NCBI GenBank assembly: GCA_016278485.1
Contig: JADQBT010000007.1
Location: 1 to 64,000, forward strand
DNA: 64,000 nucleotides
Direction of reading: 5' to 3'
DNA from: Halanaerobiales bacterium
GTDB lineage: Bacteria; Bacillota; Halanaerobiia; Halanaerobiales; Halanaerobiaceae
Part shown: piece by piece, positions 1 to 64,000 of the stretch
Position numbering within the stretch: the first letter of the stretch is position 1
How the letters are laid out: every line of letters begins with the position of its first letter
The notes under the pieces: model-generated
Told to the model about the DNA's origin: nothing
Databases searched by the model: none
Seen by the model: the letters and a program-made list of their open reading frames with translations, nothing else
Program-made: the position numbers and the translations under genes

Positions 1-60
1 TTAATAATTACAAAAAGGGAGTCTTCTCTAAATCCAAAAGTAACTTGACACTATCAAGAA
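1..60. repeat. Dispersed repeat, copy A (truncated by window edge)
   Basis: The first 60 bases match positions 3506-3565 without gaps at roughly 50 of 60 positions, including the shared block GGAGTCTTCTCTAAATCC. The second copy begins in the right end of the palindromic element at 3328-3510, so this is probably the tail of another copy of that element whose body lies left of the window. Both copies lie roughly 65-100 bp upstream of a gene start. Confidence 0.6.
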
Positions 61-71
61 AGAATAAATAG

Positions 72-100
72 TTGACATCTGGAGAAAGATTTAATAAACT
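72..100 (+). promoter_or_regulatory. Candidate sigma-A promoter of glgA
   Basis: TTGACA at 72-77 is followed after 17 bases by TAAACT at 95-100. The same hexamer pair and spacing occur before metN (44483-44511). Assignment is by consensus only. Confidence 0.5.
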
Positions 101-156
101 ATTATAAAGAGTTTAATGATATTTGTTAATTTTTAACAATTATGGGAGGTGGCCCC

Positions 157-1887
157 ATGGCCGATAAATTGAAAGTTCTTTTTGTGGCGTCTGAAGCTGA
201 TCCTTTTATAAAGACTGGTGGTCTTGGCGATGTAGCGGGTTCTTTACCAGCGGAGATGAACAGACTAGGTCATGATGTGCGAGTTGTAATACCTGAATAT
301 AGTCAAATACCGGATAAATTTGTCCAACGTTTAAAGCCAGTCTGTCATTTTCGAAATGAATTGGTTTGGCGAGATAATTATGTAGGAGTTAATACTTTAG
401 AAGAAGATGGTGTAACATTTTATTTTATAGATAGTAAAAAGTATTTCCATAGAGACTCACTTTATGAAAATATAGATAGAGAAGAACAATTTGCATTTTT
501 TAACCAGTCAGTTCTTGACATGTTACCAAAAATTGATTTTCAACCTGATATCATTCACTGTAATGACTGGCAGACAGGACCATTACCGCTTATTTTTGCA
601 GATCGTTATCGGCAACACGATTTTTATAGCAATATGAAAACGATATTTACAATACATAATCTTCGCTATCAAGGACAATTTCCAGGTCATATTGCAAATG
701 ATCTTCTAGGAGTATCTTCCTGGCATTGGGAAAGTGGTAATATACGTCATAATGGTTTAGTAAATTATATGAAATGTGGGATTATGTATGCAGATCAAAT
801 TACAACAGTTAGCGAAACTTATGCTCAAGAAATAAAAACAGAGTATTATGGAGAAGGGCTTGATTATGCTCTTCGTTTAAGAGGTGATGATTTAAGCGGG
901 ATTATTAATGGAATAAGTTATGAAAAATTTAACCCTGCCCATGATCAAAATCTTGTATATAATTATCAAAAAGATGAATTAAAGGGTAAAACGAAAAATA
1001 AATTAGCTTTACAGAAAGAACTTGGTCTAAAGCAGGCTGAAAAAAGACCGATTTTAGCAGTAGTTAGTCGGCTTGTTGAACAAAAAGGGCTGGATTTAAT
1101 AAAAGGAATTTTTGAAGAACTTATGGAGAGTAATATTCAGTTTGTTTTACTTGGAACCGGGCAGTATGAGTATGAAGAATTTTTTAGAGCTCAGAATGAA
1201 AAATATCCTGATAAATTTACTGCCAGAATAATGTATGATGCATCCCTCGCTCAACGAATTTATGCTGGTAGTGATATGTTTTTAGTACCTTCTAAATATG
1301 AACCCTGTGGTCTTAGTCAGTTAATTAGTTTTCGTTATGGAACGATTCCAATTGTGAGAGAAACTGGGGGACTCAATGATACTGTTCATGCCTATGATGA
1401 GGATAATGAGGAAGGGAACGGCTTTACTTTTACTAATTATAATGCGCATGATATGCTCTATACTATTCAGAGAGCTGTATCGATTTATCAGCAAGAAGAT
1501 CTCTGGTCAGACTTAGTAAAAAAAGTAATGGACCTTAATTATAGTTGGGAACAATCTGCTGGGGAATATTTAAAGACATATGCTAGAACATGTTCTAAGG
1601 TTATTGAAATTACTGGTGCTCATGAAAAATTAGAACAAGAAATTCGTAAAGAAGTTATTAAAGAAGCAGCAGCAACTGCTGAAATTGAAAAAGAGAAAAA
1701 AATTAACCTTAAATCTGCGAGCACAGAAGAACTTGTTAAACTGCCGGGCATTGGTCTTTCATATGCAAAAAGAATTATCAAATATAGAAAAATTCATGGT
1801 TTAACTAATCTGACAGATTTATTGAAAGTAAAAGGTATAGGCGAAAAAACATTTAACAATATTAAGCAAAAATTAGAGATTAAATAA
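157..1887 (+). CDS. glgA: Glycogen (starch) synthase, GT5, with C-terminal ComEA-like helix-hairpin-helix domain
   Basis: Transfers glucose from ADP-glucose to the non-reducing end of alpha-1,4-glucan in the cytosol. The N-terminal GT5 domain has the ADP-glucose motif KTGGLGDV near residue 19, and the C-terminal GT-B half has EPCGLSQL and the RETGGL loop. The first in-frame ATG (142) lies upstream of and partly inside the ribosome binding site GGGAGGTGG (144-152), so the ATG at 157 is the likely start, giving 576 residues. Ordinary GlgA ends near residue 480. Here an alanine/glutamate/lysine-rich linker leads into about 61 extra residues (516-576) with two hairpins, LPGIGLSYAKRII and VKGIGEKTF, as in ComEA/HhH DNA-binding modules. 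The synthase assignment is firm; the role of the tail is unknown. No other glycogen genes are nearby. Confidence 0.95.
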   Translation: MADKLKVLFVASEADPFIKTGGLGDVAGSLPAEMNRLGHDVRVVIPEYSQIPDKFVQRLKPVCHFRNELVWRDNYVGVNTLEEDGVTFYFIDSKKYFHRDSLYENIDREEQFAFFNQSVLDMLPKIDFQPDIIHCNDWQTGPLPLIFADRYRQHDFYSNMKTIFTIHNLRYQGQFPGHIANDLLGVSSWHWESGNIRHNGLVNYMKCGIMYADQITTVSETYAQEIKTEYYGEGLDYALRLRGDDLSGIINGISYEKFNPAHDQNLVYNYQKDELKGKTKNKLALQKELGLKQAEKRPILAVVSRLVEQKGLDLIKGIFEELMESNIQFVLLGTGQYEYEEFFRAQNEKYPDKFTARIMYDASLAQRIYAGSDMFLVPSKYEPCGLSQLISFRYGTIPIVRETGGLNDTVHAYDEDNEEGNGFTFTNYNAHDMLYTIQRAVSIYQQEDLWSDLVKKVMDLNYSWEQSAGEYLKTYARTCSKVIEITGAHEKLEQEIRKEVIKEAAATAEIEKEKKINLKSASTEELVKLPGIGLSYAKRIIKYRKIHGLTNLTDLLKVKGIGEKTFNNIKQKLEIK

Positions 1888-3186
1888 TTAAATAATAAAT
1901 TGGTCCCGTTTACTTGCTATTGTTTTTTTAAATTCTTGATAGTAGGAACGGGATTCTTTTTGTTTATTGATACGGATATTATTATAGAAATTATAATTAT
2001 CAAGCATATCAGTCGTAATCATCTCATCAATTTCATTCTTTTCTGCCATATTGGATAAAATATATTTAACCTTATCTGCTTGAAGACTTGCTCGATAGGG
2101 TCTTTCTTCAGTTAGAGCGGTAAATTTATCAACAACAGACATAATTTTTGATCCTTGGGATAAATCTTTTCCAGCTAAGTGAAAAGGGTATCCTTCCCCG
2201 TTGTTTTGTTCATGATGAAAAGCGGCCCATTCTGATATCATTGGAAATTCTTTAATCTGAGCCAGTATCTGATAAGTATAATAGGGGTGAATTTTTATAA
2301 TATTATATTCTTTGTTTTTTAATTGAGCTGGTTTATTTAAAATTCGCAAAGGTATTGCTAATTTACCAATATCGTGAAAAAAACCAGCTATCTTTAATTT
2401 TAAAACATCATTTTTATCAAAATTGTAACGAGTTGCCATTTGTTCTGCTAAGCAGGCAATTCCAGTTGAATGAGTTGCTGTAAAAGAACTGCGAAAGTCA
2501 ATGATATGGCTAAGTGATTTGCCAATCAATAAGAATTCATCTAATGTTATTTTCTCTTCTTTAATAAAATCAAGCTTGTCTAAATAATCGACGATTCTTT
2601 CTGGAGAGATGACTGTTAACCAGATAAATTCTTGATTTTTGAGTTTCTGAAAAGCAGCCACTGCTTCTGGCCAGAATTTTTTGCAGGCTAATTTTGAAAT
2701 TATATTATCTATTATATTTATTTGATTGAGGATATTATGGTTGTTTTCTAATAGGACTGCTATCCGGTCAGCTAAGTGTAAAATATGACTTGTTCTGGGA
2801 ATATTTATACCTGCAGAGGATTTTCCAAGCCTATCTTTCCAGTCAACATGATGGTAGCGAATTATTTCTGCAATTTCTTTACGGTGTATATAGTCTTTTA
2901 AAAGTAAATAGCCAACTTCTTGATGTAAATTAGAATTATTGTCAAAGCTGAGGTCAGCTATTCTTTGGTTAAGATAAAATACGCCTAAATCGTGAATCAG
3001 ACTAGCGTAAACGAGATCTTTGATCTCCCTTTTGCTAATACCCATTTCTTCTGCAATAAGCAGGGCCAGAAAGGTTGTTTTACGATGATGTCCCGATACC
3101 TCATCACTAACTAGGTCAAAAGCGGCTGATAAAGCTTTAATTACAGAGTAAAAGGAAATTGTCTGTTTATTTTCATATTTATTCAT
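1888..3186 (-). CDS. Two-HD-domain protein with C-terminal HD-GYP domain
   Basis: Predicted cytosolic metal-dependent phosphohydrolase; HD-GYP proteins typically hydrolyse cyclic di-GMP. The N-terminal half has a degenerate HD-like region (HHRKTTFLALLIAEE, SLIHDLG). The C-terminal half carries the canonical FFHDIGK, the HHE motif and the GEGYPF signature, followed by the DKFTALTEERPYR segment. No receiver or membrane segment is seen, so input may come through the N-terminal HD module. The start at 3186 has AGAAAGGAG seven bases upstream; a TTG 21 bases further upstream lacks this. The stop codon directly abuts the glgA stop (converging genes). The substrate is inferred from family; length is 432 residues. 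Confidence 0.85.
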   Translation of the reverse strand: MNKYENKQTISFYSVIKALSAAFDLVSDEVSGHHRKTTFLALLIAEEMGISKREIKDLVYASLIHDLGVFYLNQRIADLSFDNNSNLHQEVGYLLLKDYIHRKEIAEIIRYHHVDWKDRLGKSSAGINIPRTSHILHLADRIAVLLENNHNILNQINIIDNIISKLACKKFWPEAVAAFQKLKNQEFIWLTVISPERIVDYLDKLDFIKEEKITLDEFLLIGKSLSHIIDFRSSFTATHSTGIACLAEQMATRYNFDKNDVLKLKIAGFFHDIGKLAIPLRILNKPAQLKNKEYNIIKIHPYYTYQILAQIKEFPMISEWAAFHHEQNNGEGYPFHLAGKDLSQGSKIMSVVDKFTALTEERPYRASLQADKVKYILSNMAEKNEIDEMITTDMLDNYNFYNNIRINKQKESRSYYQEFKKTIASKRDQFII

Positions 3187-3327
3187 GATTAACTCCTTTC
3201 TGGTCAAACATATGTAATGTATTTTAGTCTATTTTAAATGTAGATTAGGCTATTTGCAAGTATAATCTTCATAAATTTACATTTTATTTAATTTAGATTA
3301 ATAAAATCATATGCTTATCTATTTAAT

Positions 3328-3510
3328 ATTAAGAGCCTGCATAATAATTGTGATAGGAGCTTTAATATTGAGCAAGTGTGTAGTAAGTGAGCGAATGAAA
3401 AGGGTGTATTTTGTTAGAGTAAAGCGAGTTTAATACACCACATGAGCGAACTTAACGAAACACTGAGCGAATTATTTGCGACTGAACAACTTATTATGCA
3501 GTCTCTTAAT
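3328..3510. mobile_element. MITE-like palindromic element
   Basis: This 183-bp unit has imperfect terminal inverted repeats of 24-25 bases: 3328-3351 begins ATTAAGAG and contains CTGCATAATAA, and 3486-3510 is its reverse complement with two or three differences. Inside lie a second inverted pair (GGTGTATT 3403-3410 and AATACACC 3432-3439) and three direct copies of TGAGCGAA (3388, 3443, 3464). No open reading frame is present. It fills most of the 442-bp gap between the HD-GYP gene and the ABC operon; the rest (3187-3327) is plain AT-rich DNA. It could also be a structured RNA or an insertion sequence remnant. Confidence 0.55.
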
Positions 3511-3565
3511 AACTTTAAAAAAGGAGTCTTCTCTAAATCCAGAAGCAACTTGATACTATCATAAA
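3506..3565. repeat. Dispersed repeat, copy B
   Basis: Ungapped match to window positions 1-60. It overlaps the last five bases of the right inverted repeat of the element at 3328-3510 and extends about 55 bases beyond it, so the mobile or amplified unit may be larger than the palindrome. Confidence 0.6.
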
Positions 3566-3628
3566 TTCAATTGAAGATGCAGATTTGATCTCAATTTGTT
3601 ATAATAAGTTAGAAGGGGGATGTTTTTT

Positions 3629-4573
3629 ATGAAAAGGACTTTATTAATTACTTTAATAATTATCTTGGTAACCATTTTTATAAGTTTACCTGTAATGGCT
3701 GAAAAGAAAATAACAGTTCAGTCTCCACCAATTCCGGCAGCTATTCCTTTACTCTGGATGGAAGAAGAAGGTTTATTACCAGCTTCAGTTGAATTTAGCG
3801 TCAGACTTTCTTCTGACCATCAAAGAGGAATTTCATTACTTGCTAAAAATGATATTGATCTGCTGGTTACAGGGGCGAATGTAGGAGCTAAAATTTATAA
3901 CAAGGGTATTGGTGCTAAATTGCTTAATGTTAATACCTGGGGTATTGATTACCTTTTAACTTATGGATTCAAAGCAGAAAAATGGTCAGATTTGCGAGGA
4001 AAGTCTTTAGGAGTATTATTGCAAGGAGGACCATTAGATTTTCTGGCCCGCTATTTAATGCAGCAGAATGGAGTTAATCCAGAAGAAGTTAAATTGGTTT
4101 ACCGTCCTCTGCCTGGTGTAGCAAAATATTTTTTAACTGGAAATCTAGATGCTATAATTTTACCTGAACCACTTGTGACAGTAAATTTGAGTAATAGTGA
4201 AAAGATTCATCTTTCCATGGATATCCAGCAGGAATGGAAGAAAATTCACGGTGATGCTAGAATTCCCTTTGTAGGACTTTTTGTTTCAAGTAAATTTGCT
4301 AAAAATAACCCGGAATTTACAAGCATAGTTAATGGATTTTACCAACAGGGTATAGCTTGGGCAAATGAAAATCCAGACAAAGCGGCGCAACTTGCAGCAA
4401 AACATTTTGGGATGCCTGCAGGCGTGATAGAAAAATCACTTAAGCGTGTTAATTTAAATATTTATTCTCAAACAGAGACAAGAAGATTAGTTGACTTATA
4501 CTTTAGTAAAATTCTTAAAATATATCCAGAAATGATTGGTGGAAAAATGCCAGATGAAGCGTTCTATTATTAA
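3629..4573 (+). CDS. ABC transporter substrate-binding protein, NitT/TauT (NMT1/THI5-like) family
   Basis: Periplasmic ligand-binding component of an importer. A signal peptide is visible (KR then a long leucine/isoleucine core ending VMA-EKK), with no lipobox cysteine, which suits a diderm cell. The body has the features of the SsuA/ThiY-like fold: a dipeptide-rich first lobe, GKSLGVLLQGGPLDF at the hinge and a LPEPLV segment. Start 3629 sits nine bases after AGAAGGGGG; the earlier in-frame ATG at 3620 touches that site. It is the first gene of a five-gene block with permease, ATPase, lpdA and lplA. The ligand is unknown; lipoate or a similar cofactor precursor is suggested by the neighbours only. 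Confidence 0.85.
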   Translation: MKRTLLITLIIILVTIFISLPVMAEKKITVQSPPIPAAIPLLWMEEEGLLPASVEFSVRLSSDHQRGISLLAKNDIDLLVTGANVGAKIYNKGIGAKLLNVNTWGIDYLLTYGFKAEKWSDLRGKSLGVLLQGGPLDFLARYLMQQNGVNPEEVKLVYRPLPGVAKYFLTGNLDAIILPEPLVTVNLSNSEKIHLSMDIQQEWKKIHGDARIPFVGLFVSSKFAKNNPEFTSIVNGFYQQGIAWANENPDKAAQLAAKHFGMPAGVIEKSLKRVNLNIYSQTETRRLVDLYFSKILKIYPEMIGGKMPDEAFYY

Positions 4574-5315
4574 ACAGTATTTACCGGCTGTTTTTAGTTT
4601 TTTTCTAATTTATTTAATTTGGAAGACAGCTGCAGTAAATATGCATCCACTTATTTTACCTGGGCCAGAGAAAACGTTTCAGGCTTTAAGGGAGATCTGG
4701 AGAACGGGCGAATTGTTAAGTAATATTTCGATAACTTTAAAGAGAACGATGATTGGTTATGGAAGTTCTGTGGTCGCAGGTATTTTATTTGCCCTACTAT
4801 TAAATAAATCTTCCCTTATAAATAGGGCTTTGCGGCCATTAATTACTGTGATCCAAGCTACTCCACCGGTAGTTTGGGTCGCATTAGCTGTAACCTGGTT
4901 TGGTATTGCAGATGATCTAACGCCGATTTTTTTGATTTTTGTTGTAAGTCTACCTGTCATATTTATCAATATTTATCAGGGATTAAGTGGATTGGATAGT
5001 GAGTTACTGGAAATGGCTATCTTATATCAGAGTTCAGAATGGAAAATTGTAAAAGATATTTACCTGCCAGCATTATTACCTGCTTTTGTTTCTGCATTGA
5101 GTATTGGATTCGCCTTTGCCTGGAAAGCATCAGTCTTTGCTGAATTTATTGGTTCCTCAAGTGGTGTTGGATTTGCATTGAGCATGGCTAATAATAATTT
5201 GCAGACAGCAAAATTATTTGCTTGGACAATTATCTTGATTATTTTTATGCTCTTAGTTGAATATGTATTTCTGGCTTGGTTACAAAAGAGAGTTGGCAGG
5301 TGGAAAGATGAGTGA
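4554..5315 (+). CDS. ABC transporter permease, NitT/TauT family
   Basis: Inner-membrane permease of the importer encoded by this operon. About six membrane segments are visible, and the ATPase-coupling loop reads ILYQSSEWKIVKDIYLPALLPAF, a version of the EAA loop of SsuC/TauC-type permeases. The ATG at 4554, inside the 3' end of the binding protein gene, is preferred because GGTGG lies ten bases upstream and the family starts at this point; this gives a 20-base overlap and suggests translational coupling. Length 253 residues is usual for the family. Confidence 0.88.
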   Translation: MKRSIIKQYLPAVFSFFLIYLIWKTAAVNMHPLILPGPEKTFQALREIWRTGELLSNISITLKRTMIGYGSSVVAGILFALLLNKSSLINRALRPLITVIQATPPVVWVALAVTWFGIADDLTPIFLIFVVSLPVIFINIYQGLSGLDSELLEMAILYQSSEWKIVKDIYLPALLPAFVSALSIGFAFAWKASVFAEFIGSSSGVGFALSMANNNLQTAKLFAWTIILIIFMLLVEYVFLAWLQKRVGRWKDE

Positions 5316-6093
5316 AGATTTACTGAAATTGCAAAATATAAAAAAATCATTTAACAATTATCTGGTTTTAGATGATATATCTATTAATTTAAAAAAAGCT
5401 GAGATAGTATCTTTATTGGGTCCATCAGGAAGTGGAAAGACTACTCTTTTTAGAATTGCTGCTGGTCTGGTTAAACCTGATACAGGACAGGTTATTTTGG
5501 CAAACAAAATTAGGAAAAGTTTTGTTTTTCAAGAACCACGATTATTGCCATGGAAAACTGTTTCAGAAAATTTGAGATTTGTCCAGGATAATTATTCTTG
5601 TTTAGATAGGGCTGAAGAACTTAGAAATAGTCTATTAAAAGCTAGTGGATTGTATGATTTCAAAGAAAGCTTCCCGGCGGAATTATCAGGAGGAATGAAA
5701 CAGCGGCTTGAATTAATAAGAGCCTTGGCAATTAAACCGGATTTAATATTTATGGATGAACCATTTAAATCTGTTGATACAAGAACTAGAATAAATCTAA
5801 TGAAATTATTATCTGTTATCCAGGCTGAAACAAAAATTTCAATTTTAATGATTACCCATAATCCAGAGGAAGCAGTATTACTTGCTGATAGAATATATGT
5901 CCTTTCAGATAAGACTGGGAAAATTATAAAGAAGTTTCAAATTAATCAACCAAGATCCAAGAGAAATATTAGAAATAATGATTTATATGATACCATAAAC
6001 GAAATAAATCAGATATTTAAATCACTGATTGGAGAAATGGATGTAGATCTCACAAAATTATCAGGACATATGCAAAAACAAAGGAGTGAATAA
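5308..6093 (+). CDS. ABC transporter ATP-binding protein, NitT/TauT family
   Basis: Energises the importer. Walker A GPSGSGKTT, Q-loop FQEPRLLPW, signature LSGGMKQRLELIRA, Walker B LIFMDEP and H-loop ITHNPEEA are all intact. The ATG at 5308 follows GGCAGGTGG and overlaps the permease stop by eight bases, so translation is likely coupled. The 261-residue length and the LLPW sequence after the Q-loop are typical of SsuB/TauB-type ATPases. The C-terminal tail after the H-loop is rich in asparagine and isoleucine and is not recognisable. Confidence 0.9.
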   Translation: MSEDLLKLQNIKKSFNNYLVLDDISINLKKAEIVSLLGPSGSGKTTLFRIAAGLVKPDTGQVILANKIRKSFVFQEPRLLPWKTVSENLRFVQDNYSCLDRAEELRNSLLKASGLYDFKESFPAELSGGMKQRLELIRALAIKPDLIFMDEPFKSVDTRTRINLMKLLSVIQAETKISILMITHNPEEAVLLADRIYVLSDKTGKIIKKFQINQPRSKRNIRNNDLYDTINEINQIFKSLIGEMDVDLTKLSGHMQKQRSE

Positions 6094-6094
6094 A

Positions 6095-7510
6095 ATGTCA
6101 ATAAATAAAAAAGAAAAATACCAAATTGCTGTTATTGGAGGTGGACCGGGGGGCTATGTGGCTGCAATTAAAGCTGCTCAACTCGGGGCAGATGTGGTCT
6201 TAATTGAAAAAGATAAAATAGGTGGGACATGCTTAAATTGGGGTTGCATTCCAACTAAGGCTCTTGTCAGATCGGCTGAAGTCTATACTCATCTATTAGA
6301 GGCTGATAACTTTGGTATATCTGCAGAAAATATTTCAGTTGAGATGCCTAAAGTTATTAAGCGTAAGGATAAAATCGTAAATCGTTTAGTTAAAGGTGTT
6401 GAACATTTATTAAAGGCAAATGAAATCGAAGTTATCAAAGCCAAGGCTATGTTAATAGATGAACATAAAATCATGCTTAAACAGGGTGAACAACAGGCAG
6501 AGATAACTGCCGATAATATAATAGTAGCAACAGGTTCACAAAATTCAGAACTTAATATTCCGGGTATATCATTAAGTGGTGTAATTGATAGTAAAGCGGC
6601 CTTAGATCTGGAAGAACTCCCAGAATCATTAGTTGTAGTTGGTGGTGGTGTGATTGGCATGGAGTTTGCTTTTATTTATGCTAATTTAGGGGTAAAAGTC
6701 ACCGTATTAGAATTTCTTGATCAATTGGTACCAGGGGTAGATGAAGAGGTAGCCAAAGAACTTGATCGTTCTGCAAGAAGACGAAAGATAAAAATAAAAA
6801 CAGAAGCTAGAGTTTCTGAGATCAAAGAAACTGATTCAGGTTTGCAGGTAAATTACATATATAAAGAAAAAGAAAAATCTGTAGCGTCTGAGAAAGTTTT
6901 GATTGCAGTAGGTAGAAAACCTTATCATGCAGAGCTTGGATTAGAAAAAATAGGTATAGCTACTGAAGAAAGAAGAGGCGGTATTTTAGTCAATGAAAAA
7001 TTACAAACTAAGCACGATCATATTTATGCGATTGGCGATGTAACAGATAAAATATTATTGGCTCATGTAGCTTCACATCAAGGTATAGTAGCAGCAAATA
7101 ACATTATGGGTAATGAGATGAAAATGGATTATAGTGCTGTTCCTGGTGCAATTTTTACATCACCAGAGATTGGGACTGTTGGTCTAAGTGAAAAAGAAGC
7201 AAAAGCAAAAAATATTGATTATCAGGTTGGTTATTTTCCTTTTGCTGCAAGTGGTAAAGTAATGGCAATGGGGGAAAGAGAAGGTAAGGTAAAGTTAATA
7301 AGTAGAAAAGATAATGATCAGTTAATTGGGGCTGCTTTAATAGGAATCCATGCGTCTGATTTAATAGCTGAACTTACATTGGCTGTCCAACAAAAATTAA
7401 AAGTTGAAGAGTTAGTAGAAACTATTCACGCACATCCAACAACTTCAGAAGTAATATATGAAGCTGCGCTGGATTTAAAAGGAGGGGCAATACATTACAA
7501 TGGTAGATAA
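6095..7510 (+). CDS. lpdA: Dihydrolipoyl dehydrogenase
   Basis: FAD flavoenzyme that reoxidises the dihydrolipoyl group of 2-oxoacid dehydrogenase complexes or the glycine cleavage H protein, passing electrons to NAD+. The FAD motif GGGPGGY, the redox-active disulfide GGTCLNWGCIPTKA, the NAD-binding GGGVIGMEFA, the second FAD motif AIGDVT and the catalytic HAHPTTSE are all present; 471 residues is full length. AAGGAGTG precedes the ATG at 6095, one base after the ATPase stop. No lipoylated E2 or GcvH gene lies in the window. Its place between an importer and lipoate ligase suggests that the operon serves lipoate use rather than a single complex. Confidence 0.95.
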   Translation: MSINKKEKYQIAVIGGGPGGYVAAIKAAQLGADVVLIEKDKIGGTCLNWGCIPTKALVRSAEVYTHLLEADNFGISAENISVEMPKVIKRKDKIVNRLVKGVEHLLKANEIEVIKAKAMLIDEHKIMLKQGEQQAEITADNIIVATGSQNSELNIPGISLSGVIDSKAALDLEELPESLVVVGGGVIGMEFAFIYANLGVKVTVLEFLDQLVPGVDEEVAKELDRSARRRKIKIKTEARVSEIKETDSGLQVNYIYKEKEKSVASEKVLIAVGRKPYHAELGLEKIGIATEERRGGILVNEKLQTKHDHIYAIGDVTDKILLAHVASHQGIVAANNIMGNEMKMDYSAVPGAIFTSPEIGTVGLSEKEAKAKNIDYQVGYFPFAASGKVMAMGEREGKVKLISRKDNDQLIGAALIGIHASDLIAELTLAVQQKLKVEELVETIHAHPTTSEVIYEAALDLKGGAIHYNGR

Positions 7511-8498
7511 ATTAAGAATTATATATTCAGAAGAAGTAAATCCATGGTATAATTTGGCTTTAGAAGAATATTTATTAGATCAAGTTGCTGATGATGAAGT
7601 GATGCTTTATCTTTGGCAAAATGACCGAACAGTGGTAATAGGGCGTAATCAAAATGCCTGGAAAGAATGTCGTTTTAAAAAACTTGAAAAAGAAGATGGA
7701 GGATTTCTTGCACGCAGACTTTCTGGTGGTGGTGCAGTTTACCATGATCTTGGTAACTTTAACTTTACCTTTTTGGCAGATCGGGATCTATATGATTTAG
7801 AAAAACAACTTTCAGTGATATTAGAAGCAGTAAGAGAAATAGGTATAGAAGCAAATTTTTCTGGTAGGAATGATCTACTGGCTGCAGAAAGAAAATTTTC
7901 AGGTAACGCTTTCTATTTTACAGGAGAACGAGCCTATCATCATGGTACTGTACTAGTTGATTCTGATTTTGAAGCATTGGTTGGTTATTTGCAAGTTTCA
8001 GAAGAAAAGATCAAATCAAAAGGAATCGACTCTGTGCGTTCGCGTGTAATTAACTTAAAAGAACTCTCCTCCGAGATAACTGTAGAGGAATTAAAAGAAA
8101 AAGTAGCTGCAAGTTTTCTAAAAGTTTATGGAAATGAAGAAACCGTATTAGATGAAAAATATTATAAACCCTCTCAGATGCCTGAACTCGAACAATTATT
8201 TGAAAAGTATTCATCCTGGGAATGGCGCTATGGGATGACACCAGATTTTGATATAACTTTTTCAAATAGATTTAGCTGGGGAGAAATTCAAATCGGTTTA
8301 AGTTTAAAAGATGGTTATATTAAAAAAGTAGAGGTTTATTCAGATGCTATGGAAGTTGAATTGATAGCTCAAATGAGTACAGTGTTAGAAGAATTACCTT
8401 TTCAAAAGCAGGATATTATTGCAGAAATTACTAAATTAGATCCGGAATCTACACTAATAAACGATATAAATAAATGGTTAACAGAAAAGAAGTTTTAG
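7500..8498 (+). CDS. lplA: Lipoate-protein ligase A
   Basis: Activates free lipoate with ATP and attaches it to a lysine of a lipoyl domain. The catalytic-fold motifs RRLSGGGAVYHD, GRNDLLA and KFSGNAFY are present, followed by HHGTVL, and about 90 residues form the C-terminal accessory domain seen in full-length bacterial LplA (332 residues). The gene overlaps lpdA by 11 bases and has GGAGGGG 12 bases before its ATG. A ligase implies salvage of exogenous lipoate, which is the main reason to suspect that the adjoining ABC importer carries lipoate or a precursor. Confidence 0.93.
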   Translation: MVDKLRIIYSEEVNPWYNLALEEYLLDQVADDEVMLYLWQNDRTVVIGRNQNAWKECRFKKLEKEDGGFLARRLSGGGAVYHDLGNFNFTFLADRDLYDLEKQLSVILEAVREIGIEANFSGRNDLLAAERKFSGNAFYFTGERAYHHGTVLVDSDFEALVGYLQVSEEKIKSKGIDSVRSRVINLKELSSEITVEELKEKVAASFLKVYGNEETVLDEKYYKPSQMPELEQLFEKYSSWEWRYGMTPDFDITFSNRFSWGEIQIGLSLKDGYIKKVEVYSDAMEVELIAQMSTVLEELPFQKQDIIAEITKLDPESTLINDINKWLTEKKF

Positions 8499-8511
8499 AA
8501 AATAATTATCA
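8497..8511. promoter_or_regulatory. Fur/PerR-like box overlapping -35 region
   Basis: The 15-mer AGAAAATAATTATCA matches the 7-1-7 consensus TGATAATnATTATCA at 12 of 15 positions, with a perfect right half. It lies immediately upstream of the -35 hexamer of the encapsulin operon. AT-rich background makes single hits weak; the pairing with a second box raises the odds. Confidence 0.4.
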
Positions 8512-8512
8512 T

Positions 8513-8541
8513 TTGACAATTTAAACCAAACTATATATAAT
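8513..8541 (+). promoter_or_regulatory. Consensus sigma-A promoter of the encapsulin operon
   Basis: TTGACA (8513-8518) and TATAAT (8536-8541) are both perfect hexamers with a 17-base spacer. It lies in the 89-base gap between lplA and the encapsulated ferritin gene and separates the two transcription units. Confidence 0.8.
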
Positions 8542-8555
8542 GATATTGATAATGA
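8541..8555. promoter_or_regulatory. Fur/PerR-like box at the -10/start site
   Basis: TGATATTGATAATGA matches the 7-1-7 Fur consensus at 12 of 15 positions and covers the end of the -10 element and the likely start site. Occupancy would block the promoter. Confidence 0.4.
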
Positions 8556-8587
8556 TTACTAGTTACTTAAATCTTAAGGAGGTAATT

Positions 8588-8968
8588 ATGAGCGGAGAAT
8601 ATCATGAACCGATTGAAAAGTTAACTCCAGAAGCAATTGAGTATCACAGAATTATTAAAAGTGTAATTGAGGAATTAGAAGCTGTTGATTGGTATAATCA
8701 ACGTGCTGTTGCTAGTGATGACCCACAAGTACAGGCAATTGTTGAACATAATCGTGATGAGGAAATTGAGCATGCTTGTATGGGATTAGAATGGTTACGT
8801 AGAAACAGTCCGGCCTGGAATGAAAACTTAGAAACTTTCCTATTTACACAAGGAGATATTACTAAGTTAGAAGAAGGAGAGGAAGATGAAGCTGTTACGG
8901 AAAATGAAGCAGTAGATCAAGCTGGTTCTGGGTCATTAGGACTTGGTAATATGAGAGGAGAGAGATAA
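8588..8968 (+). CDS. Encapsulated ferritin-like protein (EncFtn)
   Basis: Ferroxidase cargo that loads iron into an encapsulin shell. The short two-helix sequence has E28, E29, E31, W35, Y36, E59 and H62 with the same relative spacing as the residues described for Rhodospirillum rubrum EncFtn (offset by three). An acidic linker (about 94-111) leads to the C-terminal targeting peptide GSGSLGLGNMRG, matching the SLGIGSL-type encapsulation tag. The ATG at 8588 follows AAGGAGG; an upstream in-frame ATG inside the promoter region is ignored. The stop directly abuts the encapsulin start. Length is 126 residues. Confidence 0.93.
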   Translation: MSGEYHEPIEKLTPEAIEYHRIIKSVIEELEAVDWYNQRAVASDDPQVQAIVEHNRDEEIEHACMGLEWLRRNSPAWNENLETFLFTQGDITKLEEGEEDEAVTENEAVDQAGSGSLGLGNMRGER

Positions 8969-9769
8969 ATGAATGTATTAAAACGTTCTCTTGCACCTTT
9001 TCCAAAAGAAGCGTGGGATTTCATTGATGAAGAAGCACGTGAAGTATTAGAATTGAAATTAAAAGGACGCAATATTGTTGATTTTAAAGGACCAAAGGGA
9101 TTAGATTATGCGGCTATTAATACAGGTCGTTTTCTACCAATGAATATAGATGAGGTGGATGGGGTGACTTATGCTAGTCGCGAAGTATTACCCCTGATGG
9201 AAATAAAAGTACCATTTAAGATGAAACTTGCTGAGTTAGAAGCTCTGGCTCGCGGAGCAGAAGATGTGGATACTGATCCATTGCTTGAAGCGGCTGCAAA
9301 ATTAGCTAAAGCTGAAAATGAAGCAATATTGTTTGGTCTAAAAAAAGTAGGAATCAATGGCATAATTGAAGCGGCTGAACAAGAACCAGTAGAAGTTTCT
9401 GTTGGCCCCAATGAGATGATGAATGGCCTTTTAAAAGCAAAAAATAACTTTGATAATGATGGTGTTAAAGGCCCATACCATTTACTAATGGGCCGTGAAA
9501 TGTATTCTTTGCTTTATGAATTAGATGATAGAGGGTATCCATTACGAAGAAAAGTTGAAGAATTAGTTGGGAACGAAGCGATCATGGTACCTGAACTAAA
9601 TGATAAAGGCTTACTTGTTTCGGCCAGAGGTGGAGATTTTGAGATGACAGTTGGCCAAGATATTTCAATTGGTTATAGTAGTCAGGATCAAGATGAGGTC
9701 GAATTATTTTTCCTTGAAACATTTACATTCAGGGTCAATGGTCCAGAAGCAGCAACTGTTCTTAAATAA
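8969..9769 (+). CDS. enc: Encapsulin shell protein, family 1
   Basis: HK97-fold shell protein that self-assembles into a nanocompartment around the EncFtn cargo. The N-terminus (LKRSLAPFPKEAWDFIDEEA) and the C-terminal FFLETFTFRV are typical of Linocin M18/CFP29-type encapsulins, and 266 residues is the usual length. It starts at the base after the EncFtn stop, with GAGAGGAGAG upstream. A strong terminator follows, so the operon is these two genes only. The HK97 fold is shared with phage capsids, but no phage genes are near. Confidence 0.95.
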   Translation: MNVLKRSLAPFPKEAWDFIDEEAREVLELKLKGRNIVDFKGPKGLDYAAINTGRFLPMNIDEVDGVTYASREVLPLMEIKVPFKMKLAELEALARGAEDVDTDPLLEAAAKLAKAENEAILFGLKKVGINGIIEAAEQEPVEVSVGPNEMMNGLLKAKNNFDNDGVKGPYHLLMGREMYSLLYELDDRGYPLRRKVEELVGNEAIMVPELNDKGLLVSARGGDFEMTVGQDISIGYSSQDQDEVELFFLETFTFRVNGPEAATVLK

Positions 9770-9787
9770 ATTTGAGATTAGGAAAAG

Positions 9788-9821
9788 AGTGCTATCTAGC
9801 TATTAGGTAGCGCTTTTTTTT
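9788..9821 (+). terminator. Rho-independent terminator of the encapsulin operon
   Basis: A ten-base-pair stem (9788-9797 with 9805-9814, including G-U pairs) and a seven-base loop are followed by a run of T through 9821. Confidence 0.85.
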
Positions 9822-9914
9822 GTTGATAAATCGAACACTTGTATGTTATAATAAAAAAGATTAATAAAAAGAAGATAAATTTGGCGAAAAGATTTAAAGA
9901 GAGAGAGGATGAAA

Positions 9915-11150
9915 ATGAATATACATAAAAAATTAGCAATTTTGAGTGATGCAGCTAAGTATGATGTATCCTGTTCTTCTAGTGGTAGCAGTCGCAAAGC
10001 TACAGCGGATGGAATTGGAAATGGAGCAGTAAGTGGTATTTGTCATAGTTGGGCAGATGATGGTCGTTGTATCTCTTTATTAAAAATTCTTTTCACCAAT
10101 ACATGTATATATGATTGTCAATATTGTATTAACAGGGTGAGTAATGATTTAGCTAGAACGGCTTTTAAACCTAAAGAAATAGTAGATTTAACAATTGATT
10201 TTTATCGTCGAAATTATATAGAAGGGTTATTTTTGAGTTCAGCAATTCATAAAAATCCCGATTATACAATGGAAAATCTTTTGCAAACAGTCAAGCTTTT
10301 ACGAGAAAAAGAGAAATTTAATGGATATATACATCTTAAAGCTATTCCTGGAGCTGATTATAAGTTAATTAGAGAAGCGGGTCATTATGCCGATCGGATG
10401 AGTGTTAATATTGAATTACCATCAAATAAAAGTTTGCAGAAGTTAGCACCTCAAAAGAAAAAGGATGCTATTTTGGCACCTATGCAGAACATAGGTAATG
10501 GTATTATACAAAACCATGCAGATAGAAAAAAATATAAAAAAGCTCCTAAATTTGTACCAGCTGGTCATAGCACACAATTAATAGTGGGAGCCAGTCCAGA
10601 ACCTGACCTCCAGATTTTACACTTAGCAGAAAGTCTTTATGATAGATTTAACTTGAAGAGGGTTTATTATTCAGCTTATATGCCAGTTGGTAATCATGGT
10701 GGCTTGCCTACAGAAATTACTAAACCTCCACTTCTAAGAGAACATAGACTCTATCAAGCAGATTGGTTACTTAGATTTTATGGGTTTAAAGCAGATGAAT
10801 TATTATCAGCGACTAAAAGTAATTTTGACTTGACGATGGATCCCAAAGCAGATTGGGCAGTACAAAATATGAATCTCTTCCCACTTGAAGTTAATAAAGC
10901 TGATTTTAGAATGTTACTCCGTGTACCAGGAATTGGGCATAAGTCAGCTCGTAGAATCGTGATAGCAAGGAAACAAAGTAAGCTATCACATCTTGATTTA
11001 AAAAAGTTTGGAGTCGTATTAAAAAGAGCCAATTATTTTATAACATGCCAGGGAAAATATCAGGCTGGTATCCCATATCAAGAGAATTTGATTAGAGAAA
11101 AATTAAAACAAACAGATCATGCTTATTATCAGATGAAATTATTTAGTTAA
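9915..11150 (+). CDS. Radical SAM protein, putative DNA modification/repair (TIGR03916-like)
   Basis: Cytosolic radical SAM enzyme; the cluster motif is CIYDCQYC near residues 60-67. The sequence resembles the family annotated as putative DNA modification/repair radical SAM protein, which is usually encoded beside a TIGR03915 protein often fused to uracil-DNA glycosylase. A C-terminal helix-hairpin-helix (VPGIGHKSARRIV) supports DNA contact. The N-terminus CSSSGSSRKATADGIGN is family-like. ATG 9915 is chosen because GAGAGAGG ends six bases before it; ATG 9909 touches that site. The chemistry is not known. It is followed seven bases later by its partner. Confidence 0.85.
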   Translation: MNIHKKLAILSDAAKYDVSCSSSGSSRKATADGIGNGAVSGICHSWADDGRCISLLKILFTNTCIYDCQYCINRVSNDLARTAFKPKEIVDLTIDFYRRNYIEGLFLSSAIHKNPDYTMENLLQTVKLLREKEKFNGYIHLKAIPGADYKLIREAGHYADRMSVNIELPSNKSLQKLAPQKKKDAILAPMQNIGNGIIQNHADRKKYKKAPKFVPAGHSTQLIVGASPEPDLQILHLAESLYDRFNLKRVYYSAYMPVGNHGGLPTEITKPPLLREHRLYQADWLLRFYGFKADELLSATKSNFDLTMDPKADWAVQNMNLFPLEVNKADFRMLLRVPGIGHKSARRIVIARKQSKLSHLDLKKFGVVLKRANYFITCQGKYQAGIPYQENLIREKLKQTDHAYYQMKLFS

Positions 11151-11156
11151 AAAGAG

Positions 11157-11912
11157 GTGGTTCAAATTCATACATATATTTATGATGGTAGCTTTGGTGG
11201 ATTTTTGCAAGCAGCCTGGCAAGCAAAAGAAGAGCAAATGGAGTCAGTTAATATTGTAAATCAAGAAATATACCGTCCTTTATTATTTGGTGGTATTACA
11301 AAAGTTAATACAAACCCGCAGTTAGTAGAAGATATTAGCCAAATAGTTAAAGATAATATTTCAATCTCTGTTAGTAAAATATTATATAAAGCATTTTTAT
11401 CTGAACAGCCTGGAATTGAGCTGTTTCTTTATAATTATTTAAGTAAGGGGTTAGTTAAAGGAGCAAAAATTGAAGAAAATTTGGCAGATGATGATATAAG
11501 AATTGTGCATGCAGCAGCGCATAAGGTAATGAAAGAGAACCATCGTGTTAAAGGGTTATTAAGGTTCCAGGAAACTAAAAGCAAATTTTATTATAGTAGA
11601 TTAGAACCTGATCATAGAATTTTAGTTTTATTAGCACCACATTTCAAACGTAGGTTGAGTCAGCAAAACTGGATAATACATGATAAAAAAAGGGCAGAGG
11701 CAGTTGTCTATAGTCGAGAGCAAAAAAAATGGATTTTAACTACGCTTGAGGCAGATTTTGAGCCAACGCTATCTGATCGAGAATTAAAAATGCAGAAGCT
11801 ATGGAAAACATTTTTCAAAAATATTTCCATAGCAGAAAGAAGAAATAAAAAATTGCAAAAACAATATATGCCAACCCGTTATTGGAAAAATTTGATAGAA
11901 ACTCCCCAGTAA
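11157..11912 (+). CDS. TIGR03915-like partner of the DNA-repair radical SAM protein
   Basis: The N-terminal YIYDGSFGGFLQAAW is the hallmark of the protein that accompanies the radical SAM gene just upstream, and the conserved C-terminal MPTRYWKNLIETPQ is also present. In many genomes this domain is fused to a uracil-DNA glycosylase; here it is not, and at 251 residues or fewer it ends where the glycosylase would begin. The listed GTG at 11157 lies inside the ribosome binding site AGAGGTGG. The ATT at 11166, five to six bases after that site, would give a family-like N-terminus, so a rare ATT start is plausible. The function is unproven. Confidence 0.8.
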   Translation: MVQIHTYIYDGSFGGFLQAAWQAKEEQMESVNIVNQEIYRPLLFGGITKVNTNPQLVEDISQIVKDNISISVSKILYKAFLSEQPGIELFLYNYLSKGLVKGAKIEENLADDDIRIVHAAAHKVMKENHRVKGLLRFQETKSKFYYSRLEPDHRILVLLAPHFKRRLSQQNWIIHDKKRAEAVVYSREQKKWILTTLEADFEPTLSDRELKMQKLWKTFFKNISIAERRNKKLQKQYMPTRYWKNLIETPQ

Positions 11913-11921
11913 TTATGATAA

Positions 11922-14900
11922 TTAATTTAACTCATATTCCTCAAAATAATCTTTTATTTTATCCATTTCAGATTCAAGTTGAGAATAAAGCTCCACAGCA
12001 CCAGTTGTATAACCTTCTTCGCCCATTTTTTCTAAATTTTTAACTATTTCATAAGCTTTTCCTGCTGCATAGTTACTTAGCGCTCCTTTGAAACTATGGG
12101 CTTGCTGCTTAATTAATTTGGGGTCACCCTGATAGCAAGCATTTTTTAATTTATTTAATTGGCTTGGGTATTTTTCTAGTAAAATAGCAATCATTTTTTT
12201 AAAGATAGTCTGATTGCCACCGATTCTATCAAGTATGGTATCAATGTCAACAGGTGGATTAGAATTATTGCTTGTATTTTTTATTGGGTTTTCCTTATTA
12301 GCAAAAGAAGCGTGGAGCTGATCCTTATTTTCAATATTAGTTAGTCTATTAATTTCATTAAAAAGCTTGTTAGCCTGTATTGGTTTAGAGATAAAACTAT
12401 CCATACCTGAAGCAAGACATTTATTTTTATCTTCTTGCATGGCATTTGCTGTCATAGCAATAATGGGAAGATGATGATTATCCTTTTCGTTTTTTCTAAT
12501 TTTTTTTGTTGCTGTTAAGCCGTCCATAATTGGCATTTGAATATCCATTAGTAAAATATCAAATTGAGCTTGAGCCAATTTTTCTATCGCTTCGGCTCCG
12601 TTATCTACAATTGTAAGTGGCCAATTTTTCTTAGCTAATAATGATCTTACTAATTCTTGATTTACATAATTATCTTCAGCTAATAAAATATTTATTTTTT
12701 GAGGCGCATTTATTTTTTCAACTGGCTCCTTCTCAAGCGTATTAATATTATTATTACTAGTTGTTGGATTTGCTATCTGATTAATTTTTTCTTTTGCTTT
12801 TTTTAAAGGTATCATAAAATTAAATGTTGTCCCTTGACCATATTCACTGTTAACCTTAATTTCGCCTTGCATAAGCTCCGTTAGTTCTTTAACAATAGCA
12901 AGGCCAAGCCCAGTACCTTGTTTACTCTTCTGTCCAGCTGAAGCCTGATTAAAGCTTTCAAAGATATTTTTAACTTCATCTTTTGTCATACCCTGACCCG
13001 TATCAGTGACAGAGAAGTCAATATAATAATTTTCATCTTCAATATTTTTTAGTTCAACTTTTAAATTAATAGAACCGCCTTCAGTGAATTTAATGGAATT
13101 ACTAAGCAGGTTAATTAAAATTTGTTTAATACGAGAACTATCACCAATTAAATATTCTGGAATAGCTGGTTCAATAGAAGATGTTAGTTCATTGTTTTTC
13201 TGATGAGCTCTGATGGTAAAAGGATTTAAAGCAGCTTCAACCATATCATTTATTGAGAATTTTTCTTCTATTAATTCTAATTTGCCGGCTTCTATTTTTG
13301 AGAGATCAAGGATATCATTAATTATATCTAAAAGGATTTTGGTTGAACTATAAATCATTTGTAAATGTTTTTTGATATTAGCATCTACATTACTTTCTAA
13401 TAGAAGTTCACTTAGTCCAATAATACCATTCATTGGATTTCTGATTTCATGACTCATTTGGGCTAGAAACTTGGTTTTGGCCGCATTCGCTGATTCGGCA
13501 ATTTGTTTTGCTTTTTTAAGTTCTTCTTCCATCTCTTTTCTTTGAGTAATATTTTCTTTGACAGCAACATAATGTGTTACTTCATTGGCATCATTAGTTA
13601 GTGGTGAGATAGAAGCATTTTCCCAATAAAATTCTCCGTTTTTTTTCTGATTGCAAAATTCCCCACGCCATTCCTGGCCAGAAGTTAATGAATCCCATAA
13701 ATCTTCATAGACTTCTTTGCTCTGTAAACCAGATTTTAATATTCTTGGGTTTTCACCCAGAGCTTCAACCATTGAATAACCTGTAAGCTCAGTAAACTTA
13801 GGATTAACATATTGGATATTTCCATCTAAATCAGTGATTACAACACTGGTTGGACTTTGTTCAACAGCGAGGGATAACTGTTTATTTTTTTCTTCAATTT
13901 GTTTTCTTTCAGTAATATCAATATGAGAGATGACTGCTCCTTCTTGTGGGCCAGCAAGAGGAGTGGCTTGCGTCATAAACCATCTCTTTTTTTCAGGACT
14001 ATGACAAGTATATTCTGCCGTGAAGTATTTTTCATCACCATTGATAACTTCTGCAATTGCATTACCAAATTCACAAGATTGCTCAGGATCATTTTTACAA
14101 GATTTTTTACAGACATCTAAATAGTTCCAGCCAAGATATGTACTCTTTCCTTCATTCTTATTGGAAAATTCTTTCCAGGACTCATTAACAGTAATTATTT
14201 CTCCTTTTGCATCGATTACAGCTATACTTGCTGGTAAAGAGTCCAATATTGATTTAATAAATTGTTCATTTTTTTTCAATAATTGGTTTGAGTGATTAAT
14301 TTTTTGAAAAAGGTTTTCTACTGGTTTATTCAGGGTAGAACTAATTGTAGCCTGATAAATAGCGTAAAAAGATAGTAGTTTTAGTAAATGGCCAGTTAGA
14401 TTTGCTAAGCCATAAACATCAGTATAAAGTGTGAAAGCAAGCTCGGCTAAAATGGTTGTTGTAAAAGCAATTTTAAGATATTTTTTTGTTTTTTTATTTA
14501 AGTATTTGCTATATTTTTCAATAAAATATAGACCAAATAAAATGATAATAATGATGATATATTCACTTATTATTTTAAAATTAGTTAAACCACTACCTAC
14601 TTTAAAACAGTCTGGGAAATAACCTAATAATGGTAATGAAATTAATAGAACTGTTAAAAAGAAATAGCTTATAAATACTCTATTTATATTAAAATTTTTC
14701 TTTTTTAAGTAGCGAAAAGATAAAATAATTGTAAATGCTTCTAAGTATCTTCCCATTATCCAAAATTGAGTAGCCAAGTTAGGATTACCAGTTTCAAAGA
14801 CATTAATACCTTGGTAAGCAAGTGTGTGAAAAAGGTCAACTGTAGATATAAAGAGATAAGCAATACCTAAAAAAATTAAATAATAGTTATCTGTAAATGA

Positions 14901-15053
14901 ATAAACATTCAAGACGATAATACCGATACTTATACCTATAAAAACACTAAATAATTCAATTAAACTATGAGTTAACAAAAAATTACTTTGACTTGTTAAT
15001 AAGAAAATAATAAATAACGAGATAGATAATAAATAGATATGCTTGCCTTTCAT
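11922..15053 (-). CDS. Hybrid sensor histidine kinase (MASE3-like membrane domain, two PAS, HisKA, HATPase, receiver, Hpt)
   Basis: Membrane-bound phosphorelay protein of 1043 residues. About 235 N-terminal residues contain seven or eight hydrophobic segments resembling MASE3 (HTLAYQG and WIMGRYLEA motifs). Two PAS domains follow (about 265-380 and 390-510), then the H-box MSHEIRNPMNG, the ATPase boxes (DTGQGM, GTGLGLAIVKEL), a receiver with phospho-acceptor in LLMDIQMPIMDG, and a C-terminal Hpt with HSFKGAL. All four phosphotransfer modules are in one chain, so only an output regulator is missing, and none is adjacent on this strand. The start has GAAAGGTGG upstream. The stop is nine bases from the converging TIGR03915-like gene. 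Confidence 0.9.
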   Translation of the reverse strand: MKGKHIYLLSISLFIIFLLTSQSNFLLTHSLIELFSVFIGISIGIIVLNVYSFTDNYYLIFLGIAYLFISTVDLFHTLAYQGINVFETGNPNLATQFWIMGRYLEAFTIILSFRYLKKKNFNINRVFISYFFLTVLLISLPLLGYFPDCFKVGSGLTNFKIISEYIIIIIILFGLYFIEKYSKYLNKKTKKYLKIAFTTTILAELAFTLYTDVYGLANLTGHLLKLLSFYAIYQATISSTLNKPVENLFQKINHSNQLLKKNEQFIKSILDSLPASIAVIDAKGEIITVNESWKEFSNKNEGKSTYLGWNYLDVCKKSCKNDPEQSCEFGNAIAEVINGDEKYFTAEYTCHSPEKKRWFMTQATPLAGPQEGAVISHIDITERKQIEEKNKQLSLAVEQSPTSVVITDLDGNIQYVNPKFTELTGYSMVEALGENPRILKSGLQSKEVYEDLWDSLTSGQEWRGEFCNQKKNGEFYWENASISPLTNDANEVTHYVAVKENITQRKEMEEELKKAKQIAESANAAKTKFLAQMSHEIRNPMNGIIGLSELLLESNVDANIKKHLQMIYSSTKILLDIINDILDLSKIEAGKLELIEEKFSINDMVEAALNPFTIRAHQKNNELTSSIEPAIPEYLIGDSSRIKQILINLLSNSIKFTEGGSINLKVELKNIEDENYYIDFSVTDTGQGMTKDEVKNIFESFNQASAGQKSKQGTGLGLAIVKELTELMQGEIKVNSEYGQGTTFNFMIPLKKAKEKINQIANPTTSNNNINTLEKEPVEKINAPQKINILLAEDNYVNQELVRSLLAKKNWPLTIVDNGAEAIEKLAQAQFDILLMDIQMPIMDGLTATKKIRKNEKDNHHLPIIAMTANAMQEDKNKCLASGMDSFISKPIQANKLFNEINRLTNIENKDQLHASFANKENPIKNTSNNSNPPVDIDTILDRIGGNQTIFKKMIAILLEKYPSQLNKLKNACYQGDPKLIKQQAHSFKGALSNYAAGKAYEIVKNLEKMGEEGYTTGAVELYSQLESEMDKIKDYFEEYELN

Positions 15054-15293
15054 TTTTTGCCACCTTTCTCTTACTATTCTATTTACTAAATTTTCGACAA
15101 ATTAAAGGTGATTCCTTTTCTTTTTTTATATTTTATTATAAATTGACAATTTTTTAGGAGGTTTTACCTGTTTTATGTAGAATGAGTTAAGTAATCAAAA
15201 GTTACTTGTCTTATGTTGTCTTATATTGAAGTCGACACTTTGTGTGCTTCTGAGTGATCAAAGTTATTTAATAAAGTAAAGGGAGGAAATGTA

Positions 15294-16982
15294 ATGATTG
15301 GTAAAAATTCAATATTTATGAAATTTTTAATTGCAATTATGGTAATTGTACTTTTAATTATCGGTCAAAGTGTTGTCTCATATTATCTTTTTGAAAGAAA
15401 TGGGATTCTCGAAGAAAAGATAAGTGGAGCTCAACAAATGGAAATTTCACTGTTAGAAAAAGAAATTGATCATCATCTTTGGATGATTCGCTTATATGAT
15501 ATGTTTGCCGGAGGTGAAATTCCAGCAGAAATTAAAGAACCAACTGAATGTGCTCTTGGTCAGTGGTATTATGATTATGATCCACCAGCATATTTGGCTA
15601 GTGATTATAAAGCATTAGAGACACCGCACGATAGATTACATAATTCATCACGCGAAGTTGTTAATCTTTATAGAAGTGGTCAGGAAGATGAAGCTCTGCA
15701 ACTATTTAGAGAGACTACTTTAGTATCTGTAGACCGAGTAGTTAATCTTATGAGTAATATGATTGAGGCAGAAAAAAATGTGATTGTAGAACTTGAAAAG
15801 CAGATGGAAAGATTAGATACAATGGCAGTTCAAATTCAAATCTGGTCTGCTGTAATTAGTGTTTTAATGGCACTTGTTATTGCAATAATATTGACAAAAG
15901 TAATTGTAACACCGATCGCGGATATGAGTAAGATTGCCCAAAAAATTGCGGACGGGGATTTAACCAAAAAGATTGATTTAGAAAGAAACGATGAAATTGG
16001 CGTAATGGCAAAAGCTTTTAATAGTATGATTAACAAACTAAAAAATATGGTAAAAGATATAAATGATGAATCAGAGAAAGTTGTTGAAGCAAGTACTCAT
16101 CTTAAAGTTTCTGCAGATGAAACAGGTAAAACCGCGGAAGAAATTGCGCAAAGTATGTTGCAGGTTGCGGAAGGAAATGATGATACATCACAACAGGTCA
16201 CTTTACTTGATGATATATCTAGAGAACTTCGTTCTGACAGTTCCGAACTTTTAAGTAAAATTGATCAGACAGTTTCTATAGCTAGGAAATCAGAAAGTAC
16301 GGCAAGAGAGGGTCAAGTAGCAGTTAATACTGCAATTGAACAGCTTGATACTGTGCATGATACAGTTACTTTTGCTACAGACGCGATTAACAAATTAGGC
16401 AAAAGATCAGCTCAGATTGGAGAGATGGTACAATTAATTGATGGGATTGCTTCTCAGACAAATCTTCTGGCTTTAAATGCTGCGATTGAAGCTGCTAGAG
16501 CAGGTGAACATGGTTCTGGTTTTGCGGTAGTTGCTGAGGAAGTTAGACAACTTGCGGAAGAATCATCGGAAGCCGCTGGGAAAATAACCAGTCTTATTGA
16601 AGATATTGAATCTGAAACAACCGCAACTGTAAATTCAATGAACGTTAATGCAGAAGAAGTTGGTAAACAGGTAAAAATTATTAATAAAGCAGGTTCATCT
16701 CTACAGGAAATAGTTGAAATGTCAGGTGATACGAGGGGTGAAATTGAGCAGATTAAAGATTTTATCAGTAAAATTAAAGAACAGTCAATGCAGATGAATA
16801 ATTCAGTTGATTCAATTGCTGCTGTTGTGGAAGAAAATGCAGCAAGTTCAGAAGAAGTATCTGCATTTGCGCAAGAACAGAGTGCATCTGTGGAAGAAAT
16901 ATCAGCTTCTGCTGATGAGCTGGACGATATGGCTCACCATTTACAACAGTTAATAAAACAGTTTAAAATTAAGGAGGACTAA
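15294..16982 (+). CDS. Methyl-accepting chemoreceptor with extracytoplasmic CZB-like domain
   Basis: Transmembrane receptor of 562 residues: TM1 about 8-30, sensor about 31-182, TM2 about 183-203, HAMP about 205-255, then the signalling hairpin with the conserved tip [20 protein letters not shown]. The sensor has the chemoreceptor zinc-binding signature: H60/H61 and W63, C86-A-L-G-Q-W, H112 and H116. CZB domains are best known as cytosolic; here the motif is on the outer side. GGGAGG precedes the ATG. The stop is two bases from the STAS gene, so the receptor shares a message with a partner-switching pair; no chemotaxis genes are in the window. Confidence 0.9.
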
Positions 16983-16984
16983 TT

Positions 16985-17317
16985 ATGCAATTTATTTCTG
17001 GTGAAATTAGTATTTTGAAATTTGATGGAGAAATAATATTCGAAAAATCTAATGATATTAAAAATAAAGCAAAAGAACTGTTAGCTGCCAACCAAGTTGA
17101 CAAAGTAATTATAGATCTTGAAAATGTACCTTATCTGGATAGTTCCGGTATTGGAGTTGTTATTTCTCTTTTTAAAAATGTGCGAGAACGCCAGGGAGAA
17201 TTAGTAGTTGCGGCCCCAACTGAGAAAGTAGAAAAAGTAATTAGACTTACAATGTTAGACCAAATTATTAAAGTCTATGCTGATGTTGAGGAAGCAAAGG
17301 AAAGTATGCTGAAATGA
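16985..17317 (+). CDS. STAS-domain anti-sigma factor antagonist (SpoIIAA/RsbV-like)
   Basis: Single-domain STAS protein of 110 residues with the phosphorylatable serine motif YLDSSGIGVV. Such proteins bind a serine kinase/anti-sigma factor when unphosphorylated and release its partner. It lies between a chemoreceptor (two-base gap) and a receiver-PP2C phosphatase (22-base gap), so dephosphorylation by the latter is the obvious link. No RsbW-like kinase is in the operon. AAGGAGG lies upstream of its ATG. Confidence 0.9.
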   Translation: MQFISGEISILKFDGEIIFEKSNDIKNKAKELLAANQVDKVIIDLENVPYLDSSGIGVVISLFKNVRERQGELVVAAPTEKVEKVIRLTMLDQIIKVYADVEEAKESMLK

Positions 17318-17339
17318 TGATGTTGGAAAGGCGGTAAAA

Positions 17340-18467
17340 ATGGACCCAGGTAATATTCTCATCGTAGATGATAATGAACAGAATGTAGAATTATTAAAAA
17401 TATATCTTGAAGAGGAAGAATATAATATTTATGTGGCCTATAATGGCCAGGCTGCTCTTGCTTTAATAGAAAAAGAAGATATAGACGTAGTTATTTTAGA
17501 TGTGCTTATGCCTGGAATGGATGGGTTCACAACTTGTCGTAAAATCAAATTTGAACTGCAAAGAGATGAGCTGCCGGTAATTATGTTGACTGCACTTGAT
17601 GAAAGAGAAGATAGGCTTAAAGGTCTTCAGGCAGGTGCTGATGATTTTTTAACTAAGCCAGTTGATCTTCCTGAATTAATAGTAAAATTGCGTTCGAATT
17701 TAAGATTAAAAAGAGCATATGATAGAGTAAGAGAACAATATGAAAAATTAGAATATCAACTTGAACTGGCTAGAGGAGTGCAGCAGGGATTAGCACATGT
17801 TGAGTTACCAGCAGAATTTAATATTGAAATTTTCTATCAACCGGTTGAAAAAATAGGTGGAGATGTTTATGATGTCATCAAATTAGGTAAGGAAAAGTTC
17901 GGTATTTTTTTAGCTGACTCTTCTGGTCATGGAGTTCCAGCAGCACTGGTCATGGTTATGCTTAAATTATTTTTTACAGACATAATAAATAAGGAACAAA
18001 GACCAGATAAATTATTTTCACGCTTAAATAAACGAATGACTAATCAGTTTGGAGATCAATTAAGAAGTATTTTTTCAACTGCCATCTATCTCATAGTTGA
18101 TCAAAAAGAAAAGACAGTGAGTTGGGTAAATGCAGGTCACCCTTACCCTCTTTTAATTAGTAATAATTTAAATTGGCAGGAGCTAACAGGTAATAATATG
18201 CCATTGGGAATTTTGCCTGAAGCTGACTATGATCTGCATCAAGTCTGTTATCAAGAAGAATTAAAAATATTATTATATACTGATGGTTTGATTGATTACT
18301 TAACAAATGGTGAGGCAGAATTAGGCTCATCTGATATTGAGGGAATTATTGCAGATCTTAATCCAACTAATAATAGTCCAAAAACAAATTTCTACAATAA
18401 TTTATCTAAAAAAATGGAACAAGGACAGCAACGAGATGATATTTGTTATATGTTATTTAATACGTGA
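17340..18467 (+). CDS. Response regulator with PP2C-type (RsbU/SpoIIE) serine phosphatase output
   Basis: The N-terminal receiver has the acidic pocket DDNE, phospho-acceptor Asp in VVILDVLMPGMDG, and the conserved Thr and Lys (MLTALDE, FLTKPVD). A coiled linker (about 120-150) joins it to the phosphatase domain with GGDVYDV, ADSSGHGVPAAL and the C-terminal YTDGLIDY motif. It probably dephosphorylates the STAS protein encoded just upstream when its receiver is phosphorylated. It closes the receptor-STAS-phosphatase set. Length is 375 residues. Confidence 0.92.
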   Translation: MDPGNILIVDDNEQNVELLKIYLEEEEYNIYVAYNGQAALALIEKEDIDVVILDVLMPGMDGFTTCRKIKFELQRDELPVIMLTALDEREDRLKGLQAGADDFLTKPVDLPELIVKLRSNLRLKRAYDRVREQYEKLEYQLELARGVQQGLAHVELPAEFNIEIFYQPVEKIGGDVYDVIKLGKEKFGIFLADSSGHGVPAALVMVMLKLFFTDIINKEQRPDKLFSRLNKRMTNQFGDQLRSIFSTAIYLIVDQKEKTVSWVNAGHPYPLLISNNLNWQELTGNNMPLGILPEADYDLHQVCYQEELKILLYTDGLIDYLTNGEAELGSSDIEGIIADLNPTNNSPKTNFYNNLSKKMEQGQQRDDICYMLFNT

Positions 18468-18510
18468 AGATTATGTTAGCAAATGAAAAAAGTATTTAAG
18501 GATGATATAA

Positions 18511-19653
18511 ATGTCAAAACCACGGGTGATGATTATTTTTGGGACCAGACCTGAAGCAATAAAAATGGCCCCAGTTATTAATGAACTTAAATCTGAAGAG
18601 AAATTAGAAACTATTGTTACAGTTACAGCACAACATAGAGAGATGCTTGATCAGGTTTTAGAATTATTTAAGATTGTACCTGATTATGATTTAGATGTAA
18701 TGCGTTCTTCGCAAAGTTTAACAGGTATTACAATTAGAATTTTAAAAGGACTTGAAAAAATAATTAGTAAAGTTAAACCAGATCTAATTTTAGTACACGG
18801 AGATACTACATCGACTTTTGTGGGAGCCTTAGCCTCATATTATCATCAGATACGAGTAGGTCATGTAGAAGCTGGACTCCGGACATTTAATAAATATTCT
18901 CCTTTTCCAGAAGAATTAAATAGACATTTAACAGGTGTGTTGGCTGATTTGCAGTTTGCGCCAACCAAAAGAGCGGCAGAAAATTTATTGGCCGAAAATA
19001 TATCTGCTGATAGAATTGAAATAACAGGCAATACAGTAATAGATGCCTTATTAAATACTGTCAATAAAAACTATCAATTTACAGACCCAATTTTAAAAAA
19101 GATTGAATTTAATGAAAAAAAAATTATTCTGTTGACAGCTCATCGTAGAGAAAATTTGGGGCAGGCAATGCATAATATTTTTGCAGCAGTGAACTCTTTA
19201 GTAGATGATTTTAAAGAAGTTGAAGTTGTTTTTCCTCTCCATCTTAATCCTAAAATGCGAGAGATAGCTTACAAATATCTTAAAAATAAAGATAGGGTTC
19301 ATTTAATAGAACCACTTGATTATCTACCATTTGTGCATGTAATGGCGAGATCCTATCTGATTTTGACAGACTCAGGGGGTATTCAGGAAGAAGCTCCATC
19401 ACTTGGTAAACCAGTCCTAGTATTAAGAGATACTACCGAGAGACCAGAGGCAGTTGAGGCCGGAACAGTGATTAAGGTAGGCACTGATCAGAAGAAAATT
19501 TATAATCAGGCTGCACAGCTTTTAAGAGAAACGCATAAGTATAATAAGATGGCTAATATTGTTAATCCTTATGGGGATGGTTTGGCAGCGAGCAGAATAA
19601 AGGATAGAATTTTAAGGGATTTTGGTATTGAAACAGCTCTGTCAGACAGATAA
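18511..19653 (+). CDS. wecB: UDP-N-acetylglucosamine 2-epimerase (non-hydrolysing)
   Basis: Interconverts UDP-GlcNAc and UDP-ManNAc for cell-surface polymer synthesis. Key motifs are FGTRPEAIKMAP at the N-terminus, VHGDTTST, HVEAGLRT, LLTAHRREN and LTDSGGIQEEAP; 380 residues is the normal length. It starts 43 bases after the phosphatase stop, preceded by a modest AAGGATG site. No other polysaccharide genes are nearby, so its pathway in this organism is not shown by context. A hairpin with a T run overlaps its 3' end. Confidence 0.95.
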   Translation: MSKPRVMIIFGTRPEAIKMAPVINELKSEEKLETIVTVTAQHREMLDQVLELFKIVPDYDLDVMRSSQSLTGITIRILKGLEKIISKVKPDLILVHGDTTSTFVGALASYYHQIRVGHVEAGLRTFNKYSPFPEELNRHLTGVLADLQFAPTKRAAENLLAENISADRIEITGNTVIDALLNTVNKNYQFTDPILKKIEFNEKKIILLTAHRRENLGQAMHNIFAAVNSLVDDFKEVEVVFPLHLNPKMREIAYKYLKNKDRVHLIEPLDYLPFVHVMARSYLILTDSGGIQEEAPSLGKPVLVLRDTTERPEAVEAGTVIKVGTDQKKIYNQAAQLLRETHKYNKMANIVNPYGDGLAASRIKDRILRDFGIETALSDR

Positions 19654-19675
19654 TGTCGGGAGCTGTTATTTTTTT
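19632..19675 (+). terminator. Terminator overlapping the wecB stop codon
   Basis: AACAGCTC (19632-19639) pairs with GAGCTGTT (19660-19667), with a smaller inner hairpin, then T-rich 19669-19675. It spans the wecB stop and argues that the next gene starts at the TTG at 19689 rather than at the ATG inside the hairpin. Confidence 0.6.
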
Positions 19676-19688
19676 AGGAGTGATAACT

Positions 19689-20684
19689 TTGCAATATCAT
19701 GATGCATTAGTTCTGAGTGGAGGAGGCGCGCGTGGTGCATATCAGATAGGTATTATTGAAACATTACTTGAACATGATATTAGGCCTAGTCTGGTAGCAG
19801 GCTCATCTATTGGTGCTTTTAATGGCGGACTTCTTGCGGAAGCTCTATTACAAGATGATGATATTCTGGCTACATTTCAGGATATCTCTCATCAAGCTTG
19901 GGATGAACTCAGTGAGATAATTAAATTTAATTTTCATGGGTTTTGTAGAACCTTTCCAAATATAAAAAATATCTCATCTATTTTAGATCCAAGTATCTTA
20001 TGTAATGTATTAAGATCAAATTTTCCCGTTGATAGAGTTCTGTCAGATTATAAAGATTGTCATTTGTTTGTGACAGCAACTAATTTGACCGAAAAAAAGA
20101 GTCTTATTTTTGATAATATGGCAAATATTCAAGTTAGGAAAGCAATTTTAGCCTCGATGACTTTTCCAGCCGCATTTCCGGCAATGAAAATGGGAGACGA
20201 TTTTTATATTGATGGTGGAGCTTTAAATAATACTCCTTTGAAAGAGGTAATATTACAGGGGGCTAAGCGAATTTTTGTAGTTATTTTAAGGCCACCAGAA
20301 GTTTTTGAAACTGCTAAAGAATATTCTTTAGGTGATATTTATGAGCAAACACTACCTGCCTACCAAGTTTTGCTTGATTTTTATGATATGGCTACTGCTC
20401 ATTTAATGTATGGCGATTTAAAAAAAGCAGAAAAAATTAACAAATTAATTAAAATCATAAATAAATATTATGACAGTTTGGATAGTGAGTTTTTAGAAGA
20501 GTTGAAAAATTTATTTGGTCTAGAAAATTATAGAAAGAAAAAGGTAATTAAAATCATCAAGATATATCCGAAAAAGGAACTTGACCCACCTGGTACAGTA
20601 GGTTTTGCAGACCAGGAAGCAATTAGGAATTTAATAGGCAAAGGAAAAGAAGATTGTCGGAAAGTATTAAAAGAAATTAAATAA
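19689..20684 (+). CDS. Patatin-like phospholipase family protein
   Basis: Predicted serine lipid acyl hydrolase with a Ser-Asp dyad: oxyanion-hole motif SGGGARGAYQIG, nucleophile motif GSSIG and the DGG motif in YIDGGALNNTP. The TTG at 19689, nine bases after AGGAG, is preferred to an upstream ATG at 19653 that lacks a ribosome binding site and lies in a terminator hairpin. The C-terminal third (about 230-331) is lysine-rich, resembles nothing obvious, and is absent from minimal patatins. The cytosolic location is inferred from the lack of a signal peptide. Confidence 0.85.
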   Translation: MQYHDALVLSGGGARGAYQIGIIETLLEHDIRPSLVAGSSIGAFNGGLLAEALLQDDDILATFQDISHQAWDELSEIIKFNFHGFCRTFPNIKNISSILDPSILCNVLRSNFPVDRVLSDYKDCHLFVTATNLTEKKSLIFDNMANIQVRKAILASMTFPAAFPAMKMGDDFYIDGGALNNTPLKEVILQGAKRIFVVILRPPEVFETAKEYSLGDIYEQTLPAYQVLLDFYDMATAHLMYGDLKKAEKINKLIKIINKYYDSLDSEFLEELKNLFGLENYRKKKVIKIIKIYPKKELDPPGTVGFADQEAIRNLIGKGKEDCRKVLKEIK

Positions 20685-20707
20685 ATTACTAGCAGAAGGT
20701 GAATAAT

Positions 20708-21475
20708 TTGGAACTAACATTTATTAAGATATTATTAATTATTGGAGCTGGTATGGCAGCAGGATTTATTAATGTACTTGCTGGTGGTGGATCATTAATA
20801 ACACTACCTGTACTAATCTTTCTTGGTCTACCATCAGCTTTAGCAAATGGAACAAATCGGATTGCTTTAATGGTGCAGAGCATTTCGGCTGTAACTAATT
20901 TTCGAAACAAGGGTTACTTTAATTATAAATTAAGTATATTTTTAGCATTGCCGGCTATTCTTGGCTCTATTATTGGATCACAACTTGCCATCTCTATACC
21001 AGATAAGATATTTAATTTGATTTTAGCGTTTGTGATGATAATTATGTTAATTTTGATCCTTTGGCAACCAGGAAAAAGATTTAAACAAAAGGAGGAAGAA
21101 CCATGGAGTAATACTAAGAAATTCCTTAGCCTTGTGGCTTTTTTCTTTGTTGGTCTCTATGGTGGTTTTATTCAAGGCGGAGTTGGTATCATAATTATAG
21201 TGGCTTTATCTGTAGTATCTGGTATGTCATTAGTAGAAATAAATAGTATGAAAGCAATGGTTATTGGCATTTACATGTTTTTTTCTTTGTTAGTTTTTAT
21301 TTTAAATGGGCAGGTTAATTGGTTAGCAGGTTTGTTACTTGCGATTGGTAATTCAGCAGGAGCCTGGCTAGGAAGTAGTTTTGCAGTTGAAAAAGGTGAT
21401 AAATGGATTAGGGTTGTTCTAACGGTAGTAATAATAGTATTAGCAGGCCGTCTTTTATTAATAACATTAATCTAA
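20708..21475 (+). CDS. TauE/SafE-family membrane transporter
   Basis: Integral membrane protein of 255 residues with about eight segments in two similar halves. Each half starts with a glycine-rich hairpin: FINVLAGGGSLITLP in the first and GFIQGGVGIIII in the second, the DUF81/TauE signature. Members export sulfite, sulfoacetate or other anions; the substrate here is unknown. TTG 20708 follows AGAAGGTG by six bases, while the upstream GTG at 20699 lies inside that site. It follows the patatin gene closely and may be co-transcribed with it. Confidence 0.85.
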   Translation: MELTFIKILLIIGAGMAAGFINVLAGGGSLITLPVLIFLGLPSALANGTNRIALMVQSISAVTNFRNKGYFNYKLSIFLALPAILGSIIGSQLAISIPDKIFNLILAFVMIIMLILILWQPGKRFKQKEEEPWSNTKKFLSLVAFFFVGLYGGFIQGGVGIIIIVALSVVSGMSLVEINSMKAMVIGIYMFFSLLVFILNGQVNWLAGLLLAIGNSAGAWLGSSFAVEKGDKWIRVVLTVVIIVLAGRLLLITLI

Positions 21476-21596
21476 ATATATGATTAATTAAGGGTTTTTA
21501 ATAATAACTAGCTTATTAGGAAGGATTATCGATATTTTTATTGAATAGTAAATTTAAGTCAATAGTCTATATTAGGTAAAGAAGGGGGTAATAATT

Positions 21597-23273
21597 TTGG
21601 ATTTAAATATTCTAATTGGTGGTGAAGCAGGGCAAGGGCTTAAAACTGTTGAATCACTTTTAACTACAATATTATTTCGTCAGGGTTTTTACGTTTATAG
21701 TACAAAAGATTATATGTCAAGAATTAGAGGCGGTCACAACTTCATGGAAGTGAGAATAAGTGATAAACCAGTCCATGGACCAACTAATGAAATAGATGTA
21801 TTGGTCGCACTAAATGATGAATCTGTTGACCTACATTTGCAAGATTTAAATGAAAATGGGGTCATTATTTCAGCATCTGCTCATGAAGATCGTCGTATGG
21901 AAAGATTACCAGCCAAAGAAATTGCTAAAGAGGTAAACCCTCGTGCTGTTAATACAGTCTTTATTGGTGGAGTTATTAAAGTGCTTGGTTTAGCTCTTGA
22001 TGAAGCTGAAACTATAATAAAAGAACATTTTTCAGATGATAAAGAGGTAGTAGAGGATAATATAGAATTATTAAAAAAAGGATATGAGCTATTGGACAAG
22101 GCATTTCTACTAGAAAGACCAGGTAGAGATAAAGAAATGATGTTAATAGATGGAAATAGTGCTGTAGGGCTGGGGGCGGCTCTTGCAGGTGTAAGTTATT
22201 ACGCAGCTTACCCAATGTCTCCTTCTACTGGGATTTTAACATATTTAGCAAGGAAACAGGAAGAATTAGGAATAGTAGTTGAACAGGCGGAAGATGAAAT
22301 TGCTGCAATTAATATGGCTTTAGGTGGTTCATATAGTGGAATTAGATCAATGACAGGAACATCTGGTGGTGGATTAGCTTTAATGGCTGAAGGAATTGGT
22401 TTAGCCGGTATTGCTGAATTGCCTGTTGTGATTACTGATGTACAGCGTCCAGGTCCAGCTACAGGTTTGCCTACTAGAACAGGTCAAGGTGATCTATTAT
22501 TTGCTATTAATATAGCTCAGGATGAATTTCCCTTAATGGTATTAGCGCCGCGTGATCAGGAAGATGCAGTTTATCAGTCTTTTCGTGCCCTTAATATTGC
22601 AGATAAATATCAAATGCCTGTCATCATATTAAGTGACCAATTTCTTGGTGATGGTTCTAAGACAATAAATGAAATAAATTTAGATAAATTAGAGATTGAT
22701 AGACATTTAATTACCGAACAAGAACTTGCTGAAAATGGAAAGTATAAACGGTATAAAATGACCGAAGATGGTATTTCGCCAAGGTCTTATCCTGGCCAAT
22801 TTGCAGATCAAGTTGTTCTAATAGATAGTGATGAACATGATGAGTTAGGACATATTGTGGAAGATGCAGAGGCAAGAACAGCTATGGTGGATAAAAGAAA
22901 TCGGAAGCTGATCAAATTAATAAAAGAAGATCTGCAAGAACCAGAATATAAAGGGCCAGAAGCAATTGATTATTTATTAGTTAGCTGGGGCTCCACTTGT
23001 GGACCTCTTAGTGAAGCAAGAGATTTATTGGCGGAAAAAGCACAGGTGGGTATGCTTGCTTTTAATGACATTTGGCCTTTACCCGTTTCTGAACTCAAAA
23101 AGAGGGCCGCGGGAGCTAAAGTTATTGTAGTTGAAGCAAATACCTCTAGCCAGTTTGCCAAGTTAATTAAGAGTGAGACTGATTTAAGCCTATTTGCTGA
23201 GATAGTAAAATATGATGGTCGTCCTTTTGTTGGGAAAGAATTATATCAGAAAATAAAAGATGAGGTGATGTAA
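21597..23273 (+). CDS. korA: 2-oxoacid:ferredoxin oxidoreductase, fused gamma-alpha subunit
   Basis: Oxidises a 2-oxoacid (2-oxoglutarate or a related acid) to its acyl-CoA with reduction of ferredoxin. The first 190 residues are the gamma domain (GGEAGQGLKT, SRIRGGHNF), followed by the alpha pyrimidine-binding domain (AAYPMSPSTGI, EQAEDEIAAINMALGGS) and a C-terminal core domain. It starts with TTG nine bases after AGGGGG. The beta subunit follows after two bases. No ferredoxin-like delta subunit is encoded, as is usual for KorAB. The exact 2-oxoacid cannot be told from sequence alone. Confidence 0.9.
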   Translation: MDLNILIGGEAGQGLKTVESLLTTILFRQGFYVYSTKDYMSRIRGGHNFMEVRISDKPVHGPTNEIDVLVALNDESVDLHLQDLNENGVIISASAHEDRRMERLPAKEIAKEVNPRAVNTVFIGGVIKVLGLALDEAETIIKEHFSDDKEVVEDNIELLKKGYELLDKAFLLERPGRDKEMMLIDGNSAVGLGAALAGVSYYAAYPMSPSTGILTYLARKQEELGIVVEQAEDEIAAINMALGGSYSGIRSMTGTSGGGLALMAEGIGLAGIAELPVVITDVQRPGPATGLPTRTGQGDLLFAINIAQDEFPLMVLAPRDQEDAVYQSFRALNIADKYQMPVIILSDQFLGDGSKTINEINLDKLEIDRHLITEQELAENGKYKRYKMTEDGISPRSYPGQFADQVVLIDSDEHDELGHIVEDAEARTAMVDKRNRKLIKLIKEDLQEPEYKGPEAIDYLLVSWGSTCGPLSEARDLLAEKAQVGMLAFNDIWPLPVSELKKRAAGAKVIVVEANTSSQFAKLIKSETDLSLFAEIVKYDGRPFVGKELYQKIKDEVM

Positions 23274-23275
23274 GA

Positions 23276-24130
23276 ATGGTTGATACAGCAATTTTTGAAG
23301 CAGATCGTGAAACAGCCTGGTGTCCTGGCTGTGGTAATTTTCCACTTCGCAAAGCACTCTCAGAATCTTTAGCAGAAATGAATCTTAAGCCAGAACAAGT
23401 AACTATGTTTACCGGTATTGGTCAAGCTGCTAAGATGCCTCATTATCTAAAAGTAAATGGTTTTAATGGTCTACATGGCCGCTCTTTACCACCATCAATT
23501 GGAATGCGTATTGCTAATCCAGAGATGAAAATTATTGTTGAATCTGGTGATGGATGTACATATGGGGAAGGCGGGAATCATATTCTGCACAATTTAAGAA
23601 GAAACATTGATATTGTTAATTTAGTGCATGATAATCAAATTTACGGATTAACAAAGGGTCAAGCATCTCCAACAAGCGGTAATGAGATTAAAACTCCAGT
23701 TCAGACACATGGTGTAAATGCAGAGCCATTAAATCCAGTTAGATTTGCCGTAGGCATGAAAGCTAGCTTTGTGGCAAGAAGTTTTGTAGGAGATAAAGAA
23801 CATTTAAAAGCAATGATCAAGGCAGCAATGGAGCATAAAGGTTATGCGATGATTGATATTTTTCAACCCTGTGTATCTTTTAATAAAATTAATACTTATC
23901 AATGGTATCAGGAAAGAGTTTATCACCTTGAGGAAGATTATGATCCGACAGATTATGCTGCTGCGGTAGAGAAAGCTGATGAATTTGGCGATAAAATACC
24001 AATAGGTATAATTTATAAGGAAGAAAAAGCAACCTTTAGAGAAAGAATACCTTATTTAAAAGATAAAGCTCTTGTTAAGAGAAATGTTAAACCAACTGAA
24101 TTAAAGAATCTCCTGACAGATTTTAAATAG
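23276..24130 (+). CDS. korB: 2-oxoacid:ferredoxin oxidoreductase, beta subunit
   Basis: Thiamin diphosphate and iron-sulfur subunit partnered with the preceding gene. WCPGCGNF supplies two cluster cysteines, and GDGCTYGEGGNHILH with the later VHDNQIYGLTKGQASPTS forms the thiamin diphosphate/Mg site. A further conserved cysteine lies in DIFQPCVSFN. The 284-residue length is typical of KorB/VorB. It is co-transcribed with korA (two-base gap) and possibly with the ferritin-like gene 35 bases downstream. Confidence 0.92.
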   Translation: MVDTAIFEADRETAWCPGCGNFPLRKALSESLAEMNLKPEQVTMFTGIGQAAKMPHYLKVNGFNGLHGRSLPPSIGMRIANPEMKIIVESGDGCTYGEGGNHILHNLRRNIDIVNLVHDNQIYGLTKGQASPTSGNEIKTPVQTHGVNAEPLNPVRFAVGMKASFVARSFVGDKEHLKAMIKAAMEHKGYAMIDIFQPCVSFNKINTYQWYQERVYHLEEDYDPTDYAAAVEKADEFGDKIPIGIIYKEEKATFRERIPYLKDKALVKRNVKPTELKNLLTDFK

Positions 24131-24165
24131 AAAGAATGCTAGAAATTAAATGAGGAGGTAATAAT

Positions 24166-24651
24166 ATGGATATTTATGAATTTGCAATTAATTTTGAAAG
24201 AGAGAACCGTGAGTATTATGAAAAGTGTGCCGAAGAAGTTGAGCAAGAGGGACTAAAAAGTGTATTTAGGGAACTTGCAGAAGAAGAACGCAAACATGAA
24301 AACATAGTAAAACAGCTAAAAGCCGATAAAAAGGTGGGAGAAGTAGTCTCTGATATTTTGCCATATGCTAAAACAGCATTTGATAAAATAGCGGCAAAAC
24401 TTCCTGAAAATCCATTAACAGCAGAGCAGGTTGATGTGTATAATAAAGCACTTGCTATGGAAACAAAAAGTTACGAGTATTATATTAAAAAAGCAGAAGA
24501 GTCAGAGTTGCCACATGTGCAAAGGGTTTTTAATGAATTAGCAAAAGAAGAAAAAAAGCACGAAAGAATTATTGAAAATATTATTAAGTTAGTTAATAGG
24601 CCAAATACTTGGTTAGAGGACGCCGAATGGTATCATCTGGAAGAATATTAA
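24166..24651 (+). CDS. Ferritin-like/rubrerythrin-family diiron protein
   Basis: Four-helix-bundle protein of 161 residues built as two similar halves. Each half has an E-x(5,6)-Y(Y) helix (FERENREYYEKCAEE; METKSYEYYIKKAEE) and a second helix ending EERKHE or EEKKHE, the diiron ligand pattern. There is no C-terminal rubredoxin domain. It probably acts in peroxide or iron handling, by analogy with rubrerythrin. AGGAGG precedes the ATG. It is one of three ferritin-fold proteins in this window, with EncFtn and the gene at 53253-53741. Confidence 0.85.
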   Translation: MDIYEFAINFERENREYYEKCAEEVEQEGLKSVFRELAEEERKHENIVKQLKADKKVGEVVSDILPYAKTAFDKIAAKLPENPLTAEQVDVYNKALAMETKSYEYYIKKAEESELPHVQRVFNELAKEEKKHERIIENIIKLVNRPNTWLEDAEWYHLEEY

Positions 24652-24764
24652 AAAATAAATTTGTTTTTGTTAAATAGTTACTAAACACATCCTCTTTATT
24701 TGTTTATACTATATATAAGATCATAAGACAATAAGTAAATAATTTTATAAGGAGGATGATTTTA

Positions 24765-24875
24765 ATGATTGATATTAGTACAAGAGACTTTAGAAAATTC
24801 TTTGGTAATTGTGAAACAAAAAATAGCCAGGTGAAAGAGCGTGACTACAGGGAATTTTTCAATAAAAAGAAATAA
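24765..24875 (+). CDS. Small orphan protein, 36 residues, with duplicated RDxRxFF motif
   Basis: This open reading frame has a textbook AAGGAGG eleven bases before its ATG, is isolated by 113 bases from the ferritin-like gene, and is followed by a strong terminator; a TATAAG-like -10 lies about 50 bases upstream. The product starts MIDISTRDFRKFF and ends ERDYREFFNKKK, so it contains two copies of RD(F/Y)R(K/E)FF about 20 residues apart, joined by a polar segment with one cysteine. It is highly charged, probably alpha-helical, and has no membrane segment or signal peptide. I do not recognise it. An ATG nine bases upstream is in frame but overlaps the ribosome binding site. Confidence 0.7.
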   Translation: MIDISTRDFRKFFGNCETKNSQVKERDYREFFNKKK

Positions 24876-24895
24876 GCAAAATTGTAATTAAACTT

Positions 24896-24922
24896 AATCC
24901 CCCTTGCAATAGGGGGATTTTT
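24896..24922 (+). terminator. Terminator of the 36-residue gene
   Basis: A perfect nine-base stem, AATCCCCCT (24896-24904) with AGGGGGATT (24911-24919), has a six-base loop and is followed by a T-rich tract. Confidence 0.9.
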
Positions 24923-25006
24923 CTTTTATTTATTATAAAATCAATAAGGGTGTGGTTTTTTAGCTAATTTGTAGTATAATAAAATAAAAAGGGAGTGTTA
25001 TTAGTT

Positions 25007-25528
25007 TTGAATGAATTAATTATTGGAGGTTTGCTAATTTTTGTGGCCAGGGTAACGGATGTATCACTGGGTACAATCAGAACATTGATGATCTTTAAAG
25101 GTGAAAGGATTTATGCTGCTTTAATTGGTTTTGTGGAAGTCATCGTTTACATAATTGCTTTAAACCAGGTAGTAACAACTCTTGATAACCCTTTTAATTT
25201 AATTATTTATGCATTAGGATTTGCAGCTGGTAATTATTTTGGTAGTTTTTTTGAAGAAAAAATGGCAATAGGTCAGATTACAGTAAATATTATAACAAAT
25301 AATAACAATAAATTAGTTGCCTCTTTAAGAGAAGGCGGTTATGGAGTTACAGTTGTTGAAGCTCAGGGTCTAGAAGGCAGTAAACAAATTTTATTTGTTA
25401 CATTAAAAAGAAGAGATTTAAATCACCTCTTTGAATTGGTTGATGAAAATGTGAATGCAAAATTTATTAATATTCTTGATTCGCGCTCTACTAGAGGAGG
25501 ACATTTTCGTCCAGGAAAACGAAAATAG
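25007..25528 (+). CDS. DUF2179/DUF5698 membrane protein (UPF0316 family)
   Basis: The N-terminal half has three hydrophobic segments with the conserved RVTDVSLGTIRTLMIFKG motif of UPF0316 proteins. The C-terminal half (about 95-173) is a soluble DUF2179 domain (GYGVTVVEAQG, LFVTLKRRDL). The function is unknown; a small-ligand or nucleotide-sensing role is proposed for the DUF2179 fold elsewhere. A TATAAT at 24975-24980 may be the -10. The GTG at 24995 overlaps the GGGAG site, so the TTG at 25007 is the likelier start, giving 173 residues. Confidence 0.8.
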   Translation: MNELIIGGLLIFVARVTDVSLGTIRTLMIFKGERIYAALIGFVEVIVYIIALNQVVTTLDNPFNLIIYALGFAAGNYFGSFFEEKMAIGQITVNIITNNNNKLVASLREGGYGVTVVEAQGLEGSKQILFVTLKRRDLNHLFELVDENVNAKFINILDSRSTRGGHFRPGKRK

Positions 25529-25547
25529 TACAAAAAACAATTTCTTT

Positions 25548-25563
25548 TGTGATATATATCATA
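25548..25563. promoter_or_regulatory. CRP/FNR-type operator before hcp
   Basis: TGTGATATATATCATA is a near-perfect palindrome with a TGTGA left half. A TATAAT -10 at 25584-25589 puts the operator centre near -41 from the expected start, the classic class II activator position, and no good -35 exists. The divergently placed regulator gene at 27341-28000 is the natural candidate to bind it. Confidence 0.65.
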
Positions 25564-25627
25564 GAAATAGTTATTAATTATTATATAATTATATTTGCTA
25601 GATAATTTTATGAAGGAGGAATTGTTG

Positions 25628-27295
25628 ATGGATATGTTTTGTTATCAGTGTCAAGAAACTGCCCGAAATGAGGGTTGTACGGTAAGAGGTGTCTGTGGTA
25701 AGTCAGCAGAAGTTGCTAACTTGCAAGATCTTTTAGTATATATTTTAAAAGGTATTTCTGTTTATGCCGAAAAGGCAAAAGACGAGGGGCTTGATTTAAA
25801 TAAAAAGACGGGTCCATTTTTAATGGAAGCTTTGTTTGCTACTATCACAAATGCTAATTTTGATGAAAAAAGATTTGAAGAACTTATTCAGGATGCTTTT
25901 CAATTAAGAGATGAAGTTAAAGCTGAATTTGAAGAAGTTTATGAAAATAAGCATGGAGAAGAATTTAGTGGTGATTTGCCTGAAGTGGCTACTTGGTATA
26001 CAGATGATATAGCAGAATATTATCAAAAAGGGAAAGAAGTGGGAGTACTTAATACTGAAAATGAAGATGTTCGTTCTTTGAGGGAACTGGCTACATATGG
26101 TATGAAAGGTATTGCTGCTTATGGTGACCATGCAAGAGTACTTGGTAAGGAAAAAGAAGATATTTATCGTTTCTTACAAAGAAGCCTGGCTGCAACTACT
26201 AATGACAGTCTTTCAGTAGATGAATTGGTTGGTCTGGTTATGGAAACAGGGGAATTTGCAGTTAATACAATGGCTTTATTAGATGAAGCTAATACATCTA
26301 CTTATGGTCATCCTGAACCAACAGAAGTAAATATTGGTGTTGGCGACAATCCAGGTATCTTAATTAGTGGACATGATCTTAAAGATATGGAAGAATTGTT
26401 AGAACAGACTCAGGGTACTGGCGTAGATGTCTATACACATAGTGAAATGCTACCAGCTAATTCTTATCCTGCTTTTAAGAAATATGATCATTTTGTCGGT
26501 AATTATGGAAATGCATGGTGGAAACAAAATGTCGAGTTTGAGAAATTTAATGGTCCTATTTTAATGACTACAAACTGTATTGTTCCGGTTAAAGATACAT
26601 ATAAAGATCGAATTTATACTACAGGAATGGCTGGTTACACTGATGTTAAGCATATTGCTGACCGTAATGAAGGAGAAGCTAAAGATTTCTCTGCTTTAAT
26701 AGAACAGGCAAAAAGTTGTAAACCACCAGTACAGATAGAAGAAGGAACTATTCCAGGTGGATTTGCTAGAAATACTGTTATGAGTGTAGCAGATAAGGTG
26801 ATTGCTGCAGTTGAAGCTGGTGACATAGGTAAGTTTGTGGTAATGGCAGGTTGTGATGGTCGCTTTAAAGATCGTGATTACTTTACTGAAGTCGCAAAAG
26901 AATTGCCAGAAGATGCAATAATTTTGACAGCAGGGTGTGCTAAATATCGTTATAATAAATTAGATTTAGGAGATATTGGAGGTATTCCAAGAGTATTGGA
27001 TGCCGGACAATGTAATGACTCTTACTCACTGGCCTATATTGCCTTACAATTAAAAGAAGCAATGGGTGTTGATGATATTAATGACTTGCCAATATCTTAT
27101 GATATTGCATGGTATGAACAAAAAGCTGTAGCAGTATTATTGGCGTTATTAAGTCTGGGAGTCAAAGGTATCCGTCTTGGACCAACACTACCAGCCTTTG
27201 TATCAGATAATGTATTAAAAGTATTAGTTGAAAAATTTGCTATAAAACCAACTGGTGAAGTAAAAGAAGATGTTGCAGCTATCATGGCTGAATAA
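25628..27295 (+). CDS. hcp: Hybrid cluster protein (hydroxylamine reductase / NO reductase)
   Basis: Cytosolic iron-sulfur-oxygen cluster enzyme of nitrosative stress; reported activities are NO and hydroxylamine reduction. The N-terminal cysteines C5, C8, C17 and C23 bind the first cluster. Hybrid-cluster ligands are visible in [24 protein letters not shown] and TAGCAKYRY. At 555 residues it is full length. ATG 25628 follows GAAGGAGGA; upstream in-frame starts have none. It lies behind a CRP/FNR-type site and converges on its presumed regulator, sharing a palindromic terminator. No hcr reductase gene is adjacent. Confidence 0.96.
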
Positions 27296-27304
27296 GAAAA
27301 AACT

Positions 27305-27344
27305 AAGAACGGCATACAGTTTAAACTGTATGCCGTTCTTTTAG
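27305..27344. terminator. Bidirectional terminator, 36-bp perfect palindrome
   Basis: Positions 27305-27322 are exactly complementary to 27323-27340 (18 base pairs; arm begins AAGAACGGCATACAG). TTTT follows on the plus strand and A-rich sequence precedes it, so it can end both hcp and the converging regulator gene, whose stop codon starts at 27343. Confidence 0.85.
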
Positions 27345-28000
27345 TTAAATTCATTAATATCTAAAATAACAATTTTATTGCGTGATGTCTTCAAGATACC
27401 ATCCTCTTCGAACTTCCTGAAAATTCTCGAAACCGTTTCACGGGATGTACCAATCATATTAGCAATTTCCTGTTGGGTTAAGGGTAGATCAATTTCAATT
27501 TTATTACCTTTTTTCTTACCATGTTTTTTTGCTAAAACCTTTAAAATTCCAATCATTTTACCAGGACTATCTTTAAGTGCAAGGTCTCTGATTACTTGTT
27601 GTGATCTCCTGAGTCTGGCACTCATTTCCTTTAATAATTTCAGACCAATTTGCGGATTTTTTTCTATTAACTCTTCAATTGAATTATTGGCAAAGACAGC
27701 AAGTTGAGTTTCTTCAAGTGCTACTGCACTAGCTGGATAATTACCATGATCAAAAGCGACCACTTCAGCAATAATATCATTTTTAGTGAATATGCTCAGG
27801 ATATGCTCATCGCCATTGGCAATCATTTTAACAAGTTTTACTTTTCCCTTTATAATCATAAAGAATTGATTCCCTGGATCACCTTCATAGAATATGTATT
27901 CACCTTTTTTATATGATTTATTAATTGCAATATCTTTAATTTTTTTAATCTCATTTTGATTTAAACGCGAAAAAAAAGTTGTTTTATCAACAGCTGGCAC
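27341..28000 (-). CDS. Crp/Fnr-family transcription regulator (HcpR-like)
   Basis: The N-terminal cyclic-nucleotide-binding-like beta barrel (about 20-120) is followed by a dimer helix and a C-terminal winged helix. The recognition helix reads TSRETVSRIFRKFEEDG, with the SRETVxR of E. coli CRP that reads TGTGA half-sites, matching the two operators seen here. There are no FNR-type N-terminal cysteine motifs. Position between hcp and the triad at 28145-31091 suggests an HcpR-type nitrosative stress regulator; the effector is unknown. It starts with GTG after TAGGGGG. Length 219 residues. Confidence 0.88.
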   Translation of the reverse strand: MPAVDKTTFFSRLNQNEIKKIKDIAINKSYKKGEYIFYEGDPGNQFFMIIKGKVKLVKMIANGDEHILSIFTKNDIIAEVVAFDHGNYPASAVALEETQLAVFANNSIEELIEKNPQIGLKLLKEMSARLRRSQQVIRDLALKDSPGKMIGILKVLAKKHGKKKGNKIEIDLPLTQQEIANMIGTSRETVSRIFRKFEEDGILKTSRNKIVILDINEFN

Positions 28001-28068
28001 AATATGACCCCCTAATTATTTATGTAATTTAATTATATCTGATTGGAATAATAAAATAAAGGATGAAG

Positions 28069-28084
28069 AGTGATATAAGTCACA
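28069..28084. promoter_or_regulatory. CRP/FNR-type operator between regulator and triad
   Basis: AGTGATATAAGTCACA is a GTGA-N6-TCAC palindrome. It lies about -52 from the likely starts on both sides: TTGAGT (28093-28098) with TATAAT (28117-28122) for the triad, and a TATAAT at 28037-28032 on the minus strand for the regulator. It could serve either or both. Confidence 0.6.
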
Positions 28085-28144
28085 GAATAAAGTTGAGTAA
28101 AATGCTAAACTTTATATATAATATTTAAAAAAGGAGTGGTATAA

Positions 28145-29374
28145 ATGGCTGAAAATTATTTTTTAGCAGAAGATAATCTCTGGGAGATAACAGAAAAATA
28201 TCCAGAAACTATAGATGTTTTAGTAAGTAGAGGATTTAAACAAATAAGGGATTCAAGCAAAAGAGAAAAGTTCGGTAAAGCAGTAACTTTAAAACAGGCA
28301 GCTAAATTAAGAAATATTAACCTTACTAGATTAGAAGATTTGTTAATTTCTGAAATAGAACAAAAGAGAAAACAAGTTGATTCTACAATGAAAGAGAATA
28401 AGTTAAGTGAAGATGTTAATGTTGAAGGGTTATTACCCTGTCCTGTTCGTGTTCCTTTGCTGGAGGCACTTAATCAAAAAATTGATGAACTTAATTTTGA
28501 TGTTGGGCTTGATTTAAGAGCGGCTTCATCAGGGGTAGATTGGTTAAAGGATAAACTTGCGGTAGGTCCTGATGCAGAAGAACTATCAGATATTTTTATA
28601 TCAGCAGGTTTTGATTTGTTTTTTGATAGAAAATTAATTGATAAATATAGGAGACAAGGTGTTTTTAAAGATAGTTCAGGACTGAATAAACTTAATTATG
28701 ATTTTAGGAAAGATAATATTAATTTACTTGATCCAGCCGGAGATTATGCTGTTTTGGGTGTTGTTCCAGCAGTCTTTTTAGTTAATAAAGAAGAGTTAGG
28801 TGAGCGTGAAGTGCCAAGAAGCTGGCAAGATCTGTTTAAAGATGATTTTAAGAATAGTATTAGTCTACCTGTTAGTGATTTTGATCTATTTAATGCTATA
28901 TTACTCAATATTTATAAAAAATATGGTAAGAATGGAGTCACAGCTCTGGGTAAAAATTTGCAAAAATCACTTCATCCTGCACAGATGGTCAAAGGTGGAG
29001 GTCAGAAAAAAAGTGGGGAACCAGCAGTAACAATTATGCCATATTTTTTCACAAGAATGGCTAAAAGATTTACTCATATGGAGTTTGTGTGGCCAGAAGA
29101 TGGAGCGATTATAAGTCCAATTTTCATGTTAATTAAAGAAGCAAGTTTGCCGCAAATACAACCCCTAGTAGACTTTTTTTCATCTGCACAAGTTGGCAAA
29201 ATTTTAGCAGAGCAAGGACTTTTTCCAAGTGTACACCCAGAAGTTGATAATAATTTACCCGAAAATAGTAAGTTTATGTGGCCTGGCTGGGACTTTTTAA
29301 GAGAAAAAGATCCAGGTGAATTATTATTAGAGATGGAAAATATTTTTGAGCAAGCTGTAAAGGGGAGAGATTAG
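28145..29374 (+). CDS. Cytosolic DUF1858 domain plus solute-binding-protein-fold protein
   Basis: No signal peptide or membrane segment is present. Residues about 8-75 match the DUF1858 pattern (ITEKYPETIDVLVSRGF ... TLKQAAKLRNINL), a helical domain known to accompany hybrid cluster proteins. From about residue 95 (GLLPCPVRVPLLEAL) the chain resembles a type 2 periplasmic binding protein, with VVPAVFLVNKEEL, PRSWQDLF and a C-terminal IFMLIKEAS segment as in iron/thiamin-binding ABC subunits. A binding-protein fold kept in the cytosol is unusual. It heads an operon with a GTPase (no gap) and a soluble ABC ATPase. AAGGAGTGG precedes the ATG. Function is inferred, not known. Confidence 0.75.
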   Translation: MAENYFLAEDNLWEITEKYPETIDVLVSRGFKQIRDSSKREKFGKAVTLKQAAKLRNINLTRLEDLLISEIEQKRKQVDSTMKENKLSEDVNVEGLLPCPVRVPLLEALNQKIDELNFDVGLDLRAASSGVDWLKDKLAVGPDAEELSDIFISAGFDLFFDRKLIDKYRRQGVFKDSSGLNKLNYDFRKDNINLLDPAGDYAVLGVVPAVFLVNKEELGEREVPRSWQDLFKDDFKNSISLPVSDFDLFNAILLNIYKKYGKNGVTALGKNLQKSLHPAQMVKGGGQKKSGEPAVTIMPYFFTRMAKRFTHMEFVWPEDGAIISPIFMLIKEASLPQIQPLVDFFSSAQVGKILAEQGLFPSVHPEVDNNLPENSKFMWPGWDFLREKDPGELLLEMENIFEQAVKGRD

Positions 29375-30076
29375 ATGAATTTAGTGACCTTTTCTGGCCC
29401 ACCTTCATCCGGTAAAACGGCTGTTATTTTAAAAACAATTGATGCTTTGCAAAACCGTGATATAGCAGTTGGTGTGGTTAAGTTTGATTGTCTATATACT
29501 GATGATGATAGACTTTACGAAAAGGCAGGTATTCCTGTCAAAAAGGGGCTTTCTGGTTCACTCTGCCCTGACCATTATTTTGTTAGCAACATTGAAGAAG
29601 TAGTCCAATGGGGACTAGCTAATGACTTAGATCTATTAATTACGGAAAGTGCAGGTTTGTGTAATCGATGTTCACCTTATATTAAAGATATTAAGGCAAT
29701 TTGTGTGATTGATAATTTAAGTGGCATCAATACCCCCAAAAAAATTGGACCGATGTTAAAAACAGCAGATATTGTTATTATTACCAAAGGAGATATCGTA
29801 TCACAGGCAGAAAGAGAGGTCTTTGCTTCCCGAGTGATGACTGTTAACCCAAGAGCAATGGTAATGCATGTCAATGGATTGACTGGTCAAGGGGCTTTTG
29901 AGTTTAGTACTTTACTCTATGATGATGAGTTAAATATTGAAACTGTCAAAGGCAAACAATTGCGATTTTCTATGCCATCAGCAATGTGTTCATATTGCCT
30001 GGGTGAAACAAGAATTGGCGAAGAACATCAACTAGGTAATGTTAGAAAAATAAATTTAGGTGATCAAAATGAATAA
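29375..30076 (+). CDS. HypB/UreG-like GTPase with two CxxC motifs
   Basis: SIMIBI/G3E-type P-loop GTPase of 233 residues. Seen directly: P-loop GPPSSGKT, switch-like FDCLYTDDD, the Walker B/G3 region LLITESAGLCNRCSP, and specificity motif TKGD in place of NKxD. HypB and UreG deliver nickel to apo-enzymes; the second CxxC, in MCSYCLGETRIG near residue 205, is an addition that could bind metal or a cluster. It starts at the base after the preceding stop and overlaps the ATPase gene by eight bases. No hydrogenase or urease genes are nearby, so nickel delivery to those is unlikely. Confidence 0.78.
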   Translation: MNLVTFSGPPSSGKTAVILKTIDALQNRDIAVGVVKFDCLYTDDDRLYEKAGIPVKKGLSGSLCPDHYFVSNIEEVVQWGLANDLDLLITESAGLCNRCSPYIKDIKAICVIDNLSGINTPKKIGPMLKTADIVIITKGDIVSQAEREVFASRVMTVNPRAMVMHVNGLTGQGAFEFSTLLYDDELNIETVKGKQLRFSMPSAMCSYCLGETRIGEEHQLGNVRKINLGDQNE

Positions 30077-31091
30077 AGAACTTAAAAATATGAAAATTAA
30101 AAAAATATTAGAAAAATATCCTTATGCTAAAACATTTTTAGAAGATCAACAACTTTCGATAGATGACCAAGAACTCACTATTAGCCAATTATATCAACAA
30201 TTAACATTAGAGCAAAAGGAAGATCTTGGTTTAGATATCAAGCAATTAGAAGCTAGTTTAGATAACTATATTGAACAAATGCAAGAATTTATCGGTGAAA
30301 GCGATGATAATAATACTGTTCAGTCCTTAACAATTTTAGCTGGTAAAGATAAAGATGAACAGGCAGAAAAATTTGCTGAGCTAAAGGTTCATGCAGGAGA
30401 AATTATTTCTATCGTAGGTCCAACTGGTTCAGGTAAAAGTCGCTTGCTCGCAGATATAGAATGGACTGCACAGGCTGATACTCCTACCGAACGAAGTATC
30501 TTAATAAATGGGCAAAAACCTGATCTTAGTTGGAGATTTTCTGGAGGTAAAAAACTAGTTGCCCAGTTATCTCAAAATATGAACTTTGTGATGGATCTGG
30601 GTGTGGAAGAATTTATTAGACTTCATGCAGCAAGCCGACTGGTAAAAAATGAGGATGAAATAGTTGCTAGAGTAATAACTGAAGCGAATTTTTTGGCTGG
30701 AGAAAAATTTTCTGCTGATACACAGATAACTAGTTTAAGTGGTGGTCAGTCTCGTGCCTTAATGATTGCAGATACTGCAATTTTGAGCAGATCACCTATC
30801 ATTTTAATTGATGAAATTGAAAATGCTGGGATAGATAGAGAAAAAGCATTAGATCTATTAGTTGGGGAAAACAAGATAGTTTTAATGGCAACCCATGATC
30901 CAATTCTAGCCTTGATGGGGGATAAAAGGATTGTTATAAACAATGGTGGCATTGAAAAAATAATTAAAACAAAAGATTTTGAAAAAGAATTATTGATTAA
31001 ACTAAAAAAAGTTGATAATATGTTAAGTGATTTGCGTAATAGTTTACGCTATGGAAAAGAACTGACAGATAATCCAAATTTAACCTCTTAA
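30069..31091 (+). CDS. Soluble ABC ATPase with N-terminal DUF1858/ScdA-like helical domain
   Basis: Residues about 8-75 form a helical domain (KKILEKYPYAKTFLEDQQL) similar to the DUF1858/ScdA N-terminus, so the first and third genes of the operon share a domain type. An ABC ATPase follows: Walker A GPTGSGKS, Q-loop region QLSQNMNFV, signature LSGGQSRAL, Walker B IILIDEIENAG and H-loop MATHDP. No membrane domain is fused and no permease gene is nearby, so it probably does not drive transport. ATG 30069 is preferred to the GTG at 30060 inside the AGGTG site. Length is 340 residues. Confidence 0.8.
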   Translation: MNKELKNMKIKKILEKYPYAKTFLEDQQLSIDDQELTISQLYQQLTLEQKEDLGLDIKQLEASLDNYIEQMQEFIGESDDNNTVQSLTILAGKDKDEQAEKFAELKVHAGEIISIVGPTGSGKSRLLADIEWTAQADTPTERSILINGQKPDLSWRFSGGKKLVAQLSQNMNFVMDLGVEEFIRLHAASRLVKNEDEIVARVITEANFLAGEKFSADTQITSLSGGQSRALMIADTAILSRSPIILIDEIENAGIDREKALDLLVGENKIVLMATHDPILALMGDKRIVINNGGIEKIIKTKDFEKELLIKLKKVDNMLSDLRNSLRYGKELTDNPNLTS

Positions 31092-31254
31092 TTTTAGTTA
31101 GGATTATGATGAAATTATTGAAATATTTACCTCATTTTAAAAGTGAATTCACATATTAATTAAAGGAGTTCTAAATTGTTCGGCGAATTATTAATTTGAA
31201 AAAATAATAATTTTCTGTCATTTTGGGTTAAAACTTTAACTGGAGGTAAATATT

Positions 31255-32505
31255 ATGTCACAAGATTTTAATGTCTATGATGTGGTGTTAAAACAGCTAG
31301 ATGATGCAGCAGATGAGCTGGACTTAGATCCACAAATTAAATTGTTGTTGAAAGAACCTGTGCGAACATTAAAAGTATCAATACCTGTTCGGATGGACGA
31401 CGGAAGTATTAATATATTTAATGGAATACGGTGCCAACATAATGATGCACTTGGGCCGACTAAAGGTGGCATTAGATTTCACCCGAAAGTAGATGAAAAT
31501 GAAGTTAAGGCATTAGCAGCTTGGATGACCTATAAGTGTTCTCTGGTTGGGATCCCTTATGGGGGAGCAAAAGGTGGGGTAGAGTGTAATCCTAAAAAAC
31601 TTTCCATCGGTGAATTAGAGAGATTAAGTCGGGGTTTCATTCAAGCTATTTCCCCAATTATTGGACCTAATAAGGATATTCCTGCGCCTGATGTTTATAC
31701 TAACTCACAAGTTATGAGTTGGTTTATGGATGAGTTTTCAAAAATCAAAGGTGTAAATTCTCCTGGTCTAGTTACAGGTAAACCCCTAGTATTAGGAGGA
31801 TCATTTGGCCGGGATTCTGCAACTGCAAGAGGGTTGATGTATACAGTCCGGGAAGCTGCCAAAGCTCTTTCTATAGATTTAAAAGGTGCAAGGGTAGTTG
31901 TGCAGGGTTATGGTAATGCTGGTAGTTTTAGTGCTGAATTTTTACATGAGCTAGGTTGTAAGATAATAGCAGCTAATGATTCTTGTGGTGGTGTTTATAA
32001 TCCTAAAGGGATGGATCCTTTTAAATTGAGATCTCATAAAACTGATCATAGTACAATTTGTGATTATAGTGATTCTGAAAGGATTTCAAATGAAGATTTA
32101 TTAACACTTGAATGTGATATTTTGGTTCCAGCTGCATTAGAAAATCAAATTACTCCTGAAATTGCAAAGAAAGTTAATTGTAAATTGATTGCTGAAGCTG
32201 CAAACGGACCAACTACACCTGATGCTGACCGAATATTAACAGATAATGGCATTATTGTAATACCTGATATTTTGGCAAATGCTGGTGGGGTAACAGTTTC
32301 ATATTTTGAATGGGTGCAAAATATGTATAATTATTATTGGACAAAAGAAGAAGTTGATTCTAAATTAGAGCGAATTATGGTAGAGGCTTTTAATAAAGTA
32401 TATAAAACTCATCTAGAGAGAAACGTTACGATGCGGGTGGCAGCTTATATAGTTGCTATTCAAAGGTTAAATGAAGCAATGAAGGCTCGAGGTTGGGTTG
32501 AATAA
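31255..32505 (+). CDS. gdhA: Glutamate dehydrogenase
   Basis: Reversible oxidative deamination of glutamate to 2-oxoglutarate with NAD(P). The N-terminal Glu/Leu dehydrogenase domain has GGIRFHP, the catalytic lysine motif GIPYGGAKGG and PAPDVYTN. The C-terminal Rossmann domain has VVQGYGNAG and the NILANAGGVTVSYFEWVQN segment. It is 416 residues, the hexameric bacterial type. CTGGAGG precedes the ATG. The 163-base leader upstream includes a strong ribosome binding site with an eight-codon frame and a hairpin. It ends at a strong terminator. Confidence 0.95.
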   Translation: MSQDFNVYDVVLKQLDDAADELDLDPQIKLLLKEPVRTLKVSIPVRMDDGSINIFNGIRCQHNDALGPTKGGIRFHPKVDENEVKALAAWMTYKCSLVGIPYGGAKGGVECNPKKLSIGELERLSRGFIQAISPIIGPNKDIPAPDVYTNSQVMSWFMDEFSKIKGVNSPGLVTGKPLVLGGSFGRDSATARGLMYTVREAAKALSIDLKGARVVVQGYGNAGSFSAEFLHELGCKIIAANDSCGGVYNPKGMDPFKLRSHKTDHSTICDYSDSERISNEDLLTLECDILVPAALENQITPEIAKKVNCKLIAEAANGPTTPDADRILTDNGIIVIPDILANAGGVTVSYFEWVQNMYNYYWTKEEVDSKLERIMVEAFNKVYKTHLERNVTMRVAAYIVAIQRLNEAMKARGWVE

Positions 32506-32517
32506 TTATTGATATTT

Positions 32518-32546
32518 GAGGTAGTCATTTATGACTACCTCTTTTT
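32518..32546 (+). terminator. Terminator of gdhA
   Basis: GAGGTAGTCA (32518-32527) and TGACTACCTC (32532-32541) form a ten-pair stem with a four-base loop, followed by five T residues. Confidence 0.9.
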
Positions 32547-32565
32547 AAAAAAGAGGTGTGAGCTT

Positions 32566-33990
32566 ATGAATCAGACAATATTGCAAACATTTTATTGGGA
32601 AATGCAAGAAGAACCATATAGTAATGCATATCCAGAAGAAAAAAATTTATGGCAGCTTTTAGAAAAACGAGCTGCTAAAATTGCAAAGACAGGATTTACA
32701 GGAGTCTGGCTTCCCCCTGCAAATAAAGGGCATGCAGGTATTTATGATGTCGGTTATGGGACATATGACCTCTGGGATTTAGGAGAATTTAAACAAAAAG
32801 GTAGTATTAGAACTAAATATGGTACTAAAGAAGATCTGGAAAAGGCAATAACTGCTCTTCATGCTGAAGAGTTAAAAGTATATTATGATGCTGTTTTAAA
32901 CCATAGATTTGGTGCTGATGAGCTAGAAGAGGTTGAGGTTAATAACGGTAAAAAAGCAAAAGTTTGGACAAAATTTAATTTTCCTGGACGAGGCAATCAC
33001 TACAGTTATTATAAGTATAATTGGAACTCCTTTGATGGAGTTGATTGGAATGCAAGCACCAAAAAAATTGGTAAATATCTGTTGCAAGGGAAGAGTTGGG
33101 ATTGGTCTTATGATGATGATTATCTGATGGGTGCAGATATTGATTATACAAATCCCAATGTAAAAGAGGATGTAATTAGTTGGGGTAAATGGATTATTAA
33201 TGACATTAACTTTGATGGCTTTCGCCTTGATGCAGTTAAACATATTGATAATGGTTTTATTTCAGATTGGATTAATGAGATTGAAAAATCAACTGATAAA
33301 AATTTATTTTTTGTGGGTGAAGCCTGGTTAAATGGTGTTGAGCAGTTAATTGATTATTTAAATCAAATTGGACATCCGTTATTAAATGTATTTGATTTTC
33401 CCTTGAGAAGAGCTTTTGTTGAGATGGTAAATGGAAATTTAGATATGAGATGGTTAGGGGGGCGAGGTCTTGTCAATCAAGAAGGATATAAAGACCGTGC
33501 TGTCACTTTTGTAGATACCCATGATACGGATAGGGATCTGCCTAATGAATATAATACTCAATCAATTAGTAATTTTAAATATCAGGCCTATACTTACATA
33601 TTAATGAGAGAGAACGGGATTCCAGTAGTTTATTGGAAAGACTATTATACTCGAAAGATGAAAGAGAAAATAGACGTTTTATTAGCTGCGCGCAATAAAT
33701 TTGCTTATGGAGCTGGCTTTGAAACAGATAGTAATGACCAACAGACTTACTCATATATTCGTGAAGGTAATGAAGAAATTAAAAAAAGTGGTTTAGTCAT
33801 GATGATAACTCGTAATAATAGTGGACGAATTATTAGTAAAAAAATAAACTCTTTGAAGCCTAAAACTACCTTTTATGATTTTACTGGTCACATTGAAAAA
33901 AAAGTTACAACAGATGAAGAAGGCTTTGCCGACTTTATGGTCAGAGGTCAAGAGGGTAGAGGTTGGTCAATCTGGGTTGAACTACAATAA
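32566..33990 (+). CDS. Cytosolic alpha-amylase, GH13
   Basis: Hydrolyses internal alpha-1,4 bonds of glucans. No signal peptide, so it acts on internal glycogen or imported maltodextrin. GH13 regions are intact: DAVLNHR, nucleophile in GFRLDAVKH, acid/base in FFVGEAW, and FVDTHDTD. The overall order (LQTFYWEM start, GYGTYDLWDLGEF) is that of the liquefying subfamily 5 enzymes. ATG 32566 follows AAGAGGTG; upstream sequence belongs to the gdhA terminator. The 474-residue length is normal. It may work with the glycogen synthase at 157-1887. Confidence 0.93.
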   Translation: MNQTILQTFYWEMQEEPYSNAYPEEKNLWQLLEKRAAKIAKTGFTGVWLPPANKGHAGIYDVGYGTYDLWDLGEFKQKGSIRTKYGTKEDLEKAITALHAEELKVYYDAVLNHRFGADELEEVEVNNGKKAKVWTKFNFPGRGNHYSYYKYNWNSFDGVDWNASTKKIGKYLLQGKSWDWSYDDDYLMGADIDYTNPNVKEDVISWGKWIINDINFDGFRLDAVKHIDNGFISDWINEIEKSTDKNLFFVGEAWLNGVEQLIDYLNQIGHPLLNVFDFPLRRAFVEMVNGNLDMRWLGGRGLVNQEGYKDRAVTFVDTHDTDRDLPNEYNTQSISNFKYQAYTYILMRENGIPVVYWKDYYTRKMKEKIDVLLAARNKFAYGAGFETDSNDQQTYSYIREGNEEIKKSGLVMMITRNNSGRIISKKINSLKPKTTFYDFTGHIEKKVTTDEEGFADFMVRGQEGRGWSIWVELQ

Positions 33991-34038
33991 GTATTTTAAT
34001 TATGATATAATGGAAAAAAGTCTTTATATGGAGGAAAT

Positions 34039-34545
34039 ATGCGACAGAAAATATACACTTTTTTGAGTCTAATGATAGTCTGGATCATATTTGCTGGGAA
34101 ACTTACTTGGGATGTTTTTTTGGTTGGAGGAGCGGCCTCCTTATTGGTAAGTTATTTTTTTTCTGATATGCTTTTTAGAAAAATGAGTCTTGATAACAAT
34201 GTTTTTACTCATCTTAAAAAATTCTGCTTAATTATTGCATTTATACCAGTATTTTTTTATGAGGCTTTTATAGCAGCTCTAAAAGTATCTCGTTATGCTT
34301 TTAGTAGAAAATTGGATTTGAATCCTGGAATCATTAAAGTTAAGACTCATTTGATTGATGTAACAGCAATTACATTATTAGCTAATTTAATTACACTGAC
34401 ACCTGGAACTTTAACGGTAGATTTTGATAAGTCAGAAAGGTGTTATTATATTCATTGGCTTGATGTGGAAACAAAGGAAGAGGCCGAGACGAGAAAAGCG
34501 TTATTGGGAAGATTTGAGAAATGGTTGGAGGTGATCTATCATTGA
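34039..34545 (+). CDS. mrpE: Mrp Na+/H+ antiporter subunit E
   Basis: First gene of an eight-gene Mrp (MnhE/MbhA-type) operon that exchanges cytosolic Na+ for protons. It has hydrophobic segments in the first 80 residues and the conserved LIDVTAITLLANLITLTPGTLTVDF near the centre. ATGGAGG lies upstream. Its stop overlaps the TTG start of the next gene (TTGA). At 168 residues it matches the family. Confidence 0.93.
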   Translation: MRQKIYTFLSLMIVWIIFAGKLTWDVFLVGGAASLLVSYFFSDMLFRKMSLDNNVFTHLKKFCLIIAFIPVFFYEAFIAALKVSRYAFSRKLDLNPGIIKVKTHLIDVTAITLLANLITLTPGTLTVDFDKSERCYYIHWLDVETKEEAETRKALLGRFEKWLEVIYH

Positions 34546-34799
34546 TAACCGGACTGGCTATTTTTTTTACAGTTATGTCTATGATTGCTGTTTATCGAGT
34601 CATTAAAGGACCAACAATTACTGACAGATTGATTGCGGCAGATACAATTGGAATTTTCATGTCACTTGTAATGTTAATGTTAGCACTCTATTATGATGTC
34701 TATCTATTGATAGATATAGTTTTGGCCTACGCTATTTTATTATTTATTGATATATTAATATATGCTAAATATTTTGAGAGAGGTGAACTTTACAAATAA
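34542..34799 (+). CDS. mrpF: Mrp antiporter subunit F
   Basis: Small three-helix membrane subunit with the conserved YRVIKGPTITDRLIAADTIG. An upstream ATG at 34521 overlaps the site GGAGGTG (34526-34532), so the TTG at 34542, nine bases after it and overlapping the mrpE stop, is the start; this gives 85 residues. It ends at the first base of the mrpG ATG. Confidence 0.92.
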   Translation: MITGLAIFFTVMSMIAVYRVIKGPTITDRLIAADTIGIFMSLVMLMLALYYDVYLLIDIVLAYAILLFIDILIYAKYFERGELYK

Positions 34800-35143
34800 T
34801 GATTATTCGTTTAACTTTTGCATACTTGTTAATGATTATGGGGGCATTTTTTGCAATTGTTACAGTTATTGGTTTAATTAGATTTCCAGATGTATATACA
34901 AGAATACATGCCGGGGCAGTGGTTTTGACCATAAGTGCTGTGTTAGTATGTGTAGGCTCAGCGATTTATGTTTGGGATTTTTTATTAAGCTTAAAAATAT
35001 TATTGGTGGGAGGATTTTTTTTATTTTCCAATCCAATGGCAACCCATGCGATAGCAAAGGCATCGTATAAGCGAGGAATCGCCCTACCAGTTGAGAAAAC
35101 AATTGACGAATATTCAACATATCTTAGGAGAGATTCCGAATGA
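34799..35143 (+). CDS. mrpG: Mrp antiporter subunit G
   Basis: MnhG/MbhC-type subunit of 114 residues with the motif FAIVTVIGLIRFPDVYTRIHAGA followed by two further helices and the typical SNPMATHAIAKASYKRG segment. It overlaps its neighbours on both sides by one to four bases, so translation of the operon is closely coupled. Confidence 0.92.
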   Translation: MIIRLTFAYLLMIMGAFFAIVTVIGLIRFPDVYTRIHAGAVVLTISAVLVCVGSAIYVWDFLLSLKILLVGGFFLFSNPMATHAIAKASYKRGIALPVEKTIDEYSTYLRRDSE

Positions 35144-35379
35144 TTTATCTAGAATATTTACTATTGCTATTTTTAATTATTGCTGCAGTTATGGCAGTTT
35201 ATTTTGAAGATGAAGTCATTTCCATAATCTTTCTTTCGGTAGTTTCTGTTATTCTAACAACACTATATTTGCTCTATCAAGCGGCAGATGTTGCATTGGC
35301 CGAGGCTGTTATTGGTGCAGGTTTAAATACAGCGATTTACATGAGTGCTATTAGCCAGATTCGAGAAAAGAGTAAATAA
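35140..35379 (+). CDS. Mrp antiporter MbhD-like subunit (DUF4040; part of split MrpA)
   Basis: 79 residues with three membrane segments and the DUF4040 signature LYQAADVALAEAVIGAGLN. In Bacillus-type Mrp this region is the C-terminal part of the large MrpA; here it is a separate gene, as in Mbh-type and many Thermotogales/Halanaerobiales-type operons. AGGAGAG precedes the ATG, which overlaps the mrpG stop. Confidence 0.88.
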   Translation: MIYLEYLLLLFLIIAAVMAVYFEDEVISIIFLSVVSVILTTLYLLYQAADVALAEAVIGAGLNTAIYMSAISQIREKSK

Positions 35380-35391
35380 GGATGTGATAAA

Positions 35392-36099
35392 ATGAAAAAA
35401 TTTCTTGTTGGCTTACTTTTTATAGGACTGGCTTTCTTATTATTAATAAATTTTGCAGAACTACCAGAAGAAAAATTAATAACTTTTAGTCTGTCAGATT
35501 ATTATATTGGCTTTGGTTTAGAACAGACTGGGGCACTAAATTTAGTAACAGCTATTCTTTATGATTACCGTGGTTTTGATTCTTTAGGGGAAAGTACGGT
35601 AATTTTTGCTGCAGTTAGTGGAATAGTCCTTATCCTGTCACGTAAAATGCTTCCTGTATCTTCACATGGGCTTTCATTTATTGTTAAAAGGACTTTAGGT
35701 ATATTAACACCTTTTATAGCTTTATTTAGCTTATATGTAATTACACATGGTCATCTAACTCCAGGTGGTGGATTTCAAGGTGGAGTTATCCTTGCTGCGA
35801 TATCTATTATCTTTAGTATTGTATATGGAAGTGCATTTGATTATAAACGTTATAGCCCAGAATTAAAGACTACTTTTGAGACAGGTGGAGCATTAGTATT
35901 TATCATAATTGGAGGTTTAGGTATTTTATTTGATGGTTTCTTTTTAGATAATTTAGATTTCTTGACACATAGTCCTGGCACTTTAATCAGTGCAGGTAGT
36001 ATTCCATTAATAAATATTGGTATTGGTTTTAAGGTCGGAGCTGGACTGGCTATTGTTTTTTATAGCATGATTCAGAAAACTTTTGGAGAGGAGTTTTAG
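35392..36099 (+). CDS. mrpB: Mrp antiporter subunit B with MbhE-like N-terminus
   Basis: 235 residues. The first 90 correspond to the extreme C-terminus of MrpA (MbhE-like: NLVTAILYDYRGFDSLGESTV), and the rest is the MnhB domain with HGHLTPGGGFQGG. It is therefore a fusion of the MrpA tail and MrpB. GGATGTGAT lies upstream, and the next gene starts two bases after the stop. Confidence 0.9.
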   Translation: MKKFLVGLLFIGLAFLLLINFAELPEEKLITFSLSDYYIGFGLEQTGALNLVTAILYDYRGFDSLGESTVIFAAVSGIVLILSRKMLPVSSHGLSFIVKRTLGILTPFIALFSLYVITHGHLTPGGGFQGGVILAAISIIFSIVYGSAFDYKRYSPELKTTFETGGALVFIIIGGLGILFDGFFLDNLDFLTHSPGTLISAGSIPLINIGIGFKVGAGLAIVFYSMIQKTFGEEF

Positions 36100-36101
36100 C
36101 C

Positions 36102-36437
36102 TTGCTTCACCACCTGGTTTTTACCGTTTTATTTTTGTTAGGTCTTTATACTGTAATTTATAAAAATAATTTAATAAAAATGGTAATTGGCTTAAATATT
36201 ATGGAAATAGCTGTGTTTTTTTGGGTGATAGCAGTTAGTGATACCGGGAAAAGTGTCCCTATTTATCATTTAAATAAATTTGCAGCTAGTTTTAATGATC
36301 CTGTTCCCCAAGCACTAACCTTAACAGGAATTATAATTGGAGCAAGCACAACTGCCCTCTTGCTTACTTTCATTATTGAGTTAAATAAATTTGCGGATAC
36401 AATTGATAGTAATAAATTGGAGGGACTAAACGAATGA
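36102..36437 (+). CDS. mrpC: Mrp antiporter subunit C
   Basis: NuoK-like membrane subunit of 111 residues with three helices, the motif YKNNLIKMVIGLNIMEIAV and the C-terminal DPVPQALTLTGIIIGASTTAL typical of MnhC. It starts with TTG after GGAGAGGAG. The stop overlaps the mrpD start by four bases. Confidence 0.92.
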   Translation: MLHHLVFTVLFLLGLYTVIYKNNLIKMVIGLNIMEIAVFFWVIAVSDTGKSVPIYHLNKFAASFNDPVPQALTLTGIIIGASTTALLLTFIIELNKFADTIDSNKLEGLNE

Positions 36438-37969
36438 TTTCTATAAGTATTTTATTGTTAATAATTATCCCTTTAGTTGTAGCCTTTTTAATACCATTAT
36501 TGGATTTATATAATAAATTACTGAGACGTTATCTTGTCATAATTGGTGGAGTAATTGAAATATCTATTTCTATTTATATCATAATAAGTTATTTTTCAGA
36601 TTTAAAAGCAGGAAAATTTTTTCTAACTTATTATCTAGGTGGCTGGGGTCCACCTTTTGGTATTAATCTCGTCATGGATAGTGTGAGTTTGATTTTTTCC
36701 TCATTAATAAGTTTTGCTTTATTTTTTATTATAATTTATTCGATTGGTTTTATTGGGCATCATGAAGGAAAATATTATGTTTTATTTTTTCTAATATTGG
36801 GAGCAATGCAGGGGGCTATTTTAACAGGGGATATGTTTAATCTATACGTATTTATTGAGCTTTTGACTGTTACATCTGCACCTTTAGTTGCCTTTAAAAG
36901 GAATAAACATGCTACAGAAGCTGCTATAAAATATATGTTTTATGGAGTTATTGGCGGTTTGTTTTTCTTTGTAGGAGTGATTTTATTATATTTTAATATC
37001 GGCAGTTTAAATATGGCTCAGTTGGCTCAGCATTTTGCTGAGATTGAGAATAACATGCAGTTGACAATAATATCGATATTTTTAATTGGTTTATTGATAA
37101 AGATTGGGATATTTCCTTTTCATTTCTGGCTTCCCAAAGCTCATAGTGCTTGTCCGAGTTCATTAAGTGCTCTTCTTTCAGGTGTTTTATTGAAAGTATA
37201 TTTATATATTTTTATTAGACTATTTTGGATAGTGATTGGATTTGAATTTTTATTAGAGTTTAATATTGCATCTTTTTTAGTATATCTGGCCTTGGTTTCA
37301 AGTTTGTTTGGTCACGTTTTTGCTTTACAAGCATCAGATATTAAAAGAATGCTTGCTTTTTCTAGTATCGGTCATATTGGTATGATTTTAGCGGTTTTTT
37401 TGCTAAATACTGAAACAGGATTTTACGGAGGTTTGTTACATATTATTAGTCATTTATTAATGAAGACAGGACTTTTTTTAAGTACTGGCTATCTGTTGCA
37501 ATATACTAAGTCAAATCATATAGATGATTTTGCTGGGGTAGGACACCAGAATAAAGGTATTTTTGTTGGTTTTATATTACTTACTTTAAGCATGATAGGT
37601 ATGCCTCCATTTATTGGATTTTTTAGTAAATGGTATATAATAATGGCTTTCTTAAAGATTCAACATCATTTTGGTGCAATTGTTGTTGTTCTGGGTAGTT
37701 TGAGTGCAGTTTTTTATTATCTTAGATTTATAGCTAAAGGATATGAAAAAATCAAATTATCTGCTAGTGATTTAAAAAATGAAATATATAATAGGCCTAT
37801 TTTGTCTGTTTTTTATCGTGAAAAATTGGTTACTACAGTAATATATATATTTGTAGGAATGATCATATTGACAGGATTTTCTTTCCGCTTATTTGAATTA
37901 CCTTTACAAGAAGGAATTAAAGAATTAATAAATCCTCAAAATTATATTAATTTAATCTTGGGAGGATAA
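36434..37969 (+). CDS. mrpD: Mrp antiporter subunit D (proton-pumping NuoN/L-like)
   Basis: 511 residues with about 14 membrane segments. Conserved proton-channel features of the antiporter-like family are visible: FNLYVFIELLTVTSAPLVAFK (glutamate in helix 5), IGIFPFHFWLPKAHSACPS (lysine in helix 7), KRMLAFSSIGHIG and LLHIISHLLMKTGLF. GGAGGGACT precedes the ATG. This is the first of two large antiporter-like subunits in the operon. Confidence 0.93.
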   Translation: MISISILLLIIIPLVVAFLIPLLDLYNKLLRRYLVIIGGVIEISISIYIIISYFSDLKAGKFFLTYYLGGWGPPFGINLVMDSVSLIFSSLISFALFFIIIYSIGFIGHHEGKYYVLFFLILGAMQGAILTGDMFNLYVFIELLTVTSAPLVAFKRNKHATEAAIKYMFYGVIGGLFFFVGVILLYFNIGSLNMAQLAQHFAEIENNMQLTIISIFLIGLLIKIGIFPFHFWLPKAHSACPSSLSALLSGVLLKVYLYIFIRLFWIVIGFEFLLEFNIASFLVYLALVSSLFGHVFALQASDIKRMLAFSSIGHIGMILAVFLLNTETGFYGGLLHIISHLLMKTGLFLSTGYLLQYTKSNHIDDFAGVGHQNKGIFVGFILLTLSMIGMPPFIGFFSKWYIIMAFLKIQHHFGAIVVVLGSLSAVFYYLRFIAKGYEKIKLSASDLKNEIYNRPILSVFYREKLVTTVIYIFVGMIILTGFSFRLFELPLQEGIKELINPQNYINLILGG

Positions 37970-37973
37970 GTAA

Positions 37974-39473
37974 ATGTTGCCAGCAGTTACAGATAATAAT
38001 TTAGTTCAAATAATGATTATAACCGGTATTTTAGTTACATTACTTACGATTATCTATGCTTGGAAAAAATTAAAAAAAAATAAAATTTATTTTGTGATGT
38101 TAACAATAATTTATCTGGTGAGTTTTATAATTGTAATTGGAACGGATAAATGGATAGTTTTCCTTGGCGGTTGGGAGTTTGTTACTTTAACAACCAGTTT
38201 AATGTTTGCCTGGGATGATTGGAAATTAGTTAAGCAGTATTTTTTGATTCAATTTGCAGGGAGTAGTATTTTATTATATGCAGTTTTAGTGATAATTAAT
38301 AATGGATATGCTGAAGTTGGAATAATTAATTCTACTTTTTTACAGAATATATTAATAGTTGGTCTTGCCACAAAAAGTGCATTATTTGGATTTCATTTCT
38401 GGCTACCTGCCATTTATGCGAATTCTTCAGGCTTAGTAAACGCAATTTCCTCTGGTTGGGTTGTAAAACTTGGCTATATTATCTTATTGAAAGTAATCAT
38501 TCCTGAACAGGGTAATGCACTTTTATTTTATGCTGGGATATTAATGTTAATCTACGGTGGAGTTAAAGCCTTATTAGAAGTAAAACTTAAAGTGTTAATG
38601 GCATACAGTACTCTGAGCCAGCTTGGTCTGATTGCAATTGGAATTGGCAGTGGTACAGTCTATGGCTATTATGGAGCAGTTTTACATATTATTATCCATG
38701 CTCTAACGAAAACAGGTTTTTTTATTAACCTAGATGATATTATAAATAAATCAGGCACTCAAAATATTTATGAGTTAGCTGCTCGCTTTAATTATAGTTT
38801 ATTTAAGATAATTACTATTTTTGGCTTCTCTTTTTCATTATCAGGGGTAGTGTTTTTGGCGGGTTTTAATAGCAAATATTTAATAAAAAATTCTTTACCT
38901 GGTCCGCTATTATTAATAATTTTTTATTTAGGTGGTCTATTAACATTTTTGTATACTTTAAGATTATTATACTGGTTATTTATTTTTCAGGGTAAACAAA
39001 AAGCATTTCTGCTGAGATTAAATAATTATAAAATAAATTTTAGCATAGATTTATTTATAAATATTCCCATATTATTAATAATTCTTTTACTTGGTAATTA
39101 TCCAGATCTATTAAATTATTGGTTGCCGGCACTTGATTCATTTAGCTTTCCTCTAGGAAGTGGGATAGGCGAGACTATTTTATATTTATTAGTTGCATAT
39201 CTGATATTGGAAAAATTAAATTGGGTTAGAACTAAGGAAAAGGAATATCTTGAGATTGATGTTTTATTTAATAAAATAGAGGTTTTATTAAATAAAATAG
39301 GGAAAGCTTCGCTTAAGTTTGATACGGAGAAGATTGTAGAGCATTATTTTTTAAGAGGTATATATAAACTGTCCGGCAAAACTCATGATTTTATTTATCG
39401 AAGTTTTTCGGATCAACTTAGCTGGATACCTTTATTTCTTGCATTATTACTGGCCTGGCGTTATTTAGTATAG
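37974..39473 (+). CDS. Second large antiporter-like subunit (MrpA/MrpD-like)
   Basis: 499 residues, about 14 membrane segments, divergent from the preceding mrpD. Family features: GGWEFVTLTTSLMFAWDDW with the helix-5 glutamate, ATKSALFGFHFWLPAIYANSSG with the helix-7 lysine, KVLMAYSTLSQLGLIAIG and LHIIIHALTKTGFF. It probably plays the part of the MrpA N-terminal domain, whose C-terminal pieces are at 35140-36099. The C-terminal 100 residues are more variable and end in a final hydrophobic helix. TTGGGAGG precedes the ATG. Confidence 0.88.
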   Translation: MLPAVTDNNLVQIMIITGILVTLLTIIYAWKKLKKNKIYFVMLTIIYLVSFIIVIGTDKWIVFLGGWEFVTLTTSLMFAWDDWKLVKQYFLIQFAGSSILLYAVLVIINNGYAEVGIINSTFLQNILIVGLATKSALFGFHFWLPAIYANSSGLVNAISSGWVVKLGYIILLKVIIPEQGNALLFYAGILMLIYGGVKALLEVKLKVLMAYSTLSQLGLIAIGIGSGTVYGYYGAVLHIIIHALTKTGFFINLDDIINKSGTQNIYELAARFNYSLFKIITIFGFSFSLSGVVFLAGFNSKYLIKNSLPGPLLLIIFYLGGLLTFLYTLRLLYWLFIFQGKQKAFLLRLNNYKINFSIDLFINIPILLIILLLGNYPDLLNYWLPALDSFSFPLGSGIGETILYLLVAYLILEKLNWVRTKEKEYLEIDVLFNKIEVLLNKIGKASLKFDTEKIVEHYFLRGIYKLSGKTHDFIYRSFSDQLSWIPLFLALLLAWRYLV

Positions 39474-39484
39474 GGGGATATGAT

Positions 39485-39556
39485 ATGTATTTAATAGCTT
39501 TAATTTTAATTGGAGGAATTATATATTATTTTAAACGTGGAAAAGGAAGTAATTAA
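39485..39556 (+). CDS. 23-residue single-membrane-segment peptide at the end of the mrp operon
   Basis: The frame begins seven bases after GGGGG (39473-39477), 11 bases after the stop of the last antiporter gene. The product is MYLIALILIGGIIYYFKRGK plus GSN: one hydrophobic helix with a GG pair followed by a positively charged tail, as in small accessory subunits of membrane complexes. It is short, so chance cannot be excluded. I know no named family for it. Confidence 0.5.
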   Translation: MYLIALILIGGIIYYFKRGKGSN

Positions 39557-39690
39557 TAATTTATTATATATATGGTCTAAACATAAGCTAAATATGGACT
39601 AGCTAGAATAAAAGAGGATTTTTTATTTTTTTGTAGAAAAACATTGTATAGAGTAGAAAAGCTTATTTAAGATGACGACAGGAGGATAAA

Positions 39691-40590
39691 ATGAGAAAAG
39701 TAATTTTTGATTGTGATAATTCAATCGGTATACCCAAAAAAGATGTTGATGACGGTCTAACTTTATTATTTTTGTTAGGTAGCCCGAATATTGAATTAAA
39801 GGGAATAACTAGCGTTTTTGGTAATAGTACTATTGAAGATACTTTCCAGGCAACTGAACAAATGTTAGCTGATTTTAAAATTAATAATATTCCACATCAT
39901 AAAGGTGCTAAAGATCAGAATGATCTTGCTACACCTGCTGCTGATTTTCTGGTTAAGATGGCAGCTGAAAGTCCAGGTGAATTTACCCTGCTGGCAACTG
40001 GACCACTTACTAATCTGAAAGCTGCATATGAAATTGATAATAATTTTTTAAACAATCTTAAAGAAGTAGTTTTAATGGGTGGGGTGACAGATCCTTTAAC
40101 ATTTAATAATGATGAAATTCATGAAGTTAATTTCACCTGTGACCCAGTAGCAGCAGAACTTGTCATAAAAGCTGAACTGCCAATTGCTTTAATGTCAGGA
40201 AATCTTTGTTTATCAGCTCGTTTTGGTGAAAAATCCTGGAAAAGAGTAAAAAGAAATAATAACAAACCAGTTAGAGCCTATATTGAAGACAGAATTACAG
40301 AGTGGTATAGCTATTCATCAGAAATGATTGGTCTTACAGGGTTTTATATGTGGGATGTTGTAGCTGCAGTTTATCTTGTAGCACCTGAGTTGTTTCCACT
40401 AAGTAGAAAAAGAATCATTTCCACTGTTGAAGACCTTAAAAAAGGTAGAATATTAGTTGAACAAACTTCGGACAAGTTAGCTGATAAGGAAGTAATTAAT
40501 TTACCAGCAACTATAATTGATATTAAAAGATTTAAAGATACTATTTTTTCTGCCTGGGATGCAATTGAGATTGTACCAGAGGGATACTAA
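39691..40590 (+). CDS. Nucleoside hydrolase-like protein (IunH family, variant metal motif)
   Basis: Predicted N-ribosidase that splits nucleosides into base and ribose. The N-terminal calcium motif DxDxxxDD appears here as DCDNSIGIPKKDVDDG, with about six extra residues between the two acidic parts; LLATGPLTNL, VLMGGV and the later WDVVAA aspartate fit the family. I recall similar Clostridia-type variants, so the insertion is probably subfamily-specific. ACAGGAGG precedes the ATG. Length 299 residues. The 134-base gap upstream holds the small membrane peptide end and AT-rich promoter-like DNA only. Confidence 0.82.
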   Translation: MRKVIFDCDNSIGIPKKDVDDGLTLLFLLGSPNIELKGITSVFGNSTIEDTFQATEQMLADFKINNIPHHKGAKDQNDLATPAADFLVKMAAESPGEFTLLATGPLTNLKAAYEIDNNFLNNLKEVVLMGGVTDPLTFNNDEIHEVNFTCDPVAAELVIKAELPIALMSGNLCLSARFGEKSWKRVKRNNNKPVRAYIEDRITEWYSYSSEMIGLTGFYMWDVVAAVYLVAPELFPLSRKRIISTVEDLKKGRILVEQTSDKLADKEVINLPATIIDIKRFKDTIFSAWDAIEIVPEGY

Positions 40591-40595
40591 TCTAA

Positions 40596-41498
40596 TTATT
40601 GATTAAATAAACCGACCATGCGGTAGATAAATCCTTTCATACCGCGTGAACGGTTTGTTTTTTTACCCTCAATAATATAGTCTGCTATTTCTAATATTTT
40701 TAGACTGGAAATGGTATGAGGACTTGCCAACAGAACGGGTTGTTGAATTTTAACTGCTCTACGTAATTTTTTATCAAATGGGATTATACCTATTTTTTTA
40801 ATATCTAGTTTTAAGTACTGGCTAACAGCTTTTGTTATTTTTTTTGCAACAAGTTCTCCTTCTTGCATAGAGTCAACCTGATTAACAACAAAATGTATTT
40901 GGTGACTACAACCTTTTTGTTGCATGATTTTTATTAAACTATAGGCATCCATAATTGATGTTGGTTCAGGTGTAAGGATGATTATTGACTCATCGGCTGA
41001 TCTAATAAAATTCAAAACATCATTATGAATACCTGCTCCGATATCTAGTAAAACAAAGTCATACTTATTTTCTATATAATCTGATGTAGCAAGTAATCTT
41101 TTGATGGCAATCGAACTCATATTAATAAGTTCTTCACTACCACTTGTTCCAGGCAAAATATGCATATTGTTTGGACCTGCAACAATTGCTTCTTGAAATG
41201 TACACTTACCTTTAATAATGTGCCCTAGATTATAGATTGGTGTTATCCCTAAGACAAGATCGGCATTTGCCATCCCAAAATCAGCATCAATGATTAGAGT
41301 CTGATGACCATTTTTTTGTAGTGATAGACCTAGGTTAACCGTAAAATTAGTTTTACCTACCCCACCTTTTCCGCTTGCAATAGCAATAATACGAGTATTA
41401 TTGTCAGGGCATTCCGCTCTTTCTAATTCTGCTTCAGAATTCACTTTTTCTTTAGTTTCAAATCCTGCTAATTCTTTAATTTTATTTAAAATAGCCAT
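40596..41498 (-). CDS. MinD/FlhG-like ATPase
   Basis: Deviant Walker A ATPase of the MinD/ParA family: IASGKGGVGKTNFTVNLG, IIDADFGMANADLVLG and the switch VLLDIGAG. The GMANADLVLG segment and overall length of 300 residues match FlhG/YlxH (flagellar number control) better than septum MinD, and the C-terminus has a basic stretch (KKTNRSRGMKGFIYRMV) that could be a membrane-binding helix. An N-terminal 35-residue extension precedes the ATPase. No flagellar, minC or minE gene is adjacent. AAAGGAG precedes the ATG; it converges with the nucleoside hydrolase gene with a five-base gap. Confidence 0.85.
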   Translation of the reverse strand: MAILNKIKELAGFETKEKVNSEAELERAECPDNNTRIIAIASGKGGVGKTNFTVNLGLSLQKNGHQTLIIDADFGMANADLVLGITPIYNLGHIIKGKCTFQEAIVAGPNNMHILPGTSGSEELINMSSIAIKRLLATSDYIENKYDFVLLDIGAGIHNDVLNFIRSADESIIILTPEPTSIMDAYSLIKIMQQKGCSHQIHFVVNQVDSMQEGELVAKKITKAVSQYLKLDIKKIGIIPFDKKLRRAVKIQQPVLLASPHTISSLKILEIADYIIEGKKTNRSRGMKGFIYRMVGLFNQ

Positions 41499-41639
41499 AA
41501 TTTTCTCCTTTAGAATCTTCTAAATTATATAATTCAATAAAATGTGACAAAAACCTGCAAAATATATTTAACTTGCTCAACTTAACAATTAAATATATAA
41601 TAAATCATAATCAAGTCTACTTAGGGAGGTCACTTATTT

Positions 41640-42395
41640 ATGTTAAAGCTGGAAAAAATAATTGCTTCTTTATTGACACCACCTGGTTTGTTGGTCTTAC
41701 TTCAATTTTTATTAACTCTTTTAATTTTTAAATATTCTCGAAAAAATATTTTGCGTAATTTATCAGTTATAATACTGCTTATCTTAATAGTTTTTACAAC
41801 AGCAATTGGGGTCCGTATATTTCTGTTTCCACTTGAAAATACAGCAGAAGAGATGAATGTTGAACCCGGAGAACCTTATCCAATTGTAATAATGGGTGGT
41901 GGTATTTATTATGACAAGGGAGATGCTAAACCAGGTCTACATAGTATACAACGATTAAGCAAAGGTTATCAGGTCTATCAAAAGCTAAAGACACCTTTAA
42001 TTTATAGCGGGGGTGTTGGCATTGGTCAGAGTGGCATGAGTGAAGCAGATGTAGCTGCAAATTGGTTAATTAACTTAGGCATCCCTCCAGAAGATTATAT
42101 TGCTGAAGATCAAGCTAGAACTACTTATGAAAATGGTCTTTTTATTCAGGAATGGACTCGCAAAAACAATTATAATAAGGTTTATCTAGTGACTTCAGCT
42201 GTTCATATGTTGCGTTCACGGGCGGTTCTTAATAGTCAAGGCATAGAGGTTTTATCAATTCATTCTGGTTTTCTATATAGTCATCGTTTGTCCTGGTTAG
42301 ATTATTTGCCAAATCGTGGCGCGCTTTATGCATCATTAAGTGCTGTACATGAGTGGTTAGGGCTAGTTTGGTATAGAATAACAGGTAGAATCTAA
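41640..42395 (+). CDS. YdcF/ElyC-family membrane protein (DUF218)
   Basis: Two N-terminal membrane segments (about 15-30 and 40-62) anchor a DUF218 domain. The conserved signatures PIVIMGGGI, YSGGVG, EDQARTTYENG and VTSAVHMLRS (histidine) are present. E. coli ElyC acts in peptidoglycan and envelope homeostasis; the reaction is not known. TTAGGGAGG lies nine bases upstream of the ATG. It is read divergently from the MinD-like gene and precedes the PHP phosphatase by 21 bases. Confidence 0.87.
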   Translation: MLKLEKIIASLLTPPGLLVLLQFLLTLLIFKYSRKNILRNLSVIILLILIVFTTAIGVRIFLFPLENTAEEMNVEPGEPYPIVIMGGGIYYDKGDAKPGLHSIQRLSKGYQVYQKLKTPLIYSGGVGIGQSGMSEADVAANWLINLGIPPEDYIAEDQARTTYENGLFIQEWTRKNNYNKVYLVTSAVHMLRSRAVLNSQGIEVLSIHSGFLYSHRLSWLDYLPNRGALYASLSAVHEWLGLVWYRITGRI

Positions 42396-42416
42396 GTAGT
42401 TAGTGAGGTGGAAACT

Positions 42417-43265
42417 ATGGTAGCAGATTTACACATGCATTCGCTATATTCAGATGGAAGTTTTCGTCCAAGGCAATTAGTTGAAAGAGCGGCTGAAAAT
42501 GAAATTACAACTATTGCTCTAGCTGATCATGATACTGTTGAAGGTTTAGATGAAGCAATAGCTGCAGGTGAAGAATATGGAATTGATGTTATTCCAGCCC
42601 TGGAATTTTCTACGTTTCAAGCTGAAGCCGAGATTCACATTTTAGGATATTTCATAAACCATTACCAGCAAGATTTATTAAAAACAATTGATAAAATCTT
42701 TCAAGCAAGGATAAAAAGAGCACATGAGATGGTATTTAAATTAAATAAAATAGGAGTAAATATTACGGTAGAAGAAGTAGAAAAAATTGCGGGAGATAAA
42801 TATTTAGGTAGGCCACATATTGCTAAAACTATGGTTGAAGCTGGCTATATTAATGATATGGCTGATGCTTTTACAGATAAATTTATTGGCAATAAGGGAG
42901 CAGCGTATGTCCCAAAATTTAAATTATCACCTGAAGATGCAATTGAAACTATTCAAAAGGCAGAGGGTATAGCAGTTATTGCTCATCCATATTTTATTAA
43001 TCACGGTAAGGCAATGGATTTGGAACAAATAGTTGGGCTAAAAGATAAGGGTCTTACTGGTATTGAAGCATATCATGCAAAGCATAGTCCAGATGTTGCT
43101 CAGTATTATCTACAGATAGCTGATAAATTAGATCTGGTTGTTACAGCTGGGTCTGATTTTCACGGAGAGAACTCACCGGGAATTGATATAGGTGATGTGG
43201 TTTTAAATGAGGCTCAACTTCATAAATTCTATTCTGTAGCCGGCAGAAGAGCTAATCACAATTAA
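42417..43265 (+). CDS. PHP-domain phosphoesterase (nucleoside bisphosphate phosphatase / RNase AM type)
   Basis: Metal-dependent phosphoesterase of the TrpH/YciV group, which removes 3'-phosphate from 3',5'-bisphosphonucleotides or degrades short RNA. PHP motifs: DLHMHSLYSDGS, ALADHDTVEG, IAHPYF and TAGSDFHG; an insertion domain lies at about 95-180. ATG 42417 follows GTGAGGTGG; the GTG inside that site is rejected. The length of 282 residues is normal. It sits upstream of ATP sulfurylase, whose pathway produces 3'-phosphoadenosine phosphate, a possible substrate link. Confidence 0.88.
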   Translation: MVADLHMHSLYSDGSFRPRQLVERAAENEITTIALADHDTVEGLDEAIAAGEEYGIDVIPALEFSTFQAEAEIHILGYFINHYQQDLLKTIDKIFQARIKRAHEMVFKLNKIGVNITVEEVEKIAGDKYLGRPHIAKTMVEAGYINDMADAFTDKFIGNKGAAYVPKFKLSPEDAIETIQKAEGIAVIAHPYFINHGKAMDLEQIVGLKDKGLTGIEAYHAKHSPDVAQYYLQIADKLDLVVTAGSDFHGENSPGIDIGDVVLNEAQLHKFYSVAGRRANHN

Positions 43266-43320
43266 ATATAATAAACATATTATAAAGACAGATGCTATTC
43301 TAGATTAGGAGGTATTTGTC

Positions 43321-44481
43321 TTGATTAATGCTCATGGTGGAAATTTAGTAAATAGAAAGGCGTCTCCAGAAGCTCTACAGGAATTATTTGTTGAAGCAGA
43401 ACAATGGCCACGACTTTATCTAGATGATGAACAATTAAGAGCGGTGGAGAATATTGCAGAAGGTCTTTATAGTCCTCTGGAAGGATTTATGGATGGCGAA
43501 GATTATCGGCAAGTAATAGAAAATATGCGACTTAAAGATGGGACTCTCTGGCCAATTCCTTTGGTAATGGGAATAAGTAAAACGGTGGGAGAAAAGTTTG
43601 AAATTGGCGAATGGATTACTCTAGCTAACTTAGAAGGAAAAATATTTGCAATTTTGCAGATAAGTGATATTTATGAACCAGAGCTAGAGAAAGAAGCCAG
43701 GTTAGTCTATCAGACAGATCAGGTTGAACACCCTGGAGTTGCAGAGTTATATCGTCGGGGTGAAATGTTATTAGGTGGGAAAATTACATTATTGCGAAAA
43801 ATCAAAAGAAAATTTCCAAATTACTATTTGACTCCATATCAGACTAGAAGTATTTTTCGTGAAAAAAAATGGGATAAAATTGTTGCATTTCAAACAAGGA
43901 ATCCTATTCACAGGGCTCATGAATACTTACAAAAGACTGCTTTAGAATCTGCGGATGGATTATTTATTTCACCTTTAACTGGCTATACAAAAGGTGATGA
44001 TATTTCGGCCGAATTAAGAATTGCCAGTTATAATGAGGTCTTAAATAATTATTATCCAACTGAAAATTATGTGATGGCTATTTTCCCGGTACGTATGCAT
44101 TATGCTGGTCCGCGAGAAGCAATTTTGCATGCGATATGCAGACAGAATTATGGTTGTACTCATTTTATTGTAGGACGTGACCATGCAGGTGTTGGCAATT
44201 ATTATGATACATATGCAGCTCAGGAAATTTTTGCTGATTTAAGTGAAGATGATTTATTAATTAAAGCAATGTGTTTTGAATATGCTTTTTATTGTAGTAA
44301 ATGCAAACAGTTAGCAACAACTAAAACTTGTCCCCACTTAGCTGAAGATCATATTTATTTAAGTGGTACAAAAGTGAGAGAATTGTTGCGCAAAGGCCAG
44401 AGACCACCTGTAGAGATGACTAGACCGGAAGTTGCTGATATTTTAATTAATGGTTTAACAGAAAATTCCAAGGAAAATTAG
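43321..44481 (+). CDS. sat: ATP sulfurylase (sulfate adenylyltransferase), monofunctional
   Basis: Makes adenosine phosphosulfate from ATP and sulfate. The PUA-like N-terminal domain is followed by the catalytic domain with QTRNPIHRAHE, FPVRMHYAGPREA and GRDHAGVG. A zinc knuckle CSKCKQLATTKTCPH near residue 325 is typical of bacterial/archaeal Sat. It starts with TTG after TAGGAGG. At 386 residues it has no fused APS kinase. No APS reductase, APS kinase or sulfite reductase is in the window, so whether it works in assimilation or reverse is open. A promoter and riboswitch follow, separating it from metNIQ. Confidence 0.93.
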   Translation: MINAHGGNLVNRKASPEALQELFVEAEQWPRLYLDDEQLRAVENIAEGLYSPLEGFMDGEDYRQVIENMRLKDGTLWPIPLVMGISKTVGEKFEIGEWITLANLEGKIFAILQISDIYEPELEKEARLVYQTDQVEHPGVAELYRRGEMLLGGKITLLRKIKRKFPNYYLTPYQTRSIFREKKWDKIVAFQTRNPIHRAHEYLQKTALESADGLFISPLTGYTKGDDISAELRIASYNEVLNNYYPTENYVMAIFPVRMHYAGPREAILHAICRQNYGCTHFIVGRDHAGVGNYYDTYAAQEIFADLSEDDLLIKAMCFEYAFYCSKCKQLATTKTCPHLAEDHIYLSGTKVRELLRKGQRPPVEMTRPEVADILINGLTENSKEN

Positions 44482-44482
44482 C

Positions 44483-44511
44483 TTGACAGTGTGAATAATT
44501 AGTGGTAAACT
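44483..44511 (+). promoter_or_regulatory. Candidate promoter of the metNIQ operon
   Basis: TTGACA (44483-44488), a 17-base spacer and TAAACT (44506-44511), the same arrangement as before glgA, lie about 35 bases upstream of the SAM riboswitch. Confidence 0.55.
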
Positions 44512-44544
44512 ACTATATAAATTAGTAAGAAGACAATAAAAAAA

Positions 44545-44695
44545 TCATCAAGAGTGGCGGAGGGACTGGCCCGTAGATGCCCGGCAACCTACCTGAGATA
44601 AGGTAAGGTGCTAATTCCTGCATTTCCAGATAATAACTGGTTATGGTAGATGAGAGTTGAATTGCAGGCTGCTCTTGATAGAGTGGCTTTTTTTT
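44545..44695 (+). promoter_or_regulatory. SAM-I (S-box) riboswitch with terminator, upstream of metNIQ
   Basis: The highly conserved core is present: CAAGAGTGGCGGAGGGACTG, CCGGCAACC and GGTGCTAATTCC. P1 pairs TCATC (44545-44549) with GATGA (44649-44653), and P4 is CCAG/CTGG around 44626-44640. The expression platform is a terminator stem (44668-44675 with 44680-44687) followed by eight T. An antiterminator can form between TGAGAG (44651-44656) and CTCTTG (44672-44677), excluding both P1 and the terminator. SAM binding should therefore switch the operon off, the usual logic. Confidence 0.97.
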
Positions 44696-44718
44696 ATTTA
44701 AAGTAAAGGGTGATATTT

Positions 44719-45756
44719 TTGATAAGTGTCAAAAATTTAACAAAAAGGTATAATTCTAGTCAAGGTGATATAGAGGCAATTTCTGGAATTAATTTAAAAG
44801 TTGCAGCTGGAGAAATATTCGGTATCATAGGTCCAAGTGGTGCAGGTAAGAGTACTTTGATCAGGACCTTAAATTTATTGGAAAAGCCAACAAAAGGTGA
44901 AATTATAATTGATAATACTGAATTAACTAGTCTATCAGCTGCTTTACTTAGAAAAGAAAGACAAAAAATTGCTATGATATTTCAACATTTTAATTTATTA
45001 TCTTCACGTACTGTCAGGGGTAATGTTAGTTTCCCTTTGGAGATTGCTGGTATAGCTAAAAAAGAAAGGAAACAACGTGTTAAGAGATTGATTGAACTTG
45101 TTGGACTTTCAGATAGAGCTGACCATTATCCCGCGCAACTTTCTGGCGGACAAAAGCAGAGAGTGGGTATTGCTAGGGCTTTAGCCAATGACCCACAGGT
45201 ATTACTTTCTGATGAAGCTACTTCTTCGCTTGACCCAGAAAGTACAAAATCAATTCTGAAATTATTAAGTCGGATTAGAGATGAGCTGAATCTTACAATT
45301 ATTTTGATCACCCATGAGATGGAGGTTATCAAAGAAGTCTGTGATCGAGTAGCGGTGATCGAGGCAGGTAAGATAATAGAAGAGGGCACTGTTTTAGAGA
45401 TTTTTTCTAAACCTAAAAAACCTTTGACTAAGAAATTTATTAAGTCAGTGATAGATTTTGAACTACCGCCTCGTGTTGCTGAATATTTAAGTGATTCCCA
45501 GCATAAGCCGGGTATATTGCTCAGAGTTTCTTTTCTAGGAGAGAATACACACCAACCTCTGATTTCTTATTTGGTGAAAAAGTTTGATATTGATGCTAAT
45601 ATTTTATATGGGAATATAGATGAAATACAACGAGTACCATTTGGTACATTAGTAATTGATCTTGAGGGTAAGAAAGAAAAGTTATCTGCTAGCATTCAAT
45701 TTTTGCAAGAGCAAGGTTTACAGGTGGAGGTGTTAGAAGGTGAATCAATTACTTAA
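44719..45756 (+). CDS. metN: Methionine ABC transporter ATP-binding protein
   Basis: ATPase of the D/L-methionine importer. Walker A GPSGAGKST, signature LSGGQKQRVGIARAL, Walker B LLSDEATS and H-loop ITHEMEVI are intact, and the C-terminal NIL domain (LLRVSFLGENTHQP ... FGTLVIDLEG), which binds methionine for trans-inhibition, is present. TTG 44719 is preferred to the GTG at 44710, which lies inside the AAAGGGTG site. It is controlled by the SAM-I riboswitch directly upstream. Length 345 residues. Confidence 0.95.
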   Translation: MISVKNLTKRYNSSQGDIEAISGINLKVAAGEIFGIIGPSGAGKSTLIRTLNLLEKPTKGEIIIDNTELTSLSAALLRKERQKIAMIFQHFNLLSSRTVRGNVSFPLEIAGIAKKERKQRVKRLIELVGLSDRADHYPAQLSGGQKQRVGIARALANDPQVLLSDEATSSLDPESTKSILKLLSRIRDELNLTIILITHEMEVIKEVCDRVAVIEAGKIIEEGTVLEIFSKPKKPLTKKFIKSVIDFELPPRVAEYLSDSQHKPGILLRVSFLGENTHQPLISYLVKKFDIDANILYGNIDEIQRVPFGTLVIDLEGKKEKLSASIQFLQEQGLQVEVLEGESIT

Positions 45757-46414
45757 TTTTTTGTTTCGTTATAATCAACTAATCTTGGAAGGATTACAGG
45801 AAACAATGTATATGGTTGGACTTTCTTTATTATTTGCAGTTTTATTAGGAGTACCTCTTGGTGTTATTACAACAATTACAAGAGAAGATAATATATTTCC
45901 GAATAAAGCAATTAATAATTTACTTAATGGTGTTATTAATATTGGGCGGTCAATACCTTTTATTATTCTATTGGTGGCGGTAATACCATTTACTAGAATG
46001 ATTGTAGGTACTTCAATTGGAACCACTGCTGCAGTTGTACCGCTGGCCCTGGCCGCTATTCCTTTTATGGGAAGAATTGTTGATAATGCTTTACTTGAAA
46101 TAGACCAGGGTGTTATAGAATCAGCAGAAGCAATGGGGGCAACTCCCTGGCAGATTGTTTATAAGGTATTGTTACCTGAAGCGTTACCAGCAATTATTTT
46201 AGGTATTACATTAACAGCAATTAGTTTAGTTAGTTATTCTGCTATGGCAGGTGCTGTTGGAGGAGGTGGACTTGGCGATATAGCAATTAGGTATGGTTAT
46301 CAAAGATTTAAACTTGGCATTATGATAGAAACTATTATTATACTTGTTGTTGTTGTGCAGTTGATTCAATGGGCAGGTAATAAGTTAGCAAATTCGTTTG
46401 ATCATAGAAATTAA
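45740..46414 (+). CDS. metI: Methionine ABC transporter permease
   Basis: Five or six membrane segments with an EAA-type loop (ESAEAMGATPWQIVYKVLLPEALPAI) and the C-terminal SYSAMAGAVGGGGLGDIAIRYGYQRF typical of MetI. It starts with GTG eight bases after GGAGGTG and overlaps metN by 17 bases. Length 224 residues matches the family. Confidence 0.95.
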   Translation: MNQLLNFLFRYNQLILEGLQETMYMVGLSLLFAVLLGVPLGVITTITREDNIFPNKAINNLLNGVINIGRSIPFIILLVAVIPFTRMIVGTSIGTTAAVVPLALAAIPFMGRIVDNALLEIDQGVIESAEAMGATPWQIVYKVLLPEALPAIILGITLTAISLVSYSAMAGAVGGGGLGDIAIRYGYQRFKLGIMIETIIILVVVVQLIQWAGNKLANSFDHRN

Positions 46415-46451
46415 GAAGAGAGTAGAGAGTATAAAAGGAGAGTGGATAAAA

Positions 46452-47249
46452 ATGAAAAATAACAGAATTATTAATGGTGTGATTGGTCTTTTCATAATAT
46501 TGGCTTTTGTTGTAGCCCCTATTCAGGCAGCTGATGTTTTAAAGGTTGGAGCTACTCCGGTACCACATGCAGAAATTCTAAATATTGTCAAAGATAATTT
46601 AGCAGAACAAGGGATTGAATTAGAGGTTATAGAGTTTACAGATTACGTAACTCCTAACCTTGCTCTTGCTGACGGTAGTATTCTCGCAAACTTTTTCCAA
46701 CATGAACCATATTTAGCTCAATTTAATACAGATCATAATTTAGATTTGGTCTCGGTCTTAAAATTACATGTAGAACCTTATGGACTTTATTCTGATAAAA
46801 TAACTAAGATAGAAGAGTTAGCTGATGGTGCTACAATAGCATTACCTAATGACCCTTCAAATGAAGGGCGAGCCTTGCTCTTATTACAGAGTAAAGGTCT
46901 AATTAAATTAGCTGACCCTACTAGTTTAAAGGCAACGCCACTTGATATTGTAGAAAACCCAAAGGATTTAGAATTTAAGGAACTAGGAGCTGCTCAGCTT
47001 CCCCGAATTCTACCTGATGTAACAGCAGCCTTTATTAATACCAATTATGCACTTGAAGCTGGCTTGAATCCATTGGAAGACGCCTTGATAATTGAAGGTA
47101 GTGATTCACCATATGCAAATTTAGTCGCGGTTAAAAAAGGAAATGAAACTGATCCACGCATTGAAGCATTAAAGGATGCATTGACAAGTGATGAAGTTAA
47201 AGATTTTATCTTGCAAGAATATGAGGGTGCTGTTGTACCAGTCTTTTAA
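46452..47249 (+). CDS. metQ: Methionine ABC transporter substrate-binding protein
   Basis: NlpA-family binding protein. A signal peptide ends near APIQA-ADV without a lipobox cysteine, whereas MetQ is normally a lipoprotein; this suggests a soluble periplasmic form. Conserved MetQ sequence is seen in VGATPVPHAEIL, FFQHEPYLAQFN and IALPNDPSNEGRALLLLQ. AAGGAGAG precedes the ATG. It ends in a four-base TTAA overlap with the converging splB-like gene. 265 residues. Confidence 0.93.
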   Translation: MKNNRIINGVIGLFIILAFVVAPIQAADVLKVGATPVPHAEILNIVKDNLAEQGIELEVIEFTDYVTPNLALADGSILANFFQHEPYLAQFNTDHNLDLVSVLKLHVEPYGLYSDKITKIEELADGATIALPNDPSNEGRALLLLQSKGLIKLADPTSLKATPLDIVENPKDLEFKELGAAQLPRILPDVTAAFINTNYALEAGLNPLEDALIIEGSDSPYANLVAVKKGNETDPRIEALKDALTSDEVKDFILQEYEGAVVPVF

Positions 47250-48265
47250 ACAAAATATTTTATTTTAGAGTCTGGTAAATAATCATTGATTTTTTGTTGA
47301 AAATAATTTTCTAGTTCGTGATATTTTTCAGCCGGATAAAGATATTTGCCATATCCAAATTGACCATATTTAAACTGTCTCTCATTTTTATCGAGGGGCA
47401 GTTTATTTTTTGGATAGATTTTTTCGATTATATTTTTTGCTCTATCAGTGAAACGGTGTGTTATTAATTCAAAAGTGAGATTTTGTTCATCTTTAAAATG
47501 CAAACTAATTTTTTTTATTAATTCTTCATAATCTTTTTGCCAATCTGGATAAGTAAAAATAGGTGCAATTAAAAAACCCACTGGGTAGCCTTTATTTTTA
47601 AGCATAGTTGCTGCTTTTAATCTCTCATCTATCTGGGGTGTTCCTTTTTCAAATGTATTAATAATATGCTTACTGTTAAGGCTAAAACGGATTTCTGTTT
47701 GTTTTTTGTGATCAAGATTTAAAAATGGTTCTATTTCAGTAAATTTGCTAACAAATCTAAAACGAGCGTTTTTAGTTTTGGCAAAGAATTTAATTGCTTC
47801 AGTTAAAGAACCACTCCATTTTTCAACAGGTAAAGGATCTGAAGTAGCTGCTCCCTCAAAAATAGTTGTCTCTGGTTCTCTTTCTGCAATATACTCTTCT
47901 GCTTTAGCAAATATTTCCTTATGATTGACATAGATGCGTATATAAGGGGCTTTACCCATATTTGTATTAAGATAACAATAATGACAATGGGCAGGACAGC
48001 CACTAATTAAGGGTAGTTGATAATGGGCTGATGGTTTACAGGAAGCAAAATTATTAGTGGATCTTACTGCTACTAAAATAGTTTTTTTGGCCTGATTATA
48101 CTTTTGTTGGAATGTTTTATCATAATCAATTGGTAATCGACCTTTTGCAGGAGCTTTTTTTATTAAATAACCTTCTTCTTCAAATTTTTTATACATTTTG
48201 CGTGCAAGTGGATATTCTAGTGCGTTTTCTCTAAAAATTACTTGATGTGGCTCAAATATTTTCAC
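47246..48265 (-). CDS. splB: Spore photoproduct lyase-family radical SAM protein lacking the hydrogen-donor cysteine
   Basis: Radical SAM enzyme of the SPL family, which reverses the spore photoproduct thymine dimer. The cluster motif is C90-PAH-C94-HY-C97, and Y96 and Y98 match the tyrosines of the Geobacillus enzyme. The cysteine that donates a hydrogen atom in characterised SPLs (C140/C141) should lie 50 residues after C90, but the sequence there is FEGAATSDP with alanine. The overall sequence (KPSAHYQLPLISGC, RFRFVSKF, RFSLNSKHI) is otherwise SPL-like and full length at 339 residues. It starts with GTG after TAGGGAGG. No other spore genes are in the window. Confidence 0.85.
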   Translation of the reverse strand: MKIFEPHQVIFRENALEYPLARKMYKKFEEEGYLIKKAPAKGRLPIDYDKTFQQKYNQAKKTILVAVRSTNNFASCKPSAHYQLPLISGCPAHCHYCYLNTNMGKAPYIRIYVNHKEIFAKAEEYIAEREPETTIFEGAATSDPLPVEKWSGSLTEAIKFFAKTKNARFRFVSKFTEIEPFLNLDHKKQTEIRFSLNSKHIINTFEKGTPQIDERLKAATMLKNKGYPVGFLIAPIFTYPDWQKDYEELIKKISLHFKDEQNLTFELITHRFTDRAKNIIEKIYPKNKLPLDKNERQFKYGQFGYGKYLYPAEKYHELENYFQQKINDYLPDSKIKYFV

Positions 48266-48393
48266 AAAAATACCTCCCTAAGAAATACTTTTTCCGAATT
48301 AGCTTTTAATATTTAGGAAATATTTGTGGAGTTTTGTTTTTACTATTAATTTGCGTTATAATTATACTATAAAGTATAAGGAGTGTAGATGAG

Positions 48394-48699
48394 ATGAAAA
48401 TGAGATTCTGGGGATTAATTAAATTAATACGTTTCCTCAAGGATTCTGATGTTAAGATCACTAAAAAGATGATATTCTTAGTTCCGGTCTTATATTTGCT
48501 TTTTCCTTTTGATTTAATTGGTGATTTTTTTCCTCTAGCTGGACAACTAGATGATATTGCTGTCTTCGTGATTATGTGGCCGATATTAAAAAATATGCTG
48601 GCAAAATATATTGACCATGATGATAATCAGCAGCCTCATAAAATTAAAAAAGATAAAAATACTATTAATATTGATCGAAATGATTATGATGTTAAATAA
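48394..48699 (+). CDS. DUF1232 (YkvA-like) membrane protein
   Basis: Small protein of 101 residues with the DUF1232 signature LVPVLYLLFPFDLIGDFFPLAGQLDDIAV, forming a helical hairpin at the membrane. The C-terminus is charged and rich in Asp and Lys. The function of the family is not established. AAGGAGTG lies upstream. It starts the group DUF1232-thiI, with thiI 18 bases downstream. Confidence 0.85.
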   Translation: MKMRFWGLIKLIRFLKDSDVKITKKMIFLVPVLYLLFPFDLIGDFFPLAGQLDDIAVFVIMWPILKNMLAKYIDHDDNQQPHKIKKDKNTINIDRNDYDVK

Positions 48700-48717
48700 A
48701 GAAAGCAGGGATTACAA

Positions 48718-49908
48718 TTGTATGATGTAATATTGATTAGATTTGGTGAAATTGCTCTTAAAGGTGAAAATCGACATGAATTTATGCAACAGTTGGTCAA
48801 AAACATTAAGAATACGATAGCTACAACTGGTGATTTTTCTATTAAAAAGACACATGGTAGAATCTATATATTTCCAAAAAAAGAACAGAGTGAAGAAATC
48901 ATTGCTAGATTGAAAAATTTGCCTGGGATTGTTTCTTTTAGTCCGGCTATCAGTACCAAAGCAGATTTTGCAATGATTAAAGAAAAGGCGCTTACTATTT
49001 TCAAAAGAGAAGTTGCTAATTTTCCTACAACTTTCAAAGTTGAAACTAAACGCGCAGATAAGAATTTTCCCATTAAGAGCCCGCAGGTAAGTAGTAAGTT
49101 AGGTGCTCATATTTTGGAAAATATAAATGCAGAACAGGAAAATAAACTTACGGTTGATGTACATCAGCCGGAACAGATGTTGAATGTGGAAATTCGAAGA
49201 GGAAAAGCATATTTATTTACAAGAACCATTGCTGGCCCGGGTGGTCTGCCAGTTTATTCTACAGGCAGGGGATTATTATTACTTTCTGGTGGGATTGATA
49301 GCCCAGTTGCTGGTTGGCTTGGTATGAAAAGAGGACTGGCTATTGATGCTGTTTACTTTCATACTTTTCCCTATACTGGAGAAAGGGCTAAAGAGAAGGT
49401 TAAAGAATTAACAAAAATTTTAAGTAAATATTGTGGGAGAATTTTTCTGCACGTTGTTCATTTTACGGAGATACAGCGAGCAATTAATGAAGATTGTCCG
49501 GAAAGATATACTGTTACAATGATGCGAAGATTAATGTATCGAGTCGCTAATAAGATTGCGGCTGATAATCATCATCAAGTATTGCTAAACGGAGAAAGCC
49601 TTGGCCAGGTTGCTAGCCAGACACTGGAGAGTATTATATCTACTGATGATGCGGCGGATTTGCCAGTCTTGCGACCTTTAATCACAATGAATAAAAATGA
49701 AATAATTAATTTAGCAAAAAAAATAGGTACTTACCAGACTTCAATTCAACCTTATGAAGATTGTTGTACTGTATTTGTGCCTGATAAACCAGTTACCAGG
49801 CCTTCACTTCAAGTTGCTAGAAATGCAGAAGCTAATCTGAATGTAGCTCAACTTGTTGAGGAAGCTATTGCTAAAACCGAGATAATTAAAGTAGAATCAC
49901 CTCTTTAG
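48718..49908 (+). CDS. thiI: tRNA 4-thiouridine synthetase
   Basis: Adenylates U8 of tRNA for sulfur insertion; in some bacteria it also serves thiamin thiazole synthesis. N-terminal ferredoxin-like/THUMP domains (about 1-165) precede the PP-loop ATPase domain with LLSGGIDSPVAGW and NGESLGQVASQTL. There is no C-terminal rhodanese domain, so sulfur must come directly from a desulfurase, plausibly the NifS-type protein at 60713-61855. It starts with TTG. Length is 396 residues, as in Bacillus and Clostridia. Confidence 0.95.
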   Translation: MYDVILIRFGEIALKGENRHEFMQQLVKNIKNTIATTGDFSIKKTHGRIYIFPKKEQSEEIIARLKNLPGIVSFSPAISTKADFAMIKEKALTIFKREVANFPTTFKVETKRADKNFPIKSPQVSSKLGAHILENINAEQENKLTVDVHQPEQMLNVEIRRGKAYLFTRTIAGPGGLPVYSTGRGLLLLSGGIDSPVAGWLGMKRGLAIDAVYFHTFPYTGERAKEKVKELTKILSKYCGRIFLHVVHFTEIQRAINEDCPERYTVTMMRRLMYRVANKIAADNHHQVLLNGESLGQVASQTLESIISTDDAADLPVLRPLITMNKNEIINLAKKIGTYQTSIQPYEDCCTVFVPDKPVTRPSLQVARNAEANLNVAQLVEEAIAKTEIIKVESPL

Positions 49909-49992
49909 AAAAGTATATAAAAATTGCAAATGTGCACTATAATAATATCGGCTTTTGGGTCGATATTATTTGTTTATAGTGGAGGAATTTCA

Positions 49993-50670
49993 ATGCAAAT
50001 AGTAATTGCTCGTACTACAATTTTATATTTGGTTGTTATAGTCGTAATTAGATTAATGGGTAAAAGGCAGATAGGAGAACTACAGCCTTTTGAATTAGCT
50101 ATTACAATCATGATTTCAGCTCTGGCCGCTATTCCTATGGAGGATATCGGGATACCCTTAATATTTAGTCTCATACCTATTTTATTGCTTTTAGCTTTTC
50201 AAGAAATTATATCATTTGCCATGATGCGTTTTCCTTTTATGCGAGTTATTATCTGTGGTCGTCCAAATGTCATCATCAATAGAGGCGAAATTCAGGAAGA
50301 AGAATTAGAAAAATTAAGGATTAATCTGACTGATTTATTGGAACAGCTCAGGATCAAAGGTTATCACTCGCTTGATGATATTGAATATGCAATAATGGAA
50401 ACTACTGGGGATATTAGTGTAATACCTAAAGCAACAAAAAGGCCGCTTATCCCATCAGACCTTGAGTTAACTCCAAGATATGAAGGTCTTCCCCTATCAA
50501 TAATCATTGATGGACATCTGCAACCAGAAAATTTAGAGCAAACTGCTCATGATATGGCTTGGCTAAAAGATGAACTTAAAAAAAAGAATATTTATGATAT
50601 AAAGGAATGTTTTTTTGCTGGGCTAAATTCACAAGGAAAGTTTATATGTCAAAAAAGAAAGGGAAAATAA
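49993..50670 (+). CDS. DUF421 (YetF-family) membrane protein
   Basis: Three N-terminal membrane helices include the conserved VVIRLMGKRQIGELQPFELAITIMIS, followed by a cytoplasmic DUF421 domain with the CGRPNVIINRGEI strand. The function is unknown; YetF-like proteins are linked to spores and envelopes in Bacillus. ATG 49993 with AGTGGAGGA upstream is preferred to an earlier ATG. A DUF4363 gene follows directly, a pairing often seen in Firmicutes. Length 225 residues. Confidence 0.87.
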   Translation: MQIVIARTTILYLVVIVVIRLMGKRQIGELQPFELAITIMISALAAIPMEDIGIPLIFSLIPILLLLAFQEIISFAMMRFPFMRVIICGRPNVIINRGEIQEEELEKLRINLTDLLEQLRIKGYHSLDDIEYAIMETTGDISVIPKATKRPLIPSDLELTPRYEGLPLSIIIDGHLQPENLEQTAHDMAWLKDELKKKNIYDIKECFFAGLNSQGKFICQKRKGK

Positions 50671-50671
50671 G

Positions 50672-51055
50672 ATGAGAAAATATCTATCTGGAATTGCCAT
50701 TTTAGTAATATTTATCTTTATAGCAGCTTTAATGGCCAGTCAGGAAGTTTCGGAAAGTTATCAGCAGTTAGATACACTTTTACTTGAATTAAGAAATGAA
50801 GTTTTAGAAGAAAACTGGTCATCTGCCAAAAATACAGGCGAAAAATTAGATTTAACTTGGACACAAATAATGAGATATTTACCAACACTCATTGACCACT
50901 CAGAAGTACATGATTTAGAAATTAGGCTTGCTCTTATTATAACTCATTTGGAATATCAAAAAAAAGATCATTTATTGCCTGAGATTGCTGTCGCCAGAGA
51001 ACTAGCCAGCAATATTAAAGAGCAAGAGAAACTTTCTTTAAAAAATATTTTCTAG
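50672..51055 (+). CDS. DUF4363 family protein
   Basis: One N-terminal hydrophobic helix (about 6-24, signal anchor) is followed by an all-helical external domain of about 100 residues (QQLDTLLLELRNEVLEENWSSA). It is the usual companion of DUF421, from which it is separated by one base. The function is unknown. Its TAG stop overlaps the stop of the converging ParB-like gene at CTAG. 127 residues. Confidence 0.8.
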   Translation: MRKYLSGIAILVIFIFIAALMASQEVSESYQQLDTLLLELRNEVLEENWSSAKNTGEKLDLTWTQIMRYLPTLIDHSEVHDLEIRLALIITHLEYQKKDHLLPEIAVARELASNIKEQEKLSLKNIF

Positions 51056-51999
51056 TTCTGGTTTCTATTTTTTATATCTAAAATCATTTCTTCAATAGAT
51101 TCTTCTCTTAACTTAGGGATCATTACTTCAAGCACTTGATAAATATATAAAAATTCATCTATTATACTTGCCTCTGCTTCTGCATTTAAATTACTTATTT
51201 CCGCCATTACCTTTTCTAACTTATCACTCATTCTGGAAAAGGAACGGACTAAACTTTTTTCTGGGTTTTTATTGTTTCCCTTTTTATTATCTTTAAGATA
51301 ATCTTTGACTCGCATTCTCTCTCTCTTTAGTAAGATGGTTGCTAATGCTTCTTCCATTGGAATGTGTAGATACTTATAAAAAATATTTATTATCTCTTTT
51401 GTTTCACTTTTACTTAAATTATACTGGATTATTCCATCTAATAAATTTTTTATTTTTGTGGGGTCACCTGTTCTACTGGCCAGAGATTTTGCCAGGGTAA
51501 TATGGGAAAGAGTGACAGGTGAATCGTCATCTAGAACGGCCTGCTGATATTTTGGAGCTACATCTAAGATATTCAACCATTCTGTTAAAGTTGTGCGAGG
51601 TACACCAATTCTCTGGCTCGCATCTTTTTTTGTTAAATCATTATCATCCATAAATTGTTGGATAGAAGTGGCTCTTTCTAATGGATTTAACTCTTGACGC
51701 TGCAAATTTTCAACTAATTGAATCTGGCGGAACATTTGCTCATCTATTTTTTCTTTTATTATAACAGCAGCGATTTCTTTTGTGTCTTTGGTTTTTTGCA
51801 TAGCCCGGTATCTACGTTCACCCGCAATTAACAAATATTGATTATTTATTTCTTGAACAATGATTGGCTGTAGTTGGCCTACTTCTGTCATTGAACTAGC
51901 TAATTCTTGCAATTTTTCTTCATCAAACTTTTTACGAGGCTGGTTATCTGATTTAATAATCTGTTCTAATGGTATTTTTTTATATTCCATATTATTCAT
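51052..51999 (-). CDS. Orphan ParB/RepB/Spo0J-family DNA-binding protein
   Basis: The N-terminal ParB nuclease/CTPase-like domain has DNQPRKKFDEEKLQEL, the nucleotide motif AGERRYRAM and ENLQRQELNPLERA. A helix-turn-helix lies near KKDASQRIGVPRTTLTEWLN. The C-terminal third (about 215-315) is charged and coiled, unlike the short Spo0J dimer domain. No ParA partner or obvious parS palindrome is adjacent, and murB-type genes around it are chromosomal. It may be a Noc-like or regulatory ParB homologue. AGGAGAG precedes the ATG. 315 residues. Confidence 0.82.
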   Translation of the reverse strand: MNNMEYKKIPLEQIIKSDNQPRKKFDEEKLQELASSMTEVGQLQPIIVQEINNQYLLIAGERRYRAMQKTKDTKEIAAVIIKEKIDEQMFRQIQLVENLQRQELNPLERATSIQQFMDDNDLTKKDASQRIGVPRTTLTEWLNILDVAPKYQQAVLDDDSPVTLSHITLAKSLASRTGDPTKIKNLLDGIIQYNLSKSETKEIINIFYKYLHIPMEEALATILLKRERMRVKDYLKDNKKGNNKNPEKSLVRSFSRMSDKLEKVMAEISNLNAEAEASIIDEFLYIYQVLEVMIPKLREESIEEMILDIKNRNQN

Positions 52000-52088
52000 T
52001 TTAATCTCTCCTATTAATTTGGCTAAATTCTGTATCTATGTTAAAATTATATTAAATATTTTACTTTTTTTGTAAAGGGGTGTGGGAA

Positions 52089-53000
52089 ATGACTATATAT
52101 AACATTCTATCAGAAAGAATAGGAAAAATAAAAGGGTTACAGTTAAAGAAAAATATCCCATTAAAAGATTATACTACTTTTGCAGTGGGAGGGCCAGCAG
52201 ATTTTTTTCTTAAACCCGAGAAGATATCCCATTTAACGCAAGCTTTACCTATCATTCAAGAATTAAAAATACCATACTTTATTTTAGGAAAAGGAAGTAA
52301 TTTAATTGTTGGAGATAAGGGCTTTCGTGGAATTATTATTTATACTGGCCAATTAAGAGAATATACCATCAAAGAAAATAGAATTACAGCAATGAGTGGA
52401 TTATTATTGCATGAATTAGCCGAGATAACCTGTCAGACAGAATTATCAGGCTTAGAGTTTGCTAGTGGGATTCCTGGTTCATTAGGGGGAGCTCTTTACA
52501 TGAATGCAGGTGCTTATGGTGGTGAGATGAAAGATCTAGTTAAAAAAGCTAAAATAGTAACTATGTCAGGTGAGGTGAAAGAATTAACTGCTAGTCAACT
52601 GGAATTAGACTATCGGCATAGTATATTACAAGAGGAGGATTATCTAGCCTACTCAGTTACTCTGGCCCTGACTTCTGGTCTGCGAGAAGAGATAAGAAAA
52701 AAAATCAATAAATTACATGATAAACGTTGGAGTAAACAGCCAATGGAATGGCCGAGTGCAGGGAGTATATTCAAAAGACCGCCAGGTCATTATACTGGTC
52801 CATTGATTGAAAAAGCAGGTATGAAAGGTGCTTCTTTTGGTGGAGCTAAAGTTTCTGAAAAACATGCTGGTTTTATCATAAATAAAAATAATGCCACGGC
52901 AGAGGATATAGTTCAGTTGATTGAATTAGTTAAAAAAGAAGTATATAAAATAAGCGGAGTTGAACTGGAAGTTGAACCCCGCTTTGTTGGTGAGTTTTAA
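52089..53000 (+). CDS. murB: UDP-N-acetylenolpyruvoylglucosamine reductase
   Basis: FAD enzyme of peptidoglycan precursor synthesis that reduces the enolpyruvyl group with NADPH. FAD motifs FILGKGSNLIVGDKGF and GIPGSLGGALYMNAGAYGGE, and the catalytic region PSAGSIFKRP ... VSEKHAGFIIN, are clear; it is the short type without the extra loop (303 residues). ATG 52089 follows AAAGGGG; the GTG at 52080 lies in that site. Its TAA overlaps the stop of the converging GIY-YIG gene. Confidence 0.96.
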   Translation: MTIYNILSERIGKIKGLQLKKNIPLKDYTTFAVGGPADFFLKPEKISHLTQALPIIQELKIPYFILGKGSNLIVGDKGFRGIIIYTGQLREYTIKENRITAMSGLLLHELAEITCQTELSGLEFASGIPGSLGGALYMNAGAYGGEMKDLVKKAKIVTMSGEVKELTASQLELDYRHSILQEEDYLAYSVTLALTSGLREEIRKKINKLHDKRWSKQPMEWPSAGSIFKRPPGHYTGPLIEKAGMKGASFGGAKVSEKHAGFIINKNNATAEDIVQLIELVKKEVYKISGVELEVEPRFVGEF

Positions 53001-53257
53001 AGATTTAACTGAAAGTTACCTGAAATAAGAGCTTCCTTTTTTTTACGAGGGAGCTTTTTGATTGCATATTCAATTTTCTGTGCTTTACTTCTGGTTGAAT
53101 ATTTCTTTTTATATTTAAGTTTAACAGGTCTTCTGCCGCGGGTATACTTTGCTCCCAAGCCGGCATTGTGTTCTTCTAATCTTCTTTCAGGATCGGTAGT
53201 ATAACCAGTGTAAAGTGTTTTATCTTTACACTCTAAAATATAAACAAAATGATTAAT
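52997..53257 (-). CDS. GIY-YIG nuclease-family protein (YhbQ/UPF0213-like), apparent ATT start
   Basis: Reading the minus strand from 53257 gives an uninterrupted 86-residue protein: INHFVYILECKDKTLYTGYT, then TDPERRLEEHN, AKYTRGRRP and AIKKLPRKKKEAL. This is the complete YhbQ-type GIY-YIG domain (VYI, YTGYT, R25, E29, the later E). The codon in the initiator position is ATT, preceded by ATA and then a stop; no ATG, GTG or TTG exists until residue 34. The ATT overlaps the TAA of the upstream ferritin-like gene, so translational coupling could help. Either it uses a rare start or it is newly inactivated. Family members act on DNA structure or repair. Confidence 0.75.
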   Translation of the reverse strand: MNHFVYILECKDKTLYTGYTTDPERRLEEHNAGLGAKYTRGRRPVKLKYKKKYSTRSKAQKIEYAIKKLPRKKKEALISGNFQLNL

Positions 53258-53741
53258 TATTGTTCATCTCTTCTGCATAATGACTTAAATCCCTTAAATG
53301 TTGTTTTTCTTCGCTAATTAGTTTTTCTAATACTTCTAAAGTATCTCCCTGGTTATAATCATACATTTCCCGATAAAATAGAATAGAATCTTTTTCGGCT
53401 TGAATGGCTAGTCTAATAGCCCGGTCCATGTTTTCTAATGCCTTAGCTGATTCGGAACCGACAGTTGGAGGGAAAACGGAATATTCTATTAAATAATTAA
53501 AATATGCACTAACTTCTTCTTCATATAGATACTCAGCTTTCTTTGGGTCAGCATCAATTTTTTTAGTTAACTCTACGAAACGATCATAATGATCTTGTTC
53601 ATCATCAGCTAATTTTGTAAACAAACTTTTAAGTTCAGGATTATCAGTTGCTTCTTTTTGTTTTAAATAAAAATCACGGCCTCTTTGTTCAATATCTTTG
53701 GCCATCTTCATAACTTCTAAATTACTGAAACGTTCTTTCAT
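53253..53741 (-). CDS. Ferritin-like/rubrerythrin-family protein
   Basis: Four-helix diiron protein of 162 residues: E18-x(5)-Y (IEQRGRDFYLKQKEA), then LADDEQDHYDRF, and in the second half QAEKDSILFYREM and ISEEKQHLRDL. There is no rubredoxin domain. It probably acts in oxidative stress or iron handling. AAAGGAG precedes the ATG. An AT-rich PerR-like box lies about 40-50 bases upstream. The downstream GIY-YIG gene overlaps its stop and is probably co-transcribed. Confidence 0.87.
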   Translation of the reverse strand: MKERFSNLEVMKMAKDIEQRGRDFYLKQKEATDNPELKSLFTKLADDEQDHYDRFVELTKKIDADPKKAEYLYEEEVSAYFNYLIEYSVFPPTVGSESAKALENMDRAIRLAIQAEKDSILFYREMYDYNQGDTLEVLEKLISEEKQHLRDLSHYAEEMNNN

Positions 53742-53778
53742 TTTTATGCTCCTTTCAAAATACTTTATTTTTATTACT

Positions 53779-53793
53779 TAATAATAATTACTA
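53779..53793. promoter_or_regulatory. Possible PerR box before the ferritin-like gene
   Basis: On the minus strand the 15-mer TAGTAATTATTATTA matches the PerR consensus TTATAATTATTATAA at 12 of 15 positions, 38-52 bases upstream of the start codon. The base composition makes chance matches common. Confidence 0.3.
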
Positions 53794-54030
53794 CAAATAT
53801 ATTATCTTTCCTGCCTAAAAAATCAATTAATATAAATCATTTAAGCAAGATTAGCTATTTGCATGAGATAAATTATTAAATAATAGGATGCATTTATAAA
53901 ATTCAAAAAATTTTTAACTTTAAGCAGGAATTTATTTATGAATCTTGAATATAAATAATAACAGAGTTACTAAACCGCTTTCGTAAATAATATTTAAACA
54001 AATATACTTAAAAGATGGAGTTGAATTTTT

Positions 54031-55038
54031 ATGGTAACTATCAAAGATATAGCTCGCAAAGCAAATGTATCTATTACAACAGTTTCTAAAGTTATGAACA
54101 ACTATTCTGATATTAGCGAAGAAACAAAGAAAAAAGTACAAAAAATTATTGAGGATAACAATTATCGTCCTAATGCAAATGCTCGAAGTTTAAGTACAAA
54201 TAAATCTTATTCAATTGGATTGTTTTTTAAAGATCATCAGAATTCGGGACTTAGACATCCATTCTTTCGGGATATAATTTATGGTTTAGAACAAGAATTT
54301 TGCAATTTTGGTTATGACCTAATTCTTTTTTCTAATAAATGGGGTGATAAATTTAAGTATCTAGAAAAATGTAACCATCGTAAAGTAGATGGCGCAATAC
54401 TTATGGGTATGCCAAGAACAGATGCTGATTTAAAAGAGTTACTTGAAGCGAAGATACCTTCAATGTTTATTGACCTTGATATTTTAGGTGAAACAGCAAG
54501 TTATGTTATGTCTAATAATGTTAAAGGGGCTAAATTAGCCGTAAAACATCTCTATGAACTTGGTCACCGCAAGATTGCAACTATTATGGGGGAAAACATG
54601 ACTAAGCCGGCTCAAGACAGACTCGAGGGCTATAAAGAGGCTCTAAAGGAATATGATATCCCTTTTAGAAAAGAGTGGAGTTTAGAGGGTGAGTTTTCAG
54701 AAAAATATGGGTTTAAATCCATGCAAAAATTAATAGAGCAAAAAGAACGTCCTACCGCAATTTTCTGTCAGGGCGACCAGATAGCTATCGGAGCAATAAA
54801 AGCTATTCATAAAAGTAAATACGATGTACCTGCTGATTTTTCGGTAATAGGTTTTGATGATATTGAAATTAGTCGTTATATAGAACCACAACTTACTACA
54901 ATCCAACAAAATAAGTTTGAGATGGGTAAAAAGGCTGCCAAACAGTTAATTAATATTATTAATCATCCAGAAGAAAAATATTCTCCCGTTATTCTCCCTA
55001 CAAAACTAGTTAAACGTAAATCCTGCCGAAAAATATAA
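54031..55038 (+). CDS. LacI-family transcription regulator of the cellobiose operon
   Basis: The N-terminal helix-turn-helix TIKDIARKANVSITTVSKVMNNY with hinge helix NANARSLSTNKS is followed by a periplasmic-binding-like effector domain (GRRKV-type DGAILMG, GFDDIEISRYIEPQLTTI). It is divergent from nothing and leads the operon: permease, permease, binding protein, phosphorylase follow on the same strand, 26 bases downstream. The likely inducer is cellobiose or a cellodextrin, by context. A clear palindromic CG-centred operator was not found. 335 residues. Confidence 0.92.
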   Translation: MVTIKDIARKANVSITTVSKVMNNYSDISEETKKKVQKIIEDNNYRPNANARSLSTNKSYSIGLFFKDHQNSGLRHPFFRDIIYGLEQEFCNFGYDLILFSNKWGDKFKYLEKCNHRKVDGAILMGMPRTDADLKELLEAKIPSMFIDLDILGETASYVMSNNVKGAKLAVKHLYELGHRKIATIMGENMTKPAQDRLEGYKEALKEYDIPFRKEWSLEGEFSEKYGFKSMQKLIEQKERPTAIFCQGDQIAIGAIKAIHKSKYDVPADFSVIGFDDIEISRYIEPQLTTIQQNKFEMGKKAAKQLINIINHPEEKYSPVILPTKLVKRKSCRKI

Positions 55039-55064
55039 AAATATATTAAAAAGAGGTGATCATA

Positions 55065-55958
55065 ATGAGCAAAAAAGGTTTAGCATATTTTTTAATACTA
55101 CCAGCTCTACTGGCTTTATTATTTGTCCATGTCATTCCCATGATCTGGGGAATAGTTATTAGTTTTCTTGATTTAAATGTTCGCAATATTATAAATTGGC
55201 AGAGTGCTCCGTTTGTAAAATTGCAAAATTATATGTTGGTTTTTAAACCTGGCACAGTTATCTTTACTGGTTTTTGGAGATCAGTAATTAATATAACTAA
55301 ATTTGGCTTAATTACAATTATTAGTGGTTATTTTATAGGGTTGGGAGTTGCACTTCTCTTGAATAAAGATTTTCCGGGAAGAACTATTATGAGAGGATTA
55401 ATTTTGTTACCATTTGTTACTCCCGATACAGTAGCTTTTAGCTTTTGGCGCTTTATTTTCAGATCTAGAATAGGAATTTTAAATGATATGTTAAAGTCTT
55501 TGGGGATAATTCAGGATAATATAATTTGGCTGGTGGGAGATCGTAGTTTATATGCTGTTGCTATTGCTAGTATCTGGAAAGGTTGGCCTCTGGTTGCTTT
55601 AATGCTTTTAGCTGCCTTGCAGCAGATTCCCCAACAACTTTATGATGCAGCTAAAATTGATGGTGCTAATGCCTGGCAAAGGTTTAAATATGTAACCTTT
55701 CCTTATCTTAAACCAGTAACTAAGACGCTTATTATTTTTAATATATTATGGAACTTTAATGCATTTAACCAATTTAGAGTGATGTTGAGTGAAAATCCAG
55801 GCAGACAGGCAGATATACCCGCTTTGTTTATAATGCGTCAGGCTTTTAACCATTTTAAATATGGACAGGGGGCGGCCTTGTCTATAGTTTTATTATTAAT
55901 TATGTTAGTATTCACTGGTATTTATTTTTATGTTTTTCGGGTGAAGTCTGATTCTTAG
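55065..55958 (+). CDS. Sugar ABC transporter permease (MalF-like, CUT1)
   Basis: Six membrane segments; the EAA loop is AAKIDGANAWQRFKYVTFPYLKP, typical of CUT1 permeases. ATG 55065 is preferred to a GTG at 55056 within the AGAGGTGAT site. Partner of the MalG-like permease 22 bases downstream. No ATPase gene is in the cluster, so a shared MsmX-type ATPase elsewhere must energise it. 297 residues. Confidence 0.92.
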   Translation: MSKKGLAYFLILPALLALLFVHVIPMIWGIVISFLDLNVRNIINWQSAPFVKLQNYMLVFKPGTVIFTGFWRSVINITKFGLITIISGYFIGLGVALLLNKDFPGRTIMRGLILLPFVTPDTVAFSFWRFIFRSRIGILNDMLKSLGIIQDNIIWLVGDRSLYAVAIASIWKGWPLVALMLLAALQQIPQQLYDAAKIDGANAWQRFKYVTFPYLKPVTKTLIIFNILWNFNAFNQFRVMLSENPGRQADIPALFIMRQAFNHFKYGQGAALSIVLLLIMLVFTGIYFYVFRVKSDS

Positions 55959-55980
55959 AATTTAGGAGGGGGGGATTACT

Positions 55981-56835
55981 GTGAGAAAAAGAAAATATGA
56001 AATTTTTAAAAAAATCTGTTTTGCTCTAGCGATAATGCTTGTGATCTTAATCGTACTTGTTCCATATATGTGGATGGTTTCTAATTCTTTTAAAACTAAT
56101 TTAGAAATTCAAGGTATGGAGCCTAGTTGGATTCCTAAAACATTTACTTTTGAGAATTATAAGAGAATGAATGAATTGGTTCCAATCTGGCATTATTTCA
56201 AAAATAGTATGATTATAAGTACAGGAACCATGATTTTAACACTCCTGCTCGGAACACTAGCCGCTTATGCTTTATCAAGGTTTAAATTTAAGGGGAGAAC
56301 TCCTTATATTATGACTTTATTTTCAACTCAAGTTTTACCAGGAATATTATTTCTGATTCCTTATTTCGTTATTTTCAATTGGATTTTTCAGACATTTGGC
56401 TTAAAAATGACAAATACTTATTATGGTTTAATAATTACATATACTCAATTTTCACTACCTTTTGCAACATTAATGATCATGAATTATCTAGATTCGGTTC
56501 CTCGTGAAATAGATGAACAGGCAATGATAGATGGTTGTTCACGCCCAGAAGCTCTCATTAGAGTGATAATTCCACTTGCTAAACCAGGTATTGCAGCAGC
56601 AGGTATTTACTCTTTTTGGATGGGCTGGAATGAGATACTTTTCGCACAGATTTTAACTAGGGAAGATGTTCGGCCTTTAGCGGTAGGTTTATTAGATTTT
56701 AGACAATTGACTAAATCTCAATGGGGTAGTATGATGGCGGCCTGTATTGTTACAACAATACCAGTAATAATTCTTTTTTCAATAATGTCTAAAGAGATTG
56801 TCTCAGGACTTACTTCTGGAGCTACTAAAGGATAA
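55981..56835 (+). CDS. Sugar ABC transporter permease (MalG-like, CUT1)
   Basis: Six membrane segments with EAA loop EQAMIDGCSRPEALIRVIIPLAKPG and the MalG-type C-terminus KEIVSGLTSGATKG. It starts with GTG nine bases after GGAGGGGGG. It pairs with the preceding permease. The 107-base gap to the binding protein gene is long for this operon and contains an inverted repeat, TTAAGCAAGATTTACTTAA (56886-56904). 284 residues. Confidence 0.92.
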   Translation: MRKRKYEIFKKICFALAIMLVILIVLVPYMWMVSNSFKTNLEIQGMEPSWIPKTFTFENYKRMNELVPIWHYFKNSMIISTGTMILTLLLGTLAAYALSRFKFKGRTPYIMTLFSTQVLPGILFLIPYFVIFNWIFQTFGLKMTNTYYGLIITYTQFSLPFATLMIMNYLDSVPREIDEQAMIDGCSRPEALIRVIIPLAKPGIAAAGIYSFWMGWNEILFAQILTREDVRPLAVGLLDFRQLTKSQWGSMMAACIVTTIPVIILFSIMSKEIVSGLTSGATKG

Positions 56836-56942
56836 TTAATTAGGGGAGGTGATTTACCAAATATTAGTTAGGGACGACTCATTTGTTAAGCAAGATTTAC
56901 TTAAAAGATTCTAGGGTCAAAAATTTGAAGGAGGTTATTTAA

Positions 56943-58202
56943 TTGAAAAAGCTAATTACCTTGCTCACTATTTTAAGTCTTATTATTGTGGGGACTGTTT
57001 CAGCTGGAGCAGTAACTATTGAAATGCAAGCGATGGGCAATGCACCTGCTCAATTACATCAAGCATGGATGGAAGAAAAAGCAGCTGAGTTTAAAGCAGA
57101 GACTGGCATAACTGTTGAGTTTAATCAAATTTCATGGGGAGAAGAAATGCAAAGAATTCCTCTGGCTATTACAACTGGTGATGGTGCCAATGCAATGCAG
57201 GTTGGTACAACTCAGAATCCGTTTTTTGCTGGTACTGGTGGCTTACTAAAAATTGATATGATTGATTTTGGCGGAGAAGATGCTTTTATGCCAGCCAACT
57301 TAAAGTCTACTAAATTGGATGGTACTAGCTATGGGGTACCTTGGTTTGCTGAGACAAGAGTTCTTTTCTATAATACTGAAATGTTTGCAGAAGCAGGAGT
57401 AGAAAATCCTCCCCAGACCTGGGAAGAATTAGTTGAGGTCGGAGAAAAAATTATTGAGACACATGGAGAAGGTACAGCGATTGCAGTTGCTGGAACAAGT
57501 GCCTGGGATTTAATACACAACTGGGCGATTTTACTTTGGTCACATGGTGGAGAAATGTTAAATGCTGATAATACTGAAGCTTTATTTAATAGTGAGGCTG
57601 GAGTAGCAGCTATGAAATATTATGTTGGCTTGGTAGATAAAGGATTAGCTTCTAGAGCCTGTGCTGAGTATAACCAACCTCAGGTAGATGCTGCATTTAT
57701 TAATGGTGATGTAGCTATGGCTGTCATGGGTCCTTGGAACATAGCTGATATTAGAGATGAAAACCCTGACCTTCCTTATGCAGTAGTTGAGCCACCTGCA
57801 GGTCCAGCTGGAAGAGCAGCTTTTTCCGGAGGTAGTAACTTAGTTATCCGCGCTAATGCTTCAGAAGAAGAAGTTAATGCTGCTAAACAATGGGTGCAAT
57901 TCCTAACTAAAGATGAAATTCTGATAGATTATACTAAAAATCTAACTAATATGTTACCAGCTACAAAGTCAGCATTTGATGACCCTTATTATGAAACAGA
58001 AACAATGAAAGTCTTCAAAAAAGCACTTGGTTATGCGACTGCTTACCCACCTTTGGTAGAGTGGGCTGAAATTGAACAGGCAATTGTAAGAAACTTTAAC
58101 AATGTGTTGACAGATTATGTAAATGGAGATTATGATGAAAATACCGCTAAAAAATATCTAGACCAGGCAGCTGAACAAGTAAATAAAATATTAAATGATT
58201 AA
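56943..58202 (+). CDS. Sugar ABC transporter substrate-binding protein (CUT1)
   Basis: Signal peptide MKKLITLLTILSLIIVGTVSAGA without lipobox, then a type 1 sugar-binding fold: NQISWGEEMQRIPLAITTGD, DGTSYGVPWFAETRVLFYN, GDVAMAVMGPWNIADI and GGSNLVIRANASEEE. It starts with TTG about ten bases after AAGGAGG. The ligand is probably cellobiose or short cellodextrin, given the GH94 gene downstream. A T-tailed hairpin just after the stop may lower read-through. 419 residues. Confidence 0.92.
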   Translation: MKKLITLLTILSLIIVGTVSAGAVTIEMQAMGNAPAQLHQAWMEEKAAEFKAETGITVEFNQISWGEEMQRIPLAITTGDGANAMQVGTTQNPFFAGTGGLLKIDMIDFGGEDAFMPANLKSTKLDGTSYGVPWFAETRVLFYNTEMFAEAGVENPPQTWEELVEVGEKIIETHGEGTAIAVAGTSAWDLIHNWAILLWSHGGEMLNADNTEALFNSEAGVAAMKYYVGLVDKGLASRACAEYNQPQVDAAFINGDVAMAVMGPWNIADIRDENPDLPYAVVEPPAGPAGRAAFSGGSNLVIRANASEEEVNAAKQWVQFLTKDEILIDYTKNLTNMLPATKSAFDDPYYETETMKVFKKALGYATAYPPLVEWAEIEQAIVRNFNNVLTDYVNGDYDENTAKKYLDQAAEQVNKILND

Positions 58203-58215
58203 TAAAGAACTAACT

Positions 58216-58247
58216 GGGAGGGGGAGTTTCTCTCTCCCTTTATTTTT
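58216..58247 (+). terminator. Attenuator-like hairpin between binding protein and phosphorylase genes
   Basis: GGGAG (58216-58220) pairs with CTCCC (58234-58238) and an inner GAG/CTC extends it; TTTATTTTT follows. Partial termination here would give more binding protein than enzyme, as is usual in such operons. Confidence 0.55.
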
Positions 58248-58271
58248 AATTAATCTTGAGGAGGATTTATA

Positions 58272-60710
58272 GTGAAATTTGGCTACTTTGACGATCAAAA
58301 AAAAGAATATGTTATAAAACAACCTGATACTCCTTATCCTTGGATTAATTACTTAGGCTCTCAATCATATTTTTCCATTATCTCCAATACGGGTGGGGGA
58401 TATAGTTTCTATAAAGATGCGAGTAAACGGAGAATAACCAGGTACAGGTATAATAATGTACCTACTGATACAGGCGGTAAATATTATTACATATATGAGA
58501 ATGGTGATTATTGGTCCCCAACTTGGGCACCGGTGAAGAGCAAGCTCGATTTTTATAGCTGCCGTCATGGCATGGGGTATAGTACGATAACAGGAGAAAA
58601 AAATAATTTACGTTGTGAAATTAAATATTTTGTTCCACTTAATGCAGACTGTGAAGTGCACACAGTTGCGTTACATAATAAAAGTAATAAAACGAGGAAA
58701 ATAAAAATATTTTCACTTGTAGAATTTTGTTTCTGGAATGCCTTTGATGATATGACTAATTTTCAGCGAAATTATAATATAGCAGAAGTAGAGGTTGAAA
58801 ATTCAACTATTTACCATAAGACTGAGTATCGAGAAAGAAGAGATCATTATGCTTTCTATAATGTTAATCAAGCTATAGATGGTTTTGATACTGATCGAGA
58901 AAGTTTTTTGGGATTGTATAATGGATTTCAGGAAGCAGATGCTGTCAAAGGAGGGAAATCACGTAATTCAATTGCTAGTGGTTGGTCACCTATTGGTTCT
59001 CACAGTCTTTCCATAATTTTAAAAGCAGGCGAGAAAAAACAGTTGATTTTTCAATTGGGATATGTGGAAAATGAAAAAGATGAAAAATGGGAAAAACCTG
59101 GTCTTATTAATAAGAAAAAAGCCAAAAATTTGATAAATAGATTTAACTCTGCTGAGCAAATAGAAGAGTCCCTTTTTGCATTAGAGGAATATTGGAATAA
59201 ATTATTAGCCAACTATCAAGTAGATTCTCCTGATGACAAGTTAAATAAGATGGTGAATATCTGGAATCAGTATCAGTGTATGGTAACATATAATTTAGCT
59301 CGCAGTGCTTCATTTTTTGAATCTGGGATAAGCCGAGGCATTGGGTTCCGTGATTCGAATCAGGATCTTTTGGGTGTTGTGCAGATGATTCCAGAACGTG
59401 TTAAGCAAAGACTTTTAGAACTGGCGGCAACTCAATTTGCAGATGGTAGTACATATCATCAGTATCAACCCTTAACTAAAAAGGGAAATGATAAGATTGG
59501 TAGTGGATTTAATGATGATCCGCTCTGGTTGATCTATGGAGCTATCGCCTATATTAAGGAAACAGGAGATTATAGTATTTTGGATGAACCATCTCCTTTT
59601 AACAATGGTACAAAAGCGACGTTCTTTGATCATCTTTTAGCTTCTTTTAATCATGTAATTAATAATTTGGGGTCACATGATCTACCTTTAATTGGTCATG
59701 CTGATTGGAATGATTGTTTAAATTTGAACTGTTTTTCAGAAAAACCGGATGAATCTTTTCAAACAGTTAGTAATAAAAAAGATAGTCAAGCTGAATCTAT
59801 CATGATTGCTGGAATGTTTATTACAATTGGACCAGAATTTGTTAGATTATGTGAAGAAAAAGGAAAAAATGAATTAACAAAAAAGGCAAAAAAACAAATT
59901 GAAAATATGAAAAAAGCAATAAACAAATATGGTAGAGATGAGGCATGGTTTCTCAGGGCATATGATTATTATGGTAATAAGGTGGGAAGTAAGGAAAATA
60001 AATATGGTAAAATATTCATTGAATCACAAGGTTTTTGTATCATGGGTGGACTTGGTCTAGAGGATGGCTTTGCCCAAAAAACATTGGATTCAGTTCATAA
60101 AAGATTGAATACGGAATATGGACTTAGTTTATTAGACCCAACTTTTCAAGAATATAAAATTGAGTTAGGAGAAATTACCTCTTATCCCCCAGGTTATAAA
60201 GAAAATGGAGGCATCTTCTGTCATAATAATCCTTGGATTATGATTGCAGAAACAATGCTTGGTAATGGTGAAAGAGCATTTTCATATTACAGTAAGATAG
60301 CTCCTGCTTATCTAGAAGAAATTAGTGATTTACATCGTACCGAGCCTTATGTTTATGCTCAGATGATAGCAGGTAAAGATGCTAAAAATTATGGAGAAGC
60401 AAAAAATTCCTGGTTGACAGGAACAGCTGCCTGGAACTTTGTGGTTGTCTCACAATGGATTTTAGGTATTAGACCTGAACTTACAGGTCTTCGTATTGAT
60501 CCATGTCTCCCAAAAGATTGGTCAGGTTATGAGCTAAGCAGAAATTTCCGGGGCGATACTTACAAAATTACTGTAAAAAATCCTGAGGCTGTTAATAAGG
60601 GTGTCAAAAGCATCACCTTAGATGGTAAAAAAATAAATAAACAAATAATTGAACCACAACTTGATGGTAAAATACATCATGTTGAGGTAGTTATGGGTGA
60701 AAAAATGTGA
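58272..60710 (+). CDS. Cellobiose phosphorylase (GH94)
   Basis: Cytosolic enzyme that splits cellobiose with phosphate into glucose 1-phosphate and glucose, saving ATP. The sequence closely follows the 811-residue clostridial cellobiose phosphorylases from the first residues (MKFGYFDD ... [10 protein letters not shown]) and is 812 residues. GH94 landmarks: [41 protein letters not shown] (catalytic aspartate region) and the [12 protein letters not shown] histidine. It starts with GTG after GAGGAGG. A related cellodextrin specificity is possible but cellobiose is favoured. Confidence 0.93.
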
Positions 60711-60712
60711 AC

Positions 60713-61855
60713 TTAGAAAATTAAATAATCAAGTTGTTTTTCTAATATTTTGATGAGATAGTCAAGCTCTTCTTTACTATTATATTTATTAAGACTAACC
60801 CGAATTGTACCTTCTGCTTGCTTATCAGAGAGACCAATTGCTTTTAATACGCGATCATTATTATCTTTTTTAGAACTACAGGCTGAACCTGTTGCAACAA
60901 AGATACCTTCACCTGCTAGGGCATGGACTAATGTTTCACCTCTAATACCAGGAAAGGAAACACTTATAATATGAGGAGCAAAATTGCTAATTGGAGAGTT
61001 AATTTTAAAATTTGTTAAATTTTTATTTAGTAAATCTAATAGATATTTTTTTTTGCTTAGTAAGGCGTTATAATCTTCTTCTAATTCTGGTAAATTTGCT
61101 AGGGCCGGTTGGAGTCCAGCTATACTAGGAAGATTTTCTGTTCCTGAGCGGAGACCTTTTTCTTGACCACCACCATAAAAAATTGGTTTTAGGTTAGTAC
61201 CATTTTTTAAATATAAAGCGCCAATCCCTTTTGGACCATGAAATTTATGGCCACTGATTGTATATAGGTCTATTTTTGATTTAGCTAAACTAAAGGGAAT
61301 TTTACCGAAAGCCTGAATTCCATCTACATGAAAAAAAGTCAATGGATTATTCTTTTTAATTAAATTGGCAGCTTGAAAAACAGATTGGATAGTGCCAATC
61401 TCATTATTAACATGCATAATACTAACTAGAACAGTAGTTTCTCTTACCTCTTTTTCAAGCTCAGAAAGAGATATTAATCCAGCTTTATCTACATCTAAAA
61501 TTGTGACCTGCCAACCACGCTCAGCTAAATTTGCAAAGACTTCATAGACTGAAGGATGCTCTATTTTGCTTGTTATAATGTGATTACCTCTCTGCGGATA
61601 GGCAGAGGTGATTCCCTGGATAGCAAGATTATTGGCTTCAGTCCCACCAGAAGTTAAAATTATTTCTGCTGCGGTGACGCCAAGTTTTTTTGCTAACATA
61701 ATTTTTGTCTTATCTATAATTTTTTCGGCAATTAGACCTTTGTTATGAGGAGAAGAAGGATTTCCATAGTTATTAACTAGAGTATCCTGCATGATATTTA
61801 CTACCTCGGGTAATACTTTTGTCGTTGCACTATTATCAAGATAAATATCTTTCAT
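60713..61855 (-). CDS. Cysteine desulfurase (NifS/IscS family)
   Basis: PLP enzyme that takes sulfur from cysteine for iron-sulfur clusters or thiolated tRNA. PLP lysine lies in TISGHKFHGPKG, the catalytic cysteine in GSACSSKKD, and YLDNSATT and SGGTEANNLA are standard. The short SACSSKK loop is the NifS-like type found with ThiI in Firmicutes. It ends two bases from the converging GH94 gene. No IscU/SufU scaffold is adjacent. The start follows AGAGAGGTG. 380 residues. Confidence 0.93.
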   Translation of the reverse strand: MKDIYLDNSATTKVLPEVVNIMQDTLVNNYGNPSSPHNKGLIAEKIIDKTKIMLAKKLGVTAAEIILTSGGTEANNLAIQGITSAYPQRGNHIITSKIEHPSVYEVFANLAERGWQVTILDVDKAGLISLSELEKEVRETTVLVSIMHVNNEIGTIQSVFQAANLIKKNNPLTFFHVDGIQAFGKIPFSLAKSKIDLYTISGHKFHGPKGIGALYLKNGTNLKPIFYGGGQEKGLRSGTENLPSIAGLQPALANLPELEEDYNALLSKKKYLLDLLNKNLTNFKINSPISNFAPHIISVSFPGIRGETLVHALAGEGIFVATGSACSSKKDNNDRVLKAIGLSDKQAEGTIRVSLNKYNSKEELDYLIKILEKQLDYLIF

Positions 61856-61992
61856 AAAAACACCTCTCTAAACAAGATGAAACTATTATATCATATTTAA
61901 GAAAAAGGATAAAATTAAAAGGTAATCAAGACTTAATCTAGAATAAAATTATTTATATGATATTATTTATAGATTAATATGAGGTGGTTATT

Positions 61993-63027
61993 TTGCCTAG
62001 TACAGTTTTAACTAAATTAGACAACTTAAAAACAGGTATGGTTGTGGCCAAAGAAGTAGAGAGCAACTATGGAGCAACTTTTTTTACCCCAGGTATGATC
62101 ATTGATGCCGAAGCTATCAAACGATTAAAAAGGTTGGGTGTCAAAAGTATTGTAGTCTATCAAGAGGATATTGAATTAAAGCAGGAACAATTGGCACCTA
62201 TTTCAGAGAGATATGAATACAAAATTGATGAAATGGAAGGTATTTTTCATTCAATTGAAAAAGGACATAAACTTGATTTTCAGGGTGTAAAAGATATTGT
62301 TGATGAACTTGTAAAAATTGAAGAAAATGAGGATATCTATACATTGCTAGCTAAAATATATAGTGCTGACCGATATACTTATGCACATAGTTTAAATGTG
62401 GGATTATTCTCAATGATGACTGGAAAATGGCTGAAGATGCCTGAAAAAGAAGTTAAACTATTAACATATGCTGGATTTTTGCATGATATTGGTAAGGCCC
62501 GGATTCCAAATAAAATATTAAACAAAGCGGGGCCTTTGAGTAATAAAGAATTTAATATTATGAAAAGACATACTGTATATGGTTATGACCTGGTTAAAAA
62601 TTGTCTTTTTATTTCAGAAAAAGTAGCCAGAGCAGTGCTTACCCATCATGAAAGAAATAATGGTACAGGTTATCCATTGGGTTTAAAAGGAGACCAAATT
62701 CCTCTTTATGCTAAAATAATAGGTATTATTGATACTTATGATGCTATGAGTTCAGATCGTATTTATCAGTCACATAAAGTACCATTTGAAGTACTTGATA
62801 CCTTAAGGAAAGAAAGAGATGGTTCCCTGGATATTTCATTAGTGAATTTAATTGTAGAAAAGCTTATTTATTATTTTTCTGGACGAAAGGTTGAATTAAC
62901 TAATGGTAAAGTCGGTGAAGTTATTTTTATTAATCCCGAAAAGCCATTATATCCAATTATCAAAGTAGAAGGATCTTTTTATGATTTATACAGGAGTGAT
63001 CTAAAAATTAAAGATGTTATTATTTAA
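61993..63027 (+). CDS. HD-GYP domain protein with N-terminal DUF3391-like segment
   Basis: Predicted cyclic di-GMP phosphodiesterase. The first 60 residues (LTKLDNLKTGMVVAKEVESNYG ... LGVKSIVVY) form the small beta-rich domain often found before HD-GYP. The catalytic domain has HSLNVG, FLHDIGKARIP, THHERNNGTGYP and DTYDAMSSDR. A C-terminal extension of about 60 residues (GRKVELTNGKVGEV) follows. TTG 61993 is six bases after GAGGTGG; the GTG within that site is rejected. A strong terminator follows. Confidence 0.9.
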   Translation: MPSTVLTKLDNLKTGMVVAKEVESNYGATFFTPGMIIDAEAIKRLKRLGVKSIVVYQEDIELKQEQLAPISERYEYKIDEMEGIFHSIEKGHKLDFQGVKDIVDELVKIEENEDIYTLLAKIYSADRYTYAHSLNVGLFSMMTGKWLKMPEKEVKLLTYAGFLHDIGKARIPNKILNKAGPLSNKEFNIMKRHTVYGYDLVKNCLFISEKVARAVLTHHERNNGTGYPLGLKGDQIPLYAKIIGIIDTYDAMSSDRIYQSHKVPFEVLDTLRKERDGSLDISLVNLIVEKLIYYFSGRKVELTNGKVGEVIFINPEKPLYPIIKVEGSFYDLYRSDLKIKDVII

Positions 63028-63063
63028 GAAAGTCACTCAGTAGTAAACTGAGTGACTTTCTTT
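63026..63063. terminator. Bidirectional terminator between HD-GYP and YbaB genes
   Basis: A perfect 15-pair stem (63026-63040 with 63048-63062; arm AAGAAAGTCACTCAG) has a seven-base loop. T residues follow on the plus strand and the A-rich other end serves the converging ybaB gene. Confidence 0.88.
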
Positions 63064-63083
63064 GATTAATGTTTGCTATTTTA

Positions 63084-63392
63084 TTAAAGAATTCCCGGGA
63101 TATCTGATAAATCGAGGTCGCCAACAATACTTTTTTTGCGTTGAGCCTGGTAACTATTAGTTTTTTTTCTGGCATTGTTATAAGCTTCAATTAGTGCTTT
63201 CTTTAACTCAGGAGAAAAATCTTCTGGCAATTTTTCAATATCTAATACTTCAGCTTTACCATTAGTGGTTACCTGGATTAGATCATTAGCATCAGTAGCA
63301 GTTATTTTCATTTCTTTTAGTTCCTCTTCTAAATCAGATAAAGCTTTTTTAATTTTATTTGTCTGCTCAATGATTTTTTCCATATCTGACAT
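63084..63392 (-). CDS. YbaB/EbfC-family nucleoid-associated protein
   Basis: Small dimeric DNA-binding protein of 102 residues with the family pattern: a long amphipathic helix (KIIEQTNKIKKALSDLEEEL), a short beta hairpin (VTTNGKAEVLDIEKLP) and a C-terminal helix. ATG 63392 follows TTAGGAGGTG; an upstream in-frame codon is ignored. The gene usually sits between dnaX and recR; here it is alone at the end of a unit on the minus strand. Confidence 0.9.
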   Translation of the reverse strand: MSDMEKIIEQTNKIKKALSDLEEELKEMKITATDANDLIQVTTNGKAEVLDIEKLPEDFSPELKKALIEAYNNARKKTNSYQAQRKKSIVGDLDLSDIPGIL

Positions 63393-63634
63393 AAAAACAC
63401 CTCCTAACAATCTTTATGCTAGAAGTGTTAGTTGTTATTCATTAAAAATGATTTTTTTAAAATAAATATTTAGATAATCTAACAAATTTTAATAAAATCT
63501 ATAACATTTCCCAAATTGGATATAATAATTTATTAACTAAGATATTAGATAAGCATAAATTAAGTGCAGGGATTATAGTTGCACAATAGGTCAAAATGAT
63601 TGTTAATTTAAACAAAACTAGAGGAGGAAAGGAT

Positions 63635-64000
63635 ATGAAAAAGAATATAATTTTAGCGGTAGTTATTATTTTGACAATGATATTATTAGTGGGTTGTGCA
63701 GGAGGAGATACTACAGGAGATACTACAAATGAAAGTCAAAAAGAGTCAGAAGAAGATACGGTAACAACTGCATCTATTGTAAATGACGAAGAGGCATTTA
63801 AAGAGGCTATCAGTGCAGATGGTGAATGGATTATAGCAACATTAAATGATCTAACTTTCGAGGAGGAAATAATAGTTGAGGGAACATTTCATGATAAAGG
63901 TGATCCGGAGAATGAAATCTATCGGAAAATAGCACCATATACTCAGGATGATAATCATAACGTAATTGAGAGATTTACAATTTCAGCACCAAAAATGATA
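63635..64000 (+). CDS. Lipoprotein of unknown function, 3' end beyond window
   Basis: The ATG follows GAGGAGGAAAGG. The product begins with a lipoprotein signal peptide ending in the lipobox LLVGC (C21), then GGDTTGDTTNESQKESEED, a short tandem and acidic linker, and a domain reading IVNDEEAFKEAISADGEWII ... DLTFEEEIIVEGTFHDKG. The frame is open for 122 codons to the last base. The domain resembles secreted beta-helix or polymer-like lipoproteins only loosely; I cannot name it. The 242 bases upstream hold no gene. Confidence 0.8.
   Translation, partial: MKKNIILAVVIILTMILLVGCAGGDTTGDTTNESQKESEEDTVTTASIVNDEEAFKEAISADGEWIIATLNDLTFEEEIIVEGTFHDKGDPENEIYRKIAPYTQDDNHNVIERFTISAPKMI

Follow-up and report, generated by a model that had tools for sequence, protein, structure and literature searches.

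The window, a 64,000-nucleotide stretch of DNA, carries five co-directional genes (3629-8498) that are a real, conserved unit: an ABC importer of the NitT/TauT type followed by lpdA and lplA. Judging from gene content, we lean slightly towards reading them as one functional unit whose importer would bring in a cofactor, a precursor or an anion connected with the lipoyl and [FeFe]-hydrogenase redox enzymes, the use of that cargo needing no lipoate ligase. For the host itself, lipoate appears the likeliest single ligand, albeit with a probability short of even. Bacterial lipoate uptake is poorly known, and an orphan importer paired with lipoyl genes in one lineage and with hydrogenase genes in another offers, in its SBP, a defined and soluble target. 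The list of candidate ligands for this protein is short, and the pairing could link the uptake of cofactors with the maturation of [FeFe]-hydrogenase.

Organization of the five-gene unit

The ORF coordinates agree with the run of overlapping genes described in the sequence-only reading (Table 1). The SBP and permease genes overlap by 20 bases, the permease and ATPase genes by 8, and the LPD and LplA genes by 11, while at the ATPase/LPD junction the ATG at 6095 leaves a gap of 1 base and a GTG at 6086 would give an overlap of 8. A further in-frame ATG precedes the SBP start, at 3620. The SBP has an N-terminal signal peptide without a lipobox cysteine and matches NMT1 (Pfam, 6.7e-9); the permease matches BPD_transp_1 (Pfam, 7e-29) and the ATPase ABC_tran (Pfam, 2.6e-27), the latter with Walker A (GPSGSGKTT), signature (LSGGMKQR) and Walker B (LIFMDEP) motifs. 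An NMT1-fold SBP, a BPD_transp_1 permease and an ABC ATPase are encoded together, which bears out the earlier assignment to the NitT/TauT type. The SBP, permease and ATPase all stay below the curated SsuABC/TauABC/NrtABC cut-offs (best scores 53 of 163.5, 138 of 295 and 187 of 360 bits, respectively), the SBP value being that of its best weak family match, SsuA_fam. LPD scores 556 bits against TIGR01350 (NCBIfam, cut-off 409) and contains the redox CxxxxC motif (GGTCLNWGCIPT), and LplA scores 364 bits against TIGR00545 (NCBIfam, cut-off 280) with both its catalytic and C-terminal domains present, so the names given to these two genes hold.

From the parts encoded, the five genes would co-express a complete NitT/TauT-type importer, working as a standard periplasmic-binding-protein ABC importer, with LplA and LPD. 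Going by protein families and gene content, LplA would take scavenged lipoate, activate it and load it onto GcvH, and reoxidation of the lipoyl arm in the glycine cleavage system would fall to LPD. The cargo would be a small molecule (cofactor, precursor or anion) with a role around these enzymes and [FeFe]-hydrogenase.

Table 1. Positions of the five-gene unit and of its downstream neighbours in the window
Feature	Positions	Strand	Basis
SBP gene	3629..4573	+	ORF; NMT1/NitT-TauT fold, predicted periplasmic
Permease gene	4554..5315	+	ORF; BPD_transp_1 ABC importer permease
ATPase gene	5308..6093	+	ORF; ABC importer ATPase
lpdA, dihydrolipoyl dehydrogenase (E3 / L-protein)	6095..7510	+	ORF; TIGR01350
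lplA, lipoate-protein ligase with C-terminal domain	7500..8498	+	ORF; TIGR00545
Promoter-like TTGACA-N17-TATAAT, 12/12, after lplA	8513..8541	+	motif scan
Fur-box-like site, 2 mismatches, upstream of encapsulated ferritin	8547..8561	+	motif scan
Encapsulated ferritin and family 1 encapsulin shell	8588..9769	+	ORF, family matches

The encapsulin-ferritin genes are neighbours and probably not part of the unit, since lplA and the ferritin gene are separated by a perfect promoter-like site; the scan found 28 promoter-like sites where 27.6 were expected, and this was the only one matching in full. They look like a separate, iron-regulated unit, because Fur-box-like sites with 1-3 mismatches precede the encapsulated ferritin gene in nine of 12 loci, whereas the best such match before the SBP gene has at least 3 mismatches and usually 5-6. 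Elsewhere in the window, a putative DNA modification/repair radical SAM protein (TIGR03916, 651 bits) is encoded downstream of the encapsulin genes (9909-11150), and a SAM riboswitch (RF00162, 72 bits) lies at 44542-44656.

Lipoate genes of the host genome

The window (G000:C4) belongs to a 2.86 Mb, 96% complete genome of a salt-loving anaerobic bacterium whose nearest named relatives are Halanaerobium. The sequence-only reading had noted that lipoate synthase genes were missing from the stretch itself; a search extended this to the whole of the 96% complete genome, in which no LipA was found. The window's lplA is the single TIGR00545 match in the genome. GcvH is present, in an operon with GcvT, GcvPA and GcvPB (GcvH assigned by family search, the other three by sequence inspection and position). 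With one LplA, a full glycine cleavage operon and no LipA, the host, judged by its canonical genes, should need external lipoate. An alternative, rarer route to lipoate, the LipS1/S2 synthase pathway, has been described (PMC10332631).

Linkage of the importer within Halanaerobiales

Of 38 Halanaerobiales genomes, 26 have an orthologous SBP (44-67% identity). SBP, permease and ATPase stay together in almost every locus examined, and LPD and/or LplA adjoins the importer in most Halanaerobiales, which makes the unit more than chance. The full order SBP-permease-ATPase-LPD-LplA is found in the window and in four further loci (L037, L043, L047 and L050), and ten loci of the window's family have LPD without LplA within a few kilobases. 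Across the order, lplA adjoins the importer in four families, downstream of it in f1, f6 and f7 and upstream in f3 (L044, L052, L053 and L062). Neither gene lies beside the importer in L041, L042, L045, L049 and L054. In the nearest family lplA usually sits at another place in the genome, and in most members the distance from LPD to the importer does not exceed about 2.3 kb, despite about 40% SBP divergence. Several genomes carry cyclopropane fatty acid synthase-like and patatin-like genes as insertions between the ATPase and LPD genes.

Other genes recur at these loci. SufC/SufB-like genes, named from sequence inspection, are often upstream of the importer in f1 and f7. Encapsulated ferritin and encapsulin often lie downstream in Halanaerobiales, and several lineages have encapsulated ferritin, a ferritin-domain gene or a hemerythrin gene in this place. 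A 407-residue protein (cluster c6) that weakly matches part of sulfoquinovose isomerase is encoded near the importer in two families (L031-L040, L044, L048 and L052), either upstream of the SufC/SufB-like genes or behind the ATPase gene.

Hydrogenase-linked orthologues in other Bacillota

The linkage to lipoyl genes recurs across Halanaerobiales, as the sequence-only reading had asked to see, but in about 12 other Bacillota it is hydCBA, not lplA, that stands beside the orthologues. Importers apart from lplA, the finding that the sequence-only reading had named as refuting its proposal, stand outside the order and, within it, in most of the nearest family. Specifically, the orthologous importer directly follows hydCBA in Bacillota bins L079, L082-L089, L091 and L094 and also in L136, the genes encoding HydC-like (2Fe-2S thioredoxin-like), HydB-like (NuoF) and HydA proteins, with some of these contigs stopping before HydC. 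In L082, HydA reaches 820 bits with NF040763, whose cut-off is 765. L093, an Aerophobetes bin, has a HydC-like gene after the importer, and G005 shows both contexts on one strand, in the order HydB-HydA, three genes, LplA, SBP, permease, ATPase. Because the hydCBA-linked SBPs form one group in the SBP tree (support 80/54), next to f3 sequences, this linkage may have arisen once and so may say little about the window. Literature searches returned no paper on a hydrogenase-linked importer of this kind.

Distant homologues (25-36% identity, about 50 Bacillota genomes, 40 loci read) occupy varied neighbourhoods with no repeated partner; one seeming link to GcvH among them falls in a region that also contains Mla and biotin genes. 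At L058:2392-9690 (G015:C5) two genes with large-subunit domains of [FeFe]-hydrogenase are directly followed by another importer of the NMT1 type, a paralogue in the order ATPase-SBP-permease with an SBP identity of about 30%. At L097:4691-5140 an SBP fragment stands where the related locus L091 has hydCBA and the importer; the genome concerned, G052, contains LipA and an LplA-B_cat protein.

Importer presence and lipoate salvage

Lipoate auxotrophy does not appear to be the driver of importer presence. Over 38 Halanaerobiales genomes, most of them drafts, and in tests that ignore phylogeny and draft quality, presence of the importer was not associated with LplA (p 0.15), with LipA loss (p 0.54), with LplA and LipA loss together (p 0.23), with RibH loss (p 0.71) or with ThiC loss (p 1.0).

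The importer is also kept where LplA is missing. The only LplA-B_cat protein, in each case beside LipA, is LipM with the cysteine motif SAACFDAPSWYE in G012, G016 and G018, and a LipB-like protein in G038, G041 and G048; the close relatives G017 and G020 have a LipM-like pattern by TIGR00545 alone. All of these genomes retain the importer. G035 and G036, likewise without an LplA match, were left out of this set, as their contigs end at or within lpdA. In G004 and G009 the importer is present and LipA, LplA and GcvH are all without a match above cut-off, and the single-contig genome G014 has LplA, no GcvH and no LPD at the importer locus. The dN/dS values of the three importer genes are 0.05-0.11 between LplA-less genomes, the same as between LplA-bearing ones, so selection on the importer is strongly purifying in the LplA-less LipM/LipA genomes. 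Because genomes that have no recognised means of attaching free lipoate still keep the importer, its conserved role is independent of lipoate ligase.

Predicted structure of the binding protein

The SBP model (pLDDT 94.7) has a standard NMT1-type fold. Its nearest solved structure is 3hn0 (BDI_1369) from Parabacteroides (Z 30.6, 20% identity), which carries no assigned ligand function, followed by PqqT (Z 28.8), SsuA (28.2) and CmpA (26) and, lower, by ThiY (24.6) and a thiamin-bound SBP (24.1), matches within about 1 Z counting as tied. In this model the NMT1-type fold does not reveal the ligand.

Candidate ligands

The sequence-only reading had proposed an ABC importer for lipoate or lipoyl-peptides. 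For the host this fits: the unit is real, the genome combines LplA and GcvH with missing LipA, and four families have lplA next to the importer, on one side or the other. The SBP also occurs in nine Halanaerobiales genomes with LplA and without LipA, at least six hydCBA-linked genomes show the same combination, and a bacterium without LipA must obtain lipoate somehow. As a general assignment the proposal was not supported, given the hydCBA-linked orthologues, the strong constraint on the importer in LplA-less LipM/LipA genomes, its presence in G004 and G009 without recognised lipoylation genes, the lack of statistical association, and G031, which has LplA and no LipA yet no orthologue. That the importer carries lipoate, octanoate or a lipoyl compound, with the LplA-less genomes retaining it through inertia or to take up some related carboxylate, is a tentative option with the balance tilted against it. 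Lipoyl-H-protein has been linked biochemically to assembly of the H-cluster (PMC11736057), so that a lipoate-type cargo would suit the lplA/lpdA and the hydCBA contexts alike. A wider version, in which a new NitT/TauT-type class supplies lipoate or a related precursor for lipoyl-H-protein, needed in glycine cleavage and in building the H-cluster, is decidedly unlikely; if true, it would explain the importer's two genomic homes. The lipoyl-H-protein bridge does not explain the LplA-less genomes, and G004, G009 and G014 encode an NADH-dependent [FeFe]-hydrogenase (NF040763, above cut-off) with no GcvH above the Pfam cut-off, an observation that matters for how widely the lipoyl-H-protein route to the H-cluster applies. 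Sharing an operon is no proof of a common ligand or pathway, and the ligand could have changed between the two contexts.

Among the rivals, we regard adjacency without shared function, with importer and lipoyl genes on one transcript by chance of gene order, as rather unlikely: the usual placement of lplA elsewhere in the nearest family and the genes inserted between ATPase and LPD agree with it, but the persistence of LPD near diverged importers and the recurrence of lplA on either side speak against it. Improbable too is an iron or sulfur source, a cargo that would match the nearby genes for Fe-S assembly, ferritin and hydrogenase and to which the SufC/SufB-like genes upstream, the ferritin or hemerythrin genes downstream and the weak SsuA (sulfonate) match of the SBP all point. 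Iron was rejected as cargo, however, as the Fur-like sites go with the encapsulin unit, which the perfect promoter-like site parts from the five genes in the window. Among importers of the NitT/TauT type, none is known to us to carry iron. A flavin or flavin precursor, taken up in a RibXY-like manner for LPD (FAD) and HydB (FMN), the flavoproteins of the linked operons, deserves equally little expectation. RibH (lumazine synthase) is missing in all hydCBA-linked Bacillota genomes tested (G038-G046, G048 and G051), but these are kin of one another, LplA is not a flavoprotein, and riboflavin was rejected because the host has RibH, as do most importer-bearing Halanaerobiales. As an observation in its own right, these hydCBA-linked genomes look like riboflavin auxotrophs. 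No FMN or TPP riboswitch was found in scans of the window and 19 related loci. Least probable is a thiamin precursor carried in a ThiXYZ-like manner, which the sequence-only reading had offered as its alternative: the NMT1/THI5 fold takes in ThiY and thiamin-binding SBPs, 2-oxoacid enzymes use thiamin diphosphate and the host genome is without ThiC, yet 13 of 26 importer-bearing Halanaerobiales genomes have ThiC, as against none of the 12 importer-less ones, a pattern that, with the missing riboswitches, speaks against it.

Comparison with known systems

The unit resembles LplA-based lipoate salvage with a glycine cleavage system in having a ligase and an E3 above curated cut-offs in a LipA-minus genome with GcvH, T and P. 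It differs from known LplA salvage in that lplA and lpdA are co-directional and overlapping with an ABC importer, an arrangement for which literature searches yielded no published precedent. As in HydCBA operons (NAD-dependent trimeric [FeFe]-hydrogenase, NF040763) elsewhere in Bacillota, where importer orthologues directly follow hydA, the host has a matching hyd operon (G000:C22), but unlike those it stands without an importer beside it. With the NitT/TauT importers SsuABC, TauABC, NrtABCD, CmpABCD, ThiXYZ and PqqT the window importer shares the three-part architecture and the SBP fold (Z 24-30), whereas it falls below every ligand-specific family cut-off tested. LipT is, in the vitamin-transport literature, an ECF-type lipoate transporter candidate. 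The same name has been used for an oxidoreductase (PMC10332631). No ABC lipoate importer was found in literature searches, in keeping with the earlier view that one would be new. Like the ECF-type candidate, the importer described here stands next to lipoate genes with a proposed role in lipoate uptake; in place of an S-component, its unit has genes for a periplasmic SBP and for a permease of the classical kind.
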